Shown here: piece by piece, positions 1 through 64,000 of the stretch
How positions within the stretch are numbered: position 1 is the stretch's first letter
How the letters are laid out: each line of letters begins with the position of its first letter
DNA from: Verrucomicrobiia bacterium
GTDB taxonomy: Bacteria > Verrucomicrobiota > Verrucomicrobiia > Verrucomicrobiales > Akkermansiaceae
NCBI GenBank assembly: GCA_947462875.1
Contig: CANHQJ010000020.1
Coordinates: 1-64,000 of the forward strand
DNA: 64,000 bases
Reading direction: 5' to 3'
Program-made: the position numbers and the translations under genes
Notes under the pieces: generated by a model
The model's database searches: none
Told to the model about the DNA's origin: nothing
The model's input: only the letters and a program-made list of their open reading frames with translations

Positions 1-174
1 ATCGTTCTGGTGCGCGGCGGTCGTGTGAAAGACCTTCCCGGTGTCCGTTACCACATCGTCCGTGGCGCTCTCGATACTCTCGGTGTCGACAAACGCCGTC
101 AAAGCCGCTCGAAATACGGTGCCAAACGTCCGAAGCCCGGTGCCGCCGCGGCTCCTGCCAAAGGCAAAAAATAA
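1..174 (+). CDS. rpsL: 30S ribosomal protein S12, C-terminal part
   Basis: The frame is open from the first base to a TAA at 172-174 and encodes the last 57 residues of S12. The conserved end is visible: [19 protein letters not shown], then the RRQSRSKYG block. S12 lies at the decoding centre and controls translational accuracy. The tail continues into an Ala/Pro/Lys stretch ending KGKK, slightly longer than in E. coli. It is followed 32 bases later by rpsG, the normal str order. The start and the streptomycin-related Lys residues lie outside the window. Confidence 0.97.
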
Positions 175-206
175 TCCTTTCTGATCCAACTTAACTTTTT
201 TCCATT

Positions 207-680
207 ATGTCACGTCGTAAGCGAGTATTCCACAAGCCCGAAAAACGCGATCCCCGCTATGATAGCGCGCTCGTGGGCAATCTGATTTCGAAAGTCATGG
301 TCGATGGCAAACGCGCGCTCGCCGAGCGCATCGTTTACGCCGCGATCGACCGCGCCAGCGAAGGCACCGAGACCATCGATCCCTTGGAAGTGGTCACCCG
401 CGCCATCGAAAACGCCAAGCCACGCGTGGAAGTGAAATCCCGCCGCGTCGGTGGTGCCACCTACCAGGTGCCTCTCGAAGTCCCCACCGCCCGTTCGGAA
501 GCCCTGGCGATGCGCTGGATCATCAACTACGCCCGCAACCGCAAAGGCACTCCCATGCACGTGGCTCTGGCCAACGAGCTGAAAGACGCCGCGAACAACC
601 AAGGCAACGCCGTCCGCAAGCGCGACGACGTGCACAAGATGGCTCAGGCGAACCGCGCCTTCGCTCACTTCCGCTTCTGA
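207..680 (+). CDS. rpsG: 30S ribosomal protein S7
   Basis: 157 residues, the usual S7 length, starting MSRRKRVFHKPEKRDPRYDS and carrying the conserved GGATYQVP.EV segment near residues 82-92 and the MAQANRAFAHFRF end. S7 nucleates assembly of the 30S head and contacts E-site tRNA. It lies between rpsL and fusA as in most bacteria. The ATG is preceded by a T-rich, Shine-Dalgarno-free stretch, as for most genes of this cluster. Confidence 0.98.
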   Translation: MSRRKRVFHKPEKRDPRYDSALVGNLISKVMVDGKRALAERIVYAAIDRASEGTETIDPLEVVTRAIENAKPRVEVKSRRVGGATYQVPLEVPTARSEALAMRWIINYARNRKGTPMHVALANELKDAANNQGNAVRKRDDVHKMAQANRAFAHFRF

Positions 681-716
681 TTTTTCTTTTCCGCAGAAAC
701 AATTTCCACCTCTTTC

Positions 717-2876
717 ATGTCGTCCGACCCCAATAGCCCTGATCGCCAATATCCGCTGCAACGCACGCGGAATATCGGCATCTGTGCGCACATTGATGCG
801 GGCAAGACGACCTTGACGGAGCGGATTCTGTTCTACACCGGCATGATCCACAAGATCGGCGAAGTGCACGATGGTGCCGCTACGACCGACTGGATGGAGC
901 AGGAAAAAGAGCGCGGTATCACGATTACCTCCGCCGCCGTCACCACCGAGTGGTGGCAGCGCAAGGAAGAGGGCGTGACCAAGCTCTTCACCGAGGAAAA
1001 AATGCGCGTCAACATCATCGACACCCCCGGCCACGTGGACTTCACGGCCGAGGTGGAGCGCTCCCTGCGCGTGCTCGATGGGGCGATTGTCGTGTTCTGT
1101 GGCGTCGCCGGGGTGCAACCGCAAACGGAAACCGTGTGGCGCCAGGCGACCAAATACAATGTCCCGCGCCTCGTGTTCGTCAACAAGATGGACCGCACCG
1201 GTGCCAACTTCCAAAGTGTCTTTGAGGAAGTAAAAGAAAAACTCGGCGCGAATGCCGTGCGCATCCTGATCCCGATCGGTGCGGAAGACCAGCTCAAGGG
1301 GCAAATCGACGTCGTCAACCAGAAAGCTGTTTATTACAATGACGACGACAAATTTGGCTCAACCTACACGGTCCAGGACCTCGACGAAGAGCAAAACCTG
1401 ATCGCTCAGGAAGCCTACGCGGAACTGCTGGATGCCGTCGCCAGTGTCGATGAGCAAGTCGGTGAAAAATTCCTGATGGAAGAGCCGATCAGCAAGGAAG
1501 ACCTCAAACAAGGCATCCGCCGCGCCACCATCGCCAACCACCTCGTTCCTGTTGCCGGTGGCTCCGCTTTCAAAAACAAAGGCGTCCAGTATCTCCTCGA
1601 TGCCGTCGCCGATTACCTGCCCAACCCGCTCGATATCCCCTCCGCCATCGGCATGGATCCGGACAATGAAGAGCGCAAGATCGAGGTCATCACGGACGAC
1701 AATCAAAAATTCGTCTCGCTCGCTTTCAAACTCTGGGCTGACAAATTCGTCGGCAAACTCGTTTTCTTCCGCGTTTATTCCGGAAAAATCAAAAAAGGCG
1801 ACACGGTTTACAACCCGCGCACCAGACGCGCCGAACGCGTCGGCCGCCTGATCCGCATCCAGTCCAACACCCACACGGATGTCGATTGCTGCTACTCCGG
1901 CGACATCGCCGCGATGGTTGGCATCAAGAACGTCACCACCGGCGACACCCTCGCCGCCGAAAACCACGATGTGGTGCTCGAGCCTCCCACTTTCCCGGAA
2001 CCCGTCATCTCGATGGCAGTGGAACCGAAAACCAAAGCCGACCAAGAAAAACTGGCCCTCGCCCTTGGTCGTCTGTCGGAAGAAGATCCGACCTTCATGG
2101 TCAAGACCGATGAAGAAACCGGCCAGACCATCATTTCCGGCATGGGCGAACTCCACCTGGAGATCATCGTCGATCGCCTCAAGCGCGAGTTCAAAGTCGA
2201 GGCCAACACCGGCGCTCCACAAATCGCCTACCGCGAAACGATCACCGCCCCCGCCGCTGCCGAAGGCAAGCTGGTCAAACAATCCGGTGGCCGCGGCCAA
2301 TACGGTCACGTTCGTCTCACCGTCGCCCCGAACGAAAAAGGCAAGGGCCTGACGATCGAAAACAAAATTGTCGGTGGAGAAATCCCCAAAGAATACGTGA
2401 ACGCCGTTTACAAGGGCGTCAATGAATCGATGTCGAATGGCATCATCGCCGGCTACCCCGTGATCGATGTGCATGTGGACATCCTCGGTGGTTCCTACCA
2501 CGATGTGGACTCGAACGAAAACGCCTTCACCATGGCGGCGATTTTCGGCATGAAAGAAGCTTTCAAGAAGGCCAAGCCGATCCTGCTCGAACCCATCATG
2601 GCCGTGGAAGTCTCCACTCCGGAAGACTACCAGGGCGATGTCATGGGCGACCTCAACCGTCGTCGCGGCCAAATCACCAGCATCGATACCAAAGGAAAAC
2701 TCGCCGTGGTCCGCTGCGCCGTTCCTCTCAAGGAAATGTTCGGCTACTCTACGGCCGTTCGCACACTCTCCTCCGGTCGCGCCTCCTACTCGATGACACC
2801 CTCACACTTCGAACAAGTGCCCAACAACATTGTCGATGAAATCGTCAGTGAACGCGGCGGCACCGCTCGTTACTAA
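717..2876 (+). CDS. fusA: Translation elongation factor G
   Basis: 719 residues with all five EF-G domains. The GTPase motifs are AHIDAGKT (residues 24-31), DTPGHVDF near 102 and NKMD near 157; the switch-I region carries RGITITSAA. Domain IV contains the GGRGQYGHV stretch that reaches the decoding centre. It catalyses GTP-dependent translocation and, with RRF, ribosome recycling. It follows rpsG by 36 bases. The usual next gene, tuf, is absent: rpsJ follows directly after 39 bases. No Shine-Dalgarno sequence precedes the ATG. Confidence 0.98.
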
Positions 2877-2915
2877 TATCCTCGCTAACCTACCAATCCT
2901 CACCTTCTCCTCGTT

Positions 2916-3224
2916 ATGGAAAATCAGAAAATACGCATCCGACTCCGCGCTTTCGATCATCGCGCCGTGGACAAATCCGCCGCCGAAATCGTCGAAACCG
3001 CAAAACGCACTGGCGCCAAAGTCTCCGGACCGATCCCGCTTCCGACCCGCATTGAAAAATTCAGCGTCAACCGCTCGGTTCACGTGAACAAAAAGTCGGC
3101 TGAACAATTCGAAATCCGCACCCACAAGCGCTTGCTCGACATCGTAGATCCTACCGCCCGCACGGTTGATGAGTTGAAAAAACTCAATCTTCCCGCCGGT
3201 GTGGACATTTCCATCCGCATCTAA
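2916..3224 (+). CDS. rpsJ: 30S ribosomal protein S10
   Basis: 102 residues, canonical length, with the [17 protein letters not shown] start and the conserved RTHKRLLDI block in the second half. S10 is part of the 30S head and, in other bacteria, of NusB/NusE antitermination complexes. It opens the S10 block directly after fusA; no separate promoter is evident in the 39-base gap, so str and S10 genes probably form one transcript. Confidence 0.97.
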
Positions 3225-3256
3225 CTCATTTTTTCAACTCTATCTAATTTAACGTT

Positions 3257-3895
3257 ATGCCACTAGGACTTATCGGCAAGAAACTCGGAATGACCCGTCT
3301 GTTTGACGAGGCCACGCAAGCAATGATCCCCGTGACCGTTGTGGACGTGCAAGGCAACACCTATCTGCAGCACAAAACCGCGGAGAAGGAAGGTTACAAA
3401 GCCGTGCAAGTCGGCTTCGACGACCAGAAAAAAGCGCAGCGCGTCAACAAGGCGGACATGGGCCATTTCACCAAGGCCGGCTCCACGCCGAAGCGCAAAC
3501 TCCAGGAGTTCCGTCTCCGCGGCAGCGAGACCATCCCCGACACCCATCCCGGTGCGGAGCTTTTCACCGCCGGTCAATTCGTTGACGTCATCGGCACCAG
3601 CAAAGGTCACGGCTTCACCGGCGTTGTGAAACGCTACAAGTTCGGCGGTCTGCGTATGACCCACGGTTCGATGATGCACCGCAGAACGGGTGCCATCGGT
3701 TGCCGCTCCACTCCCGGTCGCGTTTGGAAAAACCAAAAGATGCCTGGTCAGGACGGTAACAAACAACGCACCGTGCAGAACCTGAAAGTCGTCGCCGTGC
3801 GCCCTGAAGATGGCGTGCTGTTGATCTCCGGAGCCATCCCCGGCGCCAAAGGTAGCTACGTCACCGTCCGTCCCGCCAAGAAAAAGTCTGCGTAA
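3257..3895 (+). CDS. rplC: 50S ribosomal protein L3
   Basis: 212 residues starting PLGLIGKKLGMTRLFDE, with the central GTSKGHGFTGVVKRYKF loop (about residues 114-131) that reaches towards the peptidyl transferase centre, and the GQ.GN..RTVQNL motif. In E. coli the Gln in the latter is methylated by PrmB. L3 starts 50S assembly. It sits between rpsJ and rplD in standard S10 order. Confidence 0.97.
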   Translation: MPLGLIGKKLGMTRLFDEATQAMIPVTVVDVQGNTYLQHKTAEKEGYKAVQVGFDDQKKAQRVNKADMGHFTKAGSTPKRKLQEFRLRGSETIPDTHPGAELFTAGQFVDVIGTSKGHGFTGVVKRYKFGGLRMTHGSMMHRRTGAIGCRSTPGRVWKNQKMPGQDGNKQRTVQNLKVVAVRPEDGVLLISGAIPGAKGSYVTVRPAKKKSA

Positions 3896-3932
3896 GTAGC
3901 CTGAATCGAACCACGAACCATCATTTCACGTC

Positions 3933-4541
3933 ATGTCTTCCCAAACTCTTACCGTAGAAGCCGCCGAGGCCGCCCACATGCTCCTCGCGCCCGCCGATAA
4001 AGGCACCCAGGCTGTTCACGACCTCATCACGGCGTATCGTGCCAACCGTCGCACCGGTTCCGCACATACCAAAACCCGTGGCGAAGTGTCCGGCAACAAC
4101 AAGAAAATCTACAAGCAAAAAGGTACCGGTGGCGCCCGCCACGGTGACAAACGCGCTCCGATCTTTGTCGGCGGTGGCGTGGTCTTCGGCCCCCGCGCTT
4201 GCGACTACACCAAAAAAGTCAGCAAAACCACCCGCAAGCTGGCCCTGCGCCGCGTGCTGGGTGACAACATCCGCGCTGGCTCGATCAAGACGATTGAGTC
4301 GTTTGAAATCGCCGATGGCAAAACGAAGTCCTTCGTTGCCGCCGTTGCCGCGCTTTCCACGGCCCGCCGCATTCTCATCATCGCCGATTCGTTCACGGAA
4401 CAAACCTACCTCGCCGGCCGCAACGTGCAAAACGTGCTGTTGATGACCGCCGCGGAAGTGAACGTAGAACACATCATGCTCCACAACGATATCTTCGTCG
4501 TCGGCAGCGCCCTCACAACCCTCGCCAAACGCACCGCTTAA
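3933..4541 (+). CDS. rplD: 50S ribosomal protein L4
   Basis: 202 residues. The extended loop with [19 protein letters not shown] and [15 protein letters not shown] is plain at about residues 48-85; this loop lines the exit tunnel. The N-terminal beta-strand region diverges from E. coli, which is common. In enterobacteria L4 represses its own operon; no comparable leader could be judged here. It is 5 bases from rplW, indicating tight coupling. Confidence 0.96.
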
Positions 4542-4546
4542 TTGTT

Positions 4547-4831
4547 ATGAAAGATCTTTTCCACGTCATCAAAAACGTCCGCATGAGCGAGAAGGCCACG
4601 TACCTGAACGAACTCAACAATGAGATCGTGCTCGATGTGGATCCCCACGCGAACAAACTCGAAATCAAGCAAGCGGTGGAGACACTCCTTGGCAAGAAGG
4701 TCGCCGACGTGCGCACCCTCAACTGCCGGGGCAAAGCCAAGCGCCGCCGCCGTGCCGACGAAGGACGCACCAACCACATCAAAAAAGCGATCGTGCGCCT
4801 GAAAGAAGGCGAGAAACTCGACCTCGTGTAA
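4547..4831 (+). CDS. rplW: 50S ribosomal protein L23
   Basis: 94 residues, normal for bacterial L23, with SEKATYL near residue 14 and the VETLLGKKVADVRTLNCRGK region followed by the basic RRRRADEGR loop. L23 surrounds the tunnel exit and is the docking site of trigger factor and SRP. It is encoded immediately after rplD and 41 bases before rplB. Confidence 0.96.
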   Translation: MKDLFHVIKNVRMSEKATYLNELNNEIVLDVDPHANKLEIKQAVETLLGKKVADVRTLNCRGKAKRRRRADEGRTNHIKKAIVRLKEGEKLDLV

Positions 4832-4872
4832 TTTCACCCAACCTTTCCGAACACTCAACCACACTCTGAGTC

Positions 4873-5709
4873 ATGGCCTTAAAAGTTTTCAAACCACACA
4901 CTCCATCCGGGCGCTACAAACAACACCCTACCTTTGATGAGATCACCAAAACGACCCCTGAAAAGTCGTTGCTCTCTCCCATCAAACGCAGCGGTGGCCG
5001 TAACAACACCGGCCGCATCACCATGCGCCACGTCGGCGGCGGCGCCAAGCGTCACTACCGTCTCGTTGACTTCAAGCGCAACAAAACGGACATGCCCGCC
5101 ACCGTGCTCGGCATTGAATACGATCCGAACCGCACCTGCCGCATCGCTTTGATCCAATACACCGATGGCACCAAGAGCTACATCCTGGCACCTGTCGGTC
5201 TGGAAGTCGGCGCATCCGTCATTTCCACGGTCAAAGCAGATCCCAAGCCCGGCAACGCGATGCCGCTGAAGAGCGTTCCCTTGGGAACCGTGATTCACAA
5301 CATCGAGCTGCTCCCCGGTTCGGGCGGCAAAGTGGCCCGCGCCGCTGGCCAGCAAGCCATCCTTTCCAACCGCGAAGCCGGTTTCGGTCTGGTGAAAATG
5401 CCTTCCGGTGAAATTCGCCGCTTCAACGAGAACTGCCTCTGCACCATCGGTCAGGTCGGTAACCGTGAGCACATGAACGAAGTTTCCGGCAAAGCAGGCC
5501 GCACCCGCTGGATGGGCGTTCGTCCTACCGTCCGCGGTATGACCATGAACCCCGTTGACCACCCGAACGGTGGTGGTGAAGGCCGCTCGAAATCGGGTGG
5601 TGGTCGTAAGCACCTTCTCAGCCCCTGGGGTCATGCCAAAGGTCAGAAGACTCGCAACAAGAAGAAAGCCAGCTCGATCTTCATCGTCTCGGCCCGTCCC
5701 AAGAAGTAA
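4873..5709 (+). CDS. rplB: 50S ribosomal protein L2
   Basis: 278 residues, standard length. The RNA-binding domain shows [22 protein letters not shown] (quoted in part) near residues 43-64, and the C-terminal part holds the [18 protein letters not shown] motif, which includes the His near 230 important for peptidyl transfer. L2 is needed for subunit association and tRNA binding. Its second codon after Ala is TTA, one of the few TTA codons here not followed by G. Confidence 0.98.
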
Positions 5710-5737
5710 TCCATTATCCTTTTAACTCATCCATTCT

Positions 5738-6007
5738 ATGCCTCGCTCATTGAAAAAAGGTCCTTTCGTTGACCAAAAGCTCCTCGCCAAGATTGACGCC
5801 GTCGCCGCTACCGGTGAATACAAGGCGATCAAAACCTGGAGCCGCAAGTCCATGATCACTCCCGATTTCGTCGGCCACAACTTTGCCGTGCACAATGGCA
5901 AAACCTTCGTGCCTGTCTTCGTGACAGAAAACATGGTCGGCCACAAGCTCGGTGAGTTTTCCCCGACCCGCATCTTCAAAGCACACGGCGGTATCGGTAA
6001 GAAATAA
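5738..6007 (+). CDS. rpsS: 30S ribosomal protein S19
   Basis: 89 residues beginning [15 protein letters not shown], with the conserved [23 protein letters not shown] block and the GEFSPTR motif near the end. S19 lies in the 30S head beside S13. In nearly all bacteria rplV follows at once; here another gene (6028-6774) intervenes. Confidence 0.98.
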
Positions 6008-6027
6008 TCCATTCTCGCACAGACATC

Positions 6028-6774
6028 ATGTTCCCCGCCACTTCCATGCGTTCCCTCGCTTTCGCCACCTTCGGGTTGGGCGCTGGGATCGCTGTGGCCA
6101 CGGCACAGGATGTCCGCGAGGGGGCTACCCTTTCCGAAGCCGACACGTTGCGCCTCGAGATCGCCAAACTGCGCAAGCAGAACGAGATTCTCGCAGCCAC
6201 CGTGATCGAAGCCAAACGCGGCGAACAGGAAGCCGCCCAGCAACTCGCGCAAATCAAGCAACGCCTCGAAGCCCTCGGCAAGAATCTGCTCGATGGCGGC
6301 GATGACCGCCTCGTCCAGGCCGCTGCCGAACAGCAACTGCTGCAAGAGCGCCTCGAAGTGACGGAGAAAGCCGCCATGGCCCTGGCCTCCCACACCCAAG
6401 ACTTCGTGCGCCAAGCCGTCGTCGCGGATCCGGATAGCCGCCTGCGCCTCGAAACTTCGCTCCGCGAGCTTGACGCCGCCCTCGGCCTGCGCCATAAACC
6501 GCGCCCCGATATCAAAACCGGTTCGCTCCAACGCGCCCAGGTGGTGAGCATCGATGCGGAAAGTGGTCTGCTGGTCGTCAACGTCGGCCAAAGCCAGGAC
6601 TGCCGCATCGGCATGACCTACACCATCATGCGCGGCGAGCGCCCCTACGGCAAGGCCATCATCGCTGACGTTCGCAAGAACGTCGCCGGTGCCTTCGTCG
6701 AACAAATTGATCCTTCTAACGAAACCGTCCGCCTCGGCGACACCATCATTCTCGAAACACAACCACAACGATAA
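6028..6774 (+). CDS. Predicted secreted coiled-coil protein inside the S10 operon
   Basis: 248 residues, same strand, 20 bases after rpsS and 31 bases before rplV, so almost certainly cotranscribed. Residues 1-27 look like a signal peptide ending AVATAQD. Residues 36-135 are rich in Leu, Gln, Glu and Ala in heptad-like spacing (coiled coil). Residues 168-245 form a beta-rich domain (QVVSIDAESGLLVVNVG, then RIGMTYTIMR and VRLGDTIIL), which resembles the small C-terminal beta-barrel found in FlgT/MreC-like envelope proteins; this resemblance is by eye only. I do not recognise a named family. It is not a ribosomal protein, and an exported product in this position is unusual. Codon usage matches its neighbours, which argues against recent transfer. 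Confidence 0.85.
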   Translation: MFPATSMRSLAFATFGLGAGIAVATAQDVREGATLSEADTLRLEIAKLRKQNEILAATVIEAKRGEQEAAQQLAQIKQRLEALGKNLLDGGDDRLVQAAAEQQLLQERLEVTEKAAMALASHTQDFVRQAVVADPDSRLRLETSLRELDAALGLRHKPRPDIKTGSLQRAQVVSIDAESGLLVVNVGQSQDCRIGMTYTIMRGERPYGKAIIADVRKNVAGAFVEQIDPSNETVRLGDTIILETQPQR

Positions 6775-6805
6775 GCCTCACGGCACATCACAAGATCCTA
6801 CGACC

Positions 6806-7189
6806 ATGGAAGTCAAAAGCACATCAAAATACGTTCGTCTCTCGCCCAAGAAAGCGCGCGACGTCGCCCGCGAAATTCAAGGCCTGCCCGCGAGCAGCGC
6901 CATGGATATCCTCAACTTCACGCCGAAAAAAGCGGCGATGTTGATCGGCAAAACCCTCAAGACAGCCATGGCTGATGCTGAGCACAATTTCAAACTGGAT
7001 GCCGAATCGTTGACGATCAAGGAGGCCACCATCGGCATCGGCCCCGCGCTCAAGCGTTTCAAGCCCCGCGCCAAAGGCTCCGCCGGTGCGATCCGCCGCC
7101 CCACCAGCCACATTTTCATCACCCTTACCGATGCCCCGGCTCCCGCCAAAAAAGCAAAAGCCGCCAAAACCGCCAAAGCTGCCGAATAA
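6806..7189 (+). CDS. rplV: 50S ribosomal protein L22
   Basis: 127 residues from the ATG at 6806. An in-frame ATG at 6689 lies inside the preceding gene and would add 39 unrelated residues, so it is rejected. The L22 core (KYVRLSPKKARDVARE, the tunnel-lining hairpin with KRFKPRAKGSAGAI) is intact. L22 lines the exit tunnel with L4. After residue 110 the protein continues as an Ala/Lys-rich tail of about 17 residues not present in E. coli. Confidence 0.96.
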   Translation: MEVKSTSKYVRLSPKKARDVAREIQGLPASSAMDILNFTPKKAAMLIGKTLKTAMADAEHNFKLDAESLTIKEATIGIGPALKRFKPRAKGSAGAIRRPTSHIFITLTDAPAPAKKAKAAKTAKAAE

Positions 7190-7217
7190 GCACAATCACT
7201 TCTAACTTCATTCAATT

Positions 7218-7952
7218 ATGGGACAAAAAGTCAATCCGATCGCCTTCCGCCTCGCCGTCAACAAGGACTGGCGCTCCAAGTGGTTTGCCACTGGCAAAGA
7301 TTACGCCAACAAACTTCACGAAGACCTCGCCGTGCGCGAATACGTGAAGAAGAACCTCCAGTTCGCCGCGATCGCCAAGGTCGTCATCGAGCGCGCCTGG
7401 AACTCGGTTCGCGTCACTCTGCACTCGGCACGCCCCGGTCTCATCATCGGTCGCAAAGGCAGCGAAATTGAGAGAATGACCAACGAGATCTCCAAGATCT
7501 GCGGCGGTGCCCAGGTCAAGATCGACATTCTCGAAATCCGCAAGCCCGAGCTGGAACCACAACTCGTTGCCGAAAACATCGCCCAGCAATTGGAGCGTCG
7601 TGTTTCTTTCCGCCGCGCCATGAAGCGCTGCCTGCAAACCGCCATGGAATTCGGTGCCGAGGGCATCCGCGTTCGCTGCGCCGGTCGCTTGGGTGGTGCC
7701 GACATCGCCCGCGCCGAGTGGTATCGTGAAGGCAAAGTGCCTCTCCAAACGCTCCGCGTGCCGATCGAATACGGTTTCGCCGAGGCCCGCACCCTTTACG
7801 GCATCATCGGTGTCAAGTGCTGGATCAACCGCAAGGAAGACGATGGTCGTCCGGGCGCCGGTGGTCCTCCACGCGAACGCCGCGAACGCCGCGACAACAA
7901 CAATCGCGGTGGCGAACGCCGTGACAACAATCGTGGCGGCGAGCGTCGCTAA
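7218..7952 (+). CDS. rpsC: 30S ribosomal protein S3 with RGG-like C-terminal tail
   Basis: 244 residues. The start MGQKVNPIAFRL, the KH domain motif LIIGRKGSEIE (near residues 75-85) and the C-terminal GTLYGIIGVKCWI-like block are all conserved. The last ~38 residues form a low-complexity tail rich in Arg, Asn, Asp and Gly with repeated RRDNNRGGE units. S3 lies at the mRNA entry channel and contributes to the ribosome's own helicase activity. The nearby S5 gene carries a similar tail at its N terminus. Confidence 0.97.
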   Translation: MGQKVNPIAFRLAVNKDWRSKWFATGKDYANKLHEDLAVREYVKKNLQFAAIAKVVIERAWNSVRVTLHSARPGLIIGRKGSEIERMTNEISKICGGAQVKIDILEIRKPELEPQLVAENIAQQLERRVSFRRAMKRCLQTAMEFGAEGIRVRCAGRLGGADIARAEWYREGKVPLQTLRVPIEYGFAEARTLYGIIGVKCWINRKEDDGRPGAGGPPRERRERRDNNNRGGERRDNNRGGERR

Positions 7953-7995
7953 TCGATTTCATCCCTTTTCACACAACACCATTCACACACACTTT

Positions 7996-8001
7996 AGGAG
8001 G
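7996..8001 (+). promoter_or_regulatory. Shine-Dalgarno sequence of rplP
   Basis: AGGAGG ends 8 bases before the ATG of rplP, an ideal Shine-Dalgarno element. It is the only clear one among the 22 ribosomal, fusA and secY starts seen here; the others are preceded by pyrimidine-rich or AT-rich bases. It fixes the rplP start at 8010. Confidence 0.85.
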
Positions 8002-8009
8002 ACACTGCT

Positions 8010-8429
8010 ATGCCTTTGATGCCCAAACGAACCAAGTTCCGCAAATCTTTCCGCGGCTCCCGCGCAGGAAATGCGACTTCCGGAACCACCGTAGCTTTCG
8101 GCGACTTCGGTCTCCAGGCTCTCGACCGCGGCTGGATGACCAACCGCCAGATTGAAGCCTGCCGTATCGCGATCAACCGTTTCCTGAAACGGAAAGGAAA
8201 AGTCTGGATCCGGATTTTCCCACACAAGTCGATCACCGCACGTCCCCCCGAAACCCGGATGGGTAAAGGCAAGGGCTCCGTGGAAGCATGGGTCGCCGTG
8301 CTGCGCCCCGGCAACATGTTGTTCGAGATCGCCGGCGTGCCGGAATCCCAAGCCCGCGAAGCCATGCGCCTCGCCTCCTACAAACTCGGCATTCCTACCC
8401 GTTTTGTCGTTCGCAACCCACACGCATAA
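8010..8429 (+). CDS. rplP: 50S ribosomal protein L16
   Basis: 139 residues starting [20 protein letters not shown], with the conserved [13 protein letters not shown]-like segment (here [25 protein letters not shown], quoted in parts) near residues 70-92. L16 sits at the A-site finger and helps tRNA accommodation. The start is set by the Shine-Dalgarno sequence at 7996-8001. It is followed 18 bases later by rpmC. Confidence 0.97.
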
Positions 8430-8447
8430 TTTTACCTCATCACCCTT

Positions 8448-8651
8448 ATGGCCACTACCAAAGCAAAAGATCTTCGCGAACTGTCCGTGGACGAAATCAA
8501 CCGCCGCATCCGCGATCTGAAACTTGAGGGCATCAACCTGAAGTTGCAGAAAGCCACCGGCGCCCTGGAAAATCCCGCACGCGTCCGTGAAATCCGTCGT
8601 GAAAACGCACGCCTGGTCACCCTCCTCGCCGAGCGCAAAGCCAAGGCATAA
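8448..8651 (+). CDS. rpmC: 50S ribosomal protein L29
   Basis: 67 residues of mostly helical sequence with the typical KDLRELSVDEINRRI start and the VREIRRENARLVTLLAER end. L29 is near the tunnel exit next to L23. The order rplP-rpmC-rpsQ is the standard one, with 27 bases to rpsQ. Confidence 0.96.
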   Translation: MATTKAKDLRELSVDEINRRIRDLKLEGINLKLQKATGALENPARVREIRRENARLVTLLAERKAKA

Positions 8652-8678
8652 TCCTTCCACCACTGACTTCCCTTTTTT

Positions 8679-8948
8679 ATGAGCGATTCCGCCACCAACA
8701 CTCCTGCCACCAAACGCAAAACACGCGTCGGCCTCGTCGTTTCCGACAAGATGGACAAAACCATCGTCGTCGAATACGTCGCCCGCGTTCCGCACCCACG
8801 CTTCAACAAAATCATCAAGCAGACGAAGAAATTCTACGTGCACGATGAAAAAGGTGAGGCCAAAGTCGGCGACAAAGTTCGCATCGTGGAATCACGCCCT
8901 ACCTCGAAATTAAAGCGTTGGGCGCTTGACTCCATCCTCACTCACTAA
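8679..8948 (+). CDS. rpsQ: 30S ribosomal protein S17
   Basis: 89 residues with the OB-fold motif GLVVSDKMDKTIVVEY (about residues 17-32), the RVPHPRFNKIIK segment and the conserved GDKVRIVESRPTSKLKRW end. S17 is a primary binder of the 16S rRNA 5' domain. A poly-T stretch rather than a Shine-Dalgarno sequence precedes the ATG. Confidence 0.97.
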   Translation: MSDSATNTPATKRKTRVGLVVSDKMDKTIVVEYVARVPHPRFNKIIKQTKKFYVHDEKGEAKVGDKVRIVESRPTSKLKRWALDSILTH

Positions 8949-8992
8949 TACACCTCCGCCCGTTCGTTCACCACCTCACACTTTATTGACTC

Positions 8993-9358
8993 ATGCTCCA
9001 GATGGAATCTTCCGTAGTCGTCGCCGATAACACCGGCGCGAAAAGCGCCAAAATGATTGGCGTCATTGGCAAACGCACCCGCTTTGCCCACGTTGGCGAT
9101 GTGATCACCGCCCACATCCGCGACTCGATCCCCACCGCCTCGGTGAAAAAAGGATCCGTAGTCAAGGCCGTGGTCGTGCGCACCAGCGCCCCGATCCGCC
9201 GCGCCGATGGCTCGGTGCTTCGTTTCGACACCAACGCCATTGTCATCATCGACAAAGACAACAACCCGCGCGGCACCCGTATCTTCGGCCCCGTGGCTCG
9301 TGAACTTCGCGAAAAGTCGTTCATGAAGATCGTGTCCCTCGCCCCTGAAGTCGTCTAA
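8993..9358 (+). CDS. rplN: 50S ribosomal protein L14
   Basis: 121 residues, canonical length and ends: [17 protein letters not shown] at the start and the [25 protein letters not shown] block at the end. L14 lies at the subunit interface and is the binding site of RsfS. First gene after rpsQ, 44 bases downstream. Confidence 0.97.
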
Positions 9359-9379
9359 CATCTATCCCTTTTCCGTCAC

Positions 9380-9619
9380 ATGAGCAAAATCAAAACACAC
9401 GTCAAAAAAGGCGATCAAGTCGAGATCACCACGGGCAGCGTCGCCATCAAAGGCAAAACTGGCACGGTTCTCGCAGTCAACGCCAAGAAGGGCACCGTCA
9501 TCGTCGGCGACACCCGCCTGGTGACCAAGGCCACCCGCAAATCGGAAGCGAATCCCGATGGCGGCCTGTTGACCCAAGACGCCCCCATCCATATTTCCAA
9601 CGTAAAGAAACTGGGCTAA
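9380..9619 (+). CDS. rplX: 50S ribosomal protein L24
   Basis: 79 residues with a KOW motif ([22 protein letters not shown], near residues 9-30). It is shorter than the 103-residue E. coli protein but within the range for bacterial L24; the missing part is the C-terminal extension. L24 is an assembly initiator of the 50S subunit. The following 88 bases to rplE are the longest gap in the spc block and contain two palindromes. Confidence 0.95.
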
Positions 9620-9627
9620 GCACCGCG

Positions 9628-9670
9628 TCGTTCCCCGGAACGACATGGCACTCTGCCCGCGCTTAAGCGC
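9628..9670 (+). promoter_or_regulatory. Two palindromes between rplX and rplE
   Basis: Two short perfect inverted repeats fill the rplX-rplE gap: 9628-9643 (seven-base arms TCGTTCC / GGAACGA) and 9659-9670 (GCGCTTAAGCGC, a 12-base palindrome). Neither is followed by a T-run, so intrinsic termination is unlikely. They could be an RNA processing site or a site for L24/L5-level control; that is inference. Confidence 0.5.
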
Positions 9671-9707
9671 AAGCATACAAAATGCGCTGACCCGCTAAAA
9701 TACACAT

Positions 9708-10298
9708 ATGAGCACACCAAGACTACTACAACACTACCGAGAGAAAGCCGTCCCGGCCCTCAAGGAGAAACTGGGTTACACCAACCCGAACGCCGTTCCC
9801 CGCCTCGAGAAAATCGTGGTGACTTCCTGCATGGGCAAAGCTCCCGACCGCAAACTCGCTGTTGAGGACGCCGCCAATGAGATCGCCAAGATCACCGGCC
9901 AAAAGCCCTCGATCACGTTCTCGCGCAAAGCCGTTGCGAACTTCAAACTCCGCGCTGACGAGCCCCTCGGTGCTCGCGTCACCCTCCGTGGTGCCCGCAT
10001 GTGGGAGTTCCTGGACCGTTTCATCAACATCACCGCGCCTAACATCCGCGACTTCCGTGGTATCCCTTACAAATCCTTCGATGGCCGTGGCAACTACGCC
10101 ATGGGCGTGCCAGACCAGTCGATCTTCCCTGAGATTGAAATCGACCAGATCAAACGCACCATCGGCTTTGACCTGATCTTCGTGACCTCCGCCGCAACGG
10201 ACAACGAAGGCCGTGAATTGCTCAAAGCGCTGGGCATGCCATTCCGCGAAAACAAACGCGAGACCGAAAGCGAAACCCCAGAAGCCGCCCAAGCCTAA
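9708..10298 (+). CDS. rplE: 50S ribosomal protein L5
   Basis: 196 residues with the N-terminal PRLEKIVV segment, GQKPSITFSRKAVANFKLR near residues 63-81, and the conserved RDFRGIPYKSFDGRGNYAMG motif. L5 binds 5S rRNA and the P-site tRNA elbow. It is about 17 residues longer than E. coli L5 through a Glu-rich C-terminal tail. The usual next gene rpsN (S14) is absent; rpsH follows after 20 bases. Confidence 0.97.
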   Translation: MSTPRLLQHYREKAVPALKEKLGYTNPNAVPRLEKIVVTSCMGKAPDRKLAVEDAANEIAKITGQKPSITFSRKAVANFKLRADEPLGARVTLRGARMWEFLDRFINITAPNIRDFRGIPYKSFDGRGNYAMGVPDQSIFPEIEIDQIKRTIGFDLIFVTSAATDNEGRELLKALGMPFRENKRETESETPEAAQA

Positions 10299-10318
10299 CC
10301 CATTTACCGCACCTTATT

Positions 10319-10717
10319 ATGGCTGTTCTTACCGATCCTATTTCCGACTTCCTGACACGCTTCAGCAATGCAAGCCGTGCCGGCAATGAAGTCTTCACCG
10401 CGCCTTATTCGCGCATCAAAGCAGACATCGCCAAGATCCTTCAGGAAGAAGGTTATGTCTGGAGCTATGAAGTCGTCACCACCGAAGGCTTCCCCACCCT
10501 CAAAGTCAAAGGCAAGTTTGTCGATGGCCGCCCCGTCCTCACCGGACTGAAGCGCGTCTCCAAGCCTGGTCGCCGCAATTATGTTGGCTCCGATGAAATT
10601 CCACGCGTCATGTCCGGCCTCGGCATCTCCATCCTTTCGACCTCGAAGGGTGTGATGACCGGTGCTCGCGCCAAGCGGGAAAAACTCGGCGGAGAACTTC
10701 TCGCCATCGTTTGGTAA
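10319..10717 (+). CDS. rpsH: 30S ribosomal protein S8
   Basis: 132 residues with the DPISDFLTRFSNA start, the KRVSKPGRRNYVG segment and the conserved GLGISILSTSKGVMT and GGELLAIVW end. S8 binds helix 21 of 16S rRNA; in E. coli it is the translational repressor of the spc operon. It directly follows rplE here without rpsN. Confidence 0.97.
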   Translation: MAVLTDPISDFLTRFSNASRAGNEVFTAPYSRIKADIAKILQEEGYVWSYEVVTTEGFPTLKVKGKFVDGRPVLTGLKRVSKPGRRNYVGSDEIPRVMSGLGISILSTSKGVMTGARAKREKLGGELLAIVW

Positions 10718-10744
10718 ACCACTAACCCTAACCATCATACACAT

Positions 10745-11287
10745 ATGTCACGCGTAGGAGTTAAACCAATCAGCTTGCCCGAAAAAGTCACTGTCAAGAA
10801 TGACGGTGGCGTCGTAACCGTCGAAGGTCCCAAAGGAAAACTTTCCTTCAACCTTCCCGCCGGTATCGAACTGAGCAACGAAGACAACAAATTGACGGTC
10901 ACCCGCAACTCGGAGACCTCGCGCCAACTGCGTGCCCTTCACGGCACCGCTCGCGCCATCGTCAACAACATGATCAACGGCGTCTCGAAAGGCTTCGTCA
11001 AGGACCTTGAGATCCAAGGCGTGGGTTTCCGTGCCGCAGTCAAAGGCAAGGACCTGGACCTGTCCCTCGGCCGCTCGCACCCGCTGCTTCACCCGATCCC
11101 CGATGGTCTCACCGTTACCGTTACCGATAACACCAAGATCAAGGTCGAGGGCATCGACAAACAAATGGTCGGACAATTCGCCGCTGAAGTTCGTGGATAC
11201 TATCCTCCCGAACCATACAAAGGCAAAGGCGTCCGTTACGTGGGCGAATACGTTCGTCGTAAGGAAGGCAAATCCGTCGGCAAATAA
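10745..11287 (+). CDS. rplF: 50S ribosomal protein L6
   Basis: 180 residues, two related L6 domains. The MSRVGVKPISLPEKVTV start, the VSKGFVKDLEIQGVGFRA segment near residues 80-98 and the EPYKGKGVRYVGEYVRRKEGK end are conserved. L6 lies near the sarcin-ricin loop and GTPase centre. Confidence 0.97.
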   Translation: MSRVGVKPISLPEKVTVKNDGGVVTVEGPKGKLSFNLPAGIELSNEDNKLTVTRNSETSRQLRALHGTARAIVNNMINGVSKGFVKDLEIQGVGFRAAVKGKDLDLSLGRSHPLLHPIPDGLTVTVTDNTKIKVEGIDKQMVGQFAAEVRGYYPPEPYKGKGVRYVGEYVRRKEGKSVGK

Positions 11288-11322
11288 CCATTCGTCAATC
11301 ACTCTAACACATTTTTCATTAC

Positions 11323-11679
11323 ATGAGTACGATCAATCGCAAAGAAATCCGGCAGCGCGTTCACAAGCGCATCCGCCGCAAGGTCGCTGGCACTTCCAGC
11401 CGTCCACGCCTCGCCGTGCATTTCTCCAACCAGCACGTTTACGTTCAGATCATCGACGATGTCGCCGGACGCACCCTCGTTTCCGCGTCCACCTTGGACA
11501 AAGGCAGCGACAAAGCGCAGGCCAACTGTGACTGCGCCCGCAGCATCGGAGCCCTGATCGCCGAGCGCGCCAAGGCAGCCAACATCAGCGCCGTGGTCTT
11601 CGACCGTGGTGGTCACATTTATCATGGCAAAGTGAAAGCTCTTGCCGAAGCCGCCCGGGAAGCCGGTCTCCAATTCTAA
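11323..11679 (+). CDS. rplR: 50S ribosomal protein L18
   Basis: 118 residues with the basic N terminus [18 protein letters not shown], the [11 protein letters not shown] strand and the [25 protein letters not shown] end. L18 anchors 5S rRNA to the 50S subunit with L5. Standard order between rplF and rpsE. Confidence 0.97.
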
Positions 11680-11691
11680 TACACACTCTCT

Positions 11692-12360
11692 ATGGTAACA
11701 GACTCTGACATTCCCGTTTCTCCCGAAACTCCCGCTCCCGCCGCAGACACCGCTCTCGGTCCTGTGGCAAACTCCGGTGGCTTTGATCAACGCCGCGGCG
11801 GCCCAGGTGGCTTCAACCGTGGCGGTCAAGGTGGCGGCAACAACCGCGGCCCACGCCGTGATGACCGTCGCCCCGAAGTGGATGATGGCATTTCCGAAAA
11901 AGTGGTGTTCATCAACCGTTGCGCCAAAGTCGTAAAAGGTGGTCGTCGTTTCAGCTTCTCCGCCCTCGTCGTTTGCGGCGATAAGGAAGGCAAAGTCGGC
12001 CTCGGTTTCGGCAAGGCGAAGGAAGTATCCGATGCCATCAAAAAAGGTGGCCAGGCCGCCCGCAAGAACCTTACCGCCGTGACCATCGTGAATGGCACTG
12101 TGCCGCACGAAGTCTATGCCGAATTCGGCGGTGGCAAGGTGCTGCTCAAGCCCGCATCTCCCGGAACGGGAATCATCGCCGGTGGTGGTGTGCGTGCCGT
12201 TTGCGAAGCCGCAGGCGTCAAGGACATCCTCGCCAAGTCGATGGGCTCCTCGAACCACGCCAACGTGGTGAAAGCCACCATCAAGGCTCTCTCCGGTCTG
12301 CGCACCCGCGAAACCATCCTCAGCTCCCGTGGCAAAAAAGTCGCCACCAAAGCGATCTAA
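11692..12360 (+). CDS. rpsE: 30S ribosomal protein S5 with long RGG-rich N-terminal extension
   Basis: 222 residues, against about 166 in E. coli. The S5 core starts near residue 66 ([19 protein letters not shown]) and ends normally. The first ~65 residues are low complexity: a Pro/Ala part followed by Gly/Arg/Asn repeats such as [18 protein letters not shown]. The ATG at 11692 lies 12 bases after rplR and no later start would fit the core without losing conserved residues, so the extension is probably translated. S5 neighbours S3 at the mRNA entry channel and affects fidelity. Confidence 0.95.
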
Positions 12361-12382
12361 CCCTCACACCATCCAGTAGGAC

Positions 12383-12829
12383 ATGAAACTTCACACATTA
12401 TCTCCCAATCCCGGATCCAAGCACCGCGTCAAACGTCTCGGTTGCGGCGAAAGCTCCGGTCACGGCAAAACCTCCGGCAAAGGCAACAAAGGACAAAAAG
12501 CACGCTCCGGCGGCACCGTCCGCGTTGGCTTCGAAGGTGGTCAGATGCCTCTCCATCGTCGTTTGCCGAAGCGTGGCTTCAACAACTACGATTACAAAAC
12601 CAAAGTATTCGGCGTGAACGTCGCCACCCTCGAGGAGAACTTCGAGAGCGGTGCGGTCATCAATGAAGAAGTGCTGCGCAGCTGCGGTCTGGTCAATGGT
12701 CGCTATGACCACGTGAAAATCCTCGGCAACGGGGAAATCACCAAGAGCCTGACCATCCAGCTCGCCCATGTAAGCGCTTCCGCCCGTGAGAAGATTGAAA
12801 AAGCCGGTGGCACCATCCAACCTGCCTGA
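12383..12829 (+). CDS. rplO: 50S ribosomal protein L15
   Basis: 148 residues starting MKLHTLSPNPGSKHRVKRLG, with the Gly/Lys-rich GCGESSGHGKTSGKGNKGQKAR region and GFEGGQMPLHRRLPKRGF. L15 is a late-assembly 50S protein. It follows rpsE by 22 bases, so rpmD (L30) is absent at its usual position, which is also the case in several other phyla. Confidence 0.96.
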   Translation: MKLHTLSPNPGSKHRVKRLGCGESSGHGKTSGKGNKGQKARSGGTVRVGFEGGQMPLHRRLPKRGFNNYDYKTKVFGVNVATLEENFESGAVINEEVLRSCGLVNGRYDHVKILGNGEITKSLTIQLAHVSASAREKIEKAGGTIQPA

Positions 12830-12882
12830 TCATCCTCTCCTCGCATTTGGAATAAAATCTTACGATTCCTGCGGGGAAGTGC

Positions 12883-12910
12883 TTGCGCACTTCCTCGCTC
12901 TGTTTACAGT
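12883..12910 (+). promoter_or_regulatory. Candidate secY promoter
   Basis: TTGCGC (12883-12888), 16-base spacer, TACAGT (12905-12910), 29 bases before the secY ATG. The same TTGC..-N16-TA.. form precedes several other genes in this window. It would allow secY to be transcribed apart from the ribosomal genes. Confidence 0.4.
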
Positions 12911-12939
12911 GCCGCGGCACATTCTTTTCCTCTCACTCT

Positions 12940-14442
12940 ATGATCTCTGCATTTGCTAACACATGGCGCGTTCCAGAACTTCGCGACCGGATTCTTTTCA
13001 CCCTGGCGATGATCGTCATCGTCCGTCTCGGTGCCCACATCACACTCCCCGGAGTGGATGCCGGCCTGATTGACGAGTGGACCAAGTTCATGGCCAAGGG
13101 CGACGGCGGCACGGGCAATCCCCTCACCGCCATGCTCACGGTGTTCTCGGGCGGCGCGCTGCAACAGGCGGGTATTTTTGCTCTGGGCATCATGCCTTAC
13201 ATCTCGGCATCGATCATGGTGCAGCTGATGACGGCGGTCATTCCCAAGCTCTCCAAGCTCTCGCGCGAGGAAGGCGGACGCCAGAAAATCACGCAATACA
13301 CCCGCTACCTGGCGCTGCTCATCGCTCTGGTGCAAGGCTATTTCCTCACCGCCACACTCACGCATCCGGAGCAATTGGCCGGGCTGATGAGCGGCATCGA
13401 GCAAGTGATGAACGGTCGACTCCTCGTGCCAGACCCGAGTTTTGCCTGGCATGCGCTCTCGCTCATGACCATCGTTTCCGGCACCATGTTGCTGATGTGG
13501 ATCGGCGACCAGATGACGGAGCGCGGCATCGGCAACGGCACGTCGATCATCATCATGGTGAACATCATTTCGGCCCTGCCGGGCGCTCTGGTGCTTGCTT
13601 GGAAAATGTTCACCACCGGCGTGGACGCGAATCCGTTCATCGCGCTGAAGCTGGTCTTCATGCTGGCGTTCCTCGTGTTTGTGATCGCGGCGGTGATTTC
13701 GATCACCCAGGCGCAGCGCAAGATCACGGTGCAGTATGCCAAGCGCGTGGTCGGCAAAAAACAATTCGGCGGCCAGACGCAGTATCTGCCCCTGAAAGTG
13801 AACTACTCGGGAGTGATGCCCATCATTTTCGTTTCGGCCGTGATCACGCTTCCCGGCATTCTGTTGCAAATGATCGGCAGCAAGGCGGCTTGGTCGATCA
13901 AGCTGCAGCAAGCGGTCGGTCAAGGCTGGCTTTACTACACGCTGGGTGCGATCGGTATTTTCTTCTTCTCGTATTTCTGGGTGGCCACCATGTTCCAGCC
14001 TTCGCAAATCGCGGAGGACCTGAAAAAGAATGGCGGCTACATCCCTGGCGTGCGTCCGGGCAAGCCTACGGGCGAGTTCCTCGACTACACGATGACGCGC
14101 CTGACCTTCGCCGGTGCCATCTTCCTCACGGCCATCTTCGTCCTGCCTTCGGCTGTGGGGCTGTTGATGAACATCGATAAAAATTCCCCCATCCTGCAAT
14201 TCTTCGGCGGCACTTCCTTGCTGATTCTTGTGGGCGTGGTGCTCGATGTGATGCGCCAGGTGGAAACGCACTTGCTGCAACGCCATTATGACGGCTTCCT
14301 GCGCAAGGGCAAACTCAAGGGTCGCTACGACCGCCTGCAGCAAACCGGTTCCGCCGCTTCGAGCTCGGTGCTGATTTTCCTCTGGGTCGTGATCGCGATC
14401 TTCACCGTGGTGGGTGCCGCCGCATGGATCATCAATGGCTGA
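12940..14442 (+). CDS. secY: Preprotein translocase subunit SecY
   Basis: 500 residues from the ATG at 12940 (MISAFANTWRVPELRDRILF). An in-frame start at 12883 would add 19 residues overlapping the candidate promoter and is not SecY-like. About ten hydrophobic segments are visible, with the plug/TM2 region (PYISASIMVQLMTAVIP), the GIGNGTSIII motif, and the cytosolic loops QRKITVQYAKR and KKNGGYIPGVRPGKPT. SecY forms the protein-conducting channel of the inner membrane with SecE and SecG. It is somewhat longer than E. coli SecY (443) because of extra sequence in loops around residues 150-200 and 265-330. It ends the spc cluster and is followed by a terminator. Confidence 0.97.
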   Translation: MISAFANTWRVPELRDRILFTLAMIVIVRLGAHITLPGVDAGLIDEWTKFMAKGDGGTGNPLTAMLTVFSGGALQQAGIFALGIMPYISASIMVQLMTAVIPKLSKLSREEGGRQKITQYTRYLALLIALVQGYFLTATLTHPEQLAGLMSGIEQVMNGRLLVPDPSFAWHALSLMTIVSGTMLLMWIGDQMTERGIGNGTSIIIMVNIISALPGALVLAWKMFTTGVDANPFIALKLVFMLAFLVFVIAAVISITQAQRKITVQYAKRVVGKKQFGGQTQYLPLKVNYSGVMPIIFVSAVITLPGILLQMIGSKAAWSIKLQQAVGQGWLYYTLGAIGIFFFSYFWVATMFQPSQIAEDLKKNGGYIPGVRPGKPTGEFLDYTMTRLTFAGAIFLTAIFVLPSAVGLLMNIDKNSPILQFFGGTSLLILVGVVLDVMRQVETHLLQRHYDGFLRKGKLKGRYDRLQQTGSAASSSVLIFLWVVIAIFTVVGAAAWIING

Positions 14443-14467
14443 TCCCATGCCTTGACTGTTTTGACGG

Positions 14468-14502
14468 GCAAGCTGCGCTTCCAAGCGTGGCTTGCTTTTT
14501 TT
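14468..14502 (+). terminator. Intrinsic terminator after secY
   Basis: GCAAGC (14468-14473) pairs with GCTTGC (14490-14495), with an inner CGCTT/AAGCG stem, followed directly by seven Ts. It lies 26 bases after secY and 15 bases before map, so map would need its own promoter or readthrough. Confidence 0.75.
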
Positions 14503-14516
14503 CCTCTCTGATCACT

Positions 14517-15299
14517 ATGGCGAAACGCAACAAAATCCGCATCAAACAGGGCCGCGAAATCGAACTGATGCGCACGGCCTGCCAAACGGCATCGGCGATT
14601 TTGCAGGAGGTGGCCGCTTTTATCACGCCGGGCAAGACGACGAAACAAGTCGATCAATTCGCCGGCGATCTGATGAAGCTGCGCGGAGTGCGCAGCGCGT
14701 TTCTCGGCTACCGCGGCTTCCCGGCGTTCACGTGCATTTCGCTCAATGAGGAAGTGGTGCACGGCATCGGCAGCGATCGCATCATCCAGCCCGGCGATAT
14801 CGTCAGTCTCGATGTCGGCATCGTGCAGAACGGCTGGATCGGCGACAACGCGCTCACGGTGGCGGTCGGGGACATTGCCGAGGAAACGAAGCGTCTGCTC
14901 GCTGCCACGGAACAGTCACTCTACGAAGCGATCTCGCACGCCCGCGCCGGCACCCGCCTTGCGGATCTGTGCGGGGCGGTGGAGGAATACGTGAAACCGC
15001 TGGGATTTTCCGTGGTGCGCGAATTTGTGGGCCACGGCGTCGGCCGCGATCTGCACGAGGAACCGCAAGTGCCGAATTATCGCCCGCAGGGCAAAACGCC
15101 CATTCTCGAGCCCGGCATGACGCTCGCCATCGAGCCCATGGTCAATGCCGGTGTGCCACACGTGAAAATTCTCGAAGACGGCTGGACGGTGATCACCGAG
15201 GACCGCAAGCCCTCCGCCCACTTCGAGCACACGGTGCTCATCACCACGGGCGATCCGGAAATCCTCACGGACCGGCCGCGCTTGACGCTGCCGATGTAA
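14517..15299 (+). CDS. map: Methionine aminopeptidase, type I
   Basis: 260 residues from the ATG at 14517; an earlier in-frame ATG lies in secY. All active-site residues of type I enzymes are in place: H82, metal ligands D99, D110, H173, E206 and E237, in motifs SLDVG, WIGDNA, FVGHGVGR, AIEPM and FEHTV. It removes the initiator Met from nascent proteins. It lacks the zinc-finger N-terminal extension. The secY-map order is widespread, but here the next genes infA, rpmJ, rpsM, rpsK, rpoA do not follow. Confidence 0.97.
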   Translation: MAKRNKIRIKQGREIELMRTACQTASAILQEVAAFITPGKTTKQVDQFAGDLMKLRGVRSAFLGYRGFPAFTCISLNEEVVHGIGSDRIIQPGDIVSLDVGIVQNGWIGDNALTVAVGDIAEETKRLLAATEQSLYEAISHARAGTRLADLCGAVEEYVKPLGFSVVREFVGHGVGRDLHEEPQVPNYRPQGKTPILEPGMTLAIEPMVNAGVPHVKILEDGWTVITEDRKPSAHFEHTVLITTGDPEILTDRPRLTLPM

Positions 15300-15302
15300 G
15301 AA

Positions 15303-15333
15303 GATCAGTCTGATGGGTCAGACCAGACTGATC
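15303..15333. terminator. Inverted repeat between convergent map and argG
   Basis: Ten-base perfect arms GATCAGTCTG (15303-15312) and CAGACTGATC (15324-15333) with an 11-base loop, located between the two converging stop codons. There is no T-run on either side, so if it terminates it does so weakly or with Rho. Confidence 0.45.
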
Positions 15334-15348
15334 AGACGGATCAGGAAC

Positions 15349-16635
15349 TCACGGCTTCTTCTGCCGTGCCGATGCTTTCAGGCGCAGGCCGTTGAGGGCG
15401 ATGAAACCAGTGGCGTCGTCCTGGTTGTAGGCTTCTTCCTGGCCGCCTTCCATGGTGGCCACGGCCTCGGAGTAGAGCGAGAGAGGCGAACGGCGTCCGG
15501 CATTCATGATGTTGCCTTTGTAGAGCTTCACACGCACTTCACCGCTGACGGTTTGCTGCGTGTTGGTGACGAGTGCCTGGATCGCCTCGCGCTCCGGCGC
15601 GAACCAGAAGCCATTATAGACGAGTTGCGCGTATTTCGGAATCAGGGAATCGCGCATGAACATCGCTTCGCGGTCCATGGTCAGAGCTTCCAGATCGCGA
15701 TGGGCGGCGAGCAGGATCGCACCGCCCGGCGTTTCATAGACGCCACGGGACTTCATGCCGACAAAGCGGTTTTCCACGATGTCCACACGACCAACGCCGT
15801 GTTTGCCGCCGAGGAAATTCAGCACGCGCATGATGCCATAGGGTGTGAAGAGCGTGTAGCCGTCGCGCTCGCCGATGGGCGTGGCGTCTTTGAGTTCGGC
15901 GACGATACCGGCCAATCCTTCGCAACGCAGACCGATGGCGTCGCCTTTTTCGAACAAAATTTCCACATACTCGGCCTTATCGGGAGCATCCTCCGGCGAG
16001 GTGGAAAGCACGTACATTTCGCGATCCGCGGGAGTGGTTGCGTCATACCATGGGTCTTCCAGCATGCCTGCCTCGAAGGAGATATGCAGCAAGTTGCGAT
16101 CCATCGAGTAGGGCTTTTTCATCGATGCCTTGATCGGGATGTTGTTCGCTTCGGCGTAGGCGATCATTTCCGCGCGACCGGGGAAATCCTTGCGGAACGA
16201 GGCATCGCGCCACGGGGCGATGCACTTGATGTTCGGTGCGAGCGATGCCATCGAGAGCTCGAAACGCACCTGATCGTTGCCCTTGCCGGTGGCACCGTGG
16301 GCGATGGCATCCGCGCCTTCCGCCAGCGCGCAGTCGATCATGCCCTTGGCGATGCAAGGACGCGCGATCGAAGTGCCCAGCATGTAGCGGCCTTCATAAA
16401 TGGCACCCGCCTGGATCATCGGGAAAATGTAATCGCGCGCAAACTCCTCCTTGAGATCGCCGATGAAGCACTTGCTGGCACCGGTGGTGAGGGCCTTTTC
16501 CTCCAAACCATCAAGCTCCTCCGCCTGACCCACATCCGCGCAATACGCGATGATTTCCGCATTGTACTTTGCCTTGAGCCATTTGAGAAGAACCGAGGTA
16601 TCAAGACCTCCCGAATATGCGACGACGATTTTCAT
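15349..16635 (-). CDS. argG: Argininosuccinate synthase
   Basis: 428 residues from the ATG at 16635 ([20 protein letters not shown]). A longer frame upstream to 16836 shows no family similarity and is rejected. The PP-loop SGGLDTS (residues 8-14) binds ATP; further conserved parts are [14 protein letters not shown] and the [11 protein letters not shown] segment. It joins citrulline and aspartate in arginine synthesis. It stands alone, with no other arg gene nearby, divergent from the FKBP gene. The tail ends in KASARQKKP. Confidence 0.97.
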
Positions 16636-16842
16636 AGTGGAAAAAATTAGGAACGCAGGAAGCAAGCAGTTCTTGCGCTGCGATGCAAGGGCGAAAACCT
16701 CAGGGCGGAAAGACATCTTGTATCGATGCACAAATGGATGTGCGAGCATCACCGTCGATTCTGTGTCGAAAAAATCATCCTTTTTGCTCTCGACAAGTGG
16801 GGGAATCGCCGTAGTTTGCCTTTTCCAACCACACAACTAATA

Positions 16843-17688
16843 ATGAGATCTCTTCCCATTTCTGGCGCGCTGATGCTTGCCACCACCCTGCTTCTGAACG
16901 CGCAAGACGCTGGCAAGCCTGCGGAGCCTGCAGCCGCACCCGCTGCTCCTGCGGCACCCGCCGCGCCCGCCGCACCTGCCGCGCCCGCCATGTCGCCGGA
17001 ACAAGTCAAAAAGAATACCTCCTACGGTTTCGGCTTCCAAAACGGCCGCCAGTTCGCCCAACAGGTCGGGCGTTTCGGCATCGGCGTGAATGACATTGAA
17101 GGCACGGAGTTCATGAAAGGCTTCATCGCCGCCATGTCCGACAAAGATCCGGAAGTGTCCGAAAAGGACATCCAAGCCGCCATGATGGCGCTGCAATCGA
17201 TGATGGAGACCCGCGAAAAAGAAGCGGCCGCCAAGAACCTCGAAGCGGGCAAGGCGTTTCTCGCCGAGAATGGCAAGCGCAAGGAAGTCACCACCACCAA
17301 GAGCGGCTTGCAGTATGAAGTGCTAGCCAAGGGCGGCGATAAAAAATACGTCCCCGGCAAAGAGGGCGAAGAAGACAACAAGCAGTTCATGGTGAACTAT
17401 CGCGGCACGCTGATCGACGGTACCGAATTCGACAAGTCACCTGCCGGTCAGCCCGTGCCGATGACCTTGCAAGTGATTCCCGGCTTCAAGGAAGCCATCA
17501 CCACCATGCCGATTGGCGCGAAGTGGAAGCTCTTCATTCCTGCCGATCTGGCCTATGGCGAGCAACGCGGCAGTGCCCAGCTCGGACCGAACAGCACGCT
17601 GATTTTCGAATTGGAGTTGGTGGGCATTGAAGACGCGCCGCCACCAGCACCCGGCGGTTTCCCGATGCCTCTGCCACAAGGCGAGTAA
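16843..17688 (+). CDS. Secreted FKBP-type peptidyl-prolyl isomerase
   Basis: 281 residues from the ATG at 16843, which gives a proper signal peptide (MRSLPISGALMLATTLLLNAQDA). An Ala/Pro repeat linker (residues 26-50) follows, then a Mip/FkpA-like N-terminal dimerisation region (SYGFGFQNGRQFAQQ) and the FKBP domain from about residue 150 (VNYRGTLIDGTEFDKS, then PADLAYGEQR and LIFELELVGI). It would assist folding of exported proteins in the periplasm. A good terminator follows. It could be called FkpA- or FklB-like; I leave the symbol open. Confidence 0.92.
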   Translation: MRSLPISGALMLATTLLLNAQDAGKPAEPAAAPAAPAAPAAPAAPAAPAMSPEQVKKNTSYGFGFQNGRQFAQQVGRFGIGVNDIEGTEFMKGFIAAMSDKDPEVSEKDIQAAMMALQSMMETREKEAAAKNLEAGKAFLAENGKRKEVTTTKSGLQYEVLAKGGDKKYVPGKEGEEDNKQFMVNYRGTLIDGTEFDKSPAGQPVPMTLQVIPGFKEAITTMPIGAKWKLFIPADLAYGEQRGSAQLGPNSTLIFELELVGIEDAPPPAPGGFPMPLPQGE

Positions 17689-17707
17689 TCGCACGATCTT
17701 TTCCCAC

Positions 17708-17742
17708 AGCCTCCGCGTGTTTTTCATGCGGAGGCTTTTTTT
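17708..17742 (+). terminator. Intrinsic terminator after the FKBP gene
   Basis: Perfect nine-base stem AGCCTCCGC / GCGGAGGCT (17708-17716 and 17728-17736) followed by a run of seven Ts, 19 bases after the stop codon. Confidence 0.9.
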
Positions 17743-17747
17743 GTCCA

Positions 17748-17775
17748 TTGCCGCCCACGCAATTCGGTGTATCGT
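17748..17775 (+). promoter_or_regulatory. Candidate promoter of the outer-membrane barrel gene
   Basis: TTGCCG (17748-17753), 16-base spacer, TATCGT (17770-17775), directly after the preceding terminator and 21 bases before the ATG at 17797. Confidence 0.5.
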
Positions 17776-17796
17776 TCGCCGCTTCCTCACGCATCT

Positions 17797-18714
17797 ATGA
17801 AAGTCACCACCTTGTTCCTGTCTCTCGCTTTCTGTTCCCTGTCATCGCCGTTGTCCGCCAAGTCAGAGGAAATCCTACAGCCCCCCGGCCGTGAAAAACG
17901 CATGGGCATGATCGATCCCGCGGCTTTTGGTTTCGGGCAGCCGGGCTTTGTGGCGGATGTGACGATCGTGGATACGCAGGACTTTGAAAACCAGCCGGGC
18001 GGCCTTGATTTTATGGAGCTGCGCACGATCGCTCCTCTCGCGGCGAAGAAGTGGGGCGATTTTCTGATCGCGGGATCCCTCGGCTACACGCTCACGGATG
18101 TGGACTTCCAGGGCTTTGGCGGCTTGCAGGATGAAACGCTGCACACGTTAGAGGCGCAGATCACGGTGTCATGGCGGCCGGAAAACACGCCTTGGTCGAC
18201 ACTGGCGTTTGTCACCCCGGGGTTGGGTACGGATTTTCGCGGTATTTCTGCGGATGACTTTGAGTTCTCGGGTCTGGGGCTGATCAACTACAAGGTCTCG
18301 GACGAACTCAGTCTCGCGGGCGGGGTCTTTGGCCGCTATGCCGCGGATGACAGCATGTTGGTGCCGGCGCTGGGTTTCATCTGGCAGCGAGAGCCTTTCG
18401 TCGTGCAGTTGACGCCGCCTTTCGCGGTGATCGGATGGCAGGCCACGGAGCGCCTGACTTTGAGCCTCAGTGCCTACCCCAGCGGCGGGGCCTGGGATCT
18501 CGATGATTCGGCTGTCAATCGCGTCAACATCAATGGCTGGCAGACGGCGGCATCGGTGATCTATCAACTCACCGATCATCTCACTCTCTCGCTGCGCGGT
18601 GGCTTCAACATCGCGGGTGAGGTGGAATTGCAGGACGCGAATCATCGCGTGATCGATGAAGAGGATCTGGAAACGGCCCCCTTCGGCGCGATCAATCTGC
18701 GTTATTCGTTCTGA
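17797..18714 (+). CDS. Predicted outer-membrane beta-barrel protein (DUF6268-like)
   Basis: 305 residues from the ATG at 17797, giving signal peptide MKVTTLFLSLAFCSLSSPLSA. The rest alternates amphipathic strands of 8-12 residues and ends in INLRYSF, an aromatic C terminus typical of barrel proteins recognised by BamA. The layout fits the DUF6268 family of PVC bacteria, a call from memory of that family. No substrate can be inferred. It has its own promoter and is followed 93 bases later by zwf. Confidence 0.75.
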   Translation: MKVTTLFLSLAFCSLSSPLSAKSEEILQPPGREKRMGMIDPAAFGFGQPGFVADVTIVDTQDFENQPGGLDFMELRTIAPLAAKKWGDFLIAGSLGYTLTDVDFQGFGGLQDETLHTLEAQITVSWRPENTPWSTLAFVTPGLGTDFRGISADDFEFSGLGLINYKVSDELSLAGGVFGRYAADDSMLVPALGFIWQREPFVVQLTPPFAVIGWQATERLTLSLSAYPSGGAWDLDDSAVNRVNINGWQTAASVIYQLTDHLTLSLRGGFNIAGEVELQDANHRVIDEEDLETAPFGAINLRYSF

Positions 18715-18807
18715 CACAGGCTTCCTCGCTGAGTCGCAACTTTCCCCATACGAACACAATTTCTGCTTTCATGCGCGGCGACTTTGCGATGAAATGAGCC
18801 CCCGCAC

Positions 18808-20340
18808 ATGAGCAATCCGTTTCGAGAAGACTTGGTATCACGCACCCGCCCCGAGGCCTGCACGGTGGTGATTTTTGGCGCGACCGGAGATTTGACGCAC
18901 CGCAAGCTGGTGCCAGCCCTCTATAACCTCGCACTGGATGGCGAGCTGCCTCCCGGCGTGAAAATCATCGGCTTCGCCCGCCGGGAAAAATCGGATGAGG
19001 TGTTCCGCCAGGGCCTGGAAGAGCTGAATCGCAAGGTCTCGCGCAATGGCCATGACGATCAGGTATGGGCCTCCTTCGCGCCGAACATTCACTATCACCA
19101 GAGCGAGTTCACCGATGACGATGGCTACAAGCGCCTCGCCGAAACGCTCGATGCCATCGATCGCGATCGCGGCGGCAAGGGCAACCGCTTGTTTTACATC
19201 GCCAGCGCGCCGGAGTTTTTTGACGACATCCTCTCGCATCTGAAAAAGGCCGGCCTCAATCAGGCGAAGGAGGGTTGCTGGTCGCGCGTGATCGTGGAGA
19301 AACCTTTCGGCACCGACCTCAAGACCGCGCAGCACTTGAATCGCGTGGTGAGCCAGACGTTTCACGAGCGCGATACCTATCGGATCGATCACTACCTCGG
19401 CAAGGAAACGGCACAGAACCTCATGGTGCTGCGTTTCGCCAATGCCATTTTCGAACCGCTGTGGAACAGCCGCTACATCGAGCAGGTGCAGATCACTTGC
19501 TCGGAAAATCTCGGCATGGAAGGCGGGCGCGGCGGCTACTATGACAAATCCGGCGCCCTGCGCGACATGGTGCAGAACCACCTGCTGCAACTGCTCAGCC
19601 TCGTGGCGATGGAGCCGCCCACCGATCTCAGCGCCGATGGCGTGCGCGATGAAAAAGTGAAAGTCATCCGCTCGCTGCGCAAGTGGGACACGCCGGAAAA
19701 AGTCGCCGCTAATGTGGTGCGCGCGCAGTACATCAAGGGCAGCGTCAGCGGCAAAGTCGTGCCGGGCTATCGCGAGGAAGATCGTGTCGATCCGGAATCG
19801 ATGACGGAATCGTATGTCGCCCTGCGTTTGATGATCGATACCTGGCGCTGGAGCGGCGTGCCGTTTTACATCCGCGTCGGCAAACAACTGCCGAAAAAAG
19901 CCACCGAGATTTCCGTGCATTTCAAGTCACCGCCGGGCGTATTGTTCAACACGACCTCGATGAACGCCACCGGCGGCAACGTGTTGGCGATCCGCATTCA
20001 GCCGGACGAGGGCATTTCCCTGCGCATGGTCTCGAAAATCCCCGGCACCAGCCTGCGCCTTGAACCGGTGAAAATGGATTTCCAGTACAGCACCAGCTTC
20101 GGCAAGGCCAGTCCGGAAGCGTATGAGCGCTTGTTGTTGGATGCGATCGCGGGCGATGCGACATTGTTCGCGCGCCGTGATGAAGTGGAAGAGGCCTGGA
20201 AATTCATCGACTGCATCGAGCACGCCTGGCACCAGGAGGGTTCGACCGTGCCGATGGCGGAATACGTCGCGGGCACGTGGGGTCCGAAGGAAGCGGATGA
20301 CCTGCTTCACGAAGACGGCAACTCCTGGCGTAGATTGTAA
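18808..20340 (+). CDS. zwf: Glucose-6-phosphate 1-dehydrogenase
   Basis: 510 residues. The NADP-binding fold begins VVIFGATGDLTHRKL (about residues 22-36); the catalytic signature RIDHYLGKE lies at residues 192-200 with the active His at 195. It oxidises glucose 6-phosphate to 6-phosphogluconolactone, entering the oxidative pentose phosphate pathway and making NADPH. Length and motifs are complete. It is 10 bases upstream of the opcA homologue, an arrangement known from cyanobacteria and actinobacteria. Confidence 0.97.
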   Translation: MSNPFREDLVSRTRPEACTVVIFGATGDLTHRKLVPALYNLALDGELPPGVKIIGFARREKSDEVFRQGLEELNRKVSRNGHDDQVWASFAPNIHYHQSEFTDDDGYKRLAETLDAIDRDRGGKGNRLFYIASAPEFFDDILSHLKKAGLNQAKEGCWSRVIVEKPFGTDLKTAQHLNRVVSQTFHERDTYRIDHYLGKETAQNLMVLRFANAIFEPLWNSRYIEQVQITCSENLGMEGGRGGYYDKSGALRDMVQNHLLQLLSLVAMEPPTDLSADGVRDEKVKVIRSLRKWDTPEKVAANVVRAQYIKGSVSGKVVPGYREEDRVDPESMTESYVALRLMIDTWRWSGVPFYIRVGKQLPKKATEISVHFKSPPGVLFNTTSMNATGGNVLAIRIQPDEGISLRMVSKIPGTSLRLEPVKMDFQYSTSFGKASPEAYERLLLDAIAGDATLFARRDEVEEAWKFIDCIEHAWHQEGSTVPMAEYVAGTWGPKEADDLLHEDGNSWRRL

Positions 20341-20350
20341 TTTTTTTACT

Positions 20351-21433
20351 ATGGATACTTTTACGATGGATCCGGAGCTTGGTCAGGAAGTGCCCGTGGA
20401 CGGCATTCACAAGGCCTTGCGGCAATTGTGGGCGCAGGACGAAGCGCGCACCAACGCCTGTCTCATCAACCTCGCCGTGTATTCGGAGGAGAAAGGCTCC
20501 TTGCAGAAAAACTCCGCCATCGTGCGCGACCTCACGCGCGAGCACGCCTGCCGCGCCCTGCTGATCGAGATGGATCGCGGCGCGAAGGATGCCTCCATCC
20601 GCGCCTGGATCACGGCGCACTGCCATCTCAGCGGCGGGAAAAAATCCGTGTGCTGCGAGCAGATTTCCTTCGCCCTCACCGGCGTATCGCGCGGCCGTTT
20701 GCGCAATACCGTGTTCGCCCATCTCACCAGCGACCTACCCCTCATCCTATGGTGGCAGGGGGAGCTCTCGCCGATTTTTGAAGAACGCCTCTATGCGGTG
20801 ATCGATCGTTTTGTGTTCGATAGCAGCGATTGGAGCAAGCCTCACGTGTCCTTTGCCATCATCGAGCAGGCATTGTCCTCCGGTCGCGTCCTGGTGGTGC
20901 AGGATCTGGCCTGGACGCGTACCTATCACTATCGCCTGGCGGTGGCCTCCCTGTTTGATGATCCGCTGGCGCAACGCGCGCTGCCGCACATCGAATCCGT
21001 CGAGATCGAGCACCATCCTAAACACCGCAATTCCGCGCTGCAATTGTTAGCCTGGCTCGCCGTGCAGGCGGGCTGGCGCACGGGGCTGGAGCTGCACTTG
21101 GCTGTCGCGAAAAAACACGGCAACCGAGAGGGTTTTTCCTTCGAGCGGAAAACGGGCGAAGCCGTCGCCGCGACGTTGCTGTCGAACGAATCCTCCGCGC
21201 CGCTCGGGCGCCTCTGCATCCGCGGCGGCGGCATGGAGATCGTGATCGATCGCGCGCCGCAATCCTCGCACATCCACATGCGTCTCAGTGTGGGCGATCA
21301 CGTCACCGAGTCTCTCGCGCCCGCAGGCTGCGATGACTGCGGCATGCTGATCGGCGAACAACTCGCACGCGGCGGCAAAAATTCGCTTTTCCTCAAAATC
21401 CTGCCCATGTTCCGCAACTTGCTGGACGGGTGA
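20351..21433 (+). CDS. opcA: Glucose-6-phosphate dehydrogenase assembly protein OpcA-like
   Basis: 360 residues from the ATG 10 bases after zwf; a much longer upstream frame overlaps zwf and is rejected. Typical OpcA features are the RACTVNLVVY-like segment (here RTNACLINLAVYSEE), CRALLIEMD, the VCCEQISF block and LPLILWWQG near residue 138. OpcA is needed for assembly or redox activation of G6PDH in cyanobacteria. The immediate linkage to zwf supports the same role. Confidence 0.9.
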   Translation: MDTFTMDPELGQEVPVDGIHKALRQLWAQDEARTNACLINLAVYSEEKGSLQKNSAIVRDLTREHACRALLIEMDRGAKDASIRAWITAHCHLSGGKKSVCCEQISFALTGVSRGRLRNTVFAHLTSDLPLILWWQGELSPIFEERLYAVIDRFVFDSSDWSKPHVSFAIIEQALSSGRVLVVQDLAWTRTYHYRLAVASLFDDPLAQRALPHIESVEIEHHPKHRNSALQLLAWLAVQAGWRTGLELHLAVAKKHGNREGFSFERKTGEAVAATLLSNESSAPLGRLCIRGGGMEIVIDRAPQSSHIHMRLSVGDHVTESLAPAGCDDCGMLIGEQLARGGKNSLFLKILPMFRNLLDG

Positions 21434-21521
21434 AAGGAGACGTGGGCTCCACAATGTAGGATGATGTGCGTATAGAACGCAACCAATCGAATTTTGCGTT
21501 GTTATCAGGAATGGAAATTCC

Positions 21522-23351
21522 ATGAATTTGTCTCTCATGCTTTTTAGTCGGTTCCGCGCCTTGGCATTGGCTTGCTGTATGGCGATGCCATGCGCTTCTG
21601 CTGAAGATCGCTTGCGAACCATCACAGTCGATGGCCGGGAGCGCCGCTACATGATCCATATCCCACCGAAGTATGACGCGTCCCAAGCCACGCCGGTGAT
21701 CATCGCCTTTCACGGCGGAGGCGGGAATCCGGACAGCATGGTCCGGCTGAGCGGACTCAACGCGAAGTCCGATGAGGCGGGATTCCTCGTCGTGTATCCC
21801 TATGGAACCGGCCCGCTGGAAAACCAGTTTCTGACTTTCAATGGCGGTGGCTGTTGCGGCTACGCGATGGAAAACAAGATCGACGATGTCGCCTTCACGC
21901 GTGCGCTGCTCGATGATCTGGCGACGGTGACAAACGTCGACGCCGACCGGGTCTTCGCCACCGGTCTATCGAACGGAGGCATCATGTCGCATTACCTGGC
22001 CTCGGAATTGTCCGATCGCATTGCCGCCATCGCCCCGGTGGGAGGTCCGCTCATGATGGACGAGCCGCATGCGAAGCGTCCGGTGCCCGTGATGCATTTT
22101 CACGGCACCGCCGATGCCTTCGCTCCCTTCCAAGGCGGCACTGGCGAAGGTTTTTTTCCCGGTCGCAAGGGTGTGACGGATTTCAAGTCTGTGGACCACA
22201 CCATGCGGTGCTGGGTGAAGGCCAATGGCTGCCAGGCGGAACCCAAGGTGGAAAATCTGCCCGACAAGACCGATGATGGCATAAAGGTGACGCGCAAGAC
22301 TTGGAGCGGTGGGCGCGATGGCAGCGAGGTCGTGCTGATCGAAATCCAAGGCGGCGGCCACACTTGGCCCGGCAAGGAGCCCACTATGAAAAAGCTCGGT
22401 CCTTCGACCAAAGACATTTCCGCCAATGACCTCATGTGGGAGTTTTTTCAACAACACCCGCGGACAAAAAAGACCGCCGGAATCCCGCAAACACCGATGC
22501 GCTCCGGTTGGGTCACGCGCGCAGTGGAGGCTCCGCGAGTGGAGAGGCGGACCTTTGAGAGCGCTGCGGCGAAGACGACGGTCAGTTACCATATTTTCAA
22601 GCCGGAAACATACGACACGGACAAGGAACGGCGTTTCCCCGTGCTCTACTGGCTCCATGGCACGGGCGGGGGGCTCGCAGGGATCGCCCCACTCTCGGCA
22701 TTCTTCGAGCGCGCCATGCGCGACGGGAAAATCCCGCCGATGCTCATCGTCTTCCCGAACGGTTTGGCCAAGAGCATGTGGTGTGATTCGAAGGATGGCG
22801 CTGTGCCGATGGAGACCGTGGTGGTGAAGGAACTGGTGCCGCACATCGATGCCGCCTTCCGCACGCACGCCCATAGCCATGGCCGCATCATCGAAGGATT
22901 CAGCATGGGTGGCTATGGGGCGGCAAGGCTGGGCTTCACGTATCCGGAAGTCTTCGGTGCCGTCTCCATACTTGCGGGCGGGCCCTTGGATCTTGACTTC
23001 CAGGGTCCACGCGCGGTGGCCAATGCTGATGAGCGCGAGGAAATTCTCCGCAACGTTTGCGGCGGGGAACTTGACTACTTCAAGGACCGGAGCCCCATCA
23101 CCGTCGTCAGGCAGAACGCCGGTGCCATTCGTGGAAAATCACTCGTGCGACAGGCCGTCGGCAGCCGCGATTTCACAGCGGAACTGAACCGCTCCTACTC
23201 AGCGCTTCTCCATCAACTCAACATCAAGCACGACTTTACCGTTGTCGGTGGCGTCGGCCACGATACGATGGCACTGTTGCAAGGACTCGGTGATAAAAAC
23301 TGGCAGTTCTATCGCGACGCACTGGAATCCGCAAACAAGAAACCACAGTAA
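21522..23351 (+). CDS. Secreted tandem esterase (PHB-depolymerase-like plus esterase D-like)
   Basis: 609 residues with a signal peptide ending ASAED. Two alpha/beta-hydrolase domains follow each other. The first (about 35-320) has oxyanion region FHGGGGNP and nucleophile motif GLSNGG (S150), as in LpqC/poly-hydroxybutyrate depolymerase-type and feruloyl esterases. The second (about 345-605) has YWLHGTGGG, nucleophile motif GFSMGG (S461) and a GGVGHD end, as in the putative esterase (esterase D) family. Substrate is unknown; cell-wall polysaccharide esters are a reasonable guess. It is followed 45 bases later by another secreted protein and both may form an operon. Confidence 0.88.
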   Translation: MNLSLMLFSRFRALALACCMAMPCASAEDRLRTITVDGRERRYMIHIPPKYDASQATPVIIAFHGGGGNPDSMVRLSGLNAKSDEAGFLVVYPYGTGPLENQFLTFNGGGCCGYAMENKIDDVAFTRALLDDLATVTNVDADRVFATGLSNGGIMSHYLASELSDRIAAIAPVGGPLMMDEPHAKRPVPVMHFHGTADAFAPFQGGTGEGFFPGRKGVTDFKSVDHTMRCWVKANGCQAEPKVENLPDKTDDGIKVTRKTWSGGRDGSEVVLIEIQGGGHTWPGKEPTMKKLGPSTKDISANDLMWEFFQQHPRTKKTAGIPQTPMRSGWVTRAVEAPRVERRTFESAAAKTTVSYHIFKPETYDTDKERRFPVLYWLHGTGGGLAGIAPLSAFFERAMRDGKIPPMLIVFPNGLAKSMWCDSKDGAVPMETVVVKELVPHIDAAFRTHAHSHGRIIEGFSMGGYGAARLGFTYPEVFGAVSILAGGPLDLDFQGPRAVANADEREEILRNVCGGELDYFKDRSPITVVRQNAGAIRGKSLVRQAVGSRDFTAELNRSYSALLHQLNIKHDFTVVGGVGHDTMALLQGLGDKNWQFYRDALESANKKPQ

Positions 23352-23396
23352 ACCTCCCACCTTGCTGCCATCCTTCGTCTCTTTTCCATCCAAGCC

Positions 23397-25397
23397 ATGA
23401 CACCGAAACTTCGCTACGCCCTGCTCTGCATGTATTGCGCCTTGGTCCCGCTTCATGCGCAGGCAGCGGACAGCGTTTTCCAGAAGTATGATAAAAATGC
23501 CGACGGCAAGGTTACGACCGATGAACTGCCCTATCCACGTGTGTTCGCCCGTTTTGATAGCAACAAGGACGGCTCCATCACGTTGCAAGAATACCAAGCG
23601 GTCAATGGCGGGGCACGTCCCGGACCCGCGAATGCCCCGGCACTCACACCCGCGGATGTGCAAAAAATCACCAGCGGTCCCGAAGTGCTTAATCCGGGAG
23701 AAGTGGGCATCGGGCGCATGATCGAGGACACAGGCTACACCACGCTCGACGGTAAAGAGGCGCGCCTGAGTGACATGCAGGGCAAACGCGGCCTCGTGAT
23801 CATCATGACCAGCGCCACCTGCCCCGTGAGCAAGCGCTACATGCCCAGCATCGCGAAGCTGGAAAAAGAACTCGCCGCACAAGAGCTCGGGCTTTTGCTG
23901 GTCAATCCCTTTACGAGCGAAAAGACCGAGGAAATCAAGTCCCAGCTCAGCGCCGCAGGCATCCGCGCCGCGTATGTCCATGACAAGGAAAAGAAACTGG
24001 CCACCTTGCTGCAGGCCCGCACCACGACCGAAGTTTTCCTGATCGATGCCAAGCGCACACTGCTCTATCGGGGTGCCCTGGATGACCAGTATGGAATCAA
24101 CTACAACCTCGATGCGCCGAGGCATCGCTACCTGCACGACGCCGTCACCGCATTCCTGAAACAGCAAACGCCCGCCATTCAAGCCACCGCCGCCCCGGGT
24201 TGCGAGCTCGATCTCGTGAGGGATGCCAAGCTTTCCGCATCGCCCGTGACCTACCACCGCGATGTCGCCCGCATTCTTCAGCAAAACTGTGTCACCTGCC
24301 ATCGCGAGGGCGGCATCGCTCCCTTCGCGCTCGATGACATCGAAGAGGTCCAGGACCGTGCCAAAGTCATCAAGCGTGTTGTCACGGAAGGCACCATGCC
24401 ACCGTGGTTTGCCGCAGCGGAAAAGGATGCCGGAAAAAATCCCTGGGCGAATGATTGCAGTCTTTCCGCCCGCGACAAAACGGATCTCTTGGCCTGGCTC
24501 GATTCCAGCGACCGTCCGCTGGGCGATCCCGCCGAGGCGCCCGCGAAGCGCGTCTATCCCGCCGAGTGGACCATCGGCACACCCGACATGATCATTCCTC
24601 TCAGCCGCGCCTACGACATCAAGGCCGAGGGTTTCATGCCCTATGCGCATGATGTCGTCGATACCCAGATCCCCGAGGACAAATGGGTCACCGCCTATGA
24701 AATCCTGCCCAGCGAGCGCGATGTGGTTCATCACGTGCTCGTGCAAGTGCATCCCAAAGGCGCGGTGGTACGCGACCGCGGGGAAGGCGCGGCAGGCTAC
24801 TGGGCGATTTACGTGCCCGGCAATGGCGCGTATGAGTATCCGCAGGGCTTTGCGCGAAAAATCCCCGCCGGGGCGCGCGTGAGTTTTCAAATCCACTACA
24901 CCCCCAGCGGCACGGCGAAAAAAGAGCGGCTGCGTCTGGGGCTGGTGTTTGCCAAGTCGCCTCCGCAATACGAGGTGCACACGGCGGCGGTCGCAAATCC
25001 CCGACTGGCCATTCCGCCGGGAGCCGAGAGACACGTGGAGACCAAAACGCAGGCCGTGCCCTTCGACATGCCCATCCTCGGTTTCGTGCCGCACATGCAC
25101 GTGCGTGGCGTGGCTTTCAAATACGAAGCGATCCATCCGGATGGCAGGTCGGAGACCCTGCTCGACATCCCCCGCTACGATTTCAACTGGCAGCTCCGCT
25201 ACGAATACAAACAGCCGAAACTGATCCCGCGCGGCAGCACGGTCAAAATCACCGCGATCTACAACAACAGCGGCAGCAACAAAGCGAATCCGGATCCCAC
25301 CAAACTTGTTCGCTGGGGGCAGCAAACCTATGACGAAATGATGCTGGGCTATGTGGAATATTTCACGCCCGTGGGGGGCAATAGCCCGGCCAAGTAG
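23397..25397 (+). CDS. Secreted EF-hand / redoxin / cytochrome-like / copper-monooxygenase-like protein
   Basis: 666 residues, signal peptide to about residue 23. Two EF-hand calcium loops (DKNADGKVTTDE at 32-43, DSNKDGSITLQE at 54-65), then a thioredoxin-like redoxin domain (about 105-245; TSATCPVSKRYMP, with a single Cys), then a c-type haem motif CVTCH (residues 298-302) in a short cytochrome-like domain, then a beta-rich C-terminal region with PHMHVRG and several HH.L/HYTP motifs like the copper type II ascorbate-dependent monooxygenase fold. This architecture is known from planctomycetes and verrucomicrobia but uncharacterised. It probably carries out a periplasmic redox reaction. Confidence 0.82.
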   Translation: MTPKLRYALLCMYCALVPLHAQAADSVFQKYDKNADGKVTTDELPYPRVFARFDSNKDGSITLQEYQAVNGGARPGPANAPALTPADVQKITSGPEVLNPGEVGIGRMIEDTGYTTLDGKEARLSDMQGKRGLVIIMTSATCPVSKRYMPSIAKLEKELAAQELGLLLVNPFTSEKTEEIKSQLSAAGIRAAYVHDKEKKLATLLQARTTTEVFLIDAKRTLLYRGALDDQYGINYNLDAPRHRYLHDAVTAFLKQQTPAIQATAAPGCELDLVRDAKLSASPVTYHRDVARILQQNCVTCHREGGIAPFALDDIEEVQDRAKVIKRVVTEGTMPPWFAAAEKDAGKNPWANDCSLSARDKTDLLAWLDSSDRPLGDPAEAPAKRVYPAEWTIGTPDMIIPLSRAYDIKAEGFMPYAHDVVDTQIPEDKWVTAYEILPSERDVVHHVLVQVHPKGAVVRDRGEGAAGYWAIYVPGNGAYEYPQGFARKIPAGARVSFQIHYTPSGTAKKERLRLGLVFAKSPPQYEVHTAAVANPRLAIPPGAERHVETKTQAVPFDMPILGFVPHMHVRGVAFKYEAIHPDGRSETLLDIPRYDFNWQLRYEYKQPKLIPRGSTVKITAIYNNSGSNKANPDPTKLVRWGQQTYDEMMLGYVEYFTPVGGNSPAK

Positions 25398-25413
25398 AAC
25401 GCTCCATGTTTGC

Positions 25414-25441
25414 TTGCTTGCGCGGTCAAGCTTGTTACAGT
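25414..25441 (+). promoter_or_regulatory. Candidate promoter of the metal permease gene
   Basis: TTGCTT (25414-25419), 16-base spacer, TACAGT (25436-25441), ending 9 bases before the ATG at 25451. Transcription would begin almost at the start codon, so a nearly leaderless mRNA is expected. Confidence 0.45.
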
Positions 25442-25450
25442 GATCGGGCC

Positions 25451-26290
25451 ATGTGGGACATCATCGATCTTCCGTTTTTTCAAAGGGCTCTGGCGGCGGC
25501 GGCTTTGGTCGGCTTCACCAATGGGTTCTTTAGCGGCTTTGTGATTTTGCGGCGCACGGCTTTATCGGTCAGCGCGCTATCGCATACCATGCTGCCGGGC
25601 ATCGCGGTGGCGATCATGATCACGGGCGCCTTGACGCAGTTGAACGCCTTTCTCGGCGCGCTGATTGCGGCGCTGATCGTCGGCCTGGGCTCGGTGGCCG
25701 TGTCGCGCGGGAATCGCGTGGCACAAGGCACGGCGCTCGCGGTGCTCTACACGTCCGCCTTCGCCGGTGGAGTCGCCTTGCTGCCTCGCCTGGGCGTGCG
25801 GCAGGAGCTGGAGCATTGGCTGTTCGGCGATATCAATGCGGTATCGAATGGTGACCTGTGGACGGTATTCTGGATCGGCGTGCTCACCCTGGTGCTGGCG
25901 AATCTGTTGATGCGGCCGATTCTTGTCGCGCTCTTCGAGCCAAACGTAGCGGCGGCACAAGGAGTGCCCGTGCGTTTTGTGCAGTATCTGCTGTTTGCCT
26001 TGATGGTGATGTCGTTAGTGGCATCGCTGCAAGCGGTGGGCTGCGTGCTTTCGGTGGGCTTGCTGGTCACACCTGCCGCGACGATTTCCCTCTTCACCGA
26101 TCGCACAGCGGCCTTGTTCTGGGGCGGCGGCATTCTCGGCGCGGTGGGCGCGGTGCTGGCGGTGTGGATCTCCGTTCCGCTGCAACTCACCTCGGGCCCC
26201 GCGATCGTGATGATGTTAGGGACGCTCTTTCTGTTAGGCTGGTTGTTCAGCCCGAAGTATGGCGTGCTGTTCCGTCGTCGGGTCGTCTAA
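25451..26290 (+). CDS. Metal ABC transporter permease (ZnuB/MntB type)
   Basis: 279 residues from the ATG at 25451; an in-frame ATG at 25406 would overlap the candidate promoter. Eight or nine hydrophobic segments and the family pattern LVGFTNGFFSGFVILRR at the start and ALSHTMLPGIA (about 43-53) identify the ABC-3 permease family for zinc or manganese import. No ATPase or substrate-binding gene is adjacent, so partners must be encoded elsewhere or the gene is a relic. Two adjacent TTA-G leucine codons occur near the end. A repeat element follows the stop. Confidence 0.9.
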   Translation: MWDIIDLPFFQRALAAAALVGFTNGFFSGFVILRRTALSVSALSHTMLPGIAVAIMITGALTQLNAFLGALIAALIVGLGSVAVSRGNRVAQGTALAVLYTSAFAGGVALLPRLGVRQELEHWLFGDINAVSNGDLWTVFWIGVLTLVLANLLMRPILVALFEPNVAAAQGVPVRFVQYLLFALMVMSLVASLQAVGCVLSVGLLVTPAATISLFTDRTAALFWGGGILGAVGAVLAVWISVPLQLTSGPAIVMMLGTLFLLGWLFSPKYGVLFRRRVV

Positions 26291-26363
26291 GGAGAAGGGA
26301 TTTGAAATCCCTCACTACAACTCAAGTCGTAAAGATTCAGGGATTGCAAATCCCTACTCCTTA
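26289..26363. repeat. REPIN-like double inverted repeat
   Basis: Two hairpins, 26296-26312 (AGGGATTT-G-AAATCCCT) and 26339-26355 (AGGGATT-GCA-AATCCCT), sit in a larger near-palindrome whose outer ends are AAGGAGAAGGGA and TCCCTACTCCTT. It lies between the converging permease and hrpB genes and reaches the stop codons of both. The form is that of a paired extragenic palindrome. Confidence 0.65.
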
Positions 26364-26364
26364 C

Positions 26365-28923
26365 TCAGGCACGCGGATTCTCCGGCCAATCGTGCTTGGG
26401 GTAGCGGCCGGCGAGGTCTTTTTTCATCTGCGTGTAGCCACTGTTCCAGAAGCTCGTCAGATCCTTTGTCATCTGCCACGGCCGCTGATTGGGTGCGCAG
26501 ATGTGGACCAACAAAGGCTGCTTGCCACCGCAGATGCGCGGCGTTTCCCAGGTGCCGAACAAATGCTGCACACGCACGGCGATGTAGGGATCTCCCTCGG
26601 CCGGATAGGTGATTTTCGCCCGACGGTCCGCTGTCAGCTTGAGCCACTCCGGCGCGTGTTTTTCCAACAACTGATGCTGTTGGTAGTTCAGCCAATCGCG
26701 CAACACCGGCCACACGGCAGCTTCTTTGATTTCCTTGTAGGCGACGGATCCATGACAAATCTGCGCGATCGCCGCCACGCGGTCGTCATGCGTCCACGAA
26801 GGCAATCCCAGTTCGGGCATGGTGCGTGAGAGCAGATTGAGCCGCGCCGTCCATTGCTCCACGGCGTCATCCCAGTTCTTCAAGGTCAGCTCGCCACTGA
26901 TCACCCGCTCGGCCAGCATTTCGGCCGCCAGCGATAAATTCACGCCTTGGTCGGACTCCTTGCTCTCTAACGTGAGATCGCGGAAGCGCGTCTCCTTGCG
27001 CGCGACCACGCGCTTGCGCATGTCATCCCATGCCACGCCATCGCTGGTGTGCATGTCCGCGGGGAAAAGTTCCTTCAGCCAGTCCAGCTCGATCGCCGTG
27101 GCACGGCGCAGGTGCACGGTGACCTCACGGCCCTCGACCTCCGTCATTTCCACGGCGATGAAAGCGGCGGCGTTTTTGGTGATCGATTCATCATCCAGCT
27201 TGCCGCGGCGTTGTCCGCTGACCCGACAAGCCAGGGTGCCGGCGCTGAGACGCACGGCCAATTGATCGCTGAATGCCGCCAGCATCGCATGGCCGACCGC
27301 CGTGGCATGCTCAACGAAGTCGATGCGCTCCACCGGCCATTGTTGTTTTTTCGCCAGAGCGAGCAGCCGATCAAAGCCCTGCACCAGCTCGCGCGCGGCT
27401 CTGCCGGAAATGCCCGCCGCCCCGCAGGCCTTGGGATCGAAGCGCAGGTTCTGCGCGGATTGCATCGCTTGATACTCGGCGGCGAAATCACTGCCCGCAC
27501 CGGGGAAATGGAAATCCTTGCGCGAGACATTTCCTCTGCCCGTGAAAATCAGCTCACCCTGCACCGCGGCAGCGATGAAGCAGGCCTCGGCAACGCAGCC
27601 TTGTTCCAGACCGGCGATCATCAATCGGGAAAAACGCGGCGCCACCGGAATGGCCGCCATCGCTTTGCCGTGTTCTGTCAACCGGCCTTGCGCATCGAGG
27701 GCATCCAGCTGCCCTAACAAAACAGTCGCGCGTTGCAGGGATTTTTCGATAGGCGCGTCCAGCCAGCGGAATCCGGCCAGGTCATCCACCCCCGCCGCCT
27801 TGAGCAGTAGCATGGTCTCCGCCAGATCGACGCGATGGATCTCCGGGGCATCAAAGGCCGCGCGATGCGCGTGGCCACTCTCGCTCCACAGCCGGAAGCA
27901 CTGCCCCGGTGCCGTGCGCCCGGCCCGACCCGCGCGCTGCTCGGCGGAGGCGCGTGAAATTTTATGGATGTGCAGCGTATCGATGCCGCGCCGGGCATCG
28001 AACGAGGAAATGCGCGCCAGTCCCGAGTCGATCACCGTGCGCACGCCATCGATGGTGAGCGATGTCTCGGCGACGTTGGTGGCGACGATGATCTTGGGCG
28101 TGCTGGAGGGCTCGATCGCCAGCTCCTGCGCGCGCGGCGGTAGCGCGCTGTAGAGCGGATAGACATTCCATCCGCGTGCGAACGAGGCGTTTTCCAACAA
28201 TTCGCAGGTTTTGCGGATCTCATAGGTGCCGGGGCAAAAGACTAACAGATGGCCCGGTTCCGGTGCCGCGATGGCCTCCTTCACCACCGCCGCGATGCGC
28301 TCCCACAGCGGCGTCTCGCGCGGCGGCCCACCCGTGCGCTGGACGGCGGCCGGCTTTTCCGGCCGATAGTGAATGCTCACAGGAAAGGTGCGCCCGCCGG
28401 TTTCCAGCGCTGTCATCTTCGGCCCGAGATAATCCGCCAGTCCCGCCGTTTCGAGCGTGGCACTCATCACCACCACTCGCAAATCCTTGCGCGGACCATC
28501 CTGCAAATTCAGGCATCGCGCCAGTGCGACATCGACCGCCAGTCGCCTCTCATGGAACTCATCAAAAATCACTGTGCCCACCCCGCGCAGCTCCGGATCC
28601 TCCTGAATCCAACGTTGGAACACGCCATCCGTGAGATAAATGATGTGCGTCGCCTTGCCGTAGCGGGTATCATAGCGCACGGCATAGCCCACCTCCTGGC
28701 CGACCTCCCCGCCGCACTGTTTCGCCACCCATGTCGCCAATAGTCTAGCCGCCATGCGCCGCGGCTCGATGACCAGCGTGATCTCGCCCGCACCCTTGGG
28801 CGTGAGAAAGGTCGGCACGCTCGTGGATTTGCCCGACCCCGTGGGAGCCTTCAGCAAAATACGGCAGCCCGGCACGGCAGCGCGCACCAGAGCCTCGCGA
28901 ATGTCATCGATGGGTAATGCCAC
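26365..28923 (-). CDS. hrpB: ATP-dependent helicase HrpB
   Basis: 852 residues, family length. The DEAH-box core shows Walker A APTGSGKST (about 25-33), the DEFHERR motif II, SATLE motif III, and the motif VI region QRAGRAGRTAPG; the C-terminal HrpB region follows (LDWLKELFP, then ERISQLPVPEW-like sequence). HrpB is a DExH RNA helicase of uncertain role in bacteria. It lies 9 bases after lptB at the end of the LPS operon, an association that may be only transcriptional. Confidence 0.95.
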   Translation of the reverse strand: MALPIDDIREALVRAAVPGCRILLKAPTGSGKSTSVPTFLTPKGAGEITLVIEPRRMAARLLATWVAKQCGGEVGQEVGYAVRYDTRYGKATHIIYLTDGVFQRWIQEDPELRGVGTVIFDEFHERRLAVDVALARCLNLQDGPRKDLRVVVMSATLETAGLADYLGPKMTALETGGRTFPVSIHYRPEKPAAVQRTGGPPRETPLWERIAAVVKEAIAAPEPGHLLVFCPGTYEIRKTCELLENASFARGWNVYPLYSALPPRAQELAIEPSSTPKIIVATNVAETSLTIDGVRTVIDSGLARISSFDARRGIDTLHIHKISRASAEQRAGRAGRTAPGQCFRLWSESGHAHRAAFDAPEIHRVDLAETMLLLKAAGVDDLAGFRWLDAPIEKSLQRATVLLGQLDALDAQGRLTEHGKAMAAIPVAPRFSRLMIAGLEQGCVAEACFIAAAVQGELIFTGRGNVSRKDFHFPGAGSDFAAEYQAMQSAQNLRFDPKACGAAGISGRAARELVQGFDRLLALAKKQQWPVERIDFVEHATAVGHAMLAAFSDQLAVRLSAGTLACRVSGQRRGKLDDESITKNAAAFIAVEMTEVEGREVTVHLRRATAIELDWLKELFPADMHTSDGVAWDDMRKRVVARKETRFRDLTLESKESDQGVNLSLAAEMLAERVISGELTLKNWDDAVEQWTARLNLLSRTMPELGLPSWTHDDRVAAIAQICHGSVAYKEIKEAAVWPVLRDWLNYQQHQLLEKHAPEWLKLTADRRAKITYPAEGDPYIAVRVQHLFGTWETPRICGGKQPLLVHICAPNQRPWQMTKDLTSFWNSGYTQMKKDLAGRYPKHDWPENPRA

Positions 28924-28932
28924 GGTGATCTG

Positions 28933-29661
28933 TTAGAAACGGAAATTTTCGCCGAGGTAGTTCTTGCGGGCGATCGGGTCATTGACGATTTCCTGCGAGG
29001 TGCCTTGCAGGATGACGTGGCCATCGTGGATGAGGAAGGCGCGATCGACGATCGTGAGCGTCTCGCGCACGGAGTGGTCGGTGATCAAGATCGCCAGTCC
29101 GTCCTGATCGCGCAGTTCCTTGACGATGCGCTGGATGTCCTCCACGGCGAGCGGGTCGACGCCGGCGAAGGGTTCGTCGAGCATCAGCACCTTCGGGTTC
29201 GAGCACAGCGAACGGGCGATGGCGAGGCGGCGCTTTTCGCCGCCGGAGAGCGTGATCGCCAGCGAGTGACGGAGTTTTTCGATGCCGAAGCGTTGCAGCA
29301 ACTTGTCCGCCTCCGCGCGGCGCTTTTTGCCAGTGAGATCGCCGCGCGTTTCGAGGATGGCGAGCAGATTGTCCACCGCGCTGAGATTGCGGAAAATGGA
29401 ATCCTCCTGCGGCAGGTAGCCCAGCCCGAGGAGCGCGCGGCGGTGCATGGGCAGCCGCGTCACGTCCTTGCCGTCGAGAATGACGGTGCCCTGATCCGGA
29501 TGGACCAGCCCGGCGATCATGTAAAACGACGTCGTTTTCCCCGCACCGTTCGGCCCTAACAACCCGACGATCTCCCCCGAGTTCACGGTCAGTGAAACGT
29601 CGTTAACGACCTTGCGTTTGTTATACGACTTGCTGAGATGGGTGGCGGTGAGCAGAGACAT
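28933..29661 (-). CDS. lptB: LPS export ABC transporter ATP-binding protein
   Basis: 242 residues with Walker A GPNGAGKTT (about 36-44), signature LSGGEKRR, Walker B LMLDEPFAGVDP and the H-loop ITDHSVRE. It energises transfer of lipopolysaccharide from the inner membrane by LptFG into the LptA bridge. It follows the LptC/LptA-like gene by 5 bases, and kdsA is just upstream, which supports the assignment. Confidence 0.97.
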   Translation of the reverse strand: MSLLTATHLSKSYNKRKVVNDVSLTVNSGEIVGLLGPNGAGKTTSFYMIAGLVHPDQGTVILDGKDVTRLPMHRRALLGLGYLPQEDSIFRNLSAVDNLLAILETRGDLTGKKRRAEADKLLQRFGIEKLRHSLAITLSGGEKRRLAIARSLCSNPKVLMLDEPFAGVDPLAVEDIQRIVKELRDQDGLAILITDHSVRETLTIVDRAFLIHDGHVILQGTSQEIVNDPIARKNYLGENFRF

Positions 29662-29666
29662 GGAAA

Positions 29667-30941
29667 TCAGGGATTTTTGTTAGCCGGCATAGCCAGGCGC
29701 GCGTTCCAGCCATCGGACATGGTGAAGTCCTTCGTCTTCAGATTGAAGCGCAGCCAGGCATCCGGCGCGGCGGACTCGAAGCGGCTCTGCACGCCCTGTT
29801 GGAAGATCAGCTTGCGGCCTTTGAGAAGAATCTCCTCGCTGCTCACTTCATAGAGGACGGAATCGCCCGAGGCGAAATTCTTGACGCCATCCTTATCCGT
29901 CGCCTCAAACGCCACGCCGCCGGCGCCCAGCATTTGTTTCACCTTGCCCAATGAATTGGCGGGAGACGCTTCCTTGTCTTTGCCCGGTGCGTCGTTTTTT
30001 TCCGGTGTGGCGTTTTTCTTTTCCGCTTCCGGTTCGAACAGCACTTTCACCTCGCCCTGCACGGTCATGGCGTAGCTGGGATTGCGCACGGTCACGTTTC
30101 TGAGCATGGACAACGAGGCCGTCTTGCTATCGTAGAAAACGCCTCCCTGGCAGGCGAAGCCGATGGCATCCGCGGCGGGCTGGAACTGGGGAATGGCGGC
30201 GGCCGGATCCACCGGCTTCAGTACGGCGGGAGCCTGTTCCGGCAAGACCACGGGTGCGATCCGCACGCCATTTTTTTTCGCAAATTCCTGCAACTGCGCA
30301 TCGACCTCCTGCGAGCGCGGCGTTACGGAGAAGAAGCCATCGGCCGCGGCGGCGGGAGCCGCGGCGGGGTCCTGCGCGGCGGCCTGGGCCGTCAAGATAC
30401 TGGCGAGCAAAAGCGATTGTCGGGTGCGGTTCATGGCGGTGGTCTCATCGGTATTCGGGTTCAGAAACCCGTGAACAGGAGGCAGCAAAAAGGCCCTGTA
30501 CTCCGTCTGTTCCTGATCGATTCTAGTAATCAGGCCTTGGCTGTGAAGAAGAAAATTGGCGGATACCGCATCCACGGCCGAGTCACTGCGCAACAAGCCG
30601 CTGTTCACATCGTAGCTGCAGCTCTCGATCGAAAACCATGAAGCGTTGAGCGCGCGGTTGCTCTTGGAGGAAATGAGATGCAGGCTGAGTTTTTCCGCCG
30701 TCATTTTTTTCAACGACTCCACCACCATGCGATCCGCGCGCAGGATGAGCGATGCCTTTTTGTTTTCATCGTAGCGGGGAATCAGCAGGTCCTTGATCAC
30801 GGAGCCCGGTTCCATGCGCTCGAGCACCGCATTGATATCACCTGCTTTCACCACTGAGCCGCACAACAGCGCCGCCGACCACACGAGGCATCTCGCAGGC
30901 AGGCGTTTGCGCAGGATGGGGGCTGACGGCTTTTCAGGCAT
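29667..30941 (-). CDS. LptC/LptA-like periplasmic protein with two signal-like segments
   Basis: 424 residues in one open frame, overlapping the 3' end of kdsA by 8 bases. Residues 1-33 look like a signal peptide (ending GSVVKA). Residues 34-165 are beta-rich. At residue 170 a second Met begins [23 protein letters not shown], a second convincing signal peptide, followed by another beta-rich OstA/LptA-like part ([22 protein letters not shown]; later [20 protein letters not shown]). This looks like an LptC-like and an LptA-like protein joined in frame, or two proteins made from one frame by an internal start at 30434. Position between kdsA and lptB supports an LPS transport role. Sequence similarity alone is weak. 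Confidence 0.75.
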
Positions 30942-31767
30942 GGGCGGCTAAATGCAAGGCCTGAAGCCTGATGAGCAGAGGCTCCATATCGGGGAGGGGA
31001 ATCTGGTTCGGACCATCGGAGAGGGCCGCGGCGGGATTGGAATGCGTCTCCATGAACAGGCCATCGATGCCCGTGGCGATCGCCGCGCGTGCGAGCACGG
31101 GGGCCAGCTCGCCATCGCCTCCGGTGGTTCCTCCCATGCCGCCGGGGCGCTGGACGGAGTGCGTGGCATCGAAAATCACCGGAATGCCTTCCTTGCGCAT
31201 CCAGTAGAGCGAGCGCATGTCGGCGACGAGATTGTTGTAGCCGAAGGTGGTGCCGCGCTCGGTGAGGAAAAATTTCTCACAGCCGAAACTGCGCATTTTG
31301 TCCGCGATATTGACCGTGTCCCATGGCGCGAGGAATTGGCCTTTTTTCACATTCACCACGCGACCGGTCTTGGCCGCCGCTTCCAACAGATCCGTCTGGC
31401 GGCAGAGAAAGGCGGGGATTTGCAGGATATCGATGTGCTCGGCCGCGATCTCCGCTTGCTCGGCCGTGTGGATATCGGTGGTGACGGGCACGCCCAGTTC
31501 CTTGGCGATCTCGCCCAGGATGCGGCAACCCTCCGCCGGTCCCGGACCGCGGAAGGAAGTGACGGAGGTACGGTTCGCTTTATCGAACGATGCCTTGAAT
31601 ACAAACGGAGCGCCGGTGCGGTCGGTGATGGCCTTGAGGGCGCGGGCCATGTCCCAGGCAAAGGCCTCGGTTTCCAGAGCGCAGGGCCCCAGGATGAAAA
31701 AGGGCGTGCCGGTGCCGGCTTCGATCGAGCCGAACGTGAAGGGGTGGGGAACGGGTGCGAGTGGCAT
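30934..31767 (-). CDS. kdsA: 3-deoxy-D-manno-octulosonate 8-phosphate synthase
   Basis: 277 residues from the ATG at 31767. A longer frame to 31878 overlaps the upstream gene and is rejected. Conserved motifs: GPCALE near residue 29, [18 protein letters not shown] and the HSVQRPGG segment. It condenses PEP with arabinose 5-phosphate to make KDO 8-phosphate for lipid A core. The Cys of the GPC motif is the metal ligand of the metal-dependent class, where the E. coli enzyme has Asn. Start and preceding stop overlap by one base (TAATG). Confidence 0.95.
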
Positions 31768-32024
31768 TACTGGTGTTTCTGGTAGAGGTTGCGGATATTG
31801 GCAAGAGCGGCCTGGAGCAGCTTGGCTTCGTTGGTGGTGAGATTGTTCTGCGTTTTGCTTTCCAGCATTTCCAGGCAATCGAGCACAGACTTGGCGGCGC
31901 GCAGGTTGAGGGATTTTTCCCCGGTCACAGGGTGGGGAATCTGGCCGAGAAAGAGCCCCGCGTTCTGCGCTTGCAGAAACAGAAATTCGTCGAAACGAGG
32001 ATCGGGTTGGGGATCATGCGGCAT
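31767..32024 (-). CDS. DUF1844 family protein
   Basis: 85 residues from the ATG at 32024 ([16 protein letters not shown]). The family pattern is clear: [19 protein letters not shown] followed by a helical part with [23 protein letters not shown] and a Leu-rich end. DUF1844 proteins are small helical proteins of unknown function common in PVC bacteria and deltaproteobacteria. It is the first gene of the kdsA-lpt operon, overlapping kdsA by one base. Its promoter lies so close that the mRNA is probably leaderless. Confidence 0.85.
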
Positions 32025-32031
32025 GGCGCGG

Positions 32032-32059
32032 ATGATAGCGGCAGAATGGCTATCGGCAA
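32032..32059 (-). promoter_or_regulatory. Candidate promoter of the DUF1844-kdsA-lpt-hrpB operon
   Basis: On the minus strand TTGCCG (32059-32054), 16-base spacer, TATCAT (32037-32032). Only 7 bases separate the -10 box from the ATG at 32024, so transcription should begin at or next to the start codon. Confidence 0.5.
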
Positions 32060-32114
32060 AGCAAGAATGTGGAAAATTGATGCCTGCTCCCCGAACGTCT
32101 CGCAATGGTGCGGC

Positions 32115-32147
32115 AAAAAGCCTGATCGAGCGCCATCGATCAGGCTT
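32115..32147 (-). terminator. Intrinsic terminator after the glycine-zipper gene
   Basis: Perfect 11-base stem (32118-32128 with 32137-32147, arms AAGCCTGATCG / CGATCAGGCTT) followed on the minus strand by a run of five Ts. It lies 19 bases after the stop of the lipoprotein gene. Confidence 0.85.
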
Positions 32148-32166
32148 GTGACTGGTGGATCCGGCA

Positions 32167-32475
32167 TCAGTATCCGCCGTAGCCGTAGCTGCTGCCGTAG
32201 AAATTCCGCTGGCGCGGAGGCGGTGGGCCGTAGGTGGCGGCGGCGCGATCTTTGTTCGCGCCGATGCTATTGCCCATTAGGCCGCCGACACCCGCACCAA
32301 TGGCGGCACCTGCAGCGGCCTCGCCGGATTGGTGGCCGATGATGCCGCCGATCGCGCTACCCAGCAGCGCGCCCGTGGTGGTGTCGCGATAGGTGTTCGA
32401 CGCATACGGGTCGTTGTAGGCGCACTGGGAGAGGACGAGGGTAAGACCAGCCAGAAGAATGAGTTTGATTTTCAT
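32167..32475 (-). CDS. Glycine-zipper lipoprotein
   Basis: 102 residues from the ATG at 32475 (a TTG two codons earlier is also possible). The N terminus is a lipoprotein signal with lipobox LSQC (Cys near 18). The centre has glycine-zipper repeats (GALLGSAIGGIIGHQSG, AAIGAGVGGLMGNSIG), which form paired membrane helices, and the tail is rich in Gly, Tyr and Pro. Proteins of this kind (OmpA-linked YmgG/SlyB-like) are outer-membrane lipoproteins of poorly known function. It has its own terminator; it may be cotranscribed with pyrD 39 bases upstream. Confidence 0.85.
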   Translation of the reverse strand: MKIKLILLAGLTLVLSQCAYNDPYASNTYRDTTTGALLGSAIGGIIGHQSGEAAAGAAIGAGVGGLMGNSIGANKDRAAATYGPPPPRQRNFYGSSYGYGGY

Positions 32476-32514
32476 AACCAAGGGGATGTTCGCATCCGTA
32501 GCTTTAACGAAAGA

Positions 32515-33531
32515 TCAGCCGATTATATTCACCAAATCTCTCACCAGAGGCGGGCCTTGATAAATGAAAGAGGTGTAGATCTGCAGCAGCGTCGCGCCGG
32601 CATCGAGTTTTTCCCGCGCATCCGCCACCGAGGAAATCCCACCGACGCCGATGATGGGAATGCGCCCTTGCAGACGGGTGGCGAAACGACGGATCACGTG
32701 CGTGCTGAGCGTTTTCACGGGAGGTCCGGACAAACCACCCGCTTGCGCATGAAGCGGATGATGCTCCACACCTACGCGCGACAGCGTCGTGTTCGTCGCA
32801 ATGAGGCCATCGAGCCCGCCCGCGAGAAACACCTCCGCCAGCGCATCGATGTGGTCATCGGCCAGGTCCGGCGCGACCTTGAAAGCGATGGGCACATACT
32901 TGCCGTGCTGTTGTTGCAGGAGCTTTTGATCGGCCTTGAGCGTGGCTAACAATTTCGCGGTGCTCTCCGCATTTTGCAAATCGCGCAGGCCTGGCGTGTT
33001 CGGCGAGGAAAGATTGACCGTCACGTAATCGGCCACCGGATAGGCGGCGCGCAGGCATTGCAGGTAATCGTCATCCGCTTTTTCATTCGGCGTGTCCTTG
33101 TTTTTGCCGATGTTGAATCCGATGATGCCGGCGTAATCGCGGGTGCCGCGCACATTGAGCACGCCTTGCTCCATGCCCGGATTGTTGAAGCCCATGCGGT
33201 TGATGATGGACTCCTCCTCGATGAGACGGAACAAACGCGGCTTGGGATTTCCCGCCTGCGGACGCGGCGTGATGGTGCCGATTTCGATGAAGCCGAAGCC
33301 GAGGCGCCCGAGCGCGTCGATGGTATTGCCCTCCTTGTCGAGTCCCGCGGCGAGACCGATGCGATTGGGGAATTTCAGTCCCATCACCTCAACGGGCGAG
33401 ATGCATTCGGCGGCAGGAAACAGCAAGCGCAGCAGCCCGGATTTTTCCATCAGGCGCAGCGAGGCGAGCGAAAAATGATGCGCGGTTTCCGCATTGAGGC
33501 GAAAGAGCAGGTCTCGAAACAAAGGATACAC
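32515..33531 (-). CDS. pyrD: Dihydroorotate dehydrogenase (quinone), class 2
   Basis: 338 residues. The N-terminal membrane-associating helix (MYPLFRDLLFRLNAETAHHFSL) marks the class 2, quinone-linked type. FMN-binding and active-site parts: GLAAGLDKEGNTIDALGRLGFGFIEIGT, NRMGFNNPG, and VNLSSPNTPGLRDLQ, where the Ser serves as catalytic base in class 2 enzymes. It performs the fourth step of pyrimidine synthesis. It stands alone among pyr genes here. Confidence 0.96.
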   Translation of the reverse strand: MYPLFRDLLFRLNAETAHHFSLASLRLMEKSGLLRLLFPAAECISPVEVMGLKFPNRIGLAAGLDKEGNTIDALGRLGFGFIEIGTITPRPQAGNPKPRLFRLIEEESIINRMGFNNPGMEQGVLNVRGTRDYAGIIGFNIGKNKDTPNEKADDDYLQCLRAAYPVADYVTVNLSSPNTPGLRDLQNAESTAKLLATLKADQKLLQQQHGKYVPIAFKVAPDLADDHIDALAEVFLAGGLDGLIATNTTLSRVGVEHHPLHAQAGGLSGPPVKTLSTHVIRRFATRLQGRIPIIGVGGISSVADAREKLDAGATLLQIYTSFIYQGPPLVRDLVNIIG

Positions 33532-33566
33532 GCGCGCAGACTAGCGCAAGATTCCGGTTGGTCGAT

Positions 33567-33623
33567 AGCGGAATGTGGAATTTTGTGCACCATTCCGCTG
33601 ATCTGACAGATCGGTCGGATCTG
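33567..33623. terminator. Hairpins between the methyltransferase and pyrD genes
   Basis: Two inverted repeats lie in the 98-base gap: 33567-33575 with 33591-33599 (AGCGGAATG / CATTCCGCT) and 33607-33612 with 33618-33623 (CAGATC / GATCTG). The second lies 7 bases after the methyltransferase stop. No T-run is present, so terminator function is uncertain. Confidence 0.4.
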
Positions 33624-33629
33624 CCGGAA

Positions 33630-34481
33630 TCACAAAGGCCTCGAGCAAACAAACGCGCCCCATTCGAGCACGCTGCCTGGCTCCCACGCGATGCGCTGGT
33701 CGAGGGATGTGGCAAAGCGCTCCAGCATGGCGGGCGGGACACCAGAAGCCATCAACCGCTCGCCATCCATGGCGATCTTCGCCCGCATGCGGCGGAAATT
33801 TTCGCACAAGTGCGGCGTCCAGTCGTGGTGCTCGATGCGCTCGAACCCCGCTTTTTCCAGCGCCCTTTTGTGCTCGGCGGCGGTGCTCCAGTGCGTGACG
33901 GCATTCACGTTGCGAAAGACTTCCGCCGCAGCGGCAGGAGCGGCGGCGGCGAGCAGGATATCGGAAAACACCATCACGCCGCCCGGGCGCAGCGCGCGAT
34001 AGGCGCCACGCAGAGTCGCGGCAAGATCCTGCGCATGGCACAGCGCTTCCTGGCTCCATACCAAATCAAAGAGCTCCTCCCATTCATCAGGCAGTTGCTC
34101 GAAGGAACCGGTCCAGGTGTGAATCAACCCTCCGATGCCGAGAGCGCCGGCGATGGCGTGATTTTCGCTATTGTGGTGCTCGCATAGTTCCGCACAAGTG
34201 ATGTGCGCGCCGGTGCGCTGTGCCAACCAATGCGCCGAACCACCGGGCCCCGCACCGAGATCGAGGATGGTCTGCGGCAATCCGCTGCCACTGTGGCGCA
34301 GGGCGATTTCCAGCAAGCGCAGCGTGGATTTTTCCGTCGCCTGCCGCATGGACGTGGCATCATTTTCATACATGCCGTAGTGAATCACCGGCATGCCATC
34401 GCCCATCACGCTGCGATAAAACACCGCTCCGGATTCGGGCGAATACTGGGAGGCGATCTGGCGATGATGTTCCGTGTTCAT
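33630..34481 (-). CDS. SAM-dependent class I methyltransferase
   Basis: 283 residues. The SAM-binding motif I is ILDLGAGPGGSAHWLA (about 72-87), the acidic end of strand 2 is AELCEHH, and motif near 150 reads DLVWSQEALCHAQD, followed by LRPGGVMVFSD. The N-terminal lead-in (FYRSVMGDGMPVIHYGMYEND) resembles small-molecule C- or O-methyltransferases of the tocopherol/glycine-sarcosine type, so the substrate is probably a small molecule or lipid. It overlaps the upstream membrane protein gene by four bases (ATGA), indicating translational coupling. Confidence 0.88.
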   Translation of the reverse strand: MNTEHHRQIASQYSPESGAVFYRSVMGDGMPVIHYGMYENDATSMRQATEKSTLRLLEIALRHSGSGLPQTILDLGAGPGGSAHWLAQRTGAHITCAELCEHHNSENHAIAGALGIGGLIHTWTGSFEQLPDEWEELFDLVWSQEALCHAQDLAATLRGAYRALRPGGVMVFSDILLAAAAPAAAAEVFRNVNAVTHWSTAAEHKRALEKAGFERIEHHDWTPHLCENFRRMRAKIAMDGERLMASGVPPAMLERFATSLDQRIAWEPGSVLEWGAFVCSRPL

Positions 34482-36184
34482 GCGTGTGGTGAGAGAATGC
34501 AGCCGAGAGGTTCCTCGGAAATCAGGTGCAGTCCCGTGTGATGATAGAACGTCTTGATGCGCCAGATCGTGACAGACGCGATCGTTTCGTCAAAATCAAA
34601 GCACGGCCATTCTTCCGCACGCAAGGGACACAAATCCGGTGCCAGATCTTCCCCCGGGATATGCGGCCAGCGCATCAACCAGCGAAACCACCACCGATCC
34701 TTGTGATGATTCACGTTCGCCATCCACCCGGCGAGGGGCGATGCCACATGCGTTTCGCCCACCGTCATGCTCCATGCCGGCGGCGAGGGGCTCGGGTGCA
34801 ATGGCTCCGCATCGTCCGGCCCGTCCATCAGCCGATAGAGAAAATCCCGGTCTTCGCGATGGATCGTCAGCCCCCACACCCCCGTCCGCGCGATGCCTCG
34901 GTCTCTCGGCGCGGCGGGATCCAGCCCGGTGTGTTGCCCGAGAATCATCAGATGCGTGTGGATGTCGGTGAGGAAGGTGTCGTAGGGCGAGAAGCGCGGA
35001 ACCGGCAAGGTGTATCGTTTTCCCGCAGTGGTTTCCACCGTGTAGGAAAACATCCGCATCAGCGGCGTATCCCACCACGCCATCAGGTGATCCGCCGCAT
35101 CGGCAAAACGAGCCCGGTGCCCGCCCGTCCCCTGCTGCTGGAACGATGCGAGCATGCCCAGACGCAGCCAGCCGACCCATGCCGCCGCCAGCGGCATCAC
35201 CAGCACACTCGCCAGCAGCGCCTTGGCGCCGAAAATATCGCGCCCATCACACCACAAGATCAGTCCGATCAGGAAAAGATGATTCACCACATACTCGTAG
35301 GCCAACAGCCCCGTGCTCAGAAACACGATGCCATGAAACACCGCGGTCGCCGCCAGAATCACGACCGCGAGCCGCGCATCCGCGAGCAGAAACACCCACG
35401 AAACTTCCAGCAACCACACGCCCGCACAGAGCCACCGCCGCTTGCGCGCGATCCATTGGCACAGGGTGAAACAGCGCTGTTTGTCCAGGCCCAGCGTCCA
35501 TCCGCGCAGCCAGGCGTTCGCGAACAGGCACTCGATCCGGTTCTCGCGCATCCAGGAAAACCAGCGCGGCCCCAATACACATTTCGCCACGGCATGATGA
35601 AAATACGTCGATGCCTGATAGAGCAGGCACGCGGCGATCATCACGTCTTCACGGATCGGAAACGCTCCGCCGCACCAGCCCGGCAATCCTTGCAGCGCCA
35701 TCGCGGCCATGATCACACACAGCGACGCACGGACAAACTCATAGCCTAACAAATTCGAATACCCAGGCCCGAGGCGCCAGGACGCCACACGATACTGCAA
35801 GGCACAACAAGCGATCACACAGGGATAAAGCCACACCGGCTGATACCAGACCGCAGCCGCCAGTAGCAGAATCACCAAGCGGTCTCCCATGAAATGCTTT
35901 CCCCGCCCCGTGGCACCCATACGCCCCACCGCACCCAGTGCGAGCAGCGCGACCAGTGTCATCACCATCGCGCGCAAGTGCGGCATCTCCTGCCAGGACC
36001 ATCGATACAACGACGCCATCACCAGCCCATGCAGCAGCCACGGCACCGGTTGCCGCAGCAAGGATCCGATGGCGGAAGAGGTCGTCTGATCCATCCTCTC
36101 GCCGTGACTCCAGCACACGCGATAGACCGCCAGCGACAGCGCCCGCCCTAACAGAAATCCCCCTATGATCCACAGAACCTCCAT
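34478..36184 (-). CDS. Polytopic membrane protein with soluble C-terminal domain (HTTM-like)
   Basis: 568 residues. Residues 1-360 contain about ten hydrophobic segments with many Trp and Arg residues in loops; residues 380-568 are soluble and rich in Trp, His and Pro (VNHHKDRWWFRWLMRWPHIPGED). The arrangement recalls HTTM/vitamin K-dependent gamma-carboxylase-like proteins, but I do not see a diagnostic motif and give this only as a possibility. It is coupled to the methyltransferase and lies downstream of the BAHD-like gene, so the three probably act on one substrate at the membrane. Confidence 0.8.
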   Translation of the reverse strand: MEVLWIIGGFLLGRALSLAVYRVCWSHGERMDQTTSSAIGSLLRQPVPWLLHGLVMASLYRWSWQEMPHLRAMVMTLVALLALGAVGRMGATGRGKHFMGDRLVILLLAAAVWYQPVWLYPCVIACCALQYRVASWRLGPGYSNLLGYEFVRASLCVIMAAMALQGLPGWCGGAFPIREDVMIAACLLYQASTYFHHAVAKCVLGPRWFSWMRENRIECLFANAWLRGWTLGLDKQRCFTLCQWIARKRRWLCAGVWLLEVSWVFLLADARLAVVILAATAVFHGIVFLSTGLLAYEYVVNHLFLIGLILWCDGRDIFGAKALLASVLVMPLAAAWVGWLRLGMLASFQQQGTGGHRARFADAADHLMAWWDTPLMRMFSYTVETTAGKRYTLPVPRFSPYDTFLTDIHTHLMILGQHTGLDPAAPRDRGIARTGVWGLTIHREDRDFLYRLMDGPDDAEPLHPSPSPPAWSMTVGETHVASPLAGWMANVNHHKDRWWFRWLMRWPHIPGEDLAPDLCPLRAEEWPCFDFDETIASVTIWRIKTFYHHTGLHLISEEPLGCILSPHA

Positions 36185-36244
36185 GCCCGTTTCCCGCAGT
36201 CAACCGCATTTCCTCTTATGCGTCGAGACCAGACAGCGGGACTT

Positions 36245-36313
36245 ATGGCATGCGCATTCGGATTGACCGCATGGACGTTAGCGCACCATCTCGTTCCTAT
36301 TTTCGCATGCCAT
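36245..36313. repeat. Spaced inverted repeat upstream of the membrane-protein gene
   Basis: Ten-base arms ATGGCATGCG (36245-36254) and CGCATGCCAT (36304-36313) lie 49 bases apart in the 155-base gap between the BAHD-like gene and the membrane-protein gene. It may be a regulator site or a weak transcription barrier. Confidence 0.4.
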
Positions 36314-36339
36314 CGTATGGTTGAAATTCGTCGAAGCTT

Positions 36340-37581
36340 TCATTTGCCATGGTTTAGGCCGTTATCCACCCCACCACACCAAACTTCCGCTGAGTGAAAC
36401 ATCGATTTCATATTTTCTAACAAAAATTGGTTCGTCGTCGCGGGCAGGCTCAGCTCGATCATCAGAGAGGCGGCATCGGGGGTGAAGGCGATGCGGATGC
36501 CGGAGGAATTGCGCGAGAGCAACATGGCGTAGCGCGGCAGACCGATGCCGAAATCCGTGCCCTTGACGGCATGGGGCACGAGGTTGAGCTGCAAGGCCTG
36601 CTGCTCCAGTCCCAGCCAGCGGCAGGGCGTACCGCGTGCTTCGACCTCTTTCAAGCGGCGGAAGGTTTCTGATATGCGGGCGAAACCGCCGCGCGTGGCC
36701 ACATTCCGCAACAGCCGGGTGAGATGCTGCGGGTCCTCATGACGGAGCGGAAAATGCAAAAAGCATCCGGCGTTTCCAGTGTAATGAGGCGGCAGATCAT
36801 GGGTACCGCGGGCATCACACCACAAGGCCACTTCCTGTGTTTGCGGCTGGCACTGCGCGACCCATGAGCAAAGCAACGCCGCGAGGCGCAGTCGGGCATC
36901 CAGCACCGATGTCGCCTCCAGTGCGGACACCAGCTCCGCCACGGGCAGCGCCACGATCAGCGGCTGGCTCCGCGCGAGCGCATCACCGCTCCAGACACTT
37001 TCCGTTTGATGGGCCGAAGCCCCATACCCCTGCGGCGGCGGATCGCAGGAATCCGCGGAAACGGCAACATGGACCGGCCGCTCATGCACCACCGTGCCCG
37101 CCTCCACTCCGCGCGTGGCGGCCGTGCATTGATGAATGAACCATGCCAGGCCGGCGCCATCCAGCACCGCGTGGGAGACACGCATGCCGATCACACAAAT
37201 CCCCGCACGCGGCATGAGTGTCAGCCGTGTTTGCCACAACGAGCCCGACGCACCCGCCGGCAGAGCCTGGGGAATCCACAGCCGCGATTGTTTCGACAAC
37301 GGCCACTGTCTCAGCTCCTCCCACGCATCCCTATCATCGCTCTCCGCCACCTCCCAGGTGATCTCACCGGTGACGGGCACGATGCGCTCGCGGTGCAACA
37401 CTCCCGTCAGATGCGGAAATGTCTCAAGTCCCTTGCGCAGCGATGCCGCCACGGCCTCCGGCGAAAGCAGGCCCTCGTAGCCCATGACCAGTTCAATATC
37501 GGCGGGCAGGCGGTCATCCTCACACAGGCTGAGGGGAGAAAAATCCCGGGCCGGACAGAGGACTTCACGCCGGAGGTTCAT
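36340..37581 (-). CDS. BAHD-like acyltransferase
   Basis: 413 residues. It carries both hallmarks of BAHD acyltransferases: HAVLD (the HxxxD catalytic motif, H137 and D141) inside RVSHAVLDGAGLAWF, and DFGIG (residues 343-347), the counterpart of the DFGWG structural motif, at the expected spacing near the C terminus. A TGNAG segment near 268 matches the GN motif between them. BAHD enzymes transfer acyl groups from CoA esters to alcohols or amines and are best known from plants and fungi; condensation domains share HxxxD but not DFGWG. The gene starts 3 bases after hisH, so it is in the his operon. The acceptor is unknown. Confidence 0.8.
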   Translation of the reverse strand: MNLRREVLCPARDFSPLSLCEDDRLPADIELVMGYEGLLSPEAVAASLRKGLETFPHLTGVLHRERIVPVTGEITWEVAESDDRDAWEELRQWPLSKQSRLWIPQALPAGASGSLWQTRLTLMPRAGICVIGMRVSHAVLDGAGLAWFIHQCTAATRGVEAGTVVHERPVHVAVSADSCDPPPQGYGASAHQTESVWSGDALARSQPLIVALPVAELVSALEATSVLDARLRLAALLCSWVAQCQPQTQEVALWCDARGTHDLPPHYTGNAGCFLHFPLRHEDPQHLTRLLRNVATRGGFARISETFRRLKEVEARGTPCRWLGLEQQALQLNLVPHAVKGTDFGIGLPRYAMLLSRNSSGIRIAFTPDAASLMIELSLPATTNQFLLENMKSMFHSAEVWCGGVDNGLNHGK

Positions 37582-37584
37582 GAC

Positions 37585-38196
37585 TCACTGCGCCAGAAAA
37601 TTCCGCAACAAGCGCAGGCCGCTGTCCTGGCTTTTTTCCGGGTGGAACTGCACGGCCCAGAGATTGTCGCGGATCACGGCGGCGGCGAAGGTTTCCTGGT
37701 AGTCGGTGGTGGCGGCGATGATGGCGGTATCGACCGGCGCGGGGAAATACGAGTGCACAAAATAAAAATACGGATCCGTGCCCAGCCCTGCCCAGCACGG
37801 ATGCTGCGGATCGGTGAGGTGCGTGGAGTTCCAGCCCATGTGCGGGATTTTTTTCCCGGGCTGAAAGCGTTTCACCTGCCCTTGCAGGATGCCGAGCCCG
37901 GCGATGCCCGGACTTTCCTCGCTGCCCTCGAACAGCAATTGATAGCCCACGCAGATGCCCAAAAACGGCACGCCTGCCGCGATGGCGCGACGCACCGGCT
38001 CGGCGAGGCCGCGGTGGGTCAGTTGTTCCATCGAATCGCCAAACGACCCCACGCCCGGCAGAATCACGCGGGCCGGGTTTTCCGGAAAATCCTCGCCCTT
38101 GCTGACGATCAGCACCTCGGCCTCCAGGCTGTGCAGGGCATTCGCCACGCTGCGCAAATTCCCTGCGCCGTAATCGATCAGAACGGTAGCGGACAT
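37585..38196 (-). CDS. hisH: Imidazole glycerol phosphate synthase, glutaminase subunit
   Basis: 203 residues with the class I glutaminase triad: Cys in GICVGYQLLFEGSE (near residue 83), and His/Glu in VQFHPEKSQ near 186-188. It supplies ammonia to HisF in the fifth step of histidine synthesis. hisF is not adjacent in this window. It follows hisB by 9 bases and is followed by the BAHD-like gene after 3 bases. Confidence 0.97.
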   Translation of the reverse strand: MSATVLIDYGAGNLRSVANALHSLEAEVLIVSKGEDFPENPARVILPGVGSFGDSMEQLTHRGLAEPVRRAIAAGVPFLGICVGYQLLFEGSEESPGIAGLGILQGQVKRFQPGKKIPHMGWNSTHLTDPQHPCWAGLGTDPYFYFVHSYFPAPVDTAIIAATTDYQETFAAAVIRDNLWAVQFHPEKSQDSGLRLLRNFLAQ

Positions 38197-38205
38197 GGGA
38201 TTTGG

Positions 38206-38793
38206 TTAGAGCGCTTCTTTGGTGGAGGGCACGCCTTTCACGCGCGGATCGATCGCGACCGCCGCTCGCAGCGCGCGCGCGATGCCTTTGAAAATCGCCT
38301 CGGCAATGTGGTGTCCATCGCGACCGTAGAGCAGCTCGACGTGCAGGTTGCAGCGCAGGTTGCTGGCCAGGGCACGGCAGAACTCCTCGGTGAGCGTGAG
38401 CGGGAAATTCGGAGCCGATGCCGTATCCGGCGGAGTGCGGAATTCCAGATGCGGGCGGTTCGAAAGATCGATCACCACGCGCGCCAGCGTTTCGTCCATC
38501 GGCAGATACGCATGACCATAACGGGTGATACCCTCTTTGCTGCCGAGAGCCTCGCGCAAGGCATCGCCCAGCACAATCGCGGTGTCCTCCACGGTGTGGT
38601 GCGCATCGATGTGCAAATCGCCGATCGTTTTCACGTTCAGGTCGATCAGACTGTGGCGGGAAAACAGCGTGAGCATGTGATCGAAAAAGCCGATGCCGGT
38701 TTCGATTATGGAATTTCCCGAGCCATCGAGGTCGAGGGACAAAACGATGTCCGTCTCCGCCGTCTTGCGCTTTTGTGTGGAAGTGCGTGCCAT
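38206..38793 (-). CDS. hisB: Imidazoleglycerol-phosphate dehydratase
   Basis: 195 residues, monofunctional type without the HisN-like phosphatase domain. The metal-binding motifs GFFDHML, DAHHTVED and, near the end, DGHHIAEAIFKG are complete. It catalyses the sixth step of histidine synthesis. First gene of the hisB-hisH-BAHD-like unit; a candidate promoter lies 46 bases upstream. Confidence 0.97.
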   Translation of the reverse strand: MARTSTQKRKTAETDIVLSLDLDGSGNSIIETGIGFFDHMLTLFSRHSLIDLNVKTIGDLHIDAHHTVEDTAIVLGDALREALGSKEGITRYGHAYLPMDETLARVVIDLSNRPHLEFRTPPDTASAPNFPLTLTEEFCRALASNLRCNLHVELLYGRDGHHIAEAIFKGIARALRAAVAIDPRVKGVPSTKEAL

Positions 38794-38839
38794 GGTAGGT
38801 GGTGTGATGGTGCCGCGCCATCATGCGCGGGCGGGACGC

Positions 38840-38867
38840 AGTATGGCAGCAAAACGCTGCAACGCAA
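38840..38867 (-). promoter_or_regulatory. Candidate hisB promoter
   Basis: On the minus strand TTGCGT (38867-38862), 16-base spacer, CATACT (38845-38840), giving a leader of about 40 bases before hisB. It matches the TTGC..-N16 form of other candidate promoters here. Confidence 0.4.
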
Positions 38868-39069
38868 GGCTAAGCTGGACGCGTGACAATCAATGCATGA
38901 ATGAAATTTACAGGTGAAAAAAAAAATATCCAATTCCGCATTTTTTGCTTGCGCTTTTTCCAAAAATTTGAAAATCTCTTCTTAGATACGCTCCTCCCCA
39001 GCAAATAAAGCACGTCTGACGTTCCCGTCTCGTGTGAGTTTTTGTCCGTGTCCTAGCTACCCCACGCTT

Positions 39070-39735
39070 ATGAAAACTAAATACCTCCTGATTGCGCCCC
39101 TGCTGTCCTGCTTATTTGCCTGTGCAAACGCCGCCACGGTCAGCTATTCATTCGATACCCTCTTCAGCAATGATCCCGTGGCGCCTGACGCCCCAGGTCC
39201 TTGGTTGCAAATGACGACCACGGATACGATCGCTAATGAAGTCACCCTGACCTTCACCGCTCTCAATCTGACAGATCCGGAACATGTTACTGATTGGTAT
39301 ATCAATGTCGATCCCTCCCTGGACCTGAATCTGCTGACATTCACTGTCAATTCGGTAACGGGTACCTTTGCGAATCCCTCGATCGCAAAACTCCAGAATG
39401 GTCACATTGCCGATTCCGCCGGTCTCTACGATGTTCATTTTTCCTTCAGCACCAGTGGCAGCAACGGCGGCAGCAATCGATTCACTGACAACGACTCGCT
39501 GACATACACGGTTGCTTACAGTGGCGCAGGCACTTTCAACTCCTCCTCTTTCTCGTTCCTTGGCGCTCCCAACGATCAATTGGCGTATGGTCCCTACATC
39601 ACTGGAGCGAGAATTTTGTCCACCGGTGCGAACGATCTTGGTGGCGCATGGGTTGCCCCCATCCCTGAGCCATCTGTGACTCTCTACTCGGTATTGGCAC
39701 TGGGATTCGCTGCGGGCCTGCGTCGCAGACGCTGA
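39070..39735 (+). CDS. PEP-CTERM sorting-domain protein
   Basis: 221 residues from the ATG at 39070. A signal peptide (MKTKYLLIAPLLSCLFACANA) leads a Ser/Thr/Asn-rich beta-type region. The C terminus is a full PEP-CTERM tag: PIPEPS, a hydrophobic segment (VTLYSVLALGFAAGL) and RRRR. Such proteins are cut and anchored by exosortase during export, often with extracellular polysaccharide. The function of the body is unknown. A strong terminator follows. Confidence 0.9.
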   Translation: MKTKYLLIAPLLSCLFACANAATVSYSFDTLFSNDPVAPDAPGPWLQMTTTDTIANEVTLTFTALNLTDPEHVTDWYINVDPSLDLNLLTFTVNSVTGTFANPSIAKLQNGHIADSAGLYDVHFSFSTSGSNGGSNRFTDNDSLTYTVAYSGAGTFNSSSFSFLGAPNDQLAYGPYITGARILSTGANDLGGAWVAPIPEPSVTLYSVLALGFAAGLRRRR

Positions 39736-39757
39736 ATCTGCCAACAATCTGACAATC

Positions 39758-39796
39758 ATCGCCCGCCTGACATGGTCACTGGCGGGCGATTTTGTT
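39758..39796 (+). terminator. Intrinsic terminator after the PEP-CTERM gene
   Basis: Ten-base perfect stem ATCGCCCGCC (39758-39767) with GGCGGGCGAT (39781-39790), followed by TTTTGTTT, 22 bases after the stop codon. Confidence 0.9.
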
Positions 39797-40119
39797 TCAG
39801 GGCTCCGGACTCCATGAGCTCCTCAACGGCCTCGTGATTACCGCGATGGGCGGCACAAACGTGGTATTGGTGCCGTCATCGGCTGCGTGGCAGAAAACAG
39901 GAAGCCCGGGCCAGGACATGAGCGAGAATACGCTTGCGCAAGTTGGTTCACGAGTTTCCACGAGAGTGACAACGATTGGGTCAGAAAAAACACACCATTC
40001 CGTTCCATCAAAAAATCTCCGGGCGACATTCTTTCCTTTGCGGAAATCATTTCACGATTTCGGGAAGTGTAGGACAGCTTTTGCTTGTGCAATACAGAGG
40101 ATTGGCACAATTTCCTCTT
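39797..40119. other. Gene-free stretch upstream of the XylR-like regulator
   Basis: 323 bases with open frames on both strands, none showing a recognisable protein or a plausible start region. Near its end TTGTGC (40085-40090), a 16-base spacer and ACAATT (40107-40112) could form a promoter ending 7 bases before the regulator ATG. Nothing else was seen. Confidence 0.5.
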
Positions 40120-41301
40120 ATGTGCGACGATATGAAAATGATTGCCCTCTGCCTGCCGGCGGCGCTTTCTTATCGACACGACATCAGCGAAGGTGTGGCG
40201 GCCAATTATTTCCGCCACCACCGTTTCAAGTTGGTGGAACTCCCCCTGACTGGCATAGGAAAGTCACCCTTCGACCAAGTGGCGCAGCTCGATGGCATCA
40301 TCACCTGGACGGAAGAGCGCGACACCTGGCTGCTGGACTACGTCAATCAAGGCATTCCCGTCGTGAACTGCGGAATGGAATGGATGGATCATCCCGGCAT
40401 CGCCAATGTGTTCTTTGACTACCCGGAAATGCACCAAGTCGTCATCGATCACCTCCGCGATCTAGCGGTCAAGCGCGTGGTGGTGATGGGGCACGATTTG
40501 GAATTCCGCCCGCAGACCACGGCCTCGTTTGAGGAATTCATCGCTCTCGCTGGCAACGCCGGCCTTTCCGCATCGCGCTGGCAGTTGGACGGGAAAAGCC
40601 CGGTCATGCAGCCGCAGCGGCTTCTGGAGCGTGTGGCAGACCACAAACTCATGGATTTCCTGCGCCATCTTCCCAAGCCTACCGCCATTTTCTGCGCCAG
40701 CGACCACATGGCGTTCATCGTCGGCGAAGCCGCTCAGGAGCTGGGACTGATGATCCCGGACGACATTATGATCATAGGCCGCGGCAACAGCTACCAGGGT
40801 CTGTTTGCCAACCCACCGCTCACCTCCGTCGCCGGAAACGCTCGCGGCGTGGGCGAACAAGCCGCGCTGTGTCTCATGGAATGGCTGAAAACCGGACAAG
40901 CACCTTTTCTCAGGAAAGTCGTCAGCGGGTCCACACTTCACATGCGCGAGAGCACCTCGGGCAAGTCAGGAAACGTAGCGCTGGAAATGGCTCGCCGCGT
41001 GATTCAGCAAGAGGCGCCCACCGGGCTCTCGCTCAATGAGGTGGTGCACCTCTCGAAACTCTCCGCCAAAACATTCGTCCTCCGCTACCAGGAAGCCTTC
41101 GGCTTGAATCCCAGCGAGGAAATCCAGGAGTTGCGCTACCAACATTGCCGCAATCTGTTAGAGGAGCTCGATCTATCACTCGCCGATGTCGCGTCACAGT
41201 GCGGGTTCTCCTCGCAGGCGGCCTTTTCCAATTATTTCCAACGCCACGCGCAGATGACGCCCAGCGAGTACCGCGCCCGCACCAAACGCCGCGCATCCTG
41301 A
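40120..41301 (+). CDS. XylR-like transcriptional regulator (LacI-type sensor plus AraC-type HTH)
   Basis: 393 residues from the ATG at 40120; an earlier in-frame start at 39976 adds 48 residues without family similarity. The N-terminal two thirds is a periplasmic-binding-protein-like sensor (GIPVVNCGMEW, CASDHMAFIVGEAAQELGL, IIGRGNSYQGLFANPPLTSV). The C-terminal ~100 residues are an AraC-type double helix-turn-helix, with LADVASQCGFSSQAAFSNYFQRH as the second, most conserved helix pair. Regulators of this form in Verrucomicrobia control carbohydrate genes. No target operon is obvious next to it. Confidence 0.92.
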   Translation: MCDDMKMIALCLPAALSYRHDISEGVAANYFRHHRFKLVELPLTGIGKSPFDQVAQLDGIITWTEERDTWLLDYVNQGIPVVNCGMEWMDHPGIANVFFDYPEMHQVVIDHLRDLAVKRVVVMGHDLEFRPQTTASFEEFIALAGNAGLSASRWQLDGKSPVMQPQRLLERVADHKLMDFLRHLPKPTAIFCASDHMAFIVGEAAQELGLMIPDDIMIIGRGNSYQGLFANPPLTSVAGNARGVGEQAALCLMEWLKTGQAPFLRKVVSGSTLHMRESTSGKSGNVALEMARRVIQQEAPTGLSLNEVVHLSKLSAKTFVLRYQEAFGLNPSEEIQELRYQHCRNLLEELDLSLADVASQCGFSSQAAFSNYFQRHAQMTPSEYRARTKRRAS

Positions 41302-41360
41302 CAGCGATGCAGATGCCGGTTGCGGCAGAACCGAAGATGCGCTACCTGTGCAGCGTGTCC

Positions 41361-42149
41361 ATGACTGTTCCGCCTTTCCGCCCCGCCCGCCTGCTCTCGT
41401 TTGATTTCGATGGCACCCTGCACAATCCTGCGGAAAATCCCCCCGTATCCCCCGCCCTTTTCGCGCTGCTCGAAGAGCTGCGAGATACGCACCAAGCCGC
41501 CTGGGGTATCAATACCGGACGCTCGCTCGAGTATTTGTTAGAGGGATTGGCGGAAAGCCGTTTCCCCTCCCTGCCCGACTTCATCATCGCCCGCGAGCGG
41601 GAAATTTTTTTCCTCGCCAGCGATCACACCTGGCAAGCGGATGAGGAATGGAATCAACGCTGTGAGCGGGAAATCGCACAATTGCTGCTTGATTCGGCGG
41701 ATCTCATGAATGAAATCCGGCATCTGGTCAAAGAACGCACCGGCGCCGAATGGATCGAGCAACCGGGGGAACCGGCCGGCATCATCGCACGCACCGAGAC
41801 GGAAATGGCCTGGATCGTCAGCCAGATCGAAACGCGCGTGCCGCCCACCTCCGCCCTCGGCTGGCAGCGCAATTCCATCTACCTGCGTTTCGGCGATCTC
41901 GCCTTCCAAAAGGGCAGCAGTCTGGCGCGGGTCGCCCACTGTCTCGGCATCGCCCCGGCCGGCATCTTCGCCATCGGCGACAGCCATAACGATCTCGAAA
42001 TGCTCGATCACGGCACAGCCGCCATGATCGCCTGCCCCGCCAACTCCGTGCCGGAAATCAGCGCACACGTCAACGCCCAGGGCGGCTATCTGTGCCGGCA
42101 ATCGTATAGCGCAGGCGCGGTCGAGGCACTACGTCATTTCTTTTCCTGA
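41361..42149 (+). CDS. HAD-superfamily hydrolase, type IIB-like
   Basis: 262 residues from the ATG at 41361; an ATG at 41337 is an alternative. Motif I is FDFDGTL (residues 14-20), motif II is NTGRS near 53, and motif IV is AIGDSHNDLEML near 213, with Lys of motif III in FQKGSSL. The layout, with a cap between motifs II and III, fits Cof/sucrose-phosphatase-like type IIB phosphatases acting on sugar phosphates. Its 3' end overlaps the convergent DUF1961 gene by 16 bases. Confidence 0.9.
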   Translation: MTVPPFRPARLLSFDFDGTLHNPAENPPVSPALFALLEELRDTHQAAWGINTGRSLEYLLEGLAESRFPSLPDFIIAREREIFFLASDHTWQADEEWNQRCEREIAQLLLDSADLMNEIRHLVKERTGAEWIEQPGEPAGIIARTETEMAWIVSQIETRVPPTSALGWQRNSIYLRFGDLAFQKGSSLARVAHCLGIAPAGIFAIGDSHNDLEMLDHGTAAMIACPANSVPEISAHVNAQGGYLCRQSYSAGAVEALRHFFS

Positions 42150-42955
42150 TCCGGGACATAGACGCGGAAATTCGCATAGCGCGCGCTGCGGGTGAACATG
42201 TGGCGCAGTCCGATGCGACCCTCCGTGATCTCGGGCAGGTCTGGCTGGCGCATGTGGCAATGGAGCGTCTGCCCGGCATTCTGGATGCACAGGAAGAGAC
42301 TGCGCGCCTTCTTGATGACCGTGATCTTGTGCGGAACACCCGTGTGGAAAAGACCCTCGGGGAAATAATCCGGCTTGAGCTCGGTGCCCTTGAGTCCCTT
42401 GCCCTCAGGCAGGTAGCGGCGCCCGCGAATGTAACTTTCCTCGGTGCCGGGCGCGGCGGCGTAGCTGATGTGATGGGTGTGCATGTGGTCGAAATACAGG
42501 TTCATCGCCGGCACCTTGCGCAGATGATTCCATGCCGCGATGTCCTTCGCATAGGGCCCCTGGCCGCTGCCTGTCGCCTGGATGTAGAGAATGGTCACAC
42601 AGTCCGGCGACCGGTCAAGACGGGTGTAATCGTAGGTGATCTTCACGTCGCCGGCGAAGCTGTTTTTTGTCCACAGCACCATGTGGTGGGCATCGTTCTT
42701 GAACTCGGGTCCCGCGCTGAGCACCATGCCCTCCGGTGTGTTTTTCACGGTGCCGATCTCGCCATCGAGAAACCATTGTTTTTTCCAGTCATCGCTGCCG
42801 CTATCGGAAAAGATCTCGCGCCATGGTCCCGCGGCGGCTTGCGCGAAGGCGGCTTTGTCTTTTGCCGGATCGGGCTTCGGTTCCTCCGCGCGGACAAATG
42901 AACCCAGCACGGCAAGTGAGCACAAAAGGAACGGCGCGGATGTGAGCATTTTCAC
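42134..42955 (-). CDS. Secreted DUF1961 family protein
   Basis: 273 residues with signal peptide MKMLTSAPFLLCSLAVLGSFVRAEE. The body is beta-rich with aromatic and His residues (YFDHMHTHHISYAAAPG; HKITVIKKARSLFLCIQNAG), the pattern of concanavalin-like DUF1961 / 3-keto-glycoside-hydrolase-like proteins. Probably periplasmic or surface-located and carbohydrate-related; the assignment is by family memory. A candidate promoter is at 43017-43044. Confidence 0.8.
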   Translation of the reverse strand: MKMLTSAPFLLCSLAVLGSFVRAEEPKPDPAKDKAAFAQAAAGPWREIFSDSGSDDWKKQWFLDGEIGTVKNTPEGMVLSAGPEFKNDAHHMVLWTKNSFAGDVKITYDYTRLDRSPDCVTILYIQATGSGQGPYAKDIAAWNHLRKVPAMNLYFDHMHTHHISYAAAPGTEESYIRGRRYLPEGKGLKGTELKPDYFPEGLFHTGVPHKITVIKKARSLFLCIQNAGQTLHCHMRQPDLPEITEGRIGLRHMFTRSARYANFRVYVPDQEKK

Positions 42956-43016
42956 GATGGTTTTAATTTTTGTTAGGATACGGTGATGGTGGTCCGCATC
43001 GGACGGCTTCCCTGCG

Positions 43017-43044
43017 AAAGTAACAAATCATGCGCCGTGAGCAA
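43017..43044 (-). promoter_or_regulatory. Candidate promoter of the DUF1961 gene
   Basis: On the minus strand TTGCTC (43044-43039), 16-base spacer, TACTTT (43022-43017), about 60 bases before the ATG at 42955. Confidence 0.4.
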
Positions 43045-43131
43045 GCGCAAGGCAAGGGCTGTGGACGAAATGCATTTCTCATCTGTGACGATCATCCGTC
43101 GAGACATCGCGAAAAAAAATTTATTTTCCCC

Positions 43132-43160
43132 TTGCCAGATGATCTAACGCAACGTACTTC
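43132..43160 (+). promoter_or_regulatory. Candidate promoter of the RbfA-like/rtcB leader
   Basis: TTGCCA (43132-43137), 17-base spacer, TACTTC (43155-43160), following an A/T-rich stretch (about 43110-43128). Transcription from here would cross a short ORF (43188-43262) and a terminator (43353-43376) before the RbfA-like gene. Confidence 0.4.
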
Positions 43161-43187
43161 TCCCGCGTTCACCTACCCCACTTTCCC

Positions 43188-43262
43188 ATGAAAACGGCAC
43201 GCACCATAACATCGGCCACATCGCTCTCTGCGCGGAGCGCTGGCTGGATTTGTGCGGCGTGA
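43188..43262 (+). CDS. Short ORF of 24 codons (leader peptide or gene remnant)
   Basis: ATG AAA ACG ... TGA encoding MKTARTITSATSLSARSAGW and four more residues. It resembles the first part of a signal peptide that stops early. The bases before the ATG (CTACCCCAC then ATGAAAAC) closely match those before the PEP-CTERM gene at 39070, so it may be the remnant of a similar exported protein. Alternatively it is a leader peptide for the terminator 90 bases downstream. Both readings are inference. Confidence 0.35.
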   Translation: MKTARTITSATSLSARSAGWICAA

Positions 43263-43352
43263 TAGGGAGGAAGACGATTGACCAAATACTGGTTTTTTTG
43301 ATCGAACTCATCCGGGCATCGCCTCACCACGCTAGTCAGCGATCGATGCGCC

Positions 43353-43376
43353 CGGGCTCTTGTTAGCCCGATTTTT
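43353..43376 (+). terminator. Terminator or attenuator in front of the RbfA-like gene
   Basis: Stem CGGGCT / AGCCCG (43353-43358 and 43365-43370), loop CTTGTT, followed by ATTTTT. It lies 46 bases before the ATG at 43423. A transcript from the 43132 promoter would end here after about 210 bases unless termination is prevented. A segment GGGCATCG at 43314-43321 can pair with 43344-43353 just before the stem. Confidence 0.65.
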
Positions 43377-43422
43377 CCGAACCTCGATGCGGATGCATGT
43401 CCGCATCACCACCGTATGTAGT

Positions 43423-43842
43423 ATGAAACCACACGATCACCGCATGATGCAAGAGATCCAATCTCTCTGCACTGAAATCCGTCCAGAAGACGGCATCCCA
43501 CCGTATCTCATCGAGCGACGGCCACCATCCAAACGCCACGCGCCGCTCACAGCACGGGCCCGGCAATACTGCAAAGCCGCGCACCGCTCCCTGGAAGCGG
43601 GGCTGGCCAGCGTCTGTGGCGATGCACGGTTGCAATCCCTCACCATCCTCTCCGTAGAACCGCGGTCACGCGGCTCCACGCTCCTCGTGATCGTCGCCGC
43701 TCCTGACGCGGATCCGCACGCGATGGCTGCGCTGGAGCAGACCTTGCAAAAGGCATCCGGCCTGCTGCGCTCGGTGGTGGCGATGGAGATCCAACGCAAA
43801 CGCACACCGCACCTCACCTTCCGGGTGGTGCCGCAAACCTAA
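43423..43842 (+). CDS. RbfA-like protein next to rtcB
   Basis: 139 residues from the ATG at 43423 (43444 is also possible). From about residue 57 it aligns along its length with ribosome-binding factor A: GDARLQSLTILSVEP corresponds to the KDPRL..VTVSGVEM region, TLQKASGLLRSVVAMEIQRK to the ALQEASGFIRSLL helix, and RTPHLTF to the conserved VPELTF end. RbfA binds the 30S subunit near the 16S 5' end and decoding region during maturation. No nusA/infB/truB genes, the usual rbfA neighbours, are near; instead rtcB follows after 60 bases. This may be a specialised paralogue. The first ~45 residues are not RbfA-like. Confidence 0.75.
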   Translation: MKPHDHRMMQEIQSLCTEIRPEDGIPPYLIERRPPSKRHAPLTARARQYCKAAHRSLEAGLASVCGDARLQSLTILSVEPRSRGSTLLVIVAAPDADPHAMAALEQTLQKASGLLRSVVAMEIQRKRTPHLTFRVVPQT

Positions 43843-43850
43843 CAACTCCC

Positions 43851-43884
43851 GAAACCCCGCGCACCACATGGCGCGCGGGGTTTC
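43851..43884 (+). promoter_or_regulatory. GC-rich hairpin between the RbfA-like gene and rtcB
   Basis: Perfect 12-base stem GAAACCCCGCGC / GCGCGGGGTTTC (43851-43862, 43873-43884) with a 10-base loop. No T-run follows (CCCTCC instead), so it may be a processing or mRNA-stabilising element, or weakly terminate. Confidence 0.6.
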
Positions 43885-43902
43885 CCTCCTTACTTACCCC
43901 AT

Positions 43903-45474
43903 ATGAATCTTATCAACGAATCGGATCTCCTCGAAGCCGGATGGCTGCCGGGACCGGAGATCGAAATCATGCTGGAAGCCGTCCGGGTCATGGCAGCCCG
44001 TGGCGTGCAAGATCGCGCCTACGCACTGAAATTATTGCGACGCGATTTTCCCCTGCCCGACCGGATGTTGCGCCTGCGCGAGGAACCTGGTCCGCTCGCC
44101 CTGGCGATCGCGGCCACCAACGACGCGGATGCCAAAAACATCGGCGCCGTGCTGCGCTGCATGGATCCGCTGCTGCGCGTGCCTGTGGTGCGCGCCGGCG
44201 CCATCATGCCCGATGCCTGTCCCGCCGGAAACGCCCCGGCGAACATTCCCGTGGGCGGCGTCATCGCGGTGGAAAACGCGATCATCCCCAGTGCCCACAG
44301 CGAGGACATTTGCTGCTCGATGTTTGCCAGCTTCTATCAATCCACGGCCAGCGTCGCCGAAGAACTGGACGTGCTGATGACCTGCACGCGCTTCGGGCAA
44401 GGCGGGCGCAATCAAGCAGACTGGGTGCCTCATCCCGTGCTGCATGAGCCCGTGTGGTGCAATCCGTTTTTGCAAGGTCTGCAACGCTATGCCGCCATGC
44501 ATCTCGCGGATCAGGGCGATGGCAATCATTTTGCCTACCTCGGCGCGGTGGAGTTCAGCCCGGAACAATTGCACGCGCTCCGACAACAGGGGCACGATGA
44601 TCTCGCGGAAAAAATCAGCTCACACGCGGGCTCATGGAAAGTGCTCATCACGCACCACGGCAGCCGCGGGCTGGGCGCGCATCTCTACAAACGCGGGCAA
44701 AAAGCCGCGGAGAAACAAACCGCGAAGATCGCGGAGGGCATTCCCGATGCCGCGTGTTGGCTCGACTATGACAGCGTGGAAGGCTGCGCCTACTGGGAGG
44801 CGTTGCAGTACATCAGTCGCTGGACCAAGGCGAACCACGAATGCATTCACCGGACCTTCGCCGAAAAACTAGGCACTCGCATCGCGGCCTCGATCGGTAA
44901 TGAACACAACTTTGTCTGGAAGCGCGGTGATACGTTTTACCACGGAAAAGGAGCCACGCCCGCCTGGCCGGATGAGCAGGGGCGTGCGCAGCTCGGCCTG
45001 ATCCCGCTCAATATGGCGGCTCCCGTGCTGCTGGTCATCGGCAAAAACAATCAGGAATTCATGAGCTTCGCGCCGCACGGTGCGGGGCGCAATCACTCAC
45101 GCCGCGCCGCGACCAGAGCCTACCTCAACCAGGACGGACACCTCAGCCGCAAGGAACTGGATCGGCTCGTCAGCAACCAGACGCCGGGCCTCGACATCCG
45201 TTGGTGGCATGGCAAGGCGGATCTCAGCGAGACGCCCCTGGCTTACAAATCAGCCGAGCAGGTCATCGATCAGATCAGGCACTTCGCTCTGGCGGACATC
45301 CTCGCCGAGATCCAACCACGCGGCTGCCTCATGGCCGGCGATGCGGGCCCGCGACCCTGGCAGGCGGAGCGTGACCTCACTCCGAAACAAAAACGCCAGA
45401 TCGAACATCGTTCCGACCGCCGCAAATCACGACAGCACCTCAATCACTGGGAGGATGCATCCGATGTGGAGTAG
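43903..45474 (+). CDS. rtcB: RtcB family RNA ligase
   Basis: 523 residues. The RtcB motifs are all present: HSEDICCSM with metal Cys (C137 or C138), GDGNHF (H209), THHGSRGLG (H251/H252), NEHNF (H335), YHGKGAT (H347, K349) and APHGAGRNHSRR, whose H392 corresponds to the guanylylated nucleophile. RtcB joins 2',3'-cyclic phosphate (or 3'-phosphate) RNA ends to 5'-OH ends with GTP and Mn2+, repairing cleaved RNA. It is longer than E. coli RtcB (408), with a basic C-terminal tail after residue 490. It follows the RbfA-like gene by 60 bases on the same strand; no archease, rtcA or prfH gene is adjacent. Confidence 0.92.
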   Translation: MNLINESDLLEAGWLPGPEIEIMLEAVRVMAARGVQDRAYALKLLRRDFPLPDRMLRLREEPGPLALAIAATNDADAKNIGAVLRCMDPLLRVPVVRAGAIMPDACPAGNAPANIPVGGVIAVENAIIPSAHSEDICCSMFASFYQSTASVAEELDVLMTCTRFGQGGRNQADWVPHPVLHEPVWCNPFLQGLQRYAAMHLADQGDGNHFAYLGAVEFSPEQLHALRQQGHDDLAEKISSHAGSWKVLITHHGSRGLGAHLYKRGQKAAEKQTAKIAEGIPDAACWLDYDSVEGCAYWEALQYISRWTKANHECIHRTFAEKLGTRIAASIGNEHNFVWKRGDTFYHGKGATPAWPDEQGRAQLGLIPLNMAAPVLLVIGKNNQEFMSFAPHGAGRNHSRRAATRAYLNQDGHLSRKELDRLVSNQTPGLDIRWWHGKADLSETPLAYKSAEQVIDQIRHFALADILAEIQPRGCLMAGDAGPRPWQAERDLTPKQKRQIEHRSDRRKSRQHLNHWEDASDVE

Positions 45475-45498
45475 AAACATTCCGTCATATTTCGCATG

Positions 45499-45527
45499 TT
45501 GACTAATTGCATATCGAGCTATACAAT
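45499..45527 (+). promoter_or_regulatory. Promoter with overlapping palindrome before the DUF4143 ATPase
   Basis: TTGACT (45499-45504), 17-base spacer, TACAAT (45522-45527), the best sigma-70-type promoter in the window. An inverted repeat CTAATTG (45503-45509) / CAATTAG (45524-45530) covers both boxes and could be an operator. The ATG at 45533 is only 5 bases after the -10 box, so the mRNA should be leaderless. Confidence 0.7.
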
Positions 45528-45532
45528 TAGCC

Positions 45533-46750
45533 ATGAACGAAAATTATCACCCCGATCGGCCTACAGGTCCTATTCCACGCATCGCCATGGCGGCGGCGCG
45601 CGCTCGCCTGACTAGCTACCCGATTTTGACAATAACCGGCCCACGCCAGTCGGGAAAGACCACGCTTTCTCGCATGCTCGCGCCGCATTTGCCGTATCTG
45701 TCACTGGAAGATCCGGACATCCGCATGTTTGCCAGAGAAGATCCACGGGCTTTTCTCCGCCAGGTGGCGGATGGCGCTATCCTCGATGAAGTTCAACGCG
45801 TGCCGGAACTGTTTTCTTACCTTCAGGGAGTCGTCGATGCGGACAACCGGATGGGGCGTTTCATTCTTACCGGTTCCAGTCAATTCGAGCTGATCGGCTC
45901 CATCACCCAAAGCCTGGCAGGTAGGGCCTCCATGCTGACATTGCTGCCATTTTCGCTTGGTGAATTGCAAGCTGCGGGTCGCGCGCCAGCGTCGGTGGAT
46001 GCCCTGCTACACTCGGGTTTTTTCCCACCCGTTCACGATAGGCCCGTCGATCCCACGGTATGGTTGCAAGATTACGTGGCCACCTATCTGGAACGGGATG
46101 TGCGTCAAATCAGCAACATTCAGGACTTGGCCGCTTTTCAACGGTTCATCCAATTGTGTGCCGGGCGCATTGGTCAACTTCTCAACATCAACTCTCTTGC
46201 GGCGGACACAGGCATCACTCGCGTCACCGCCGAGTCATGGCTTTCTGTGCTGCAAGCAAGCCATCTGATCTTTCTGGTCCGTCCTTGGTTTACGAATCTT
46301 AATAAACGCCTCATCAAGACCCCCAAACTGTATTTTTGCGATCCCGGCCTCGCCGCATGGTTCATCGGCGTGCGCAGCCCTGCTCACATCACGGCCCATC
46401 CCCAGCGCGGAGCCTTGTTTGAAAACTGGATCATGACAGAACTCCTCAAGGCGCAGACAAACCATGGCATCAAGCCCGGTCTGCACTTTCTCCGCGACAA
46501 AGAAGGCAACGAGGTGGATGCTTTCATTGAAACCGCGCCCGCGACTTTTCATGCCGTGGAAATCAAGTCCGGCGAGACCATTGCCTCCGATTTCTTTGGA
46601 GGGCTCGACTATTGGCGTGCCAAACTCACCCCAACAGCGATTACACCTTGGCTGATTCACGGTGGCAACATCCGTCAGCAACGCGAAAAAGCCACCGTTC
46701 TGCCATGGCATGACCTTTCTCCGCTGCTATCTCTCATTGCGGAGTCGTAG
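45533..46750 (+). CDS. ATP-binding protein with DUF4143 domain
   Basis: 405 residues. Walker A GPRQSGKTT (36-44), Walker B-like AILDEVQRVPELFSYLQG, and SQFELIGSITQSLAGRASMLTLLPFS lead into the DUF4143 domain (from about 200; DTGITRVTAESWLSVLQASHLIF, then FENWIMTELLKA and a restriction-enzyme-like NEVDAFIE...AVEIKSGE part). The last segment has the D-ExK arrangement of PD-(D/E)XK nucleases. These ATPases are common, mobile and of unknown role, often near toxin-antitoxin or defence genes. It has its own strong promoter and a slightly lower GC content than its neighbours. Confidence 0.9.
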   Translation: MNENYHPDRPTGPIPRIAMAAARARLTSYPILTITGPRQSGKTTLSRMLAPHLPYLSLEDPDIRMFAREDPRAFLRQVADGAILDEVQRVPELFSYLQGVVDADNRMGRFILTGSSQFELIGSITQSLAGRASMLTLLPFSLGELQAAGRAPASVDALLHSGFFPPVHDRPVDPTVWLQDYVATYLERDVRQISNIQDLAAFQRFIQLCAGRIGQLLNINSLAADTGITRVTAESWLSVLQASHLIFLVRPWFTNLNKRLIKTPKLYFCDPGLAAWFIGVRSPAHITAHPQRGALFENWIMTELLKAQTNHGIKPGLHFLRDKEGNEVDAFIETAPATFHAVEIKSGETIASDFFGGLDYWRAKLTPTAITPWLIHGGNIRQQREKATVLPWHDLSPLLSLIAES

Positions 46751-46778
46751 CCACAGCTCAGAAGAATGGTCGAAAAAA

Positions 46779-48236
46779 TCACCCGCCCGGCAGGATTTTC
46801 GCGCGCAGGACGTCCGTGACCATTTTCGGGTTCGGTTTGCTGGGGGCGGATTTCATCACCTGACCGGTGAGGAAGTTGAGGATGCGGTCATTGCCGGCCT
46901 GGATCTCGGCGACTTTGTCGGGGAACTGGGCGATGATTTGTTCGCAGAGTTCATCGAGCGCGCCGGTGTCGGTGGGCTTGTAGCCGAGGGCATCGGCGAT
47001 TTCGGCAGCGGATTTGTCGGGGGCATCGAGCATGGCGATGAGCACCTCGCGCGCCTGATTCGCGGCCAGGGTGCCGTTTTCCACCAAGGCCAGCAACCCG
47101 CGCATGCGCGGCGGCGTGACTTCGCAGTCCTCAATGGGAATGTTGCGCTCGTTGATCGTTCCTAACAAATTATTGATGAGGAAGTTGGCGGTCTTTTTCG
47201 CCGGGACCGCATCGTCGAGTGTGGCCTCGAAGTAGCGTGCCAGGTGCAAATCGGAGGACAGCACATTGGCATCGTAGAGGGTGAGGGAAAATTCGCGTTG
47301 GTAGCGGGCGGCGCGATCGTGCGGCAGCTCGGGCACCACCTGCTTCATCCGATCTACTATGTTGATCGTATCAAGCGGCAACAGGTCGGGGCACGGGAAG
47401 TAGCGGTAGTCGTGCGCGTCCTCCTTGGTCCGCATCATCTGCGTTTCGCCACGGTCATCGTCCCAGCGGCGGGTCGATTGCACTTGCGGGATTCCGGCAT
47501 TGAGCTCCTCGGTCTGGCGCTCGATCTCGAACAGGATCGCGCGGCGCACGGCGGAGGTGGAGTTGAGGTTTTTCAGCTCCACTTTCGCACCGAGCGGATC
47601 GCTGGCATTTTTGCGCAGGGAAATGTTCACGTCGCAGCGCATCTGGCCTTTTTCCATGTCGGCATCGGACACGCCCCCTTGTTGCAGGATCATCTGCAGG
47701 CTGCGCAGGTAGGCGAAGGCCTCTTCGGCGGATTCCAGATCCGGCTCGCTGACGATCTCCATGAGCGGCGTGCCGGCGCGATTGAAATCGATGAGCGAGG
47801 AGGTGCCGAGGTGGGTGGATTTCGCCACGTCTTCCTCGAGGTGGATGCGGTTGAGGCGTATGACCTGGTTCGGACGTTGGATGGATTTTTGCGCGTCGGA
47901 CGGATAGCAGTGATCGTAGAGCGGCACGTTGCCGCCGATGCAGAGCGGCAGGTCCATCTGCGTGGTCTGGTAGTTTTTCGGCATGTCCGGATAGAAATAA
48001 TTCTTCCGGTCCCACTTCGAGATCGGCGGCGTGGCGCAGCCGAGCATCATGCCGGTGAGCACGGTTTTTTCGATCGCCACCTGATTCAGCACCGGCAACG
48101 CGCCGGGCAGGCCGAGGCAGGTGGGGCAGATGTTCACATTCGGCTCATCGCCAAACGAGGTGGCGCAGGCACAAAACATCTTCGTGCGGGTATTGACTTG
48201 GCAGTGAACTTCGAGGCCGATGGTGACGAGATACAT
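46779..48236 (-). CDS. gatB: Aspartyl/glutamyl-tRNA amidotransferase subunit B
   Basis: 485 residues. Conserved parts: TIGLEVHCQVNTRTKMFC at the start, CPTCLGLPGALPVLN, RKNYFYPDMPKNYQ, and FNRAGTPLMEIVSEPD, plus the C-terminal YqeY-like tail (VLIAMLDAPDKSAAEIA). GatB is the tRNA-binding kinase/transamidase subunit that, with GatA and GatC, converts Glu-tRNA(Gln) or Asp-tRNA(Asn). gatA and gatC are not in this window. Convergent with the DUF4143 gene, divergent from the PVC protein. Confidence 0.97.
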   Translation of the reverse strand: MYLVTIGLEVHCQVNTRTKMFCACATSFGDEPNVNICPTCLGLPGALPVLNQVAIEKTVLTGMMLGCATPPISKWDRKNYFYPDMPKNYQTTQMDLPLCIGGNVPLYDHCYPSDAQKSIQRPNQVIRLNRIHLEEDVAKSTHLGTSSLIDFNRAGTPLMEIVSEPDLESAEEAFAYLRSLQMILQQGGVSDADMEKGQMRCDVNISLRKNASDPLGAKVELKNLNSTSAVRRAILFEIERQTEELNAGIPQVQSTRRWDDDRGETQMMRTKEDAHDYRYFPCPDLLPLDTINIVDRMKQVVPELPHDRAARYQREFSLTLYDANVLSSDLHLARYFEATLDDAVPAKKTANFLINNLLGTINERNIPIEDCEVTPPRMRGLLALVENGTLAANQAREVLIAMLDAPDKSAAEIADALGYKPTDTGALDELCEQIIAQFPDKVAEIQAGNDRILNFLTGQVMKSAPSKPNPKMVTDVLRAKILPGG

Positions 48237-48388
48237 GGGAAAAAGGCGCGCGGGGCGAAGGAAAACTGCCTTGTTTGCCCGCGAAAGTAAAGCATGGGAA
48301 TGAACGAATCCACCCCTGCGGGTGTATCACAAAATAGAACATGTGGTGAAACATGAGGCGGAAATCCGCGTATTGAACCAACTTGCCT

Positions 48389-51300
48389 ATGATTACGCCA
48401 CCTAATCGCTGGTTGACCGCATGTTTCGCGATGGTCGCATCCGTCGCGCCTCTCTTCGCTGCGGAACCGCTCGTCACGCTTCAGAAAAACGACCACGTCG
48501 CCATCGTCGGCAGCGGCCTCGCCGATCGCCAGCAGCACCACGCGTGGTTCGAGGCGATGATCCATGCCGCCCAATCCGATGCCCAGCTCACAGTCCGCAA
48601 TCTCGGCTTCGCCGCCGATGAAATCACCGTGCAGCGCCGCTCGGATGACGTACCCACCACCGATTGGTTTCTCGGCATGAAAAAGGGCGACACCACCAAG
48701 CCCGGCAACAATGGTATTGTGTACAAGGCCGGCACGGAGTTCGGCGCGGATGTGATTTTCGCCTACTGGGGCTTCAACGAATCCTTCAAGGGCCCCGAGG
48801 GCGTGGAAGCGTTCAAACGCGATCTCGATGCCTATCTCGGCAAGCTCCTCGCCGCCAAATACAATGGCGAAAGCGCCCCGCGTGTGGTGCTGTTTTCGCC
48901 CATCGCCCACGAAAATCTCAAGAGCCCGCACTTTTCCGATGGTTCGGAAAACAACCGGAATCTTTCTCTCTACACCGAGGCCATGGCGGCGGTGGCCAAG
49001 GCGAAAAACGTGCCCTTCGTCGATCTCTTCCGCCCCTCGCAGGAACTCTATCAGAAAGCCGAGTCACCGCTGACCATCAACGGCGTCCATTTGAATGAAA
49101 GCGGCGACAAGGCCCTCGCCGCCGTGCAATACCGCGCGGTTTTCGGCAAGGAACCACCCGCCACCAACGCCGCACAGCTCGAAAAAATCCGCGCGGCCGT
49201 CATCGAAAAAAACACCGAGTGGCATCACCGCTACCGCACCGTGGACCAATACAACATTTTCGGCGGGCGTTCGCGCATCGCCTATGAAGGCGTCACGAAT
49301 GCCACCATCCTCGGCGAGGAACTCGCGCAGCGCGATGTCAAAACCGCCAATCGAGACCAGCTGGTCTGGGCCACGGCGCAGGGGAAATCCTATGTCGTGA
49401 AAGACGACAACCTCCCTCCCGTCAATCTCACCCCGCCGAACCGCAAGGATGCCGTGCCCTACATGGATCCGGAGGAAGCGATCCAACACCTGAAACTCGC
49501 CCCCGGCTGCAAGGTCGAGCTCGTCGCCTCCGAAAAAACCTTCCCCGATCTGGTCAATCCGGTGCAGATGAATTTCGACACCAAGGGCCGTCTGTGGATC
49601 GCCGCGTGGCCGAATTACCCGGAAACCACACCCACCACCAAGGTCTTCGATAAATTGTTGGTCTTCGATCTCGATCCCAAAACCGGCAAGGCGATCAAAT
49701 CCACCGTCTTCGCCGATGGCCTCAATTGCCCGACCGGATTCCAGTTTTACAAGGACGGCGTACTCGTCATGCAGTCGCCGGATTTGTGGTTCCTGCGCGA
49801 TACCAATGGCGACGGCAAGGCCGACACGAAAGAGCGCATGCTCCACGGCCTCGATGCCGCGGACTCGCACCACGAAACAAACTCGATGTGCCTCGAGCCA
49901 GGCGGTGCCGTGTATCTCAGCGATGGCGTGTTCCACCGCACCAATGTGGAAACCTACCTCGGCCCCGTGCGCAATACCGATGGTGCCATTTACCGCTACG
50001 AGCCGAACACCGGAAAATTCATGCGCCACGTGCCCTACGGCTTCGCCAATCCGCACGGCCGCGTGTTCGACTACTGGGGCAATGACCTCATCACCGATGC
50101 CACGGGAAATTCGAACTACTTCGGGCCTGCCTTCAGCGGCCATCTCGATAGCGGCACGCACCCGGGCATGAACCAGTTCTGGAACCGCCCGTCGCGTCCC
50201 TGCCCCGGCACCGCCATCCTCACCAGCCGCCATTTCCCCGATGACTGGCAAGGCATTTTCCTCAACACCAACGTCATCAGCATCCAGGGGATTTTCCGCG
50301 CGAAAATGTCGGAAGAAGGCTCTGGCGTGAAAGGCGAAACGCTGGAGCACCTGATCACCACCGACATCGCGAAGAACCCGAACTTCCGCCCCTCCGGTAT
50401 CACCGTCGCACCCGATGGCTCGCTGTATTTCATGGACTGGTCGCAAATGCTCATCGGCCACCTGCAACACCACCTGCGCGATCCGAACCGCGACCACCAG
50501 CACGGACGACTCTATCGCATCACCTACGAGGGACGTCCCTTGTTAGAACCGAAAAAAATCGACGGCCAGCCCATCCCCGCGTTGCTGGAGTTGCTGAAAG
50601 AACCCGAAAACGACGTGCGCCTGCGTGCGAAGATCGAGCTCGGCAAGCACGATGGCAAAAAAGTCACCGATGCCGTCATGGAATGGATCAAGGTGCTCGA
50701 TGCCAAGGACCCGAAATTCGAACACAACATGCTCGAAGCGCTGTGGGTGCACCAGTGGCACGACATCGTGAACGAGGCCCTGCTCACCCGCATGCTGAAA
50801 TCCCCCGAGCCCCGCGCCCGCGCCCAGGCCGTGCGCGTCATGGGCTACTGGCGCGATCGCCTGCCCGACTCCGTCAAGTGGCTGAAAAGCGCAGCCGATG
50901 ACGAGCATCCCCGCGTGCGTCTCGAAGCCGTGCGCGTCGCCAGTTTCTATCGCGAAACCGCCGCCGCCGATGCCGCGCTCACCGCGCTCAAGCATCCGAT
51001 GGATTACTACATCGAGTATTGCTTCAAGGAAACCATGCGCCAGCTTCAGCCCTGGTGGAAAAATGCCGTCGCCGAGGGCAAGGAAATCGCCGTCGATAAT
51101 CCCGCAGGCGTTTCCTATCTGCTAGACTCGGTGCGCAGTGCCGATCTCGGAAAATTGCCGAAATCCACCGTGGTCTTCACCGCCATGCTCACGCGTCCGG
51201 ACGTCGCCGCCGATCAACGCCAAGCAGCTCTCACAGAACTCTCCGCGTTGAAAAAAACCACGCCCGCCCAGACCTTGCTCAGCGTGCTGGAGCCCATCGC

Positions 51301-52810
51301 CAGCGAGAACCACAGCGGCACCCATGCCCTGAGCCAAATGTTGTTAGGCCTGCCCGCCGCTGATTTGCAAAGCGTGCGCCCCGCTCTGGAAAAACTCGCC
51401 ACGGGTCCTTCCTCTCGCGCGATCGCACCACAAGCCCTGGCCGCTCTCATGATCTGCGATGGCACGGTGGAAAAACAATGGACACTCGCCCAGCAAACGC
51501 CCGCCGCGCTCCAGCAATTCCTCGCCGCCGTGCCGCTGCTGCCGGAGGCCCTGCGCCATAGCGCCTTCGGCCCGATCAAGTCGGTGCTATCCGCTCTGCC
51601 ACCCGCCATCGCCAAGGCGCTCGAAAACCAAAACGGCACTCGCGGACGTTTCATCCGCATCGAACTGCCCCGCAACGGCACCCTCTCGCTCGCCGAGGTG
51701 CAGGTGATGAGCGAGGGCAAAAACATCGCGCTCTCGGGCAAGGCCAGCCAGATCAACACCAGCAACGATGGCGAGGCGAAACGCGCCATCGATGGCAATA
51801 CCAACGGTACCTACGGCAGCGGCACCATCACCCACAGCGCGGAAAATACGAACAAGCCCTGGTGGGAGGTCGATCTCGGTGCGGATGCCAGCATTGAGGA
51901 AGTCATCGTCTGGAACCGCAACGAAGAATCGTTAGGCTCCCGCCTGCAAGGCTACACCATCAGCGTGCTCGATGCGCAGCGCGGTGTCATCGCCGCGCTC
52001 ACCGATCAGCCCGCCCCCGCGCCCAGCAGCAGCCACAAGTTTGCCGGCGATCCCATCGGCGGCATCCGTCGCGAGGCCATCCGCGCGCTGCCCAAGGTCA
52101 GTGCCGATGCCGCACAAGCCTTCGCCCTGCTCACCGATCTCATCCAGAAACAAACCGAGCCCGCCACGGCCGTGCAGACCATCGCGCAGTTGCCCGCCGC
52201 TTCGTGGAAAAAAGAACAGGCCGCAACCGCAGTTTCCGGCATCGTCCAGTGGGCGCGCACGCAGACCAGCGAAGCCCGCACCAGCAAGTCGTATCTCGAT
52301 AGCATCGCCGTGACGCAAAAACTCATCGCCCTGCTTCCCGCCGACCAGGCCGCCACCGCCCAAAAAGCCATCGCCGATCTGGATGTGCCCGTCTTTGTGA
52401 TCAAAGCCGTGAAAGACCAACTGCGCTACGATGTGAAACAAATCGTCGTCGCCGCCGGAAAGGACTTTGAAGTGCGCTTCGAAAACCCCGATCTCATCCC
52501 GCACAACGTCGTCTTCGTGCAACCGGGCACCCTGCAAGCCGTGGCCGAAGCGGTGCAAACCCAGGCCCCCGACAAGCTCGACCCCCAAGGCCGCGCCTAC
52601 GTCCCCGCCAACGACAACCGCGTGTTAGCAGCGACCAAAATGATCGAAGCCGGCAAAAGCGAGACCATCAAAATCACCGCCCCCACCACCGAAGGCACCT
52701 ACCAGTTCGTCTGCACCTTCCCCGGCCACTGGTCCGTCATGCGCGGCGAGCTCATCGTCACCAAAGACGTGGAAGCCTACCGCAAAGCGCATCCGGAAGC
52801 AGGGAAATGA
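48389..52810 (+). CDS. Large secreted PVC-type multidomain protein (SGNH / dehydrogenase propeller / HEAT / discoidin / cupredoxin)
   Basis: 1473 residues from the ATG at 48389. After a signal peptide (to about 24) come: an SGNH-hydrolase-like domain (25-250; closing motif NGVHLNESGDKAL, catalytic Ser uncertain); the PVC-type membrane-bound dehydrogenase propeller (about 350-710; DTKGRLWIAAWPNYPE, FYKDGVLVMQSPDLWFL, MDWSQMLIGHLQHHLRDPNRDH); HEAT-like helical repeats (720-1080); a discoidin/F5-8C-like lectin domain (about 1085-1200; GEAKRAIDGNTNGTYGSG, WWEVDLG); and a cupredoxin with likely copper ligands H1372, C1442, H1447 and M1451 (CTFPGHWSVM). Such giants occur in PVC bacteria. No CxxCH haem motif was seen, so copper rather than haem probably carries electrons. 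Confidence 0.88.
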   Translation: MITPPNRWLTACFAMVASVAPLFAAEPLVTLQKNDHVAIVGSGLADRQQHHAWFEAMIHAAQSDAQLTVRNLGFAADEITVQRRSDDVPTTDWFLGMKKGDTTKPGNNGIVYKAGTEFGADVIFAYWGFNESFKGPEGVEAFKRDLDAYLGKLLAAKYNGESAPRVVLFSPIAHENLKSPHFSDGSENNRNLSLYTEAMAAVAKAKNVPFVDLFRPSQELYQKAESPLTINGVHLNESGDKALAAVQYRAVFGKEPPATNAAQLEKIRAAVIEKNTEWHHRYRTVDQYNIFGGRSRIAYEGVTNATILGEELAQRDVKTANRDQLVWATAQGKSYVVKDDNLPPVNLTPPNRKDAVPYMDPEEAIQHLKLAPGCKVELVASEKTFPDLVNPVQMNFDTKGRLWIAAWPNYPETTPTTKVFDKLLVFDLDPKTGKAIKSTVFADGLNCPTGFQFYKDGVLVMQSPDLWFLRDTNGDGKADTKERMLHGLDAADSHHETNSMCLEPGGAVYLSDGVFHRTNVETYLGPVRNTDGAIYRYEPNTGKFMRHVPYGFANPHGRVFDYWGNDLITDATGNSNYFGPAFSGHLDSGTHPGMNQFWNRPSRPCPGTAILTSRHFPDDWQGIFLNTNVISIQGIFRAKMSEEGSGVKGETLEHLITTDIAKNPNFRPSGITVAPDGSLYFMDWSQMLIGHLQHHLRDPNRDHQHGRLYRITYEGRPLLEPKKIDGQPIPALLELLKEPENDVRLRAKIELGKHDGKKVTDAVMEWIKVLDAKDPKFEHNMLEALWVHQWHDIVNEALLTRMLKSPEPRARAQAVRVMGYWRDRLPDSVKWLKSAADDEHPRVRLEAVRVASFYRETAAADAALTALKHPMDYYIEYCFKETMRQLQPWWKNAVAEGKEIAVDNPAGVSYLLDSVRSADLGKLPKSTVVFTAMLTRPDVAADQRQAALTELSALKKTTPAQTLLSVLEPIASENHSGTHALSQMLLGLPAADLQSVRPALEKLATGPSSRAIAPQALAALMICDGTVEKQWTLAQQTPAALQQFLAAVPLLPEALRHSAFGPIKSVLSALPPAIAKALENQNGTRGRFIRIELPRNGTLSLAEVQVMSEGKNIALSGKASQINTSNDGEAKRAIDGNTNGTYGSGTITHSAENTNKPWWEVDLGADASIEEVIVWNRNEESLGSRLQGYTISVLDAQRGVIAALTDQPAPAPSSSHKFAGDPIGGIRREAIRALPKVSADAAQAFALLTDLIQKQTEPATAVQTIAQLPAASWKKEQAATAVSGIVQWARTQTSEARTSKSYLDSIAVTQKLIALLPADQAATAQKAIADLDVPVFVIKAVKDQLRYDVKQIVVAAGKDFEVRFENPDLIPHNVVFVQPGTLQAVAEAVQTQAPDKLDPQGRAYVPANDNRVLAATKMIEAGKSETIKITAPTTEGTYQFVCTFPGHWSVMRGELIVTKDVEAYRKAHPEAGK

Positions 52811-52826
52811 TGCGTCAAATGGGAGC

Positions 52827-52873
52827 GCGGACTTTCGAAGTCCTTCGTAGCTTCAGCGAAGTAGGAAGTCCGC
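52827..52873. repeat. REP-like palindrome
   Basis: Arms GCGGACT (52827-52833) and AGTCCGC (52867-52873) enclose a second inverted repeat CTTCG / CGAAG. It starts 16 bases after the stop of the PVC protein gene. The form and sequence fit extragenic palindromes of PVC genomes. Confidence 0.6.
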
Positions 52874-52925
52874 TGCCTTTCAGGATTCGGGAACTCTACA
52901 GCACCAACGGTGCGCAACATACCAG

Positions 52926-52981
52926 CCCAGGGCAACGCCCTGGGAATCGGCATTCCCAGGAATCCAGAGCCCTGTAAGGGC
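52926..52981. repeat. Repeat cluster on the left side of the AT-rich island
   Basis: CCCAGGG-CAACG-CCCTGGG (52926-52944) and GCCCT-GTA-AGGGC (52969-52981) form two hairpins. The same family, in opposite orientation, lies beyond the island at 56152-56213. The rest of 52982-53180 holds no recognisable gene. Confidence 0.65.
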
Positions 52982-53180
52982 GACACAAATGATTGTCAGC
53001 ACCGCATGATGATCACCCTGTCGGGCTTTACCATCTTCAACTTTGCCCTCATCTGTCTTTCGTCCCAGCTAGATGCCGTAACCTAGGGCAGAGCAGACTA
53101 ACGAAATTTTTGATAGTTTTTGCTTCCTGAAACAGCATGATTATGCGTAATTAACGACTAACCTCCGCAGCCAACAAGTC

Positions 53181-54206
53181 ATGACAAGAAATCAGCAGCA
53201 AAGATATCAAATCAAAAGGCAAAAGGAGTTGGAACGTTATCTGCGAGACTCGGCAAAATACGCAGACGCACAAAGAGCCAAACTGGAGGTGGATGCTCAT
53301 AACGCGACAATTGAATCACTTTTGTCGGTCCATCACCAATCCGCAGACACAATCGACTGGAAAGATCTGGCTTTTGCTTTACCTCCCCACACACCTGCAT
53401 TCTATTCGACGAATTACCTGCGAAAAAAACTTTTAATTTTTTCAGCTTTGGAATCTGGCGAAAAAATCGAAACGCAGCTTCAGGAAAAGGCAAAGCAAGA
53501 CGAAAATGACTATTTAGACAGATGTGGTGTTAAGGAGAAGGATACTGAACAGTGGCATGAACTCAAAAAACTCGCCATACGGATCCTTGCCACGGACATG
53601 ACTGCTTACAGCGAGGCTCTCCAAGCATTTGAGCCTTTCAGCGAGCTCTCTGAGCTCGGTTCTGAAATCAGATTCAAGGCTTTTGACCCGAAGAAGGTTA
53701 CGTGCACTTTAAAAATCAATGGTTTAGAGATAATACCTAGTGAAGTGAAAACATTGACGTCTACAGGAAAATTGTCTGTCAAGGCGATGCCAAAATCGAA
53801 GTTTCACGATATTTATCAGGATTTTGCTTGTGGCTGTTCGTTACGAATGGGGCGAGAAATCTTCGCTCTATTGCCTGTAGATTACGTTCTAGCAAATATT
53901 GAAATCACTCAAACAGATCCAGCTACTGGAAATTTGGAGAACTTCCCGATTCTTTCAGTTCTTCTCGATCGCCGCACGGTCGAGAGTCTGAACTTTAGCC
54001 AACTAGACCCATCTGACTCGATGCAAAATTTTGTTTCGCGAGGAGATGTAAGGGTTTCAAAGAAAACTGGTTCATTTGCTCCGATTGTCCCACTATGCTT
54101 CGAAGACTTGGCTCTGGACTCAGCTTATGGGGAAAATCTCAATTTTCTTATTACGAAAATCGGAAAAACGCTATCTCGCATCCAAAACGCATCCAAAGCA
54201 ATTTGA
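53181..54206 (+). CDS. Unknown protein of the AT-rich island
   Basis: 341 residues, not recognised. The first ~50 residues are strongly charged and helical (RYQIKRQKELERYLRDSAKYADAQ, quoted in part), followed by a mixed alpha/beta body. Residues 205-260 contain SKFHDIYQDFACGCSLRMGREIFALLPVDYVLANIEI, which reads like a compact alpha/beta domain with a paired Cys (CGC). No signal peptide or membrane segment. Codon use is AT-rich and clearly unlike all other genes in the window, pointing to horizontal transfer. It is 37 bases upstream of the DUF4041 gene on the same strand, so both probably work together. Confidence 0.85.
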   Translation: MTRNQQQRYQIKRQKELERYLRDSAKYADAQRAKLEVDAHNATIESLLSVHHQSADTIDWKDLAFALPPHTPAFYSTNYLRKKLLIFSALESGEKIETQLQEKAKQDENDYLDRCGVKEKDTEQWHELKKLAIRILATDMTAYSEALQAFEPFSELSELGSEIRFKAFDPKKVTCTLKINGLEIIPSEVKTLTSTGKLSVKAMPKSKFHDIYQDFACGCSLRMGREIFALLPVDYVLANIEITQTDPATGNLENFPILSVLLDRRTVESLNFSQLDPSDSMQNFVSRGDVRVSKKTGSFAPIVPLCFEDLALDSAYGENLNFLITKIGKTLSRIQNASKAI

Positions 54207-54243
54207 AAAATTGTGATAAAATTCCAACCATAGACGCAAAGAT

Positions 54244-55986
54244 ATGATACCATTTCTCATTATTATAATTATTTTGTTAGCAGGAACCTTGGGGTTTTAT
54301 ATTTTCCTTAAATATTCACTTGATAAAAGTCTTTCTAAGGCAAAAAACGAACTAAGTCGTATTACTGAAATCAACAGAAAAGAGGTGCAATCCCTGAGGG
54401 AAGAGTATGCCACTGAGGCAGCTAAAATACAGACAGACTATGAGCAGAGTATTCAAAAATTGGAAAATGAAGCGATGCGCATACGTCAACACTATCAGGA
54501 TCAATCTAGGAAAGCTCAAGAAGATGCCTATGCAGCACTCGAAAAAGCACAGACTGAACTAGCTGCTTTATCGCAATATGCCAGTCTGGCAAACGCTGAA
54601 AACGAGGTTCGGGAAAAACTACAACAGGCTATTATTCAAGCCGAGTCGCTCGAAAGTGAAGCAACCAGCCTGCTGAATCAAGCAAAAGCCGATGCAGAAA
54701 AAGCAAGGCAAGAAGCGCACAATCGTGCAAAAGAAATCTATTCCCAAGCTGAAGCGTTGCTCGTTCAGGCACAAAGAGACTCATCCCGTATTCGTTTTGA
54801 TGCGGAAAAACGTGCTCAGGAACTCGCGGGCGAAGCGTATGAAGCACTGAACCAGAAAAAGAATCTTGAGGGCGCAGTGGTATCTATACGCAACCTCATT
54901 GAAGGATATGGCGACAAATACATTGTTCCGACCCATAGCTTACTTGACGATCTTGCAGCAGATTTTGGGCATCTTGCCGCCGGAGAATCGCTGCGAATTG
55001 CACGGGAAAACTCCCGACGTATGATCCAAGACGGTAATGCCGCCGCTTGTGACTACGCGGATTCCTCCAGGAGAAAAACAGCGATTCAATTCGTTATTGA
55101 TTCGTTCAATGGTAAAGTAGATGCCATCCTTTCCCGAGTGAGGCACGATAATTTTGGGACACTTGAACAAGAAATCAAAGATGCGTTCAACGTAGTAAAC
55201 CTGAATGGTGGGGCCTTCAGGAATGCAAAAATTCTTGAACCATATCTTGCAGCTCGTTTAGAAGAACTACGGTGGGGAGTCGCTGCATTTGAACTGAAAC
55301 GAAAAGAGAGAGAAGAACAGCGAAGGATTCAAGAACAGATCCGTGAAGAAGAGCGTGCACGAAAAGAATACGAAAAAGCAATGCAAGACGCGGCCAAGGA
55401 AGAAGCCGCAATCAAAAAGGCACTTGAAAAGGCGCAGGCAGAAATGTCGCAAGCAGGAGAGAAGGAAAAAGAAAAATTTGAGAAGCAGATGGAAGAATTG
55501 CAGCGCCGCTTAAACGAAGCGGAGGCAAAGAGCCAGCGTGCAATTTCAATGGCCCAGCAGACCCGTTCCGGCAATGTTTATATCATTTCAAATATTGGTT
55601 CCTTTGGACAAGATGTGTTGAAAATCGGAATGACTCGAAGATTGGAACCGATGGATCGTGTTAAGGAACTTGGAGACGCCTCAGTTCCTTTTGAATTCGA
55701 TGTGCATGCAATGATTCGTAGCGACGATGCACCAACACTTGAACGCGAACTTCATCAGAAGTTCGACGATTTCCGTGTAAATAAGGTAAATTACAGGAAA
55801 GAGTTTTTCCGAATTTCACTAAAGGCTCTACGACAATATGTGGCAGAAAAAAATCTTGAAGCAACCTTCACAATGGTTTCTGAAGCGCGTGAATATCGTG
55901 AGACACAAGCCTTAGAGCATATGTCAGAGCAGGATCGAGCTAAATACCATAAGCCTGAAGAACCTAACGATGTTGAGGATGATTAA
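54244..55986 (+). CDS. Membrane-anchored DUF4041 / T5orf172 (GIY-YIG-like) protein
   Basis: 580 residues. Residues 1-25 are a single transmembrane helix (MIPFLIIIIILLAGTLGFYI), then a long coiled coil (30-200), the DUF4041 region (about 200-340; AGESLRIARENSRRMIQDG), a second Glu/Lys/Arg-rich coiled coil (345-435), and a T5orf172/GIY-YIG-like domain (about 440-530; NVYIISN, then VLKIGMTRRLEPMDRVKELG and ERELHQKFDDFR). The last motif set supplies the Tyr, Gly, Arg and Glu expected for this nuclease superfamily. Such proteins occur in phages and bacterial islands and have no settled function; phage defence is a fair guess. AT-rich like its partner. Confidence 0.88.
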   Translation: MIPFLIIIIILLAGTLGFYIFLKYSLDKSLSKAKNELSRITEINRKEVQSLREEYATEAAKIQTDYEQSIQKLENEAMRIRQHYQDQSRKAQEDAYAALEKAQTELAALSQYASLANAENEVREKLQQAIIQAESLESEATSLLNQAKADAEKARQEAHNRAKEIYSQAEALLVQAQRDSSRIRFDAEKRAQELAGEAYEALNQKKNLEGAVVSIRNLIEGYGDKYIVPTHSLLDDLAADFGHLAAGESLRIARENSRRMIQDGNAAACDYADSSRRKTAIQFVIDSFNGKVDAILSRVRHDNFGTLEQEIKDAFNVVNLNGGAFRNAKILEPYLAARLEELRWGVAAFELKRKEREEQRRIQEQIREEERARKEYEKAMQDAAKEEAAIKKALEKAQAEMSQAGEKEKEKFEKQMEELQRRLNEAEAKSQRAISMAQQTRSGNVYIISNIGSFGQDVLKIGMTRRLEPMDRVKELGDASVPFEFDVHAMIRSDDAPTLERELHQKFDDFRVNKVNYRKEFFRISLKALRQYVAEKNLEATFTMVSEAREYRETQALEHMSEQDRAKYHKPEEPNDVEDD

Positions 55987-56106
55987 AAGCTGCGGTTCAA
56001 TACATCAGAGTATTTGGATTTAAGTATTTTGATTTTCTGTTAGCCTGACATGTCGTAGAATTTGGAATTTGGCTGTGTTTTTTGTAGCGAGATTGATGAA
56101 TCGCCA

Positions 56107-56137
56107 TGCCCCGCGATGCGGGGCGGCGAGATTTTTT
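56107..56137 (+). terminator. Hairpin after the DUF4041 gene
   Basis: Perfect stem GCCCCGC-GAT-GCGGGGC (56107-56123) followed eight bases later by six Ts. It may terminate the island transcript and is also part of the right-hand repeat cluster. Confidence 0.55.
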
Positions 56138-56151
56138 GGGGGGAGGTCGTT

Positions 56152-56213
56152 ACCCAGGGTGGCGCTCGCAAAGCCTCGCTTGCCCTGGGCTATCGTCTGT
56201 ATCCCCGTTGGGG
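56152..56213. repeat. Repeat cluster on the right side of the AT-rich island
   Basis: CCCAGGG (56152-56158) pairs with CCCTGGG (56183-56189), and CCCC-GTT-GGGG lies at 56203-56213. The elements are of the same family as those at 52926-52981 but run in the opposite direction. Open frames here (56106-56309) are not genes. The bases between this cluster and the symporter start show only a possible promoter TTGCCA-N17-TAGTCT (56284-56312). Confidence 0.6.
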
Positions 56214-56320
56214 AATGAGCCCCCCATGAAAATCGAGCCGATCAAATCTGTACAATTTTTTAGATCAAATCCGCATTTCATGATTGCCATGCCCGCGTGG
56301 GTCCACTAGTCTCCACGCCC

Positions 56321-58222
56321 ATGCACTTGACATTGCCCGCTTTTGCTCAAATCCAGTTGACGACCATCGACTGGGTCATCGTCGCCGCTTCGATTCTGGT
56401 CTGCTTCATCCCCGCGCTGTTCGTCGGCAAAAAATCATCGGAGAGCACCTCGGAGTTTTTCGCTTCGGGCCAAAACGTGCCGTGGTGGCTGGCGGGTCTG
56501 TCCATGGTAGCCACGACCTTTTCCTCCGACACGCCGAACTGGGTGACCGAGCAGGTGCGCAAATTCGGCGTTGCGGGCAACTGGCAGTGGTGGGCCTTCG
56601 TGCTGACCGGTGTGTCCACCGTTTTTTTCTTCGCGCGCCTGTGGCGTCGTTCCGGTGTGATGACCGATCTGGAATTTTATGAAGCCCGCTATTCCGGTAA
56701 AGCCGCCTCGCTGGTGCGCGGCTTCCGCGCGGTGTATCTGGGCCTGTTTTTCAACTGCTTCATCATGGGCATGGTGACGCTCGCGGCCTGCAAGATTGCC
56801 AACATCATGTTCGGCATGCCCGCCTGGCAAACCATTTGCATCTGCGGTGTGCTGAACGTGGTCTTCGCCGCCCACTCGGGACTGTGGGGCGTGCTGATCA
56901 TCGACATGATCCAGTTTTTCATCAAGATGACCGCCGTATTCGCGGCCGCCTATTTCTCTCTCAAGGCCGTGGCGGTGAAAACGGGCGTGGGTGAATCGGC
57001 ACTCGCCGGTCTTCACAAAATGGTCGAGGTCCTCAGCACGCAACAGGTCATTACCGATAAAAAAGGTGTGCCCGTGATGTCCGACAAAGCCGACGGGCTC
57101 GGTCAGCCCATTCTCGACATCATGCCGAACTTCGGCATGTCGGAACTGGCCTTGATGATCTTCATCGTGCCCATCGCGATCGGCTGGTGGGCGAACTGGT
57201 ATCCCGGTGCGGAACCGGGCGGCGGCTCCTACATCGCCCAGCGCATGCTGGCTTCCAAGTCCGAGAAAGACTCGCTCGGCGGCACGCTGTTTTTCAACGT
57301 GGCTCACTACGTGTTGCGCCCGTGGCCATGGATCATCACGGGTCTGTGCTCCATCATCATTTTCCCTAATCTCGACTCCATCCGCGCCGCCTTCCCGAAT
57401 GCCAATCCAGAGATGATCGGCCATGACAGCGCCTTCCCCGCCATGTTGCAGTTCCTCCCCGTCGGCTTCATGGGCCTGATGGTCGGTGGCCTTATCGCCG
57501 CGAATTCCTCCACCATTCTCACCCACCTGAACTGGGGCGCTTCCTACCTCGTCCACGACTTCTATCGCCGCTTCGTCAAACCTGATGCGAGCGAGCGCCA
57601 CTGCGTGCAAGTGGGGCGTCTCTGCACCTTGCTGCTCTACGTGGTGGCCGCCGTCATCAGTTACTTCATCAACTCCGCCCAGGAAGCGTTCCAGATTCTC
57701 ATCGGCATCGGAGCGGGCACGGGACTCATCTACATCCTGCGTTGGTTCTGGTGGCGCGTCAACGCCTGGTGCGAAGTGGTGGCGATGATTTCCTCCTTCG
57801 TCGCGACAATTGTCTTTTTTGTATTATCGAAAAATGACGTCATCCTCAGCTTCGCGAACACCACCCTGATGACCGTGGGTTTCACCAGCGTCTGCTGGCT
57901 CGCCGCCGCTTTCCTGGGACCGCAGACGGACCGTTCGGTGCTGATCAGCTTCTACAAAAAAGTGCGTCCCTCCGGTCCCGGCTGGGGTAGCATCCGCGCG
58001 GAAGTGGAAGCCGTGGACCCGCAGCCCGAAAACGAAAAGGACAACATGCCGCTGGCCTTTGCCGGATGGATCTCCGGCTGTGTGGTGATTTGGGCGTCGT
58101 TGTTCTGCATCGGTAAATTCCTCTACGGTCAGACGACGGAAGCGTACATTCTCCTCGGTGCCACTGTCGTCAGCGGCGCGGTCTTGCTGCGCGTGATCAA
58201 CCGCCTGTGGGTCAAGGCCTGA
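56321..58222 (+). CDS. Sodium/solute symporter (SSS family)
   Basis: 633 residues from the ATG at 56321; a GTG at 56297 is less likely. About 13-14 hydrophobic segments. SSS features: FFASGQNVPWWLAGLSMVATTFSSDTP near residues 48-75 (sodium site region), the LEFYEARY motif, and GLIAANSSTILTHLNWGASYLVHDFYRRF near 390. It imports a sugar or related solute with Na+. Next to secreted polysaccharide-degrading enzymes, an oligo- or monosaccharide from their substrate is the likely cargo. Confidence 0.93.
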   Translation: MHLTLPAFAQIQLTTIDWVIVAASILVCFIPALFVGKKSSESTSEFFASGQNVPWWLAGLSMVATTFSSDTPNWVTEQVRKFGVAGNWQWWAFVLTGVSTVFFFARLWRRSGVMTDLEFYEARYSGKAASLVRGFRAVYLGLFFNCFIMGMVTLAACKIANIMFGMPAWQTICICGVLNVVFAAHSGLWGVLIIDMIQFFIKMTAVFAAAYFSLKAVAVKTGVGESALAGLHKMVEVLSTQQVITDKKGVPVMSDKADGLGQPILDIMPNFGMSELALMIFIVPIAIGWWANWYPGAEPGGGSYIAQRMLASKSEKDSLGGTLFFNVAHYVLRPWPWIITGLCSIIIFPNLDSIRAAFPNANPEMIGHDSAFPAMLQFLPVGFMGLMVGGLIAANSSTILTHLNWGASYLVHDFYRRFVKPDASERHCVQVGRLCTLLLYVVAAVISYFINSAQEAFQILIGIGAGTGLIYILRWFWWRVNAWCEVVAMISSFVATIVFFVLSKNDVILSFANTTLMTVGFTSVCWLAAAFLGPQTDRSVLISFYKKVRPSGPGWGSIRAEVEAVDPQPENEKDNMPLAFAGWISGCVVIWASLFCIGKFLYGQTTEAYILLGATVVSGAVLLRVINRLWVKA

Positions 58223-58246
58223 TCTGGCGCGCGTCGCACCTCCGCA

Positions 58247-59668
58247 TCATGGTTTCGCTAGGTGATCGATGAGCCCGTAGGCGCGCAGGTTCAGGGATTT
58301 CATCGAGTCGAGCAACGGCGCGTAGGGTTCGTAGCGATTGTTCAGAATCCCTTTGTTCGAGTCTTTGTTCGAAGGATCCGCCTTGGAATCGGTGGGATCG
58401 TTGTCGATGTACTTGAACCAATGCCAGCCCACGCAATCCTTCGATGCCAGCAAGCCTAACGTGAAATTCTCATAAAACAGCCCGCGCTCGCGCTGGGTTT
58501 TCACCAGCCAGCCCGCGCCGCTGTTGTTCCCCATGCCGGAATCCTCCGCCTTGGCATACCACTCGGTGATGAGAAACGGCTTCCCCGCTTCGCTCGCCCA
58601 CATCGCCATGCGTTTCGGATCCGGCGTCCAGCCGTGGTAGTAATTCACCGATACCACATCCGCGTGCTTCCCCGCGGCGCGGTGCAATTCCGGCAAGCGC
58701 AGCGCACTGCCGTGAAAGCGGGAACCGAGATACAGGTGATTCGGATCATGGCGTTTAATCGCCGCACCCACAATGCGAAAGTAGCGCTCCGCCAGGAACT
58801 CCAGAAAGGCCGCCAGATCCGATGACTTGATGTCCTTCGCCTCCGCTTCCTTGCCGTGTCTGGCACGCAGCCATTGCAGCGCGGCCTGATGCCCGTGATC
58901 TTCAGCGGGCAGCGCGAGATAGCGCTTCAGCGCATCTTCGCGAAACGGCAGTTCGTTGTCGGAAAAATGCCCTAACAGCCAGGGGTCATCCTTGTCCTTG
59001 GCCAACTGCCGCGCGTGTTCGTCGCAAAAGGCCTCAAACCCGGGATCGAAGACAAACATGCAATCACTCGGATAACCCGTATGCCCGGCTTTCTGATAGG
59101 TGCCGCCCCGTTTTTTGCCGTAGCTCGACATGAAATTCCAGATGCGCGTATAGGCCAGCGGATGGGACACCGCCCGCATTTTTTCCGTGTCCGACCACGC
59201 TCCCAGACCATTGAACCCATGGTTGCGCAGCAATGCGGTGGTCTGCTCCGCCCACGCCGCTTCACTCGCAAACTGTTTTTTCCACGCGGCCTGCGCGGCG
59301 GCAGGGCGCAACATGCTAACGGAATTCACCGCACGATGAATGAACAAACACCCCTCCGGATCGACCAGCCACCACTTACCATCGATTTTCGTGGTGTGGA
59401 AAAATCCCGTCGCCTTCTCCTTGCGCGAGGTCATTCCGCCATAGCGGCTGAGTTTCTCATCCGGCGGCAGACTGCTCGCACCGGGAACATCAGCGAGGCT
59501 TCGTGTCGCCATGGCCGTCCATTTGCCGCCCGGCTTGCTCGCCACATCCACGGTGCGCGGCGCCTTCTGCGCCCATGCCATCGAACAACAAAACACCATG
59601 ACCCAGGCCGTGCACGATGACACTAAGGTGGATCGTTTCATCAGTGCCTTGGGAAAAATCCGGTTCAT
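58247..59668 (-). CDS. Secreted glycoside hydrolase (GH50/agarase-like)
   Basis: 473 residues (464 if the ATG at 59641 is used). Signal peptide to about residue 34. It has a TIM-barrel pattern with LLRNHGFNGLGAWSD, the acid/base motif GHFSDNELPF and the nucleophile motif FLITEWYAKAED, as in clan GH-A families such as GH50 beta-agarases. HWFKYIDNDPTD lies near the C terminus. Probable substrate is an algal or plant galactan; the family call is by motif only. Downstream of the sulfatase cluster on the same strand. Confidence 0.82.
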   Translation of the reverse strand: MNRIFPKALMKRSTLVSSCTAWVMVFCCSMAWAQKAPRTVDVASKPGGKWTAMATRSLADVPGASSLPPDEKLSRYGGMTSRKEKATGFFHTTKIDGKWWLVDPEGCLFIHRAVNSVSMLRPAAAQAAWKKQFASEAAWAEQTTALLRNHGFNGLGAWSDTEKMRAVSHPLAYTRIWNFMSSYGKKRGGTYQKAGHTGYPSDCMFVFDPGFEAFCDEHARQLAKDKDDPWLLGHFSDNELPFREDALKRYLALPAEDHGHQAALQWLRARHGKEAEAKDIKSSDLAAFLEFLAERYFRIVGAAIKRHDPNHLYLGSRFHGSALRLPELHRAAGKHADVVSVNYYHGWTPDPKRMAMWASEAGKPFLITEWYAKAEDSGMGNNSGAGWLVKTQRERGLFYENFTLGLLASKDCVGWHWFKYIDNDPTDSKADPSNKDSNKGILNNRYEPYAPLLDSMKSLNLRAYGLIDHLAKP

Positions 59669-59743
59669 GGGTGTGGGAGCATACAGGAAGCGCAGCCGCG
59701 TTCTTTCATAGGTGGAACCGCTGATGCTGTAGCCTTTCTTTCC

Positions 59744-61780
59744 TCATTTTTTGGGTTTGTCCGCCGCCACTTTTCTTTCGGTGATGGTCCAGTCAGAGAT
59801 GTCGTAGATCCGCTCCGTGACACCATCGGAGATGCGCATGTTGCCCTCCCATTCCTGATGGATCCAGGGATTGTCCACCAAGGGCCATGTTGCGTAATCG
59901 ATGACCTGATCATTCACCAACGCGTCACCCTGGAAGATCTTGTCCAGCCGCACGCCAAAGCGGTCCACATAGGTGCCGCGCGCCAGCATCGCGGGTGCTG
60001 CCGCGGGATCGGAACCGGTGGCGGGTGCCGGGGATTTCACCGTGGTCAACTGGATGGCTGTTTTTGCCTCGATCGCCGCTTTGAACCGCGCCAAGCGTTG
60101 CGCAGGCGAATCACCGGGAAACTCCGCAGGCAGAGCGGTCTCCATGGCCACTGCGACATGATCGCCAAAGACCCGGAATTCCGAATCTAACGCATGCAAT
60201 CCGCCTTTGCCCGAAAACACCTTCGCCGCGGGATCCCATTGGAATTTCTGACTCGCCGTAATGGCGATCAGCACGCTGCCATAATCAAGATACACCCGGC
60301 CACTCGATTGGCTGTCATTGATCATCGCCTGGTAGCCGTGAGGCACATAGACCAACGCATACCATCCGTCCGTGGTGTAGGGTTGATGCCCTTTGATGTC
60401 TTCACGCACTTTGGGCCGATGAGCGGGATTTTTCAAATCATTGGCCACCATCAACAGGGAGCCGCGGTGTTGGAGATATTCGCAAAAACGGCTTTGCACG
60501 CCCTGCGTGTAGTTGGTGAGCGGCTTGTCATCGAAACAAGGGACCGTCATCCAGCAGATACTCGCCTTTGTCGCATCAGGCTGATCGAACATCACGCCAT
60601 ACGGATAGGTTTGTCCCCAAATCGCCGTTTTCCTTCCGCTGGCGGGATGGGTGATGGCCGTGCTGAACAACGCGTAGGTTTGATTGACAAAGGATGTTTG
60701 AAACTGCCGGTCACCGTCAAAACGCGAGCGATGCACGTAGGCCTTGGTGCGATCCGTTGCCGCCTTGACAATCAGCGGGTGCGGGCGCCAGGGCTCCGCG
60801 ACGGCAAATACCGCGGAGGTGTTTCCTCCCAGTTTCGGCGTCTTGCCACCGAAGTAGGCCCATAGCAGATCGGCTCCCGCGCTGGGTGCCTGCGTGAGAT
60901 ACCCCGGATAACTGCGCCCCGCAGGCGTTGCCCAGTTGCCTTTCAGCCAGGTACCCGCGGCATGCGCGATCGATATTTCATACGCCATCCTCGCCCGCCT
61001 CGCGAGCTCTTTGTCCGTGAACGCATTGTCGAAACTCAACAGCGTTCCCACATTGAAGAGCATGTAAGGTCGTGAGGCGAATTCGGGAGAACCTCTCCGG
61101 ACCGTGTAGTCGATGCGTTTGTGAAACATTTTCACCGCTCCCTCGCCCCGTGCGCCGTAGCGGCCATTCTGCGGCAGCAACGCGGGATCCCAGGTGTTTT
61201 CGGTGAGATAAAGATTGAGAGGAATGAGAAATGACAAGTTGCCCGTGCTGCCGAACCAACTCGTGTTTTTGGTGAACAACCACTCGAAATCCGCTTTGAG
61301 CGCATCATCCATCAGATGCTGATAACGCAGATACACCTGAATCATCGCCCACAAGCCGAATCCATTGACGTGTGGTTCGCCCCACTCCATGCCATTGGCC
61401 AGAAGAAGGGGTTTGTACGTTCCCTCCCGTTTTTGCTTTTCCACGCTGGCGATGCGCGCCTTGGCCTCTTTGATCCGCTCGGCCATGTAGTGGCGCACGA
61501 TGGCCAGGCCTTCCTCCTTGCGCCCGGCTTTCAGTAACAACTGTGCCGTCCATCCGGTCATGGGGGACGGGCTGCGTTTGACGGCCTCCAGATCCGCCAG
61601 GGCCGCGCGAATGATGGCCTGCTCACGATCCGCGGCATTCTCATACTGCTTCGCGGACAAGGCCGCGATCTCGGCTTTCGGATCCATCGTATTTATCGAC
61701 TCATCATTTTCCGCACTGTGCGCGCGGGAACTCAGCATCATGGCAAGAAGCATCGTTGCAATGGATTGGGGTATTTTCAT
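59744..61780 (-). CDS. Large secreted protein of unknown family, probably polysaccharide-related
   Basis: 678 residues with a signal peptide ending SRAHSAEN. The N-terminal half is helical with repeated Trp/Tyr/Gly-rich turns (GFGLWAMIQVYLRYQHL; STGNLSFLIPLNLYLTENTWDP), the style of an alpha/alpha-toroid as in polysaccharide lyases. The second half is beta-rich (SSGRVYLDYGSVLIAITASQ). I do not recognise the family with certainty. It sits between a glycoside hydrolase and a sulfatase gene on the same strand, so a role in breakdown of the same polysaccharide is likely. Confidence 0.78.
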   Translation of the reverse strand: MKIPQSIATMLLAMMLSSRAHSAENDESINTMDPKAEIAALSAKQYENAADREQAIIRAALADLEAVKRSPSPMTGWTAQLLLKAGRKEEGLAIVRHYMAERIKEAKARIASVEKQKREGTYKPLLLANGMEWGEPHVNGFGLWAMIQVYLRYQHLMDDALKADFEWLFTKNTSWFGSTGNLSFLIPLNLYLTENTWDPALLPQNGRYGARGEGAVKMFHKRIDYTVRRGSPEFASRPYMLFNVGTLLSFDNAFTDKELARRARMAYEISIAHAAGTWLKGNWATPAGRSYPGYLTQAPSAGADLLWAYFGGKTPKLGGNTSAVFAVAEPWRPHPLIVKAATDRTKAYVHRSRFDGDRQFQTSFVNQTYALFSTAITHPASGRKTAIWGQTYPYGVMFDQPDATKASICWMTVPCFDDKPLTNYTQGVQSRFCEYLQHRGSLLMVANDLKNPAHRPKVREDIKGHQPYTTDGWYALVYVPHGYQAMINDSQSSGRVYLDYGSVLIAITASQKFQWDPAAKVFSGKGGLHALDSEFRVFGDHVAVAMETALPAEFPGDSPAQRLARFKAAIEAKTAIQLTTVKSPAPATGSDPAAAPAMLARGTYVDRFGVRLDKIFQGDALVNDQVIDYATWPLVDNPWIHQEWEGNMRISDGVTERIYDISDWTITERKVAADKPKK

Positions 61781-61844
61781 GGCAGAGGAATACCTACCTT
61801 TACTCCGATGGGGAGATCATTCTAATCACGAATGTTGACATAAT

Positions 61845-63155
61845 TCACCGCGCGCCCACTTCGGCCAGCCATTGCTCATGCAAAGTTTGCATGGATGAAA
61901 CGCGATCCGGATTTTCCTGGATGCGGTTGGTTTTCTCGCCGGGATCATCGATGACATGGACTAACGCTTTTGCCTTCGTGCCTTGACCGATCAGTTTCCA
62001 CGGGCCCTGTCGCACGGCCCAGGCATCACCGTGCTTCCAGTGGATGACCCGATCGGCGATGCGGCCCTCACGCTTGAAAACCGGCATGAGATCGGCGCCG
62101 TCGATCACATGGCCCGGGGGGATCGTCGCTCCGGCAAGTTTGGTGAATGTGGGCAGGAAGTCCATCGTCAGAGCGACTACATCGCTGGTGGTCGCCGCAC
62201 CGATCACGCCGGGCCAGCGCGCGATCATCGGCACGCGATGCCCGCCTTCCCACATGCTGCCCTTCATGCCCTGCAGCGGTCCATTCGCGGCAAAACCCTT
62301 CGGTGCCTGCGGCCCGTTGTCCGAGCAAAACAGAACCAGCGTGTTGGTTTCCAGATCATGCGTGCGCAGCGTCTCCACCACAGCGCCCACGGATTCATCC
62401 AGCACGGCGATCATTTCCTTATAGTTTTCGATGGCCGGTTTCTTTTTGTCAGGGTCACGACCTTGCCACGGATTGTGCGGGGCCTCGTGCGAGAGGAAGA
62501 GAAAAAACGGCTTCCGTTTGTTTTGTGCGATGAACTCACAGGCATACTTGGTGAGCAAGTCCGTGCTGTAGCCCTCCTCATTGCGGATCTCGCGATCCTG
62601 CCACCAGTCCAGTTCCTTTGTGCCGTAGCCCGCGATGTGTGTGTGGTAGTCCACATTGCCGCCGATGAAACCGCGAAAGGCATCGAAGCCGTGGTTCATC
62701 GGGTGAAACTTGCGGTCATAGCCGAGATGCCATTTCCCGATCAGCGCGGTGCGATAACCAGCGCCCCGCAACAGCGCAGGCAAGGTGACTTCCTGCGAGG
62801 ACAAGCCCCAGGCCCAGCGTTGCACGGGATTTTCCTGACGCTGCGTGCGGAAGACGGGAGACAGCTCCTCGTCCGGCACCCAGGCGCAACGCTGCTGGTA
62901 GCGGCCGGTCAGCAAGGACGCGCGGGTAGGCGTGCACATCGCGCCATTGCTGTGGAAGTCGGTGAATTTCATGCCGCTCGCCGCGAGCCGATCGATGTGC
63001 GGCGTCTTGATCCCGCTGTTGCCGTAACAACCTAACGAACCATAGCCCAGATCATCGGCGAGGATCAGCACGATGTTCGGCTGGCGTTCTTCCGCCTTTG
63101 CCAGCGCGCAGACGATCAACGCACCGACCCACAGCTGGAGAAAAAACCGTCTCAT
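61845..63155 (-). CDS. Sulfatase (arylsulfatase A family)
   Basis: 436 residues from the ATG at 63155, giving signal peptide MRRFFLQLWVGALIVCALAKA. The formylglycine site CTPTRASLLTGRYQ has C74 for conversion by an anaerobic or FGE-type maturase; metal ligands include D34 and D35 of ILADDLGYG and the later CSDNGPQ. It removes sulfate esters from a sugar polymer or oligomer in the periplasm. The ATG overlaps the stop of the preceding hydrolase gene (ATGA). No maturase is in the window. Confidence 0.95.
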   Translation of the reverse strand: MRRFFLQLWVGALIVCALAKAEERQPNIVLILADDLGYGSLGCYGNSGIKTPHIDRLAASGMKFTDFHSNGAMCTPTRASLLTGRYQQRCAWVPDEELSPVFRTQRQENPVQRWAWGLSSQEVTLPALLRGAGYRTALIGKWHLGYDRKFHPMNHGFDAFRGFIGGNVDYHTHIAGYGTKELDWWQDREIRNEEGYSTDLLTKYACEFIAQNKRKPFFLFLSHEAPHNPWQGRDPDKKKPAIENYKEMIAVLDESVGAVVETLRTHDLETNTLVLFCSDNGPQAPKGFAANGPLQGMKGSMWEGGHRVPMIARWPGVIGAATTSDVVALTMDFLPTFTKLAGATIPPGHVIDGADLMPVFKREGRIADRVIHWKHGDAWAVRQGPWKLIGQGTKAKALVHVIDDPGEKTNRIQENPDRVSSMQTLHEQWLAEVGAR

Positions 63156-63928
63156 CGTTTGGCCTGTTTGAGAATGAAATCGATCAACTCCTGGCATTGG
63201 AAAAACGCCGGGCTTACCTCATGGCCGCGGCCGGGAATGATTTTCACCTCACAAGTCCCACCCGCCGCCTGGTAGCGCTGTTGCAGCAGTTGTGTGTTTT
63301 CCTCCAAAGGCACGGTGCCGTCCTTGTCGCCATGCACGGAAAACATCGGCACTTTTTGTTTGGCAAGACCATCGAGCAGCGAGACCGGATTGAACTCGTC
63401 GAGCCGCGCACGGAGCTGAGCTTCCTCCATGCCGAAATCCGCGAGAGTCTCTTTCTTCGAGAAACGCAGCGGGTAGCTGTCGAGATTGCACACCGGATAG
63501 ATACCCGCCCAGGCCGTGACTTTGTCGGGATTCCGGCAGGCCCAGGCGAGCGTCATCAGGCCACCGCGGCTCTGACCTAACAGAATCGGTTTCGCCGAGT
63601 AGCCGCGTTTGACCATGGCATCGTAGAAATGCGAAAACTTCGCCGTGCTGCCCGGCGCGCCACGCACCTCGCCAAGATCGTAACTTGCGATCGCGATGCC
63701 CGCTTGCAGGAAGGCATCGGTGTACATTTTGTGTTTCAGTATGATGAAATTTCCGCCCACATTCGGCGCATACCAAATCCACGGCCTGCCCGGCGCTGCC
63801 TCGAGTGCCGCCTGAACGTATGCCATGCGCCCTTCCACCTCGAAGGATTCCGGCTTGTCCTGTGCCAGGGTCGCGGATGCCGCACAAAACACGACGCAGC
63901 ACCAACGGAAAATCGGGAGATTCAGCAT
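63152..63928 (-). CDS. Secreted alpha/beta hydrolase
   Basis: 258 residues with a signal peptide ending SATLAQDK. Nucleophile motif GQSRGG (S120), acid in HGDKDGTVP (D201 or D203) and His in GRGHE (H236) complete the triad of prolyl-oligopeptidase-like (S9/DLH) hydrolases. Likely an esterase or de-acetylase acting on carbohydrate esters. First gene of a unit translationally coupled to the sulfatase; the 72 bases upstream to the end of the window contain TTGCC-type boxes but no clear promoter. Confidence 0.88.
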   Translation of the reverse strand: MLNLPIFRWCCVVFCAASATLAQDKPESFEVEGRMAYVQAALEAAPGRPWIWYAPNVGGNFIILKHKMYTDAFLQAGIAIASYDLGEVRGAPGSTAKFSHFYDAMVKRGYSAKPILLGQSRGGLMTLAWACRNPDKVTAWAGIYPVCNLDSYPLRFSKKETLADFGMEEAQLRARLDEFNPVSLLDGLAKQKVPMFSVHGDKDGTVPLEENTQLLQQRYQAAGGTCEVKIIPGRGHEVSPAFFQCQELIDFILKQAKR

Positions 63929-64000
63929 GACCGAGCATCATCACACGAAGGCACCGTGGCAATGATTTTCTTCGGGCAACAAAGCGGGAAAACGTACCCC

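Follow-up and report, generated by a model that had tools for sequence, protein, structure and literature searches.

In the window (the whole 64,000-nucleotide stretch of DNA that was analyzed), the interval 33630–37581 consists of exactly three genes, all on the minus (-) strand: ACYL (36340..37581, 413 aa), which encodes a divergent BAHD-type acyltransferase; MEMB (34478..36184, 568 aa), which encodes a polytopic membrane protein with a GGCX-like predicted fold; and MTASE (33630..34481, 283 aa), which encodes a SAM-dependent methyltransferase. On the same strand, the upstream neighbors are hisB (38206..38793; IGPD match, E = 2.4e-61) and hisH (37585..38196; GATase match), and the downstream neighbor is pyrD, the dihydroorotate dehydrogenase gene (32515..33531); we regard all three as bystanders. 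The coordinates bear out the arrangement given in the preliminary description, in that the ATG of ACYL lies 3 bases past the hisH stop codon, and MEMB and MTASE overlap by 4 bases. A scan of the sequence gave 1 promoter site (1.8 expected) and 12 terminator-like sites (5.0 expected).

ACYL, MEMB, and MTASE were adjacent and in identical order in all five genomes with a strong MEMB match (the window's own and four others), so the grouping is not due to chance, and the linkage of the three genes proposed in the preliminary description is conserved. Before these cassette genomes were counted, the MEMB matches in G165 (52 positions, with internal stops) and in G583 and G009 (43–47 positions) were excluded, and G433 and G256 were tallied separately as distant MEMB relatives. 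The 4-base overlap of MEMB and MTASE occurs in four of the five cassette genomes. ACYL and MEMB overlap by 4 bases in every cassette except that of the window, where they are 155 bases apart; for L011, this overlap assumes the chosen start, the longest frame beginning 21 bases earlier. Of 145 family genomes, 3 had ACYL, and these were also the 3 that had MEMB; the only match to the ACYL profile in the 387 genomes searched was the window's own genome. No ACYL lies near either of two distant MEMB relatives, L018 and L019, and the matches to the MTASE profile in their vicinity are weak and non-adjacent (E = 0.0049 and 0.0088). As judged by eye, the neighbors of L019 are NRPS-type genes (two neighbors were tested). 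Because these two relatives lack a nearby ACYL and a clear, adjacent MTASE, and the ACYL profile matched in only 1 of the 387 genomes, MEMB-type proteins can do without ACYL and MTASE.

The best reading of this distribution is that the cassette, which is found in different genome positions, has been acquired, relocated, or lost as a whole. When the window was compared with G042, the cassette proteins were 48–64% identical, whereas the neighboring proteins were 84–94% identical. The cassette has a GC content of 61.6–63.0% and a GC3 of 72.5–74.9%, against 59.2–62.4% and 72.3–78.9%, respectively, in hisB, hisH, and pyrD; a foreign composition was therefore rejected, and there is no sign of recent import. 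A tblastn search with MEMB against 72,556 plasmid records gave no match, and a plasmid origin was rejected on this basis.

MEMB matched no Pfam family. The Pfam HTTM family (PF05090) was not matched by the window's MEMB at E-values up to 1 or by L010, L012, L018, and L019 at E-values up to 10, and no PF05090 match was present in the window's own genome. When the MEMB model was searched with VIA-align, rows 1–9 of the best 50 were all GGCX, the animal vitamin K carboxylase (rmsd 5.1–8.4 over 245–317 aligned residues), with Z-scores of 8.8–8.3 against 6.5 in the next row, a Z of 8.8 being within the chance range for helical bundles. Foldseek returned nothing significant (best E = 0.071), and its weak rows were mostly transporters with a probability of at most 0.15; a family that does not appear in either of these lists is not thereby excluded. 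A seven-member MEMB profile compared with HTTM (alignment of 29 of 34 loci, retained as frames of 250–600 aa) gave a score of 41.7 (E = 2.6e-4, probability 42), whereas none of the 150 block-shuffled controls exceeded 25.2 and the reversed control scored 19.2. The five cassette proteins alone gave a score of 16.2, i.e., no signal, so the sequence link between MEMB and HTTM rests on the bridging homologue L019, for which no Pfam family was matched either. Both L018 and L019 are also included in the alignment behind the MEMB model.

Lys201, His284, Asp372, and the S399-P400-x-D402 motif of MEMB are invariant in all seven aligned members. In the profile alignment, which depends on L019, K201 falls on the HTTM lysine that aligns with GGCX K218, given as the catalytic lysine of the human enzyme in PMC12589487. 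The region of GGCX His160 lies outside the MEMB–HTTM profile alignment, and no invariant histidine was seen there by eye. MEMB has an FH segment in common with GGCX and the bacterial HTTM proteins and may resemble them in its predicted fold and the position of the putative catalytic lysine, but differs from them in having no Pfam HTTM match and no clear counterpart of His160 by eye; it is also shorter than GGCX, and no peptide-substrate gene was recognized by eye nearby. We consider the GGCX-like fold, with K201 in register with K218, to be supported but not firm. This likeness is a new element that was absent from the preliminary description, and it indicates that MEMB may share its shape with the animal vitamin K carboxylase.

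The GGCX-like predicted fold and the invariant Lys201 together suggest that MEMB is an enzyme that carries out a deprotonation, an oxidation, or a carboxylation, and not just a carrier. The most serious competitor, which we nevertheless think unlikely, is that MEMB is no enzyme and exports, flips, or holds the product of ACYL and MTASE. The polytopic nature of MEMB and the predominance of transporters among the weak Foldseek rows (all E above 0.07) speak for such a role, but those rows are insignificant, and the transporter reading based on Foldseek was rejected for that reason; GGCX heads the VIA list instead, and the invariant residues suit catalysis without proving it. The enzymatic reading can be carried further, to a bacterial version of vitamin K chemistry directed at small molecules. 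Here Lys201 would be the initiating base, and MEMB would draw on reduced quinone and oxygen in carboxylating or oxidizing a substrate that ACYL and MTASE also modify, by acylation and methylation. We give this version a low probability. None of the five cassette genomes, including two that are incomplete, contained PF02621, the MqnA/MqnD family of the futalosine route to menaquinone; unless these bacteria have the classical Men route, this counts against a quinone role in its simplest form.

The HxxxD motif of ACYL (HAVLD, H137–D141) is found in all five ACYL sequences. The DFGIG motif begins at residue 343; the general form DFGxG, never with W at the variable position, occurs in four of the five sequences and is missing from L012. 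Residues 256–270 form a BAHD-like D-x-R-G..P..T-G-N segment, which is in register in the PDB profile alignment, although not significantly so. A search of PDB sequences with the ACYL profile (E up to 10) gave 17 matches (best E = 8.7e-5), all of which are BAHD enzymes, as classed from the enzyme names. With the Pfam BAHD-type model PF02458, L012 scored 31.1 bits and was the only one of the five to exceed the curated cut-off of 22.7 bits, followed by L007 (20.7), L010 (20.0), L011 (18.5), and the window's ACYL (18.2). No PF02458 match above the cut-off was found in 145 sampled genomes of the phylum or in 14 control genomes. Structure prediction for ACYL gave a two-domain CAT-like fold, to which BAHD structures were nearest, from a weak model (pLDDT only 62.5). 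The best VIA-align row was plant HCT (Z = 13.8, rmsd 12.6, 317 aligned), and rows 1–32 of the best 50 were all classed as BAHD-family proteins. In 49 of these 50 rows the rmsd was at least 9.6, the remaining row having 3.2 over 159 residues in the first half; identity to the listed structural matches was 9–18%.

BAHD enzymes are a main acylation family of plant specialized metabolism. ACYL is like the plant HCT and spermidine/agmatine hydroxycinnamoyl transferases and the fungal TRI101 in its HxxxD and DFGxG motifs, similar length, and predicted two-domain fold, and unlike them in being bacterial, in its low identity, in having DFGIG rather than DFGWG, and in the lack of the DFG motif in one of five members. 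The shared HxxxD motif, the uniform PDB profile matches, and the Pfam score of L012 uphold the original assignment, and ACYL is, judging from its sequence and predicted structure, a divergent BAHD-type acyltransferase. That ACYL is instead of the NRPS condensation type in mechanism, taking its acyl group from a carrier protein and not from CoA, seems quite improbable. Condensation domains, which have the same superfamily fold, do appear in its fold lists, with the first at row 33 of the best 50 in VIA (Z = 11.3) and at rank 16 in the other list, and the two other sub-threshold PF02458 matches in the 145 phylum genomes were of the condensation type by eye. However, BAHD structures ranked first, the PDB profile matches contained no other class, no Pfam condensation family was matched by any of the five ACYL sequences (with an E-value limit of 1 for the window's protein and 10 for the rest), and no carrier-protein gene was seen by eye among the open reading frames of at least 70 aa around four cassettes.

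MTASE resembles the sarcosine/dimethylglycine and phosphoethanolamine N-methyltransferases, its nearest relatives, and MitM in having a SAM-dependent domain across most of its length. It matched 2o57 (E = 3.4e-27), with which it has an IHxGxY segment in common. Unlike true members of the sarcosine/dimethylglycine N-methyltransferase family (NF041675), MTASE scored only 107.9 bits against a curated cut-off of 550, and this identity was rejected.

Our best guess, given the BAHD-type ACYL and the conserved linkage, is that ACYL, MEMB, and MTASE make up a tailoring cassette, gained and lost together, whose products act at the membrane to acylate, methylate, and otherwise alter a small molecule, and on balance we hold this to be probable. 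In this respect, the tailoring pathway of the preliminary description remains the favored reading, whereas its proposed tie to histidine or an imidazole intermediate is not supported. MTASE would methylate a small molecule or a lipid head group, possibly at an amine or hydroxyl. ACYL would acylate the same molecule by the His137/Asp141 BAHD mechanism, using a thioester donor that is probably acyl-CoA, and MEMB may act on the substrate or product within the membrane. The sharing of one molecule by all three proteins and the order of the steps are what we infer. With a bacterial BAHD-type gene strictly linked to genes for an N-methyltransferase-like enzyme and for a membrane protein whose predicted fold is GGCX-like, the cassette would constitute a small, testable three-gene pathway and offers a lead to the role of GGCX-like proteins in bacteria. 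Neither such a cassette nor a bacterial BAHD enzyme was described among the matches listed from the open-licence literature (titles and abstract openings), and in the available part of PMC11999265, BAHD appears in the reference list only.

A fast-evolving, patchy module for competition or defence is very unlikely: the greater divergence of the cassette proteins than of their neighbors and the position of the L010 cassette beside a CRISPR-like array and a restriction-methylase-like fragment would fit, but the surroundings in the window and in G042 are housekeeping genes. In PADLOC, ACYL and MEMB had no match, and MTASE matched only the methyltransferase portion of mad2 (E = 1.4e-14, residues 56–177); a defence role was rejected on this lack of anything specific.

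Finally, action of the cassette on histidine or an imidazole intermediate is hardly credible: the 3-base spacing from hisH in the window fits cotranscription (41 bases in G042), but the cassette lies between hisH and pyrD in only two of the five genomes. In L011 and L012, hisB, hisH, and pyrD were not found within the 13.6 kb examined around the cassette. In G080, the cassette is on contig 80 and hisBH is on contig 498, with no ACYL in the examined stretch downstream of hisH. The histidine linkage was rejected on this variable context and on G023, a congener without the cassette, which keeps hisB, hisH, and pyrD; there, hisH adjoins pyrD, with a 46-base remnant of the start of ACYL between them.

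The genes hisB, hisH, ACYL (413 residues), MEMB (568 residues), MTASE (283 residues) and pyrD lie in this order on the minus strand of the window. The preliminary description had correctly placed the ACYL-MEMB-MTASE cassette at 33630-37581, with ACYL beginning 3 bases past hisH and MEMB and MTASE overlapping by 4 bases; 155 bases separate ACYL from MEMB. The cassette is a real unit with a sparse distribution. ACYL was present in 3 of the 145 genomes of the same family, and MEMB in those same three. A MEMB profile gave six matches, four of them strong, in 386 genomes at the order level, and in 387 genomes at the phylum level, besides the window's own genome, it picked out two distant relatives of full length and a single short match. 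The sole match of the ACYL profile in 387 genomes was the window's genome, and 61 genomes of a second genus yielded two matches. These samples overlap one another, and the cassette genomes across them total five: 3 of the 10 in the window's genus (the window's genome, G042 and G080) and 2 of the 61 in the second genus (G729 and G746, to which the loci L012 and L011, respectively, were assigned by their contig positions). The gene order was the same in all five. ACYL and MEMB overlap by 4 bases in every cassette except that of the window, and MEMB and MTASE overlap in every cassette except that of G042, which has a 9-base gap. The distant MEMB relatives stand without ACYL.

A link to histidine or an imidazole intermediate had also been suggested, but the cassette lies between hisH and pyrD only in the window and G042 (two of the five cassettes), is separate in G080, and has left only a putative scar in the congener G023. 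In G080, a fragmented genome with 82% completeness, the cassette occupies contig 80 and the hisB-hisH pair contig 498, with no ACYL in the 5.4 kb downstream of hisH. No hisB, hisH or pyrD match occurred in the 13.6-kb stretches that carry the cassettes of L011 and L012. In G023, 117 bases separate the longest frames of hisH and pyrD, and the first part of this gap matches the beginning of ACYL in the window at 80% identity over 46 bases (37/46; 2 spacer and 44 gene bases; two-sequence search, E = 3e-7). This remnant is most simply read as a deletion scar, in which case the cassette would formerly have been present and then lost, leaving its neighbors intact. In the congener G033, the gap contains an unrelated reverse-strand frame (2474-4057 of L039), a 459-residue open stretch with membrane segments that by eye is apolipoprotein N-acyltransferase-like. 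In the five other congeners read (G088, G051, G059, G010 and G067), pyrD was not found in the available stretch beside hisH. Between the window and G042, the identity is 94% for hisB, 84% for hisH and 91% for pyrD, but only 48.5% for ACYL, 50% for MEMB and 64% for MTASE; the closer counterpart of the G042 ACYL is the L011 protein (57%), not the one in the window. The cassette is either fast-evolving or exchanged. Just upstream of pyrD (about 33532-33595), the sequences of the window, G042, G023 and G033 look similar by eye whether the cassette is present or absent, which suggests a regulatory region belonging to pyrD itself.

ACYL had been described as BAHD-like, and the evidence points in the same direction. 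HxxxD (H137-D141) is conserved in all five members and DFGxG in four. A profile of the five matched 17 PDB sequences at E values up to 10 (best, 8.7e-5), all of them BAHD enzymes by the known class of the enzymes named. The L012 protein scored above the PF02458 threshold and the other four below it. A low score alone is insufficient because the two other sub-threshold matches in the phylum sample look condensation-type; no sequence from the 145 genomes of the phylum or the 14 controls passed the cut-off. At 730-2427 of L036 (genome G202), a 565-residue ORF with a sub-threshold match appears by eye to fuse an acyl carrier domain to a condensation-like domain. The AlphaFold2 model of ACYL is modest (pLDDT, 62.5), and its best Foldseek and VIA rows were plant and fungal BAHD enzymes, the first condensation domain ranking 16th and 33rd, respectively. 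We call ACYL a predicted divergent BAHD-type acyltransferase. The nearest solved structures to MTASE were 2o57 (E = 3.4e-27), named a putative sarcosine dimethylglycine methyltransferase, phosphoethanolamine N-methyltransferases and MitM. MTASE scored far under the sarcosine/dimethylglycine family cut-off, and N-methylation is its likely function.

We take MEMB to be a new family whose fold probably resembles that of the vitamin K carboxylase, GGCX. No Pfam or NCBIfam model fits it, and its four matches among PDB sequences were all insignificant. The MEMB profile reached two distant relatives over their full length, one in G433 (E = 2.5e-14), where the neighbors by eye are sulfotransferase-like and asparagine-synthase-like genes, and one in G256 (E = 1.7e-6), where they are NRPS-type genes (by eye) and an ornithine-cyclodeaminase family gene. 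The cluster around the G256 relative (5993-16001 of L019) contains a HupE-like gene and one like ornithine cyclodeaminase; by eye, it also has genes resembling those of acyl-CoA dehydrogenases, AMP ligases and NRPSs. With the MEMB model (mean pLDDT, 73.9; pTM, 0.79), Foldseek returned no significant match; in VIA, GGCX occupied the top nine rows (245-317 residues aligned) at Z values of 8.8 to 8.3, which helical proteins can reach by chance according to the tool's warning, followed by CLC channels at 6.5. We also compared the MEMB profile with an alignment of 29 proteins taken from loci with PF05090 (HTTM) matches in the window's order; PF05090 was listed in 72 of the 160 genomes searched. The score was 41.7 (E = 2.6e-4; probability, 42), against 19.2 for the reversed control and at most 25.2 in 150 block shuffles. 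The five cassette proteins alone scored 16.2, and the window's protein with L019 50.3, so the relation rests on L019 as a bridging protein. Taken singly, L019 does match the HTTM profile (seven-sequence search, E = 1.1e-8), though not the Pfam HTTM model. Because the Pfam test fails, MEMB is not filed as an HTTM member, and because the alignment used for the structure prediction included the distant relatives L018 and L019, the evidence from structure and that from sequence are not fully independent.

The profile alignment, which depends on L019, pairs K201 of MEMB with the HTTM lysine, and H284 with the FH segment. That lysine in turn aligns with K218 of human GGCX, the second residue of its KK pair. 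PMC12589487 describes K218 as the base that deprotonates the quinol and reports that K218A abolishes catalysis. His160 of GGCX has no obvious counterpart in MEMB by eye, which argues for a substrate other than that of GGCX. Quinone-driven carboxylation or oxidation by MEMB seems improbable; against it, a search of the five cassette genomes (G080 and G746 being 82% and 66% complete) for genes of the MqnA/MqnD family gave none. We somewhat favor a tailoring cassette, by which one small molecule or lipid would receive a methyl and an acyl group and be modified at the membrane. The parts are all distant versions of known kinds, and among the matches listed in the open-licence literature there was no description of the three-gene combination or of the MEMB family.

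Region 2158-4124 of the G080 locus (L010) holds a CRISPR-like array, with repeat copies at about 69-base spacing in 3517-4124, and an ORF with a Cas6 match and a partial Cas1 match; the cassette, at 4745, lies some 0.6 kb away. A type III methylase-like fragment (8679-9323) follows the cassette.
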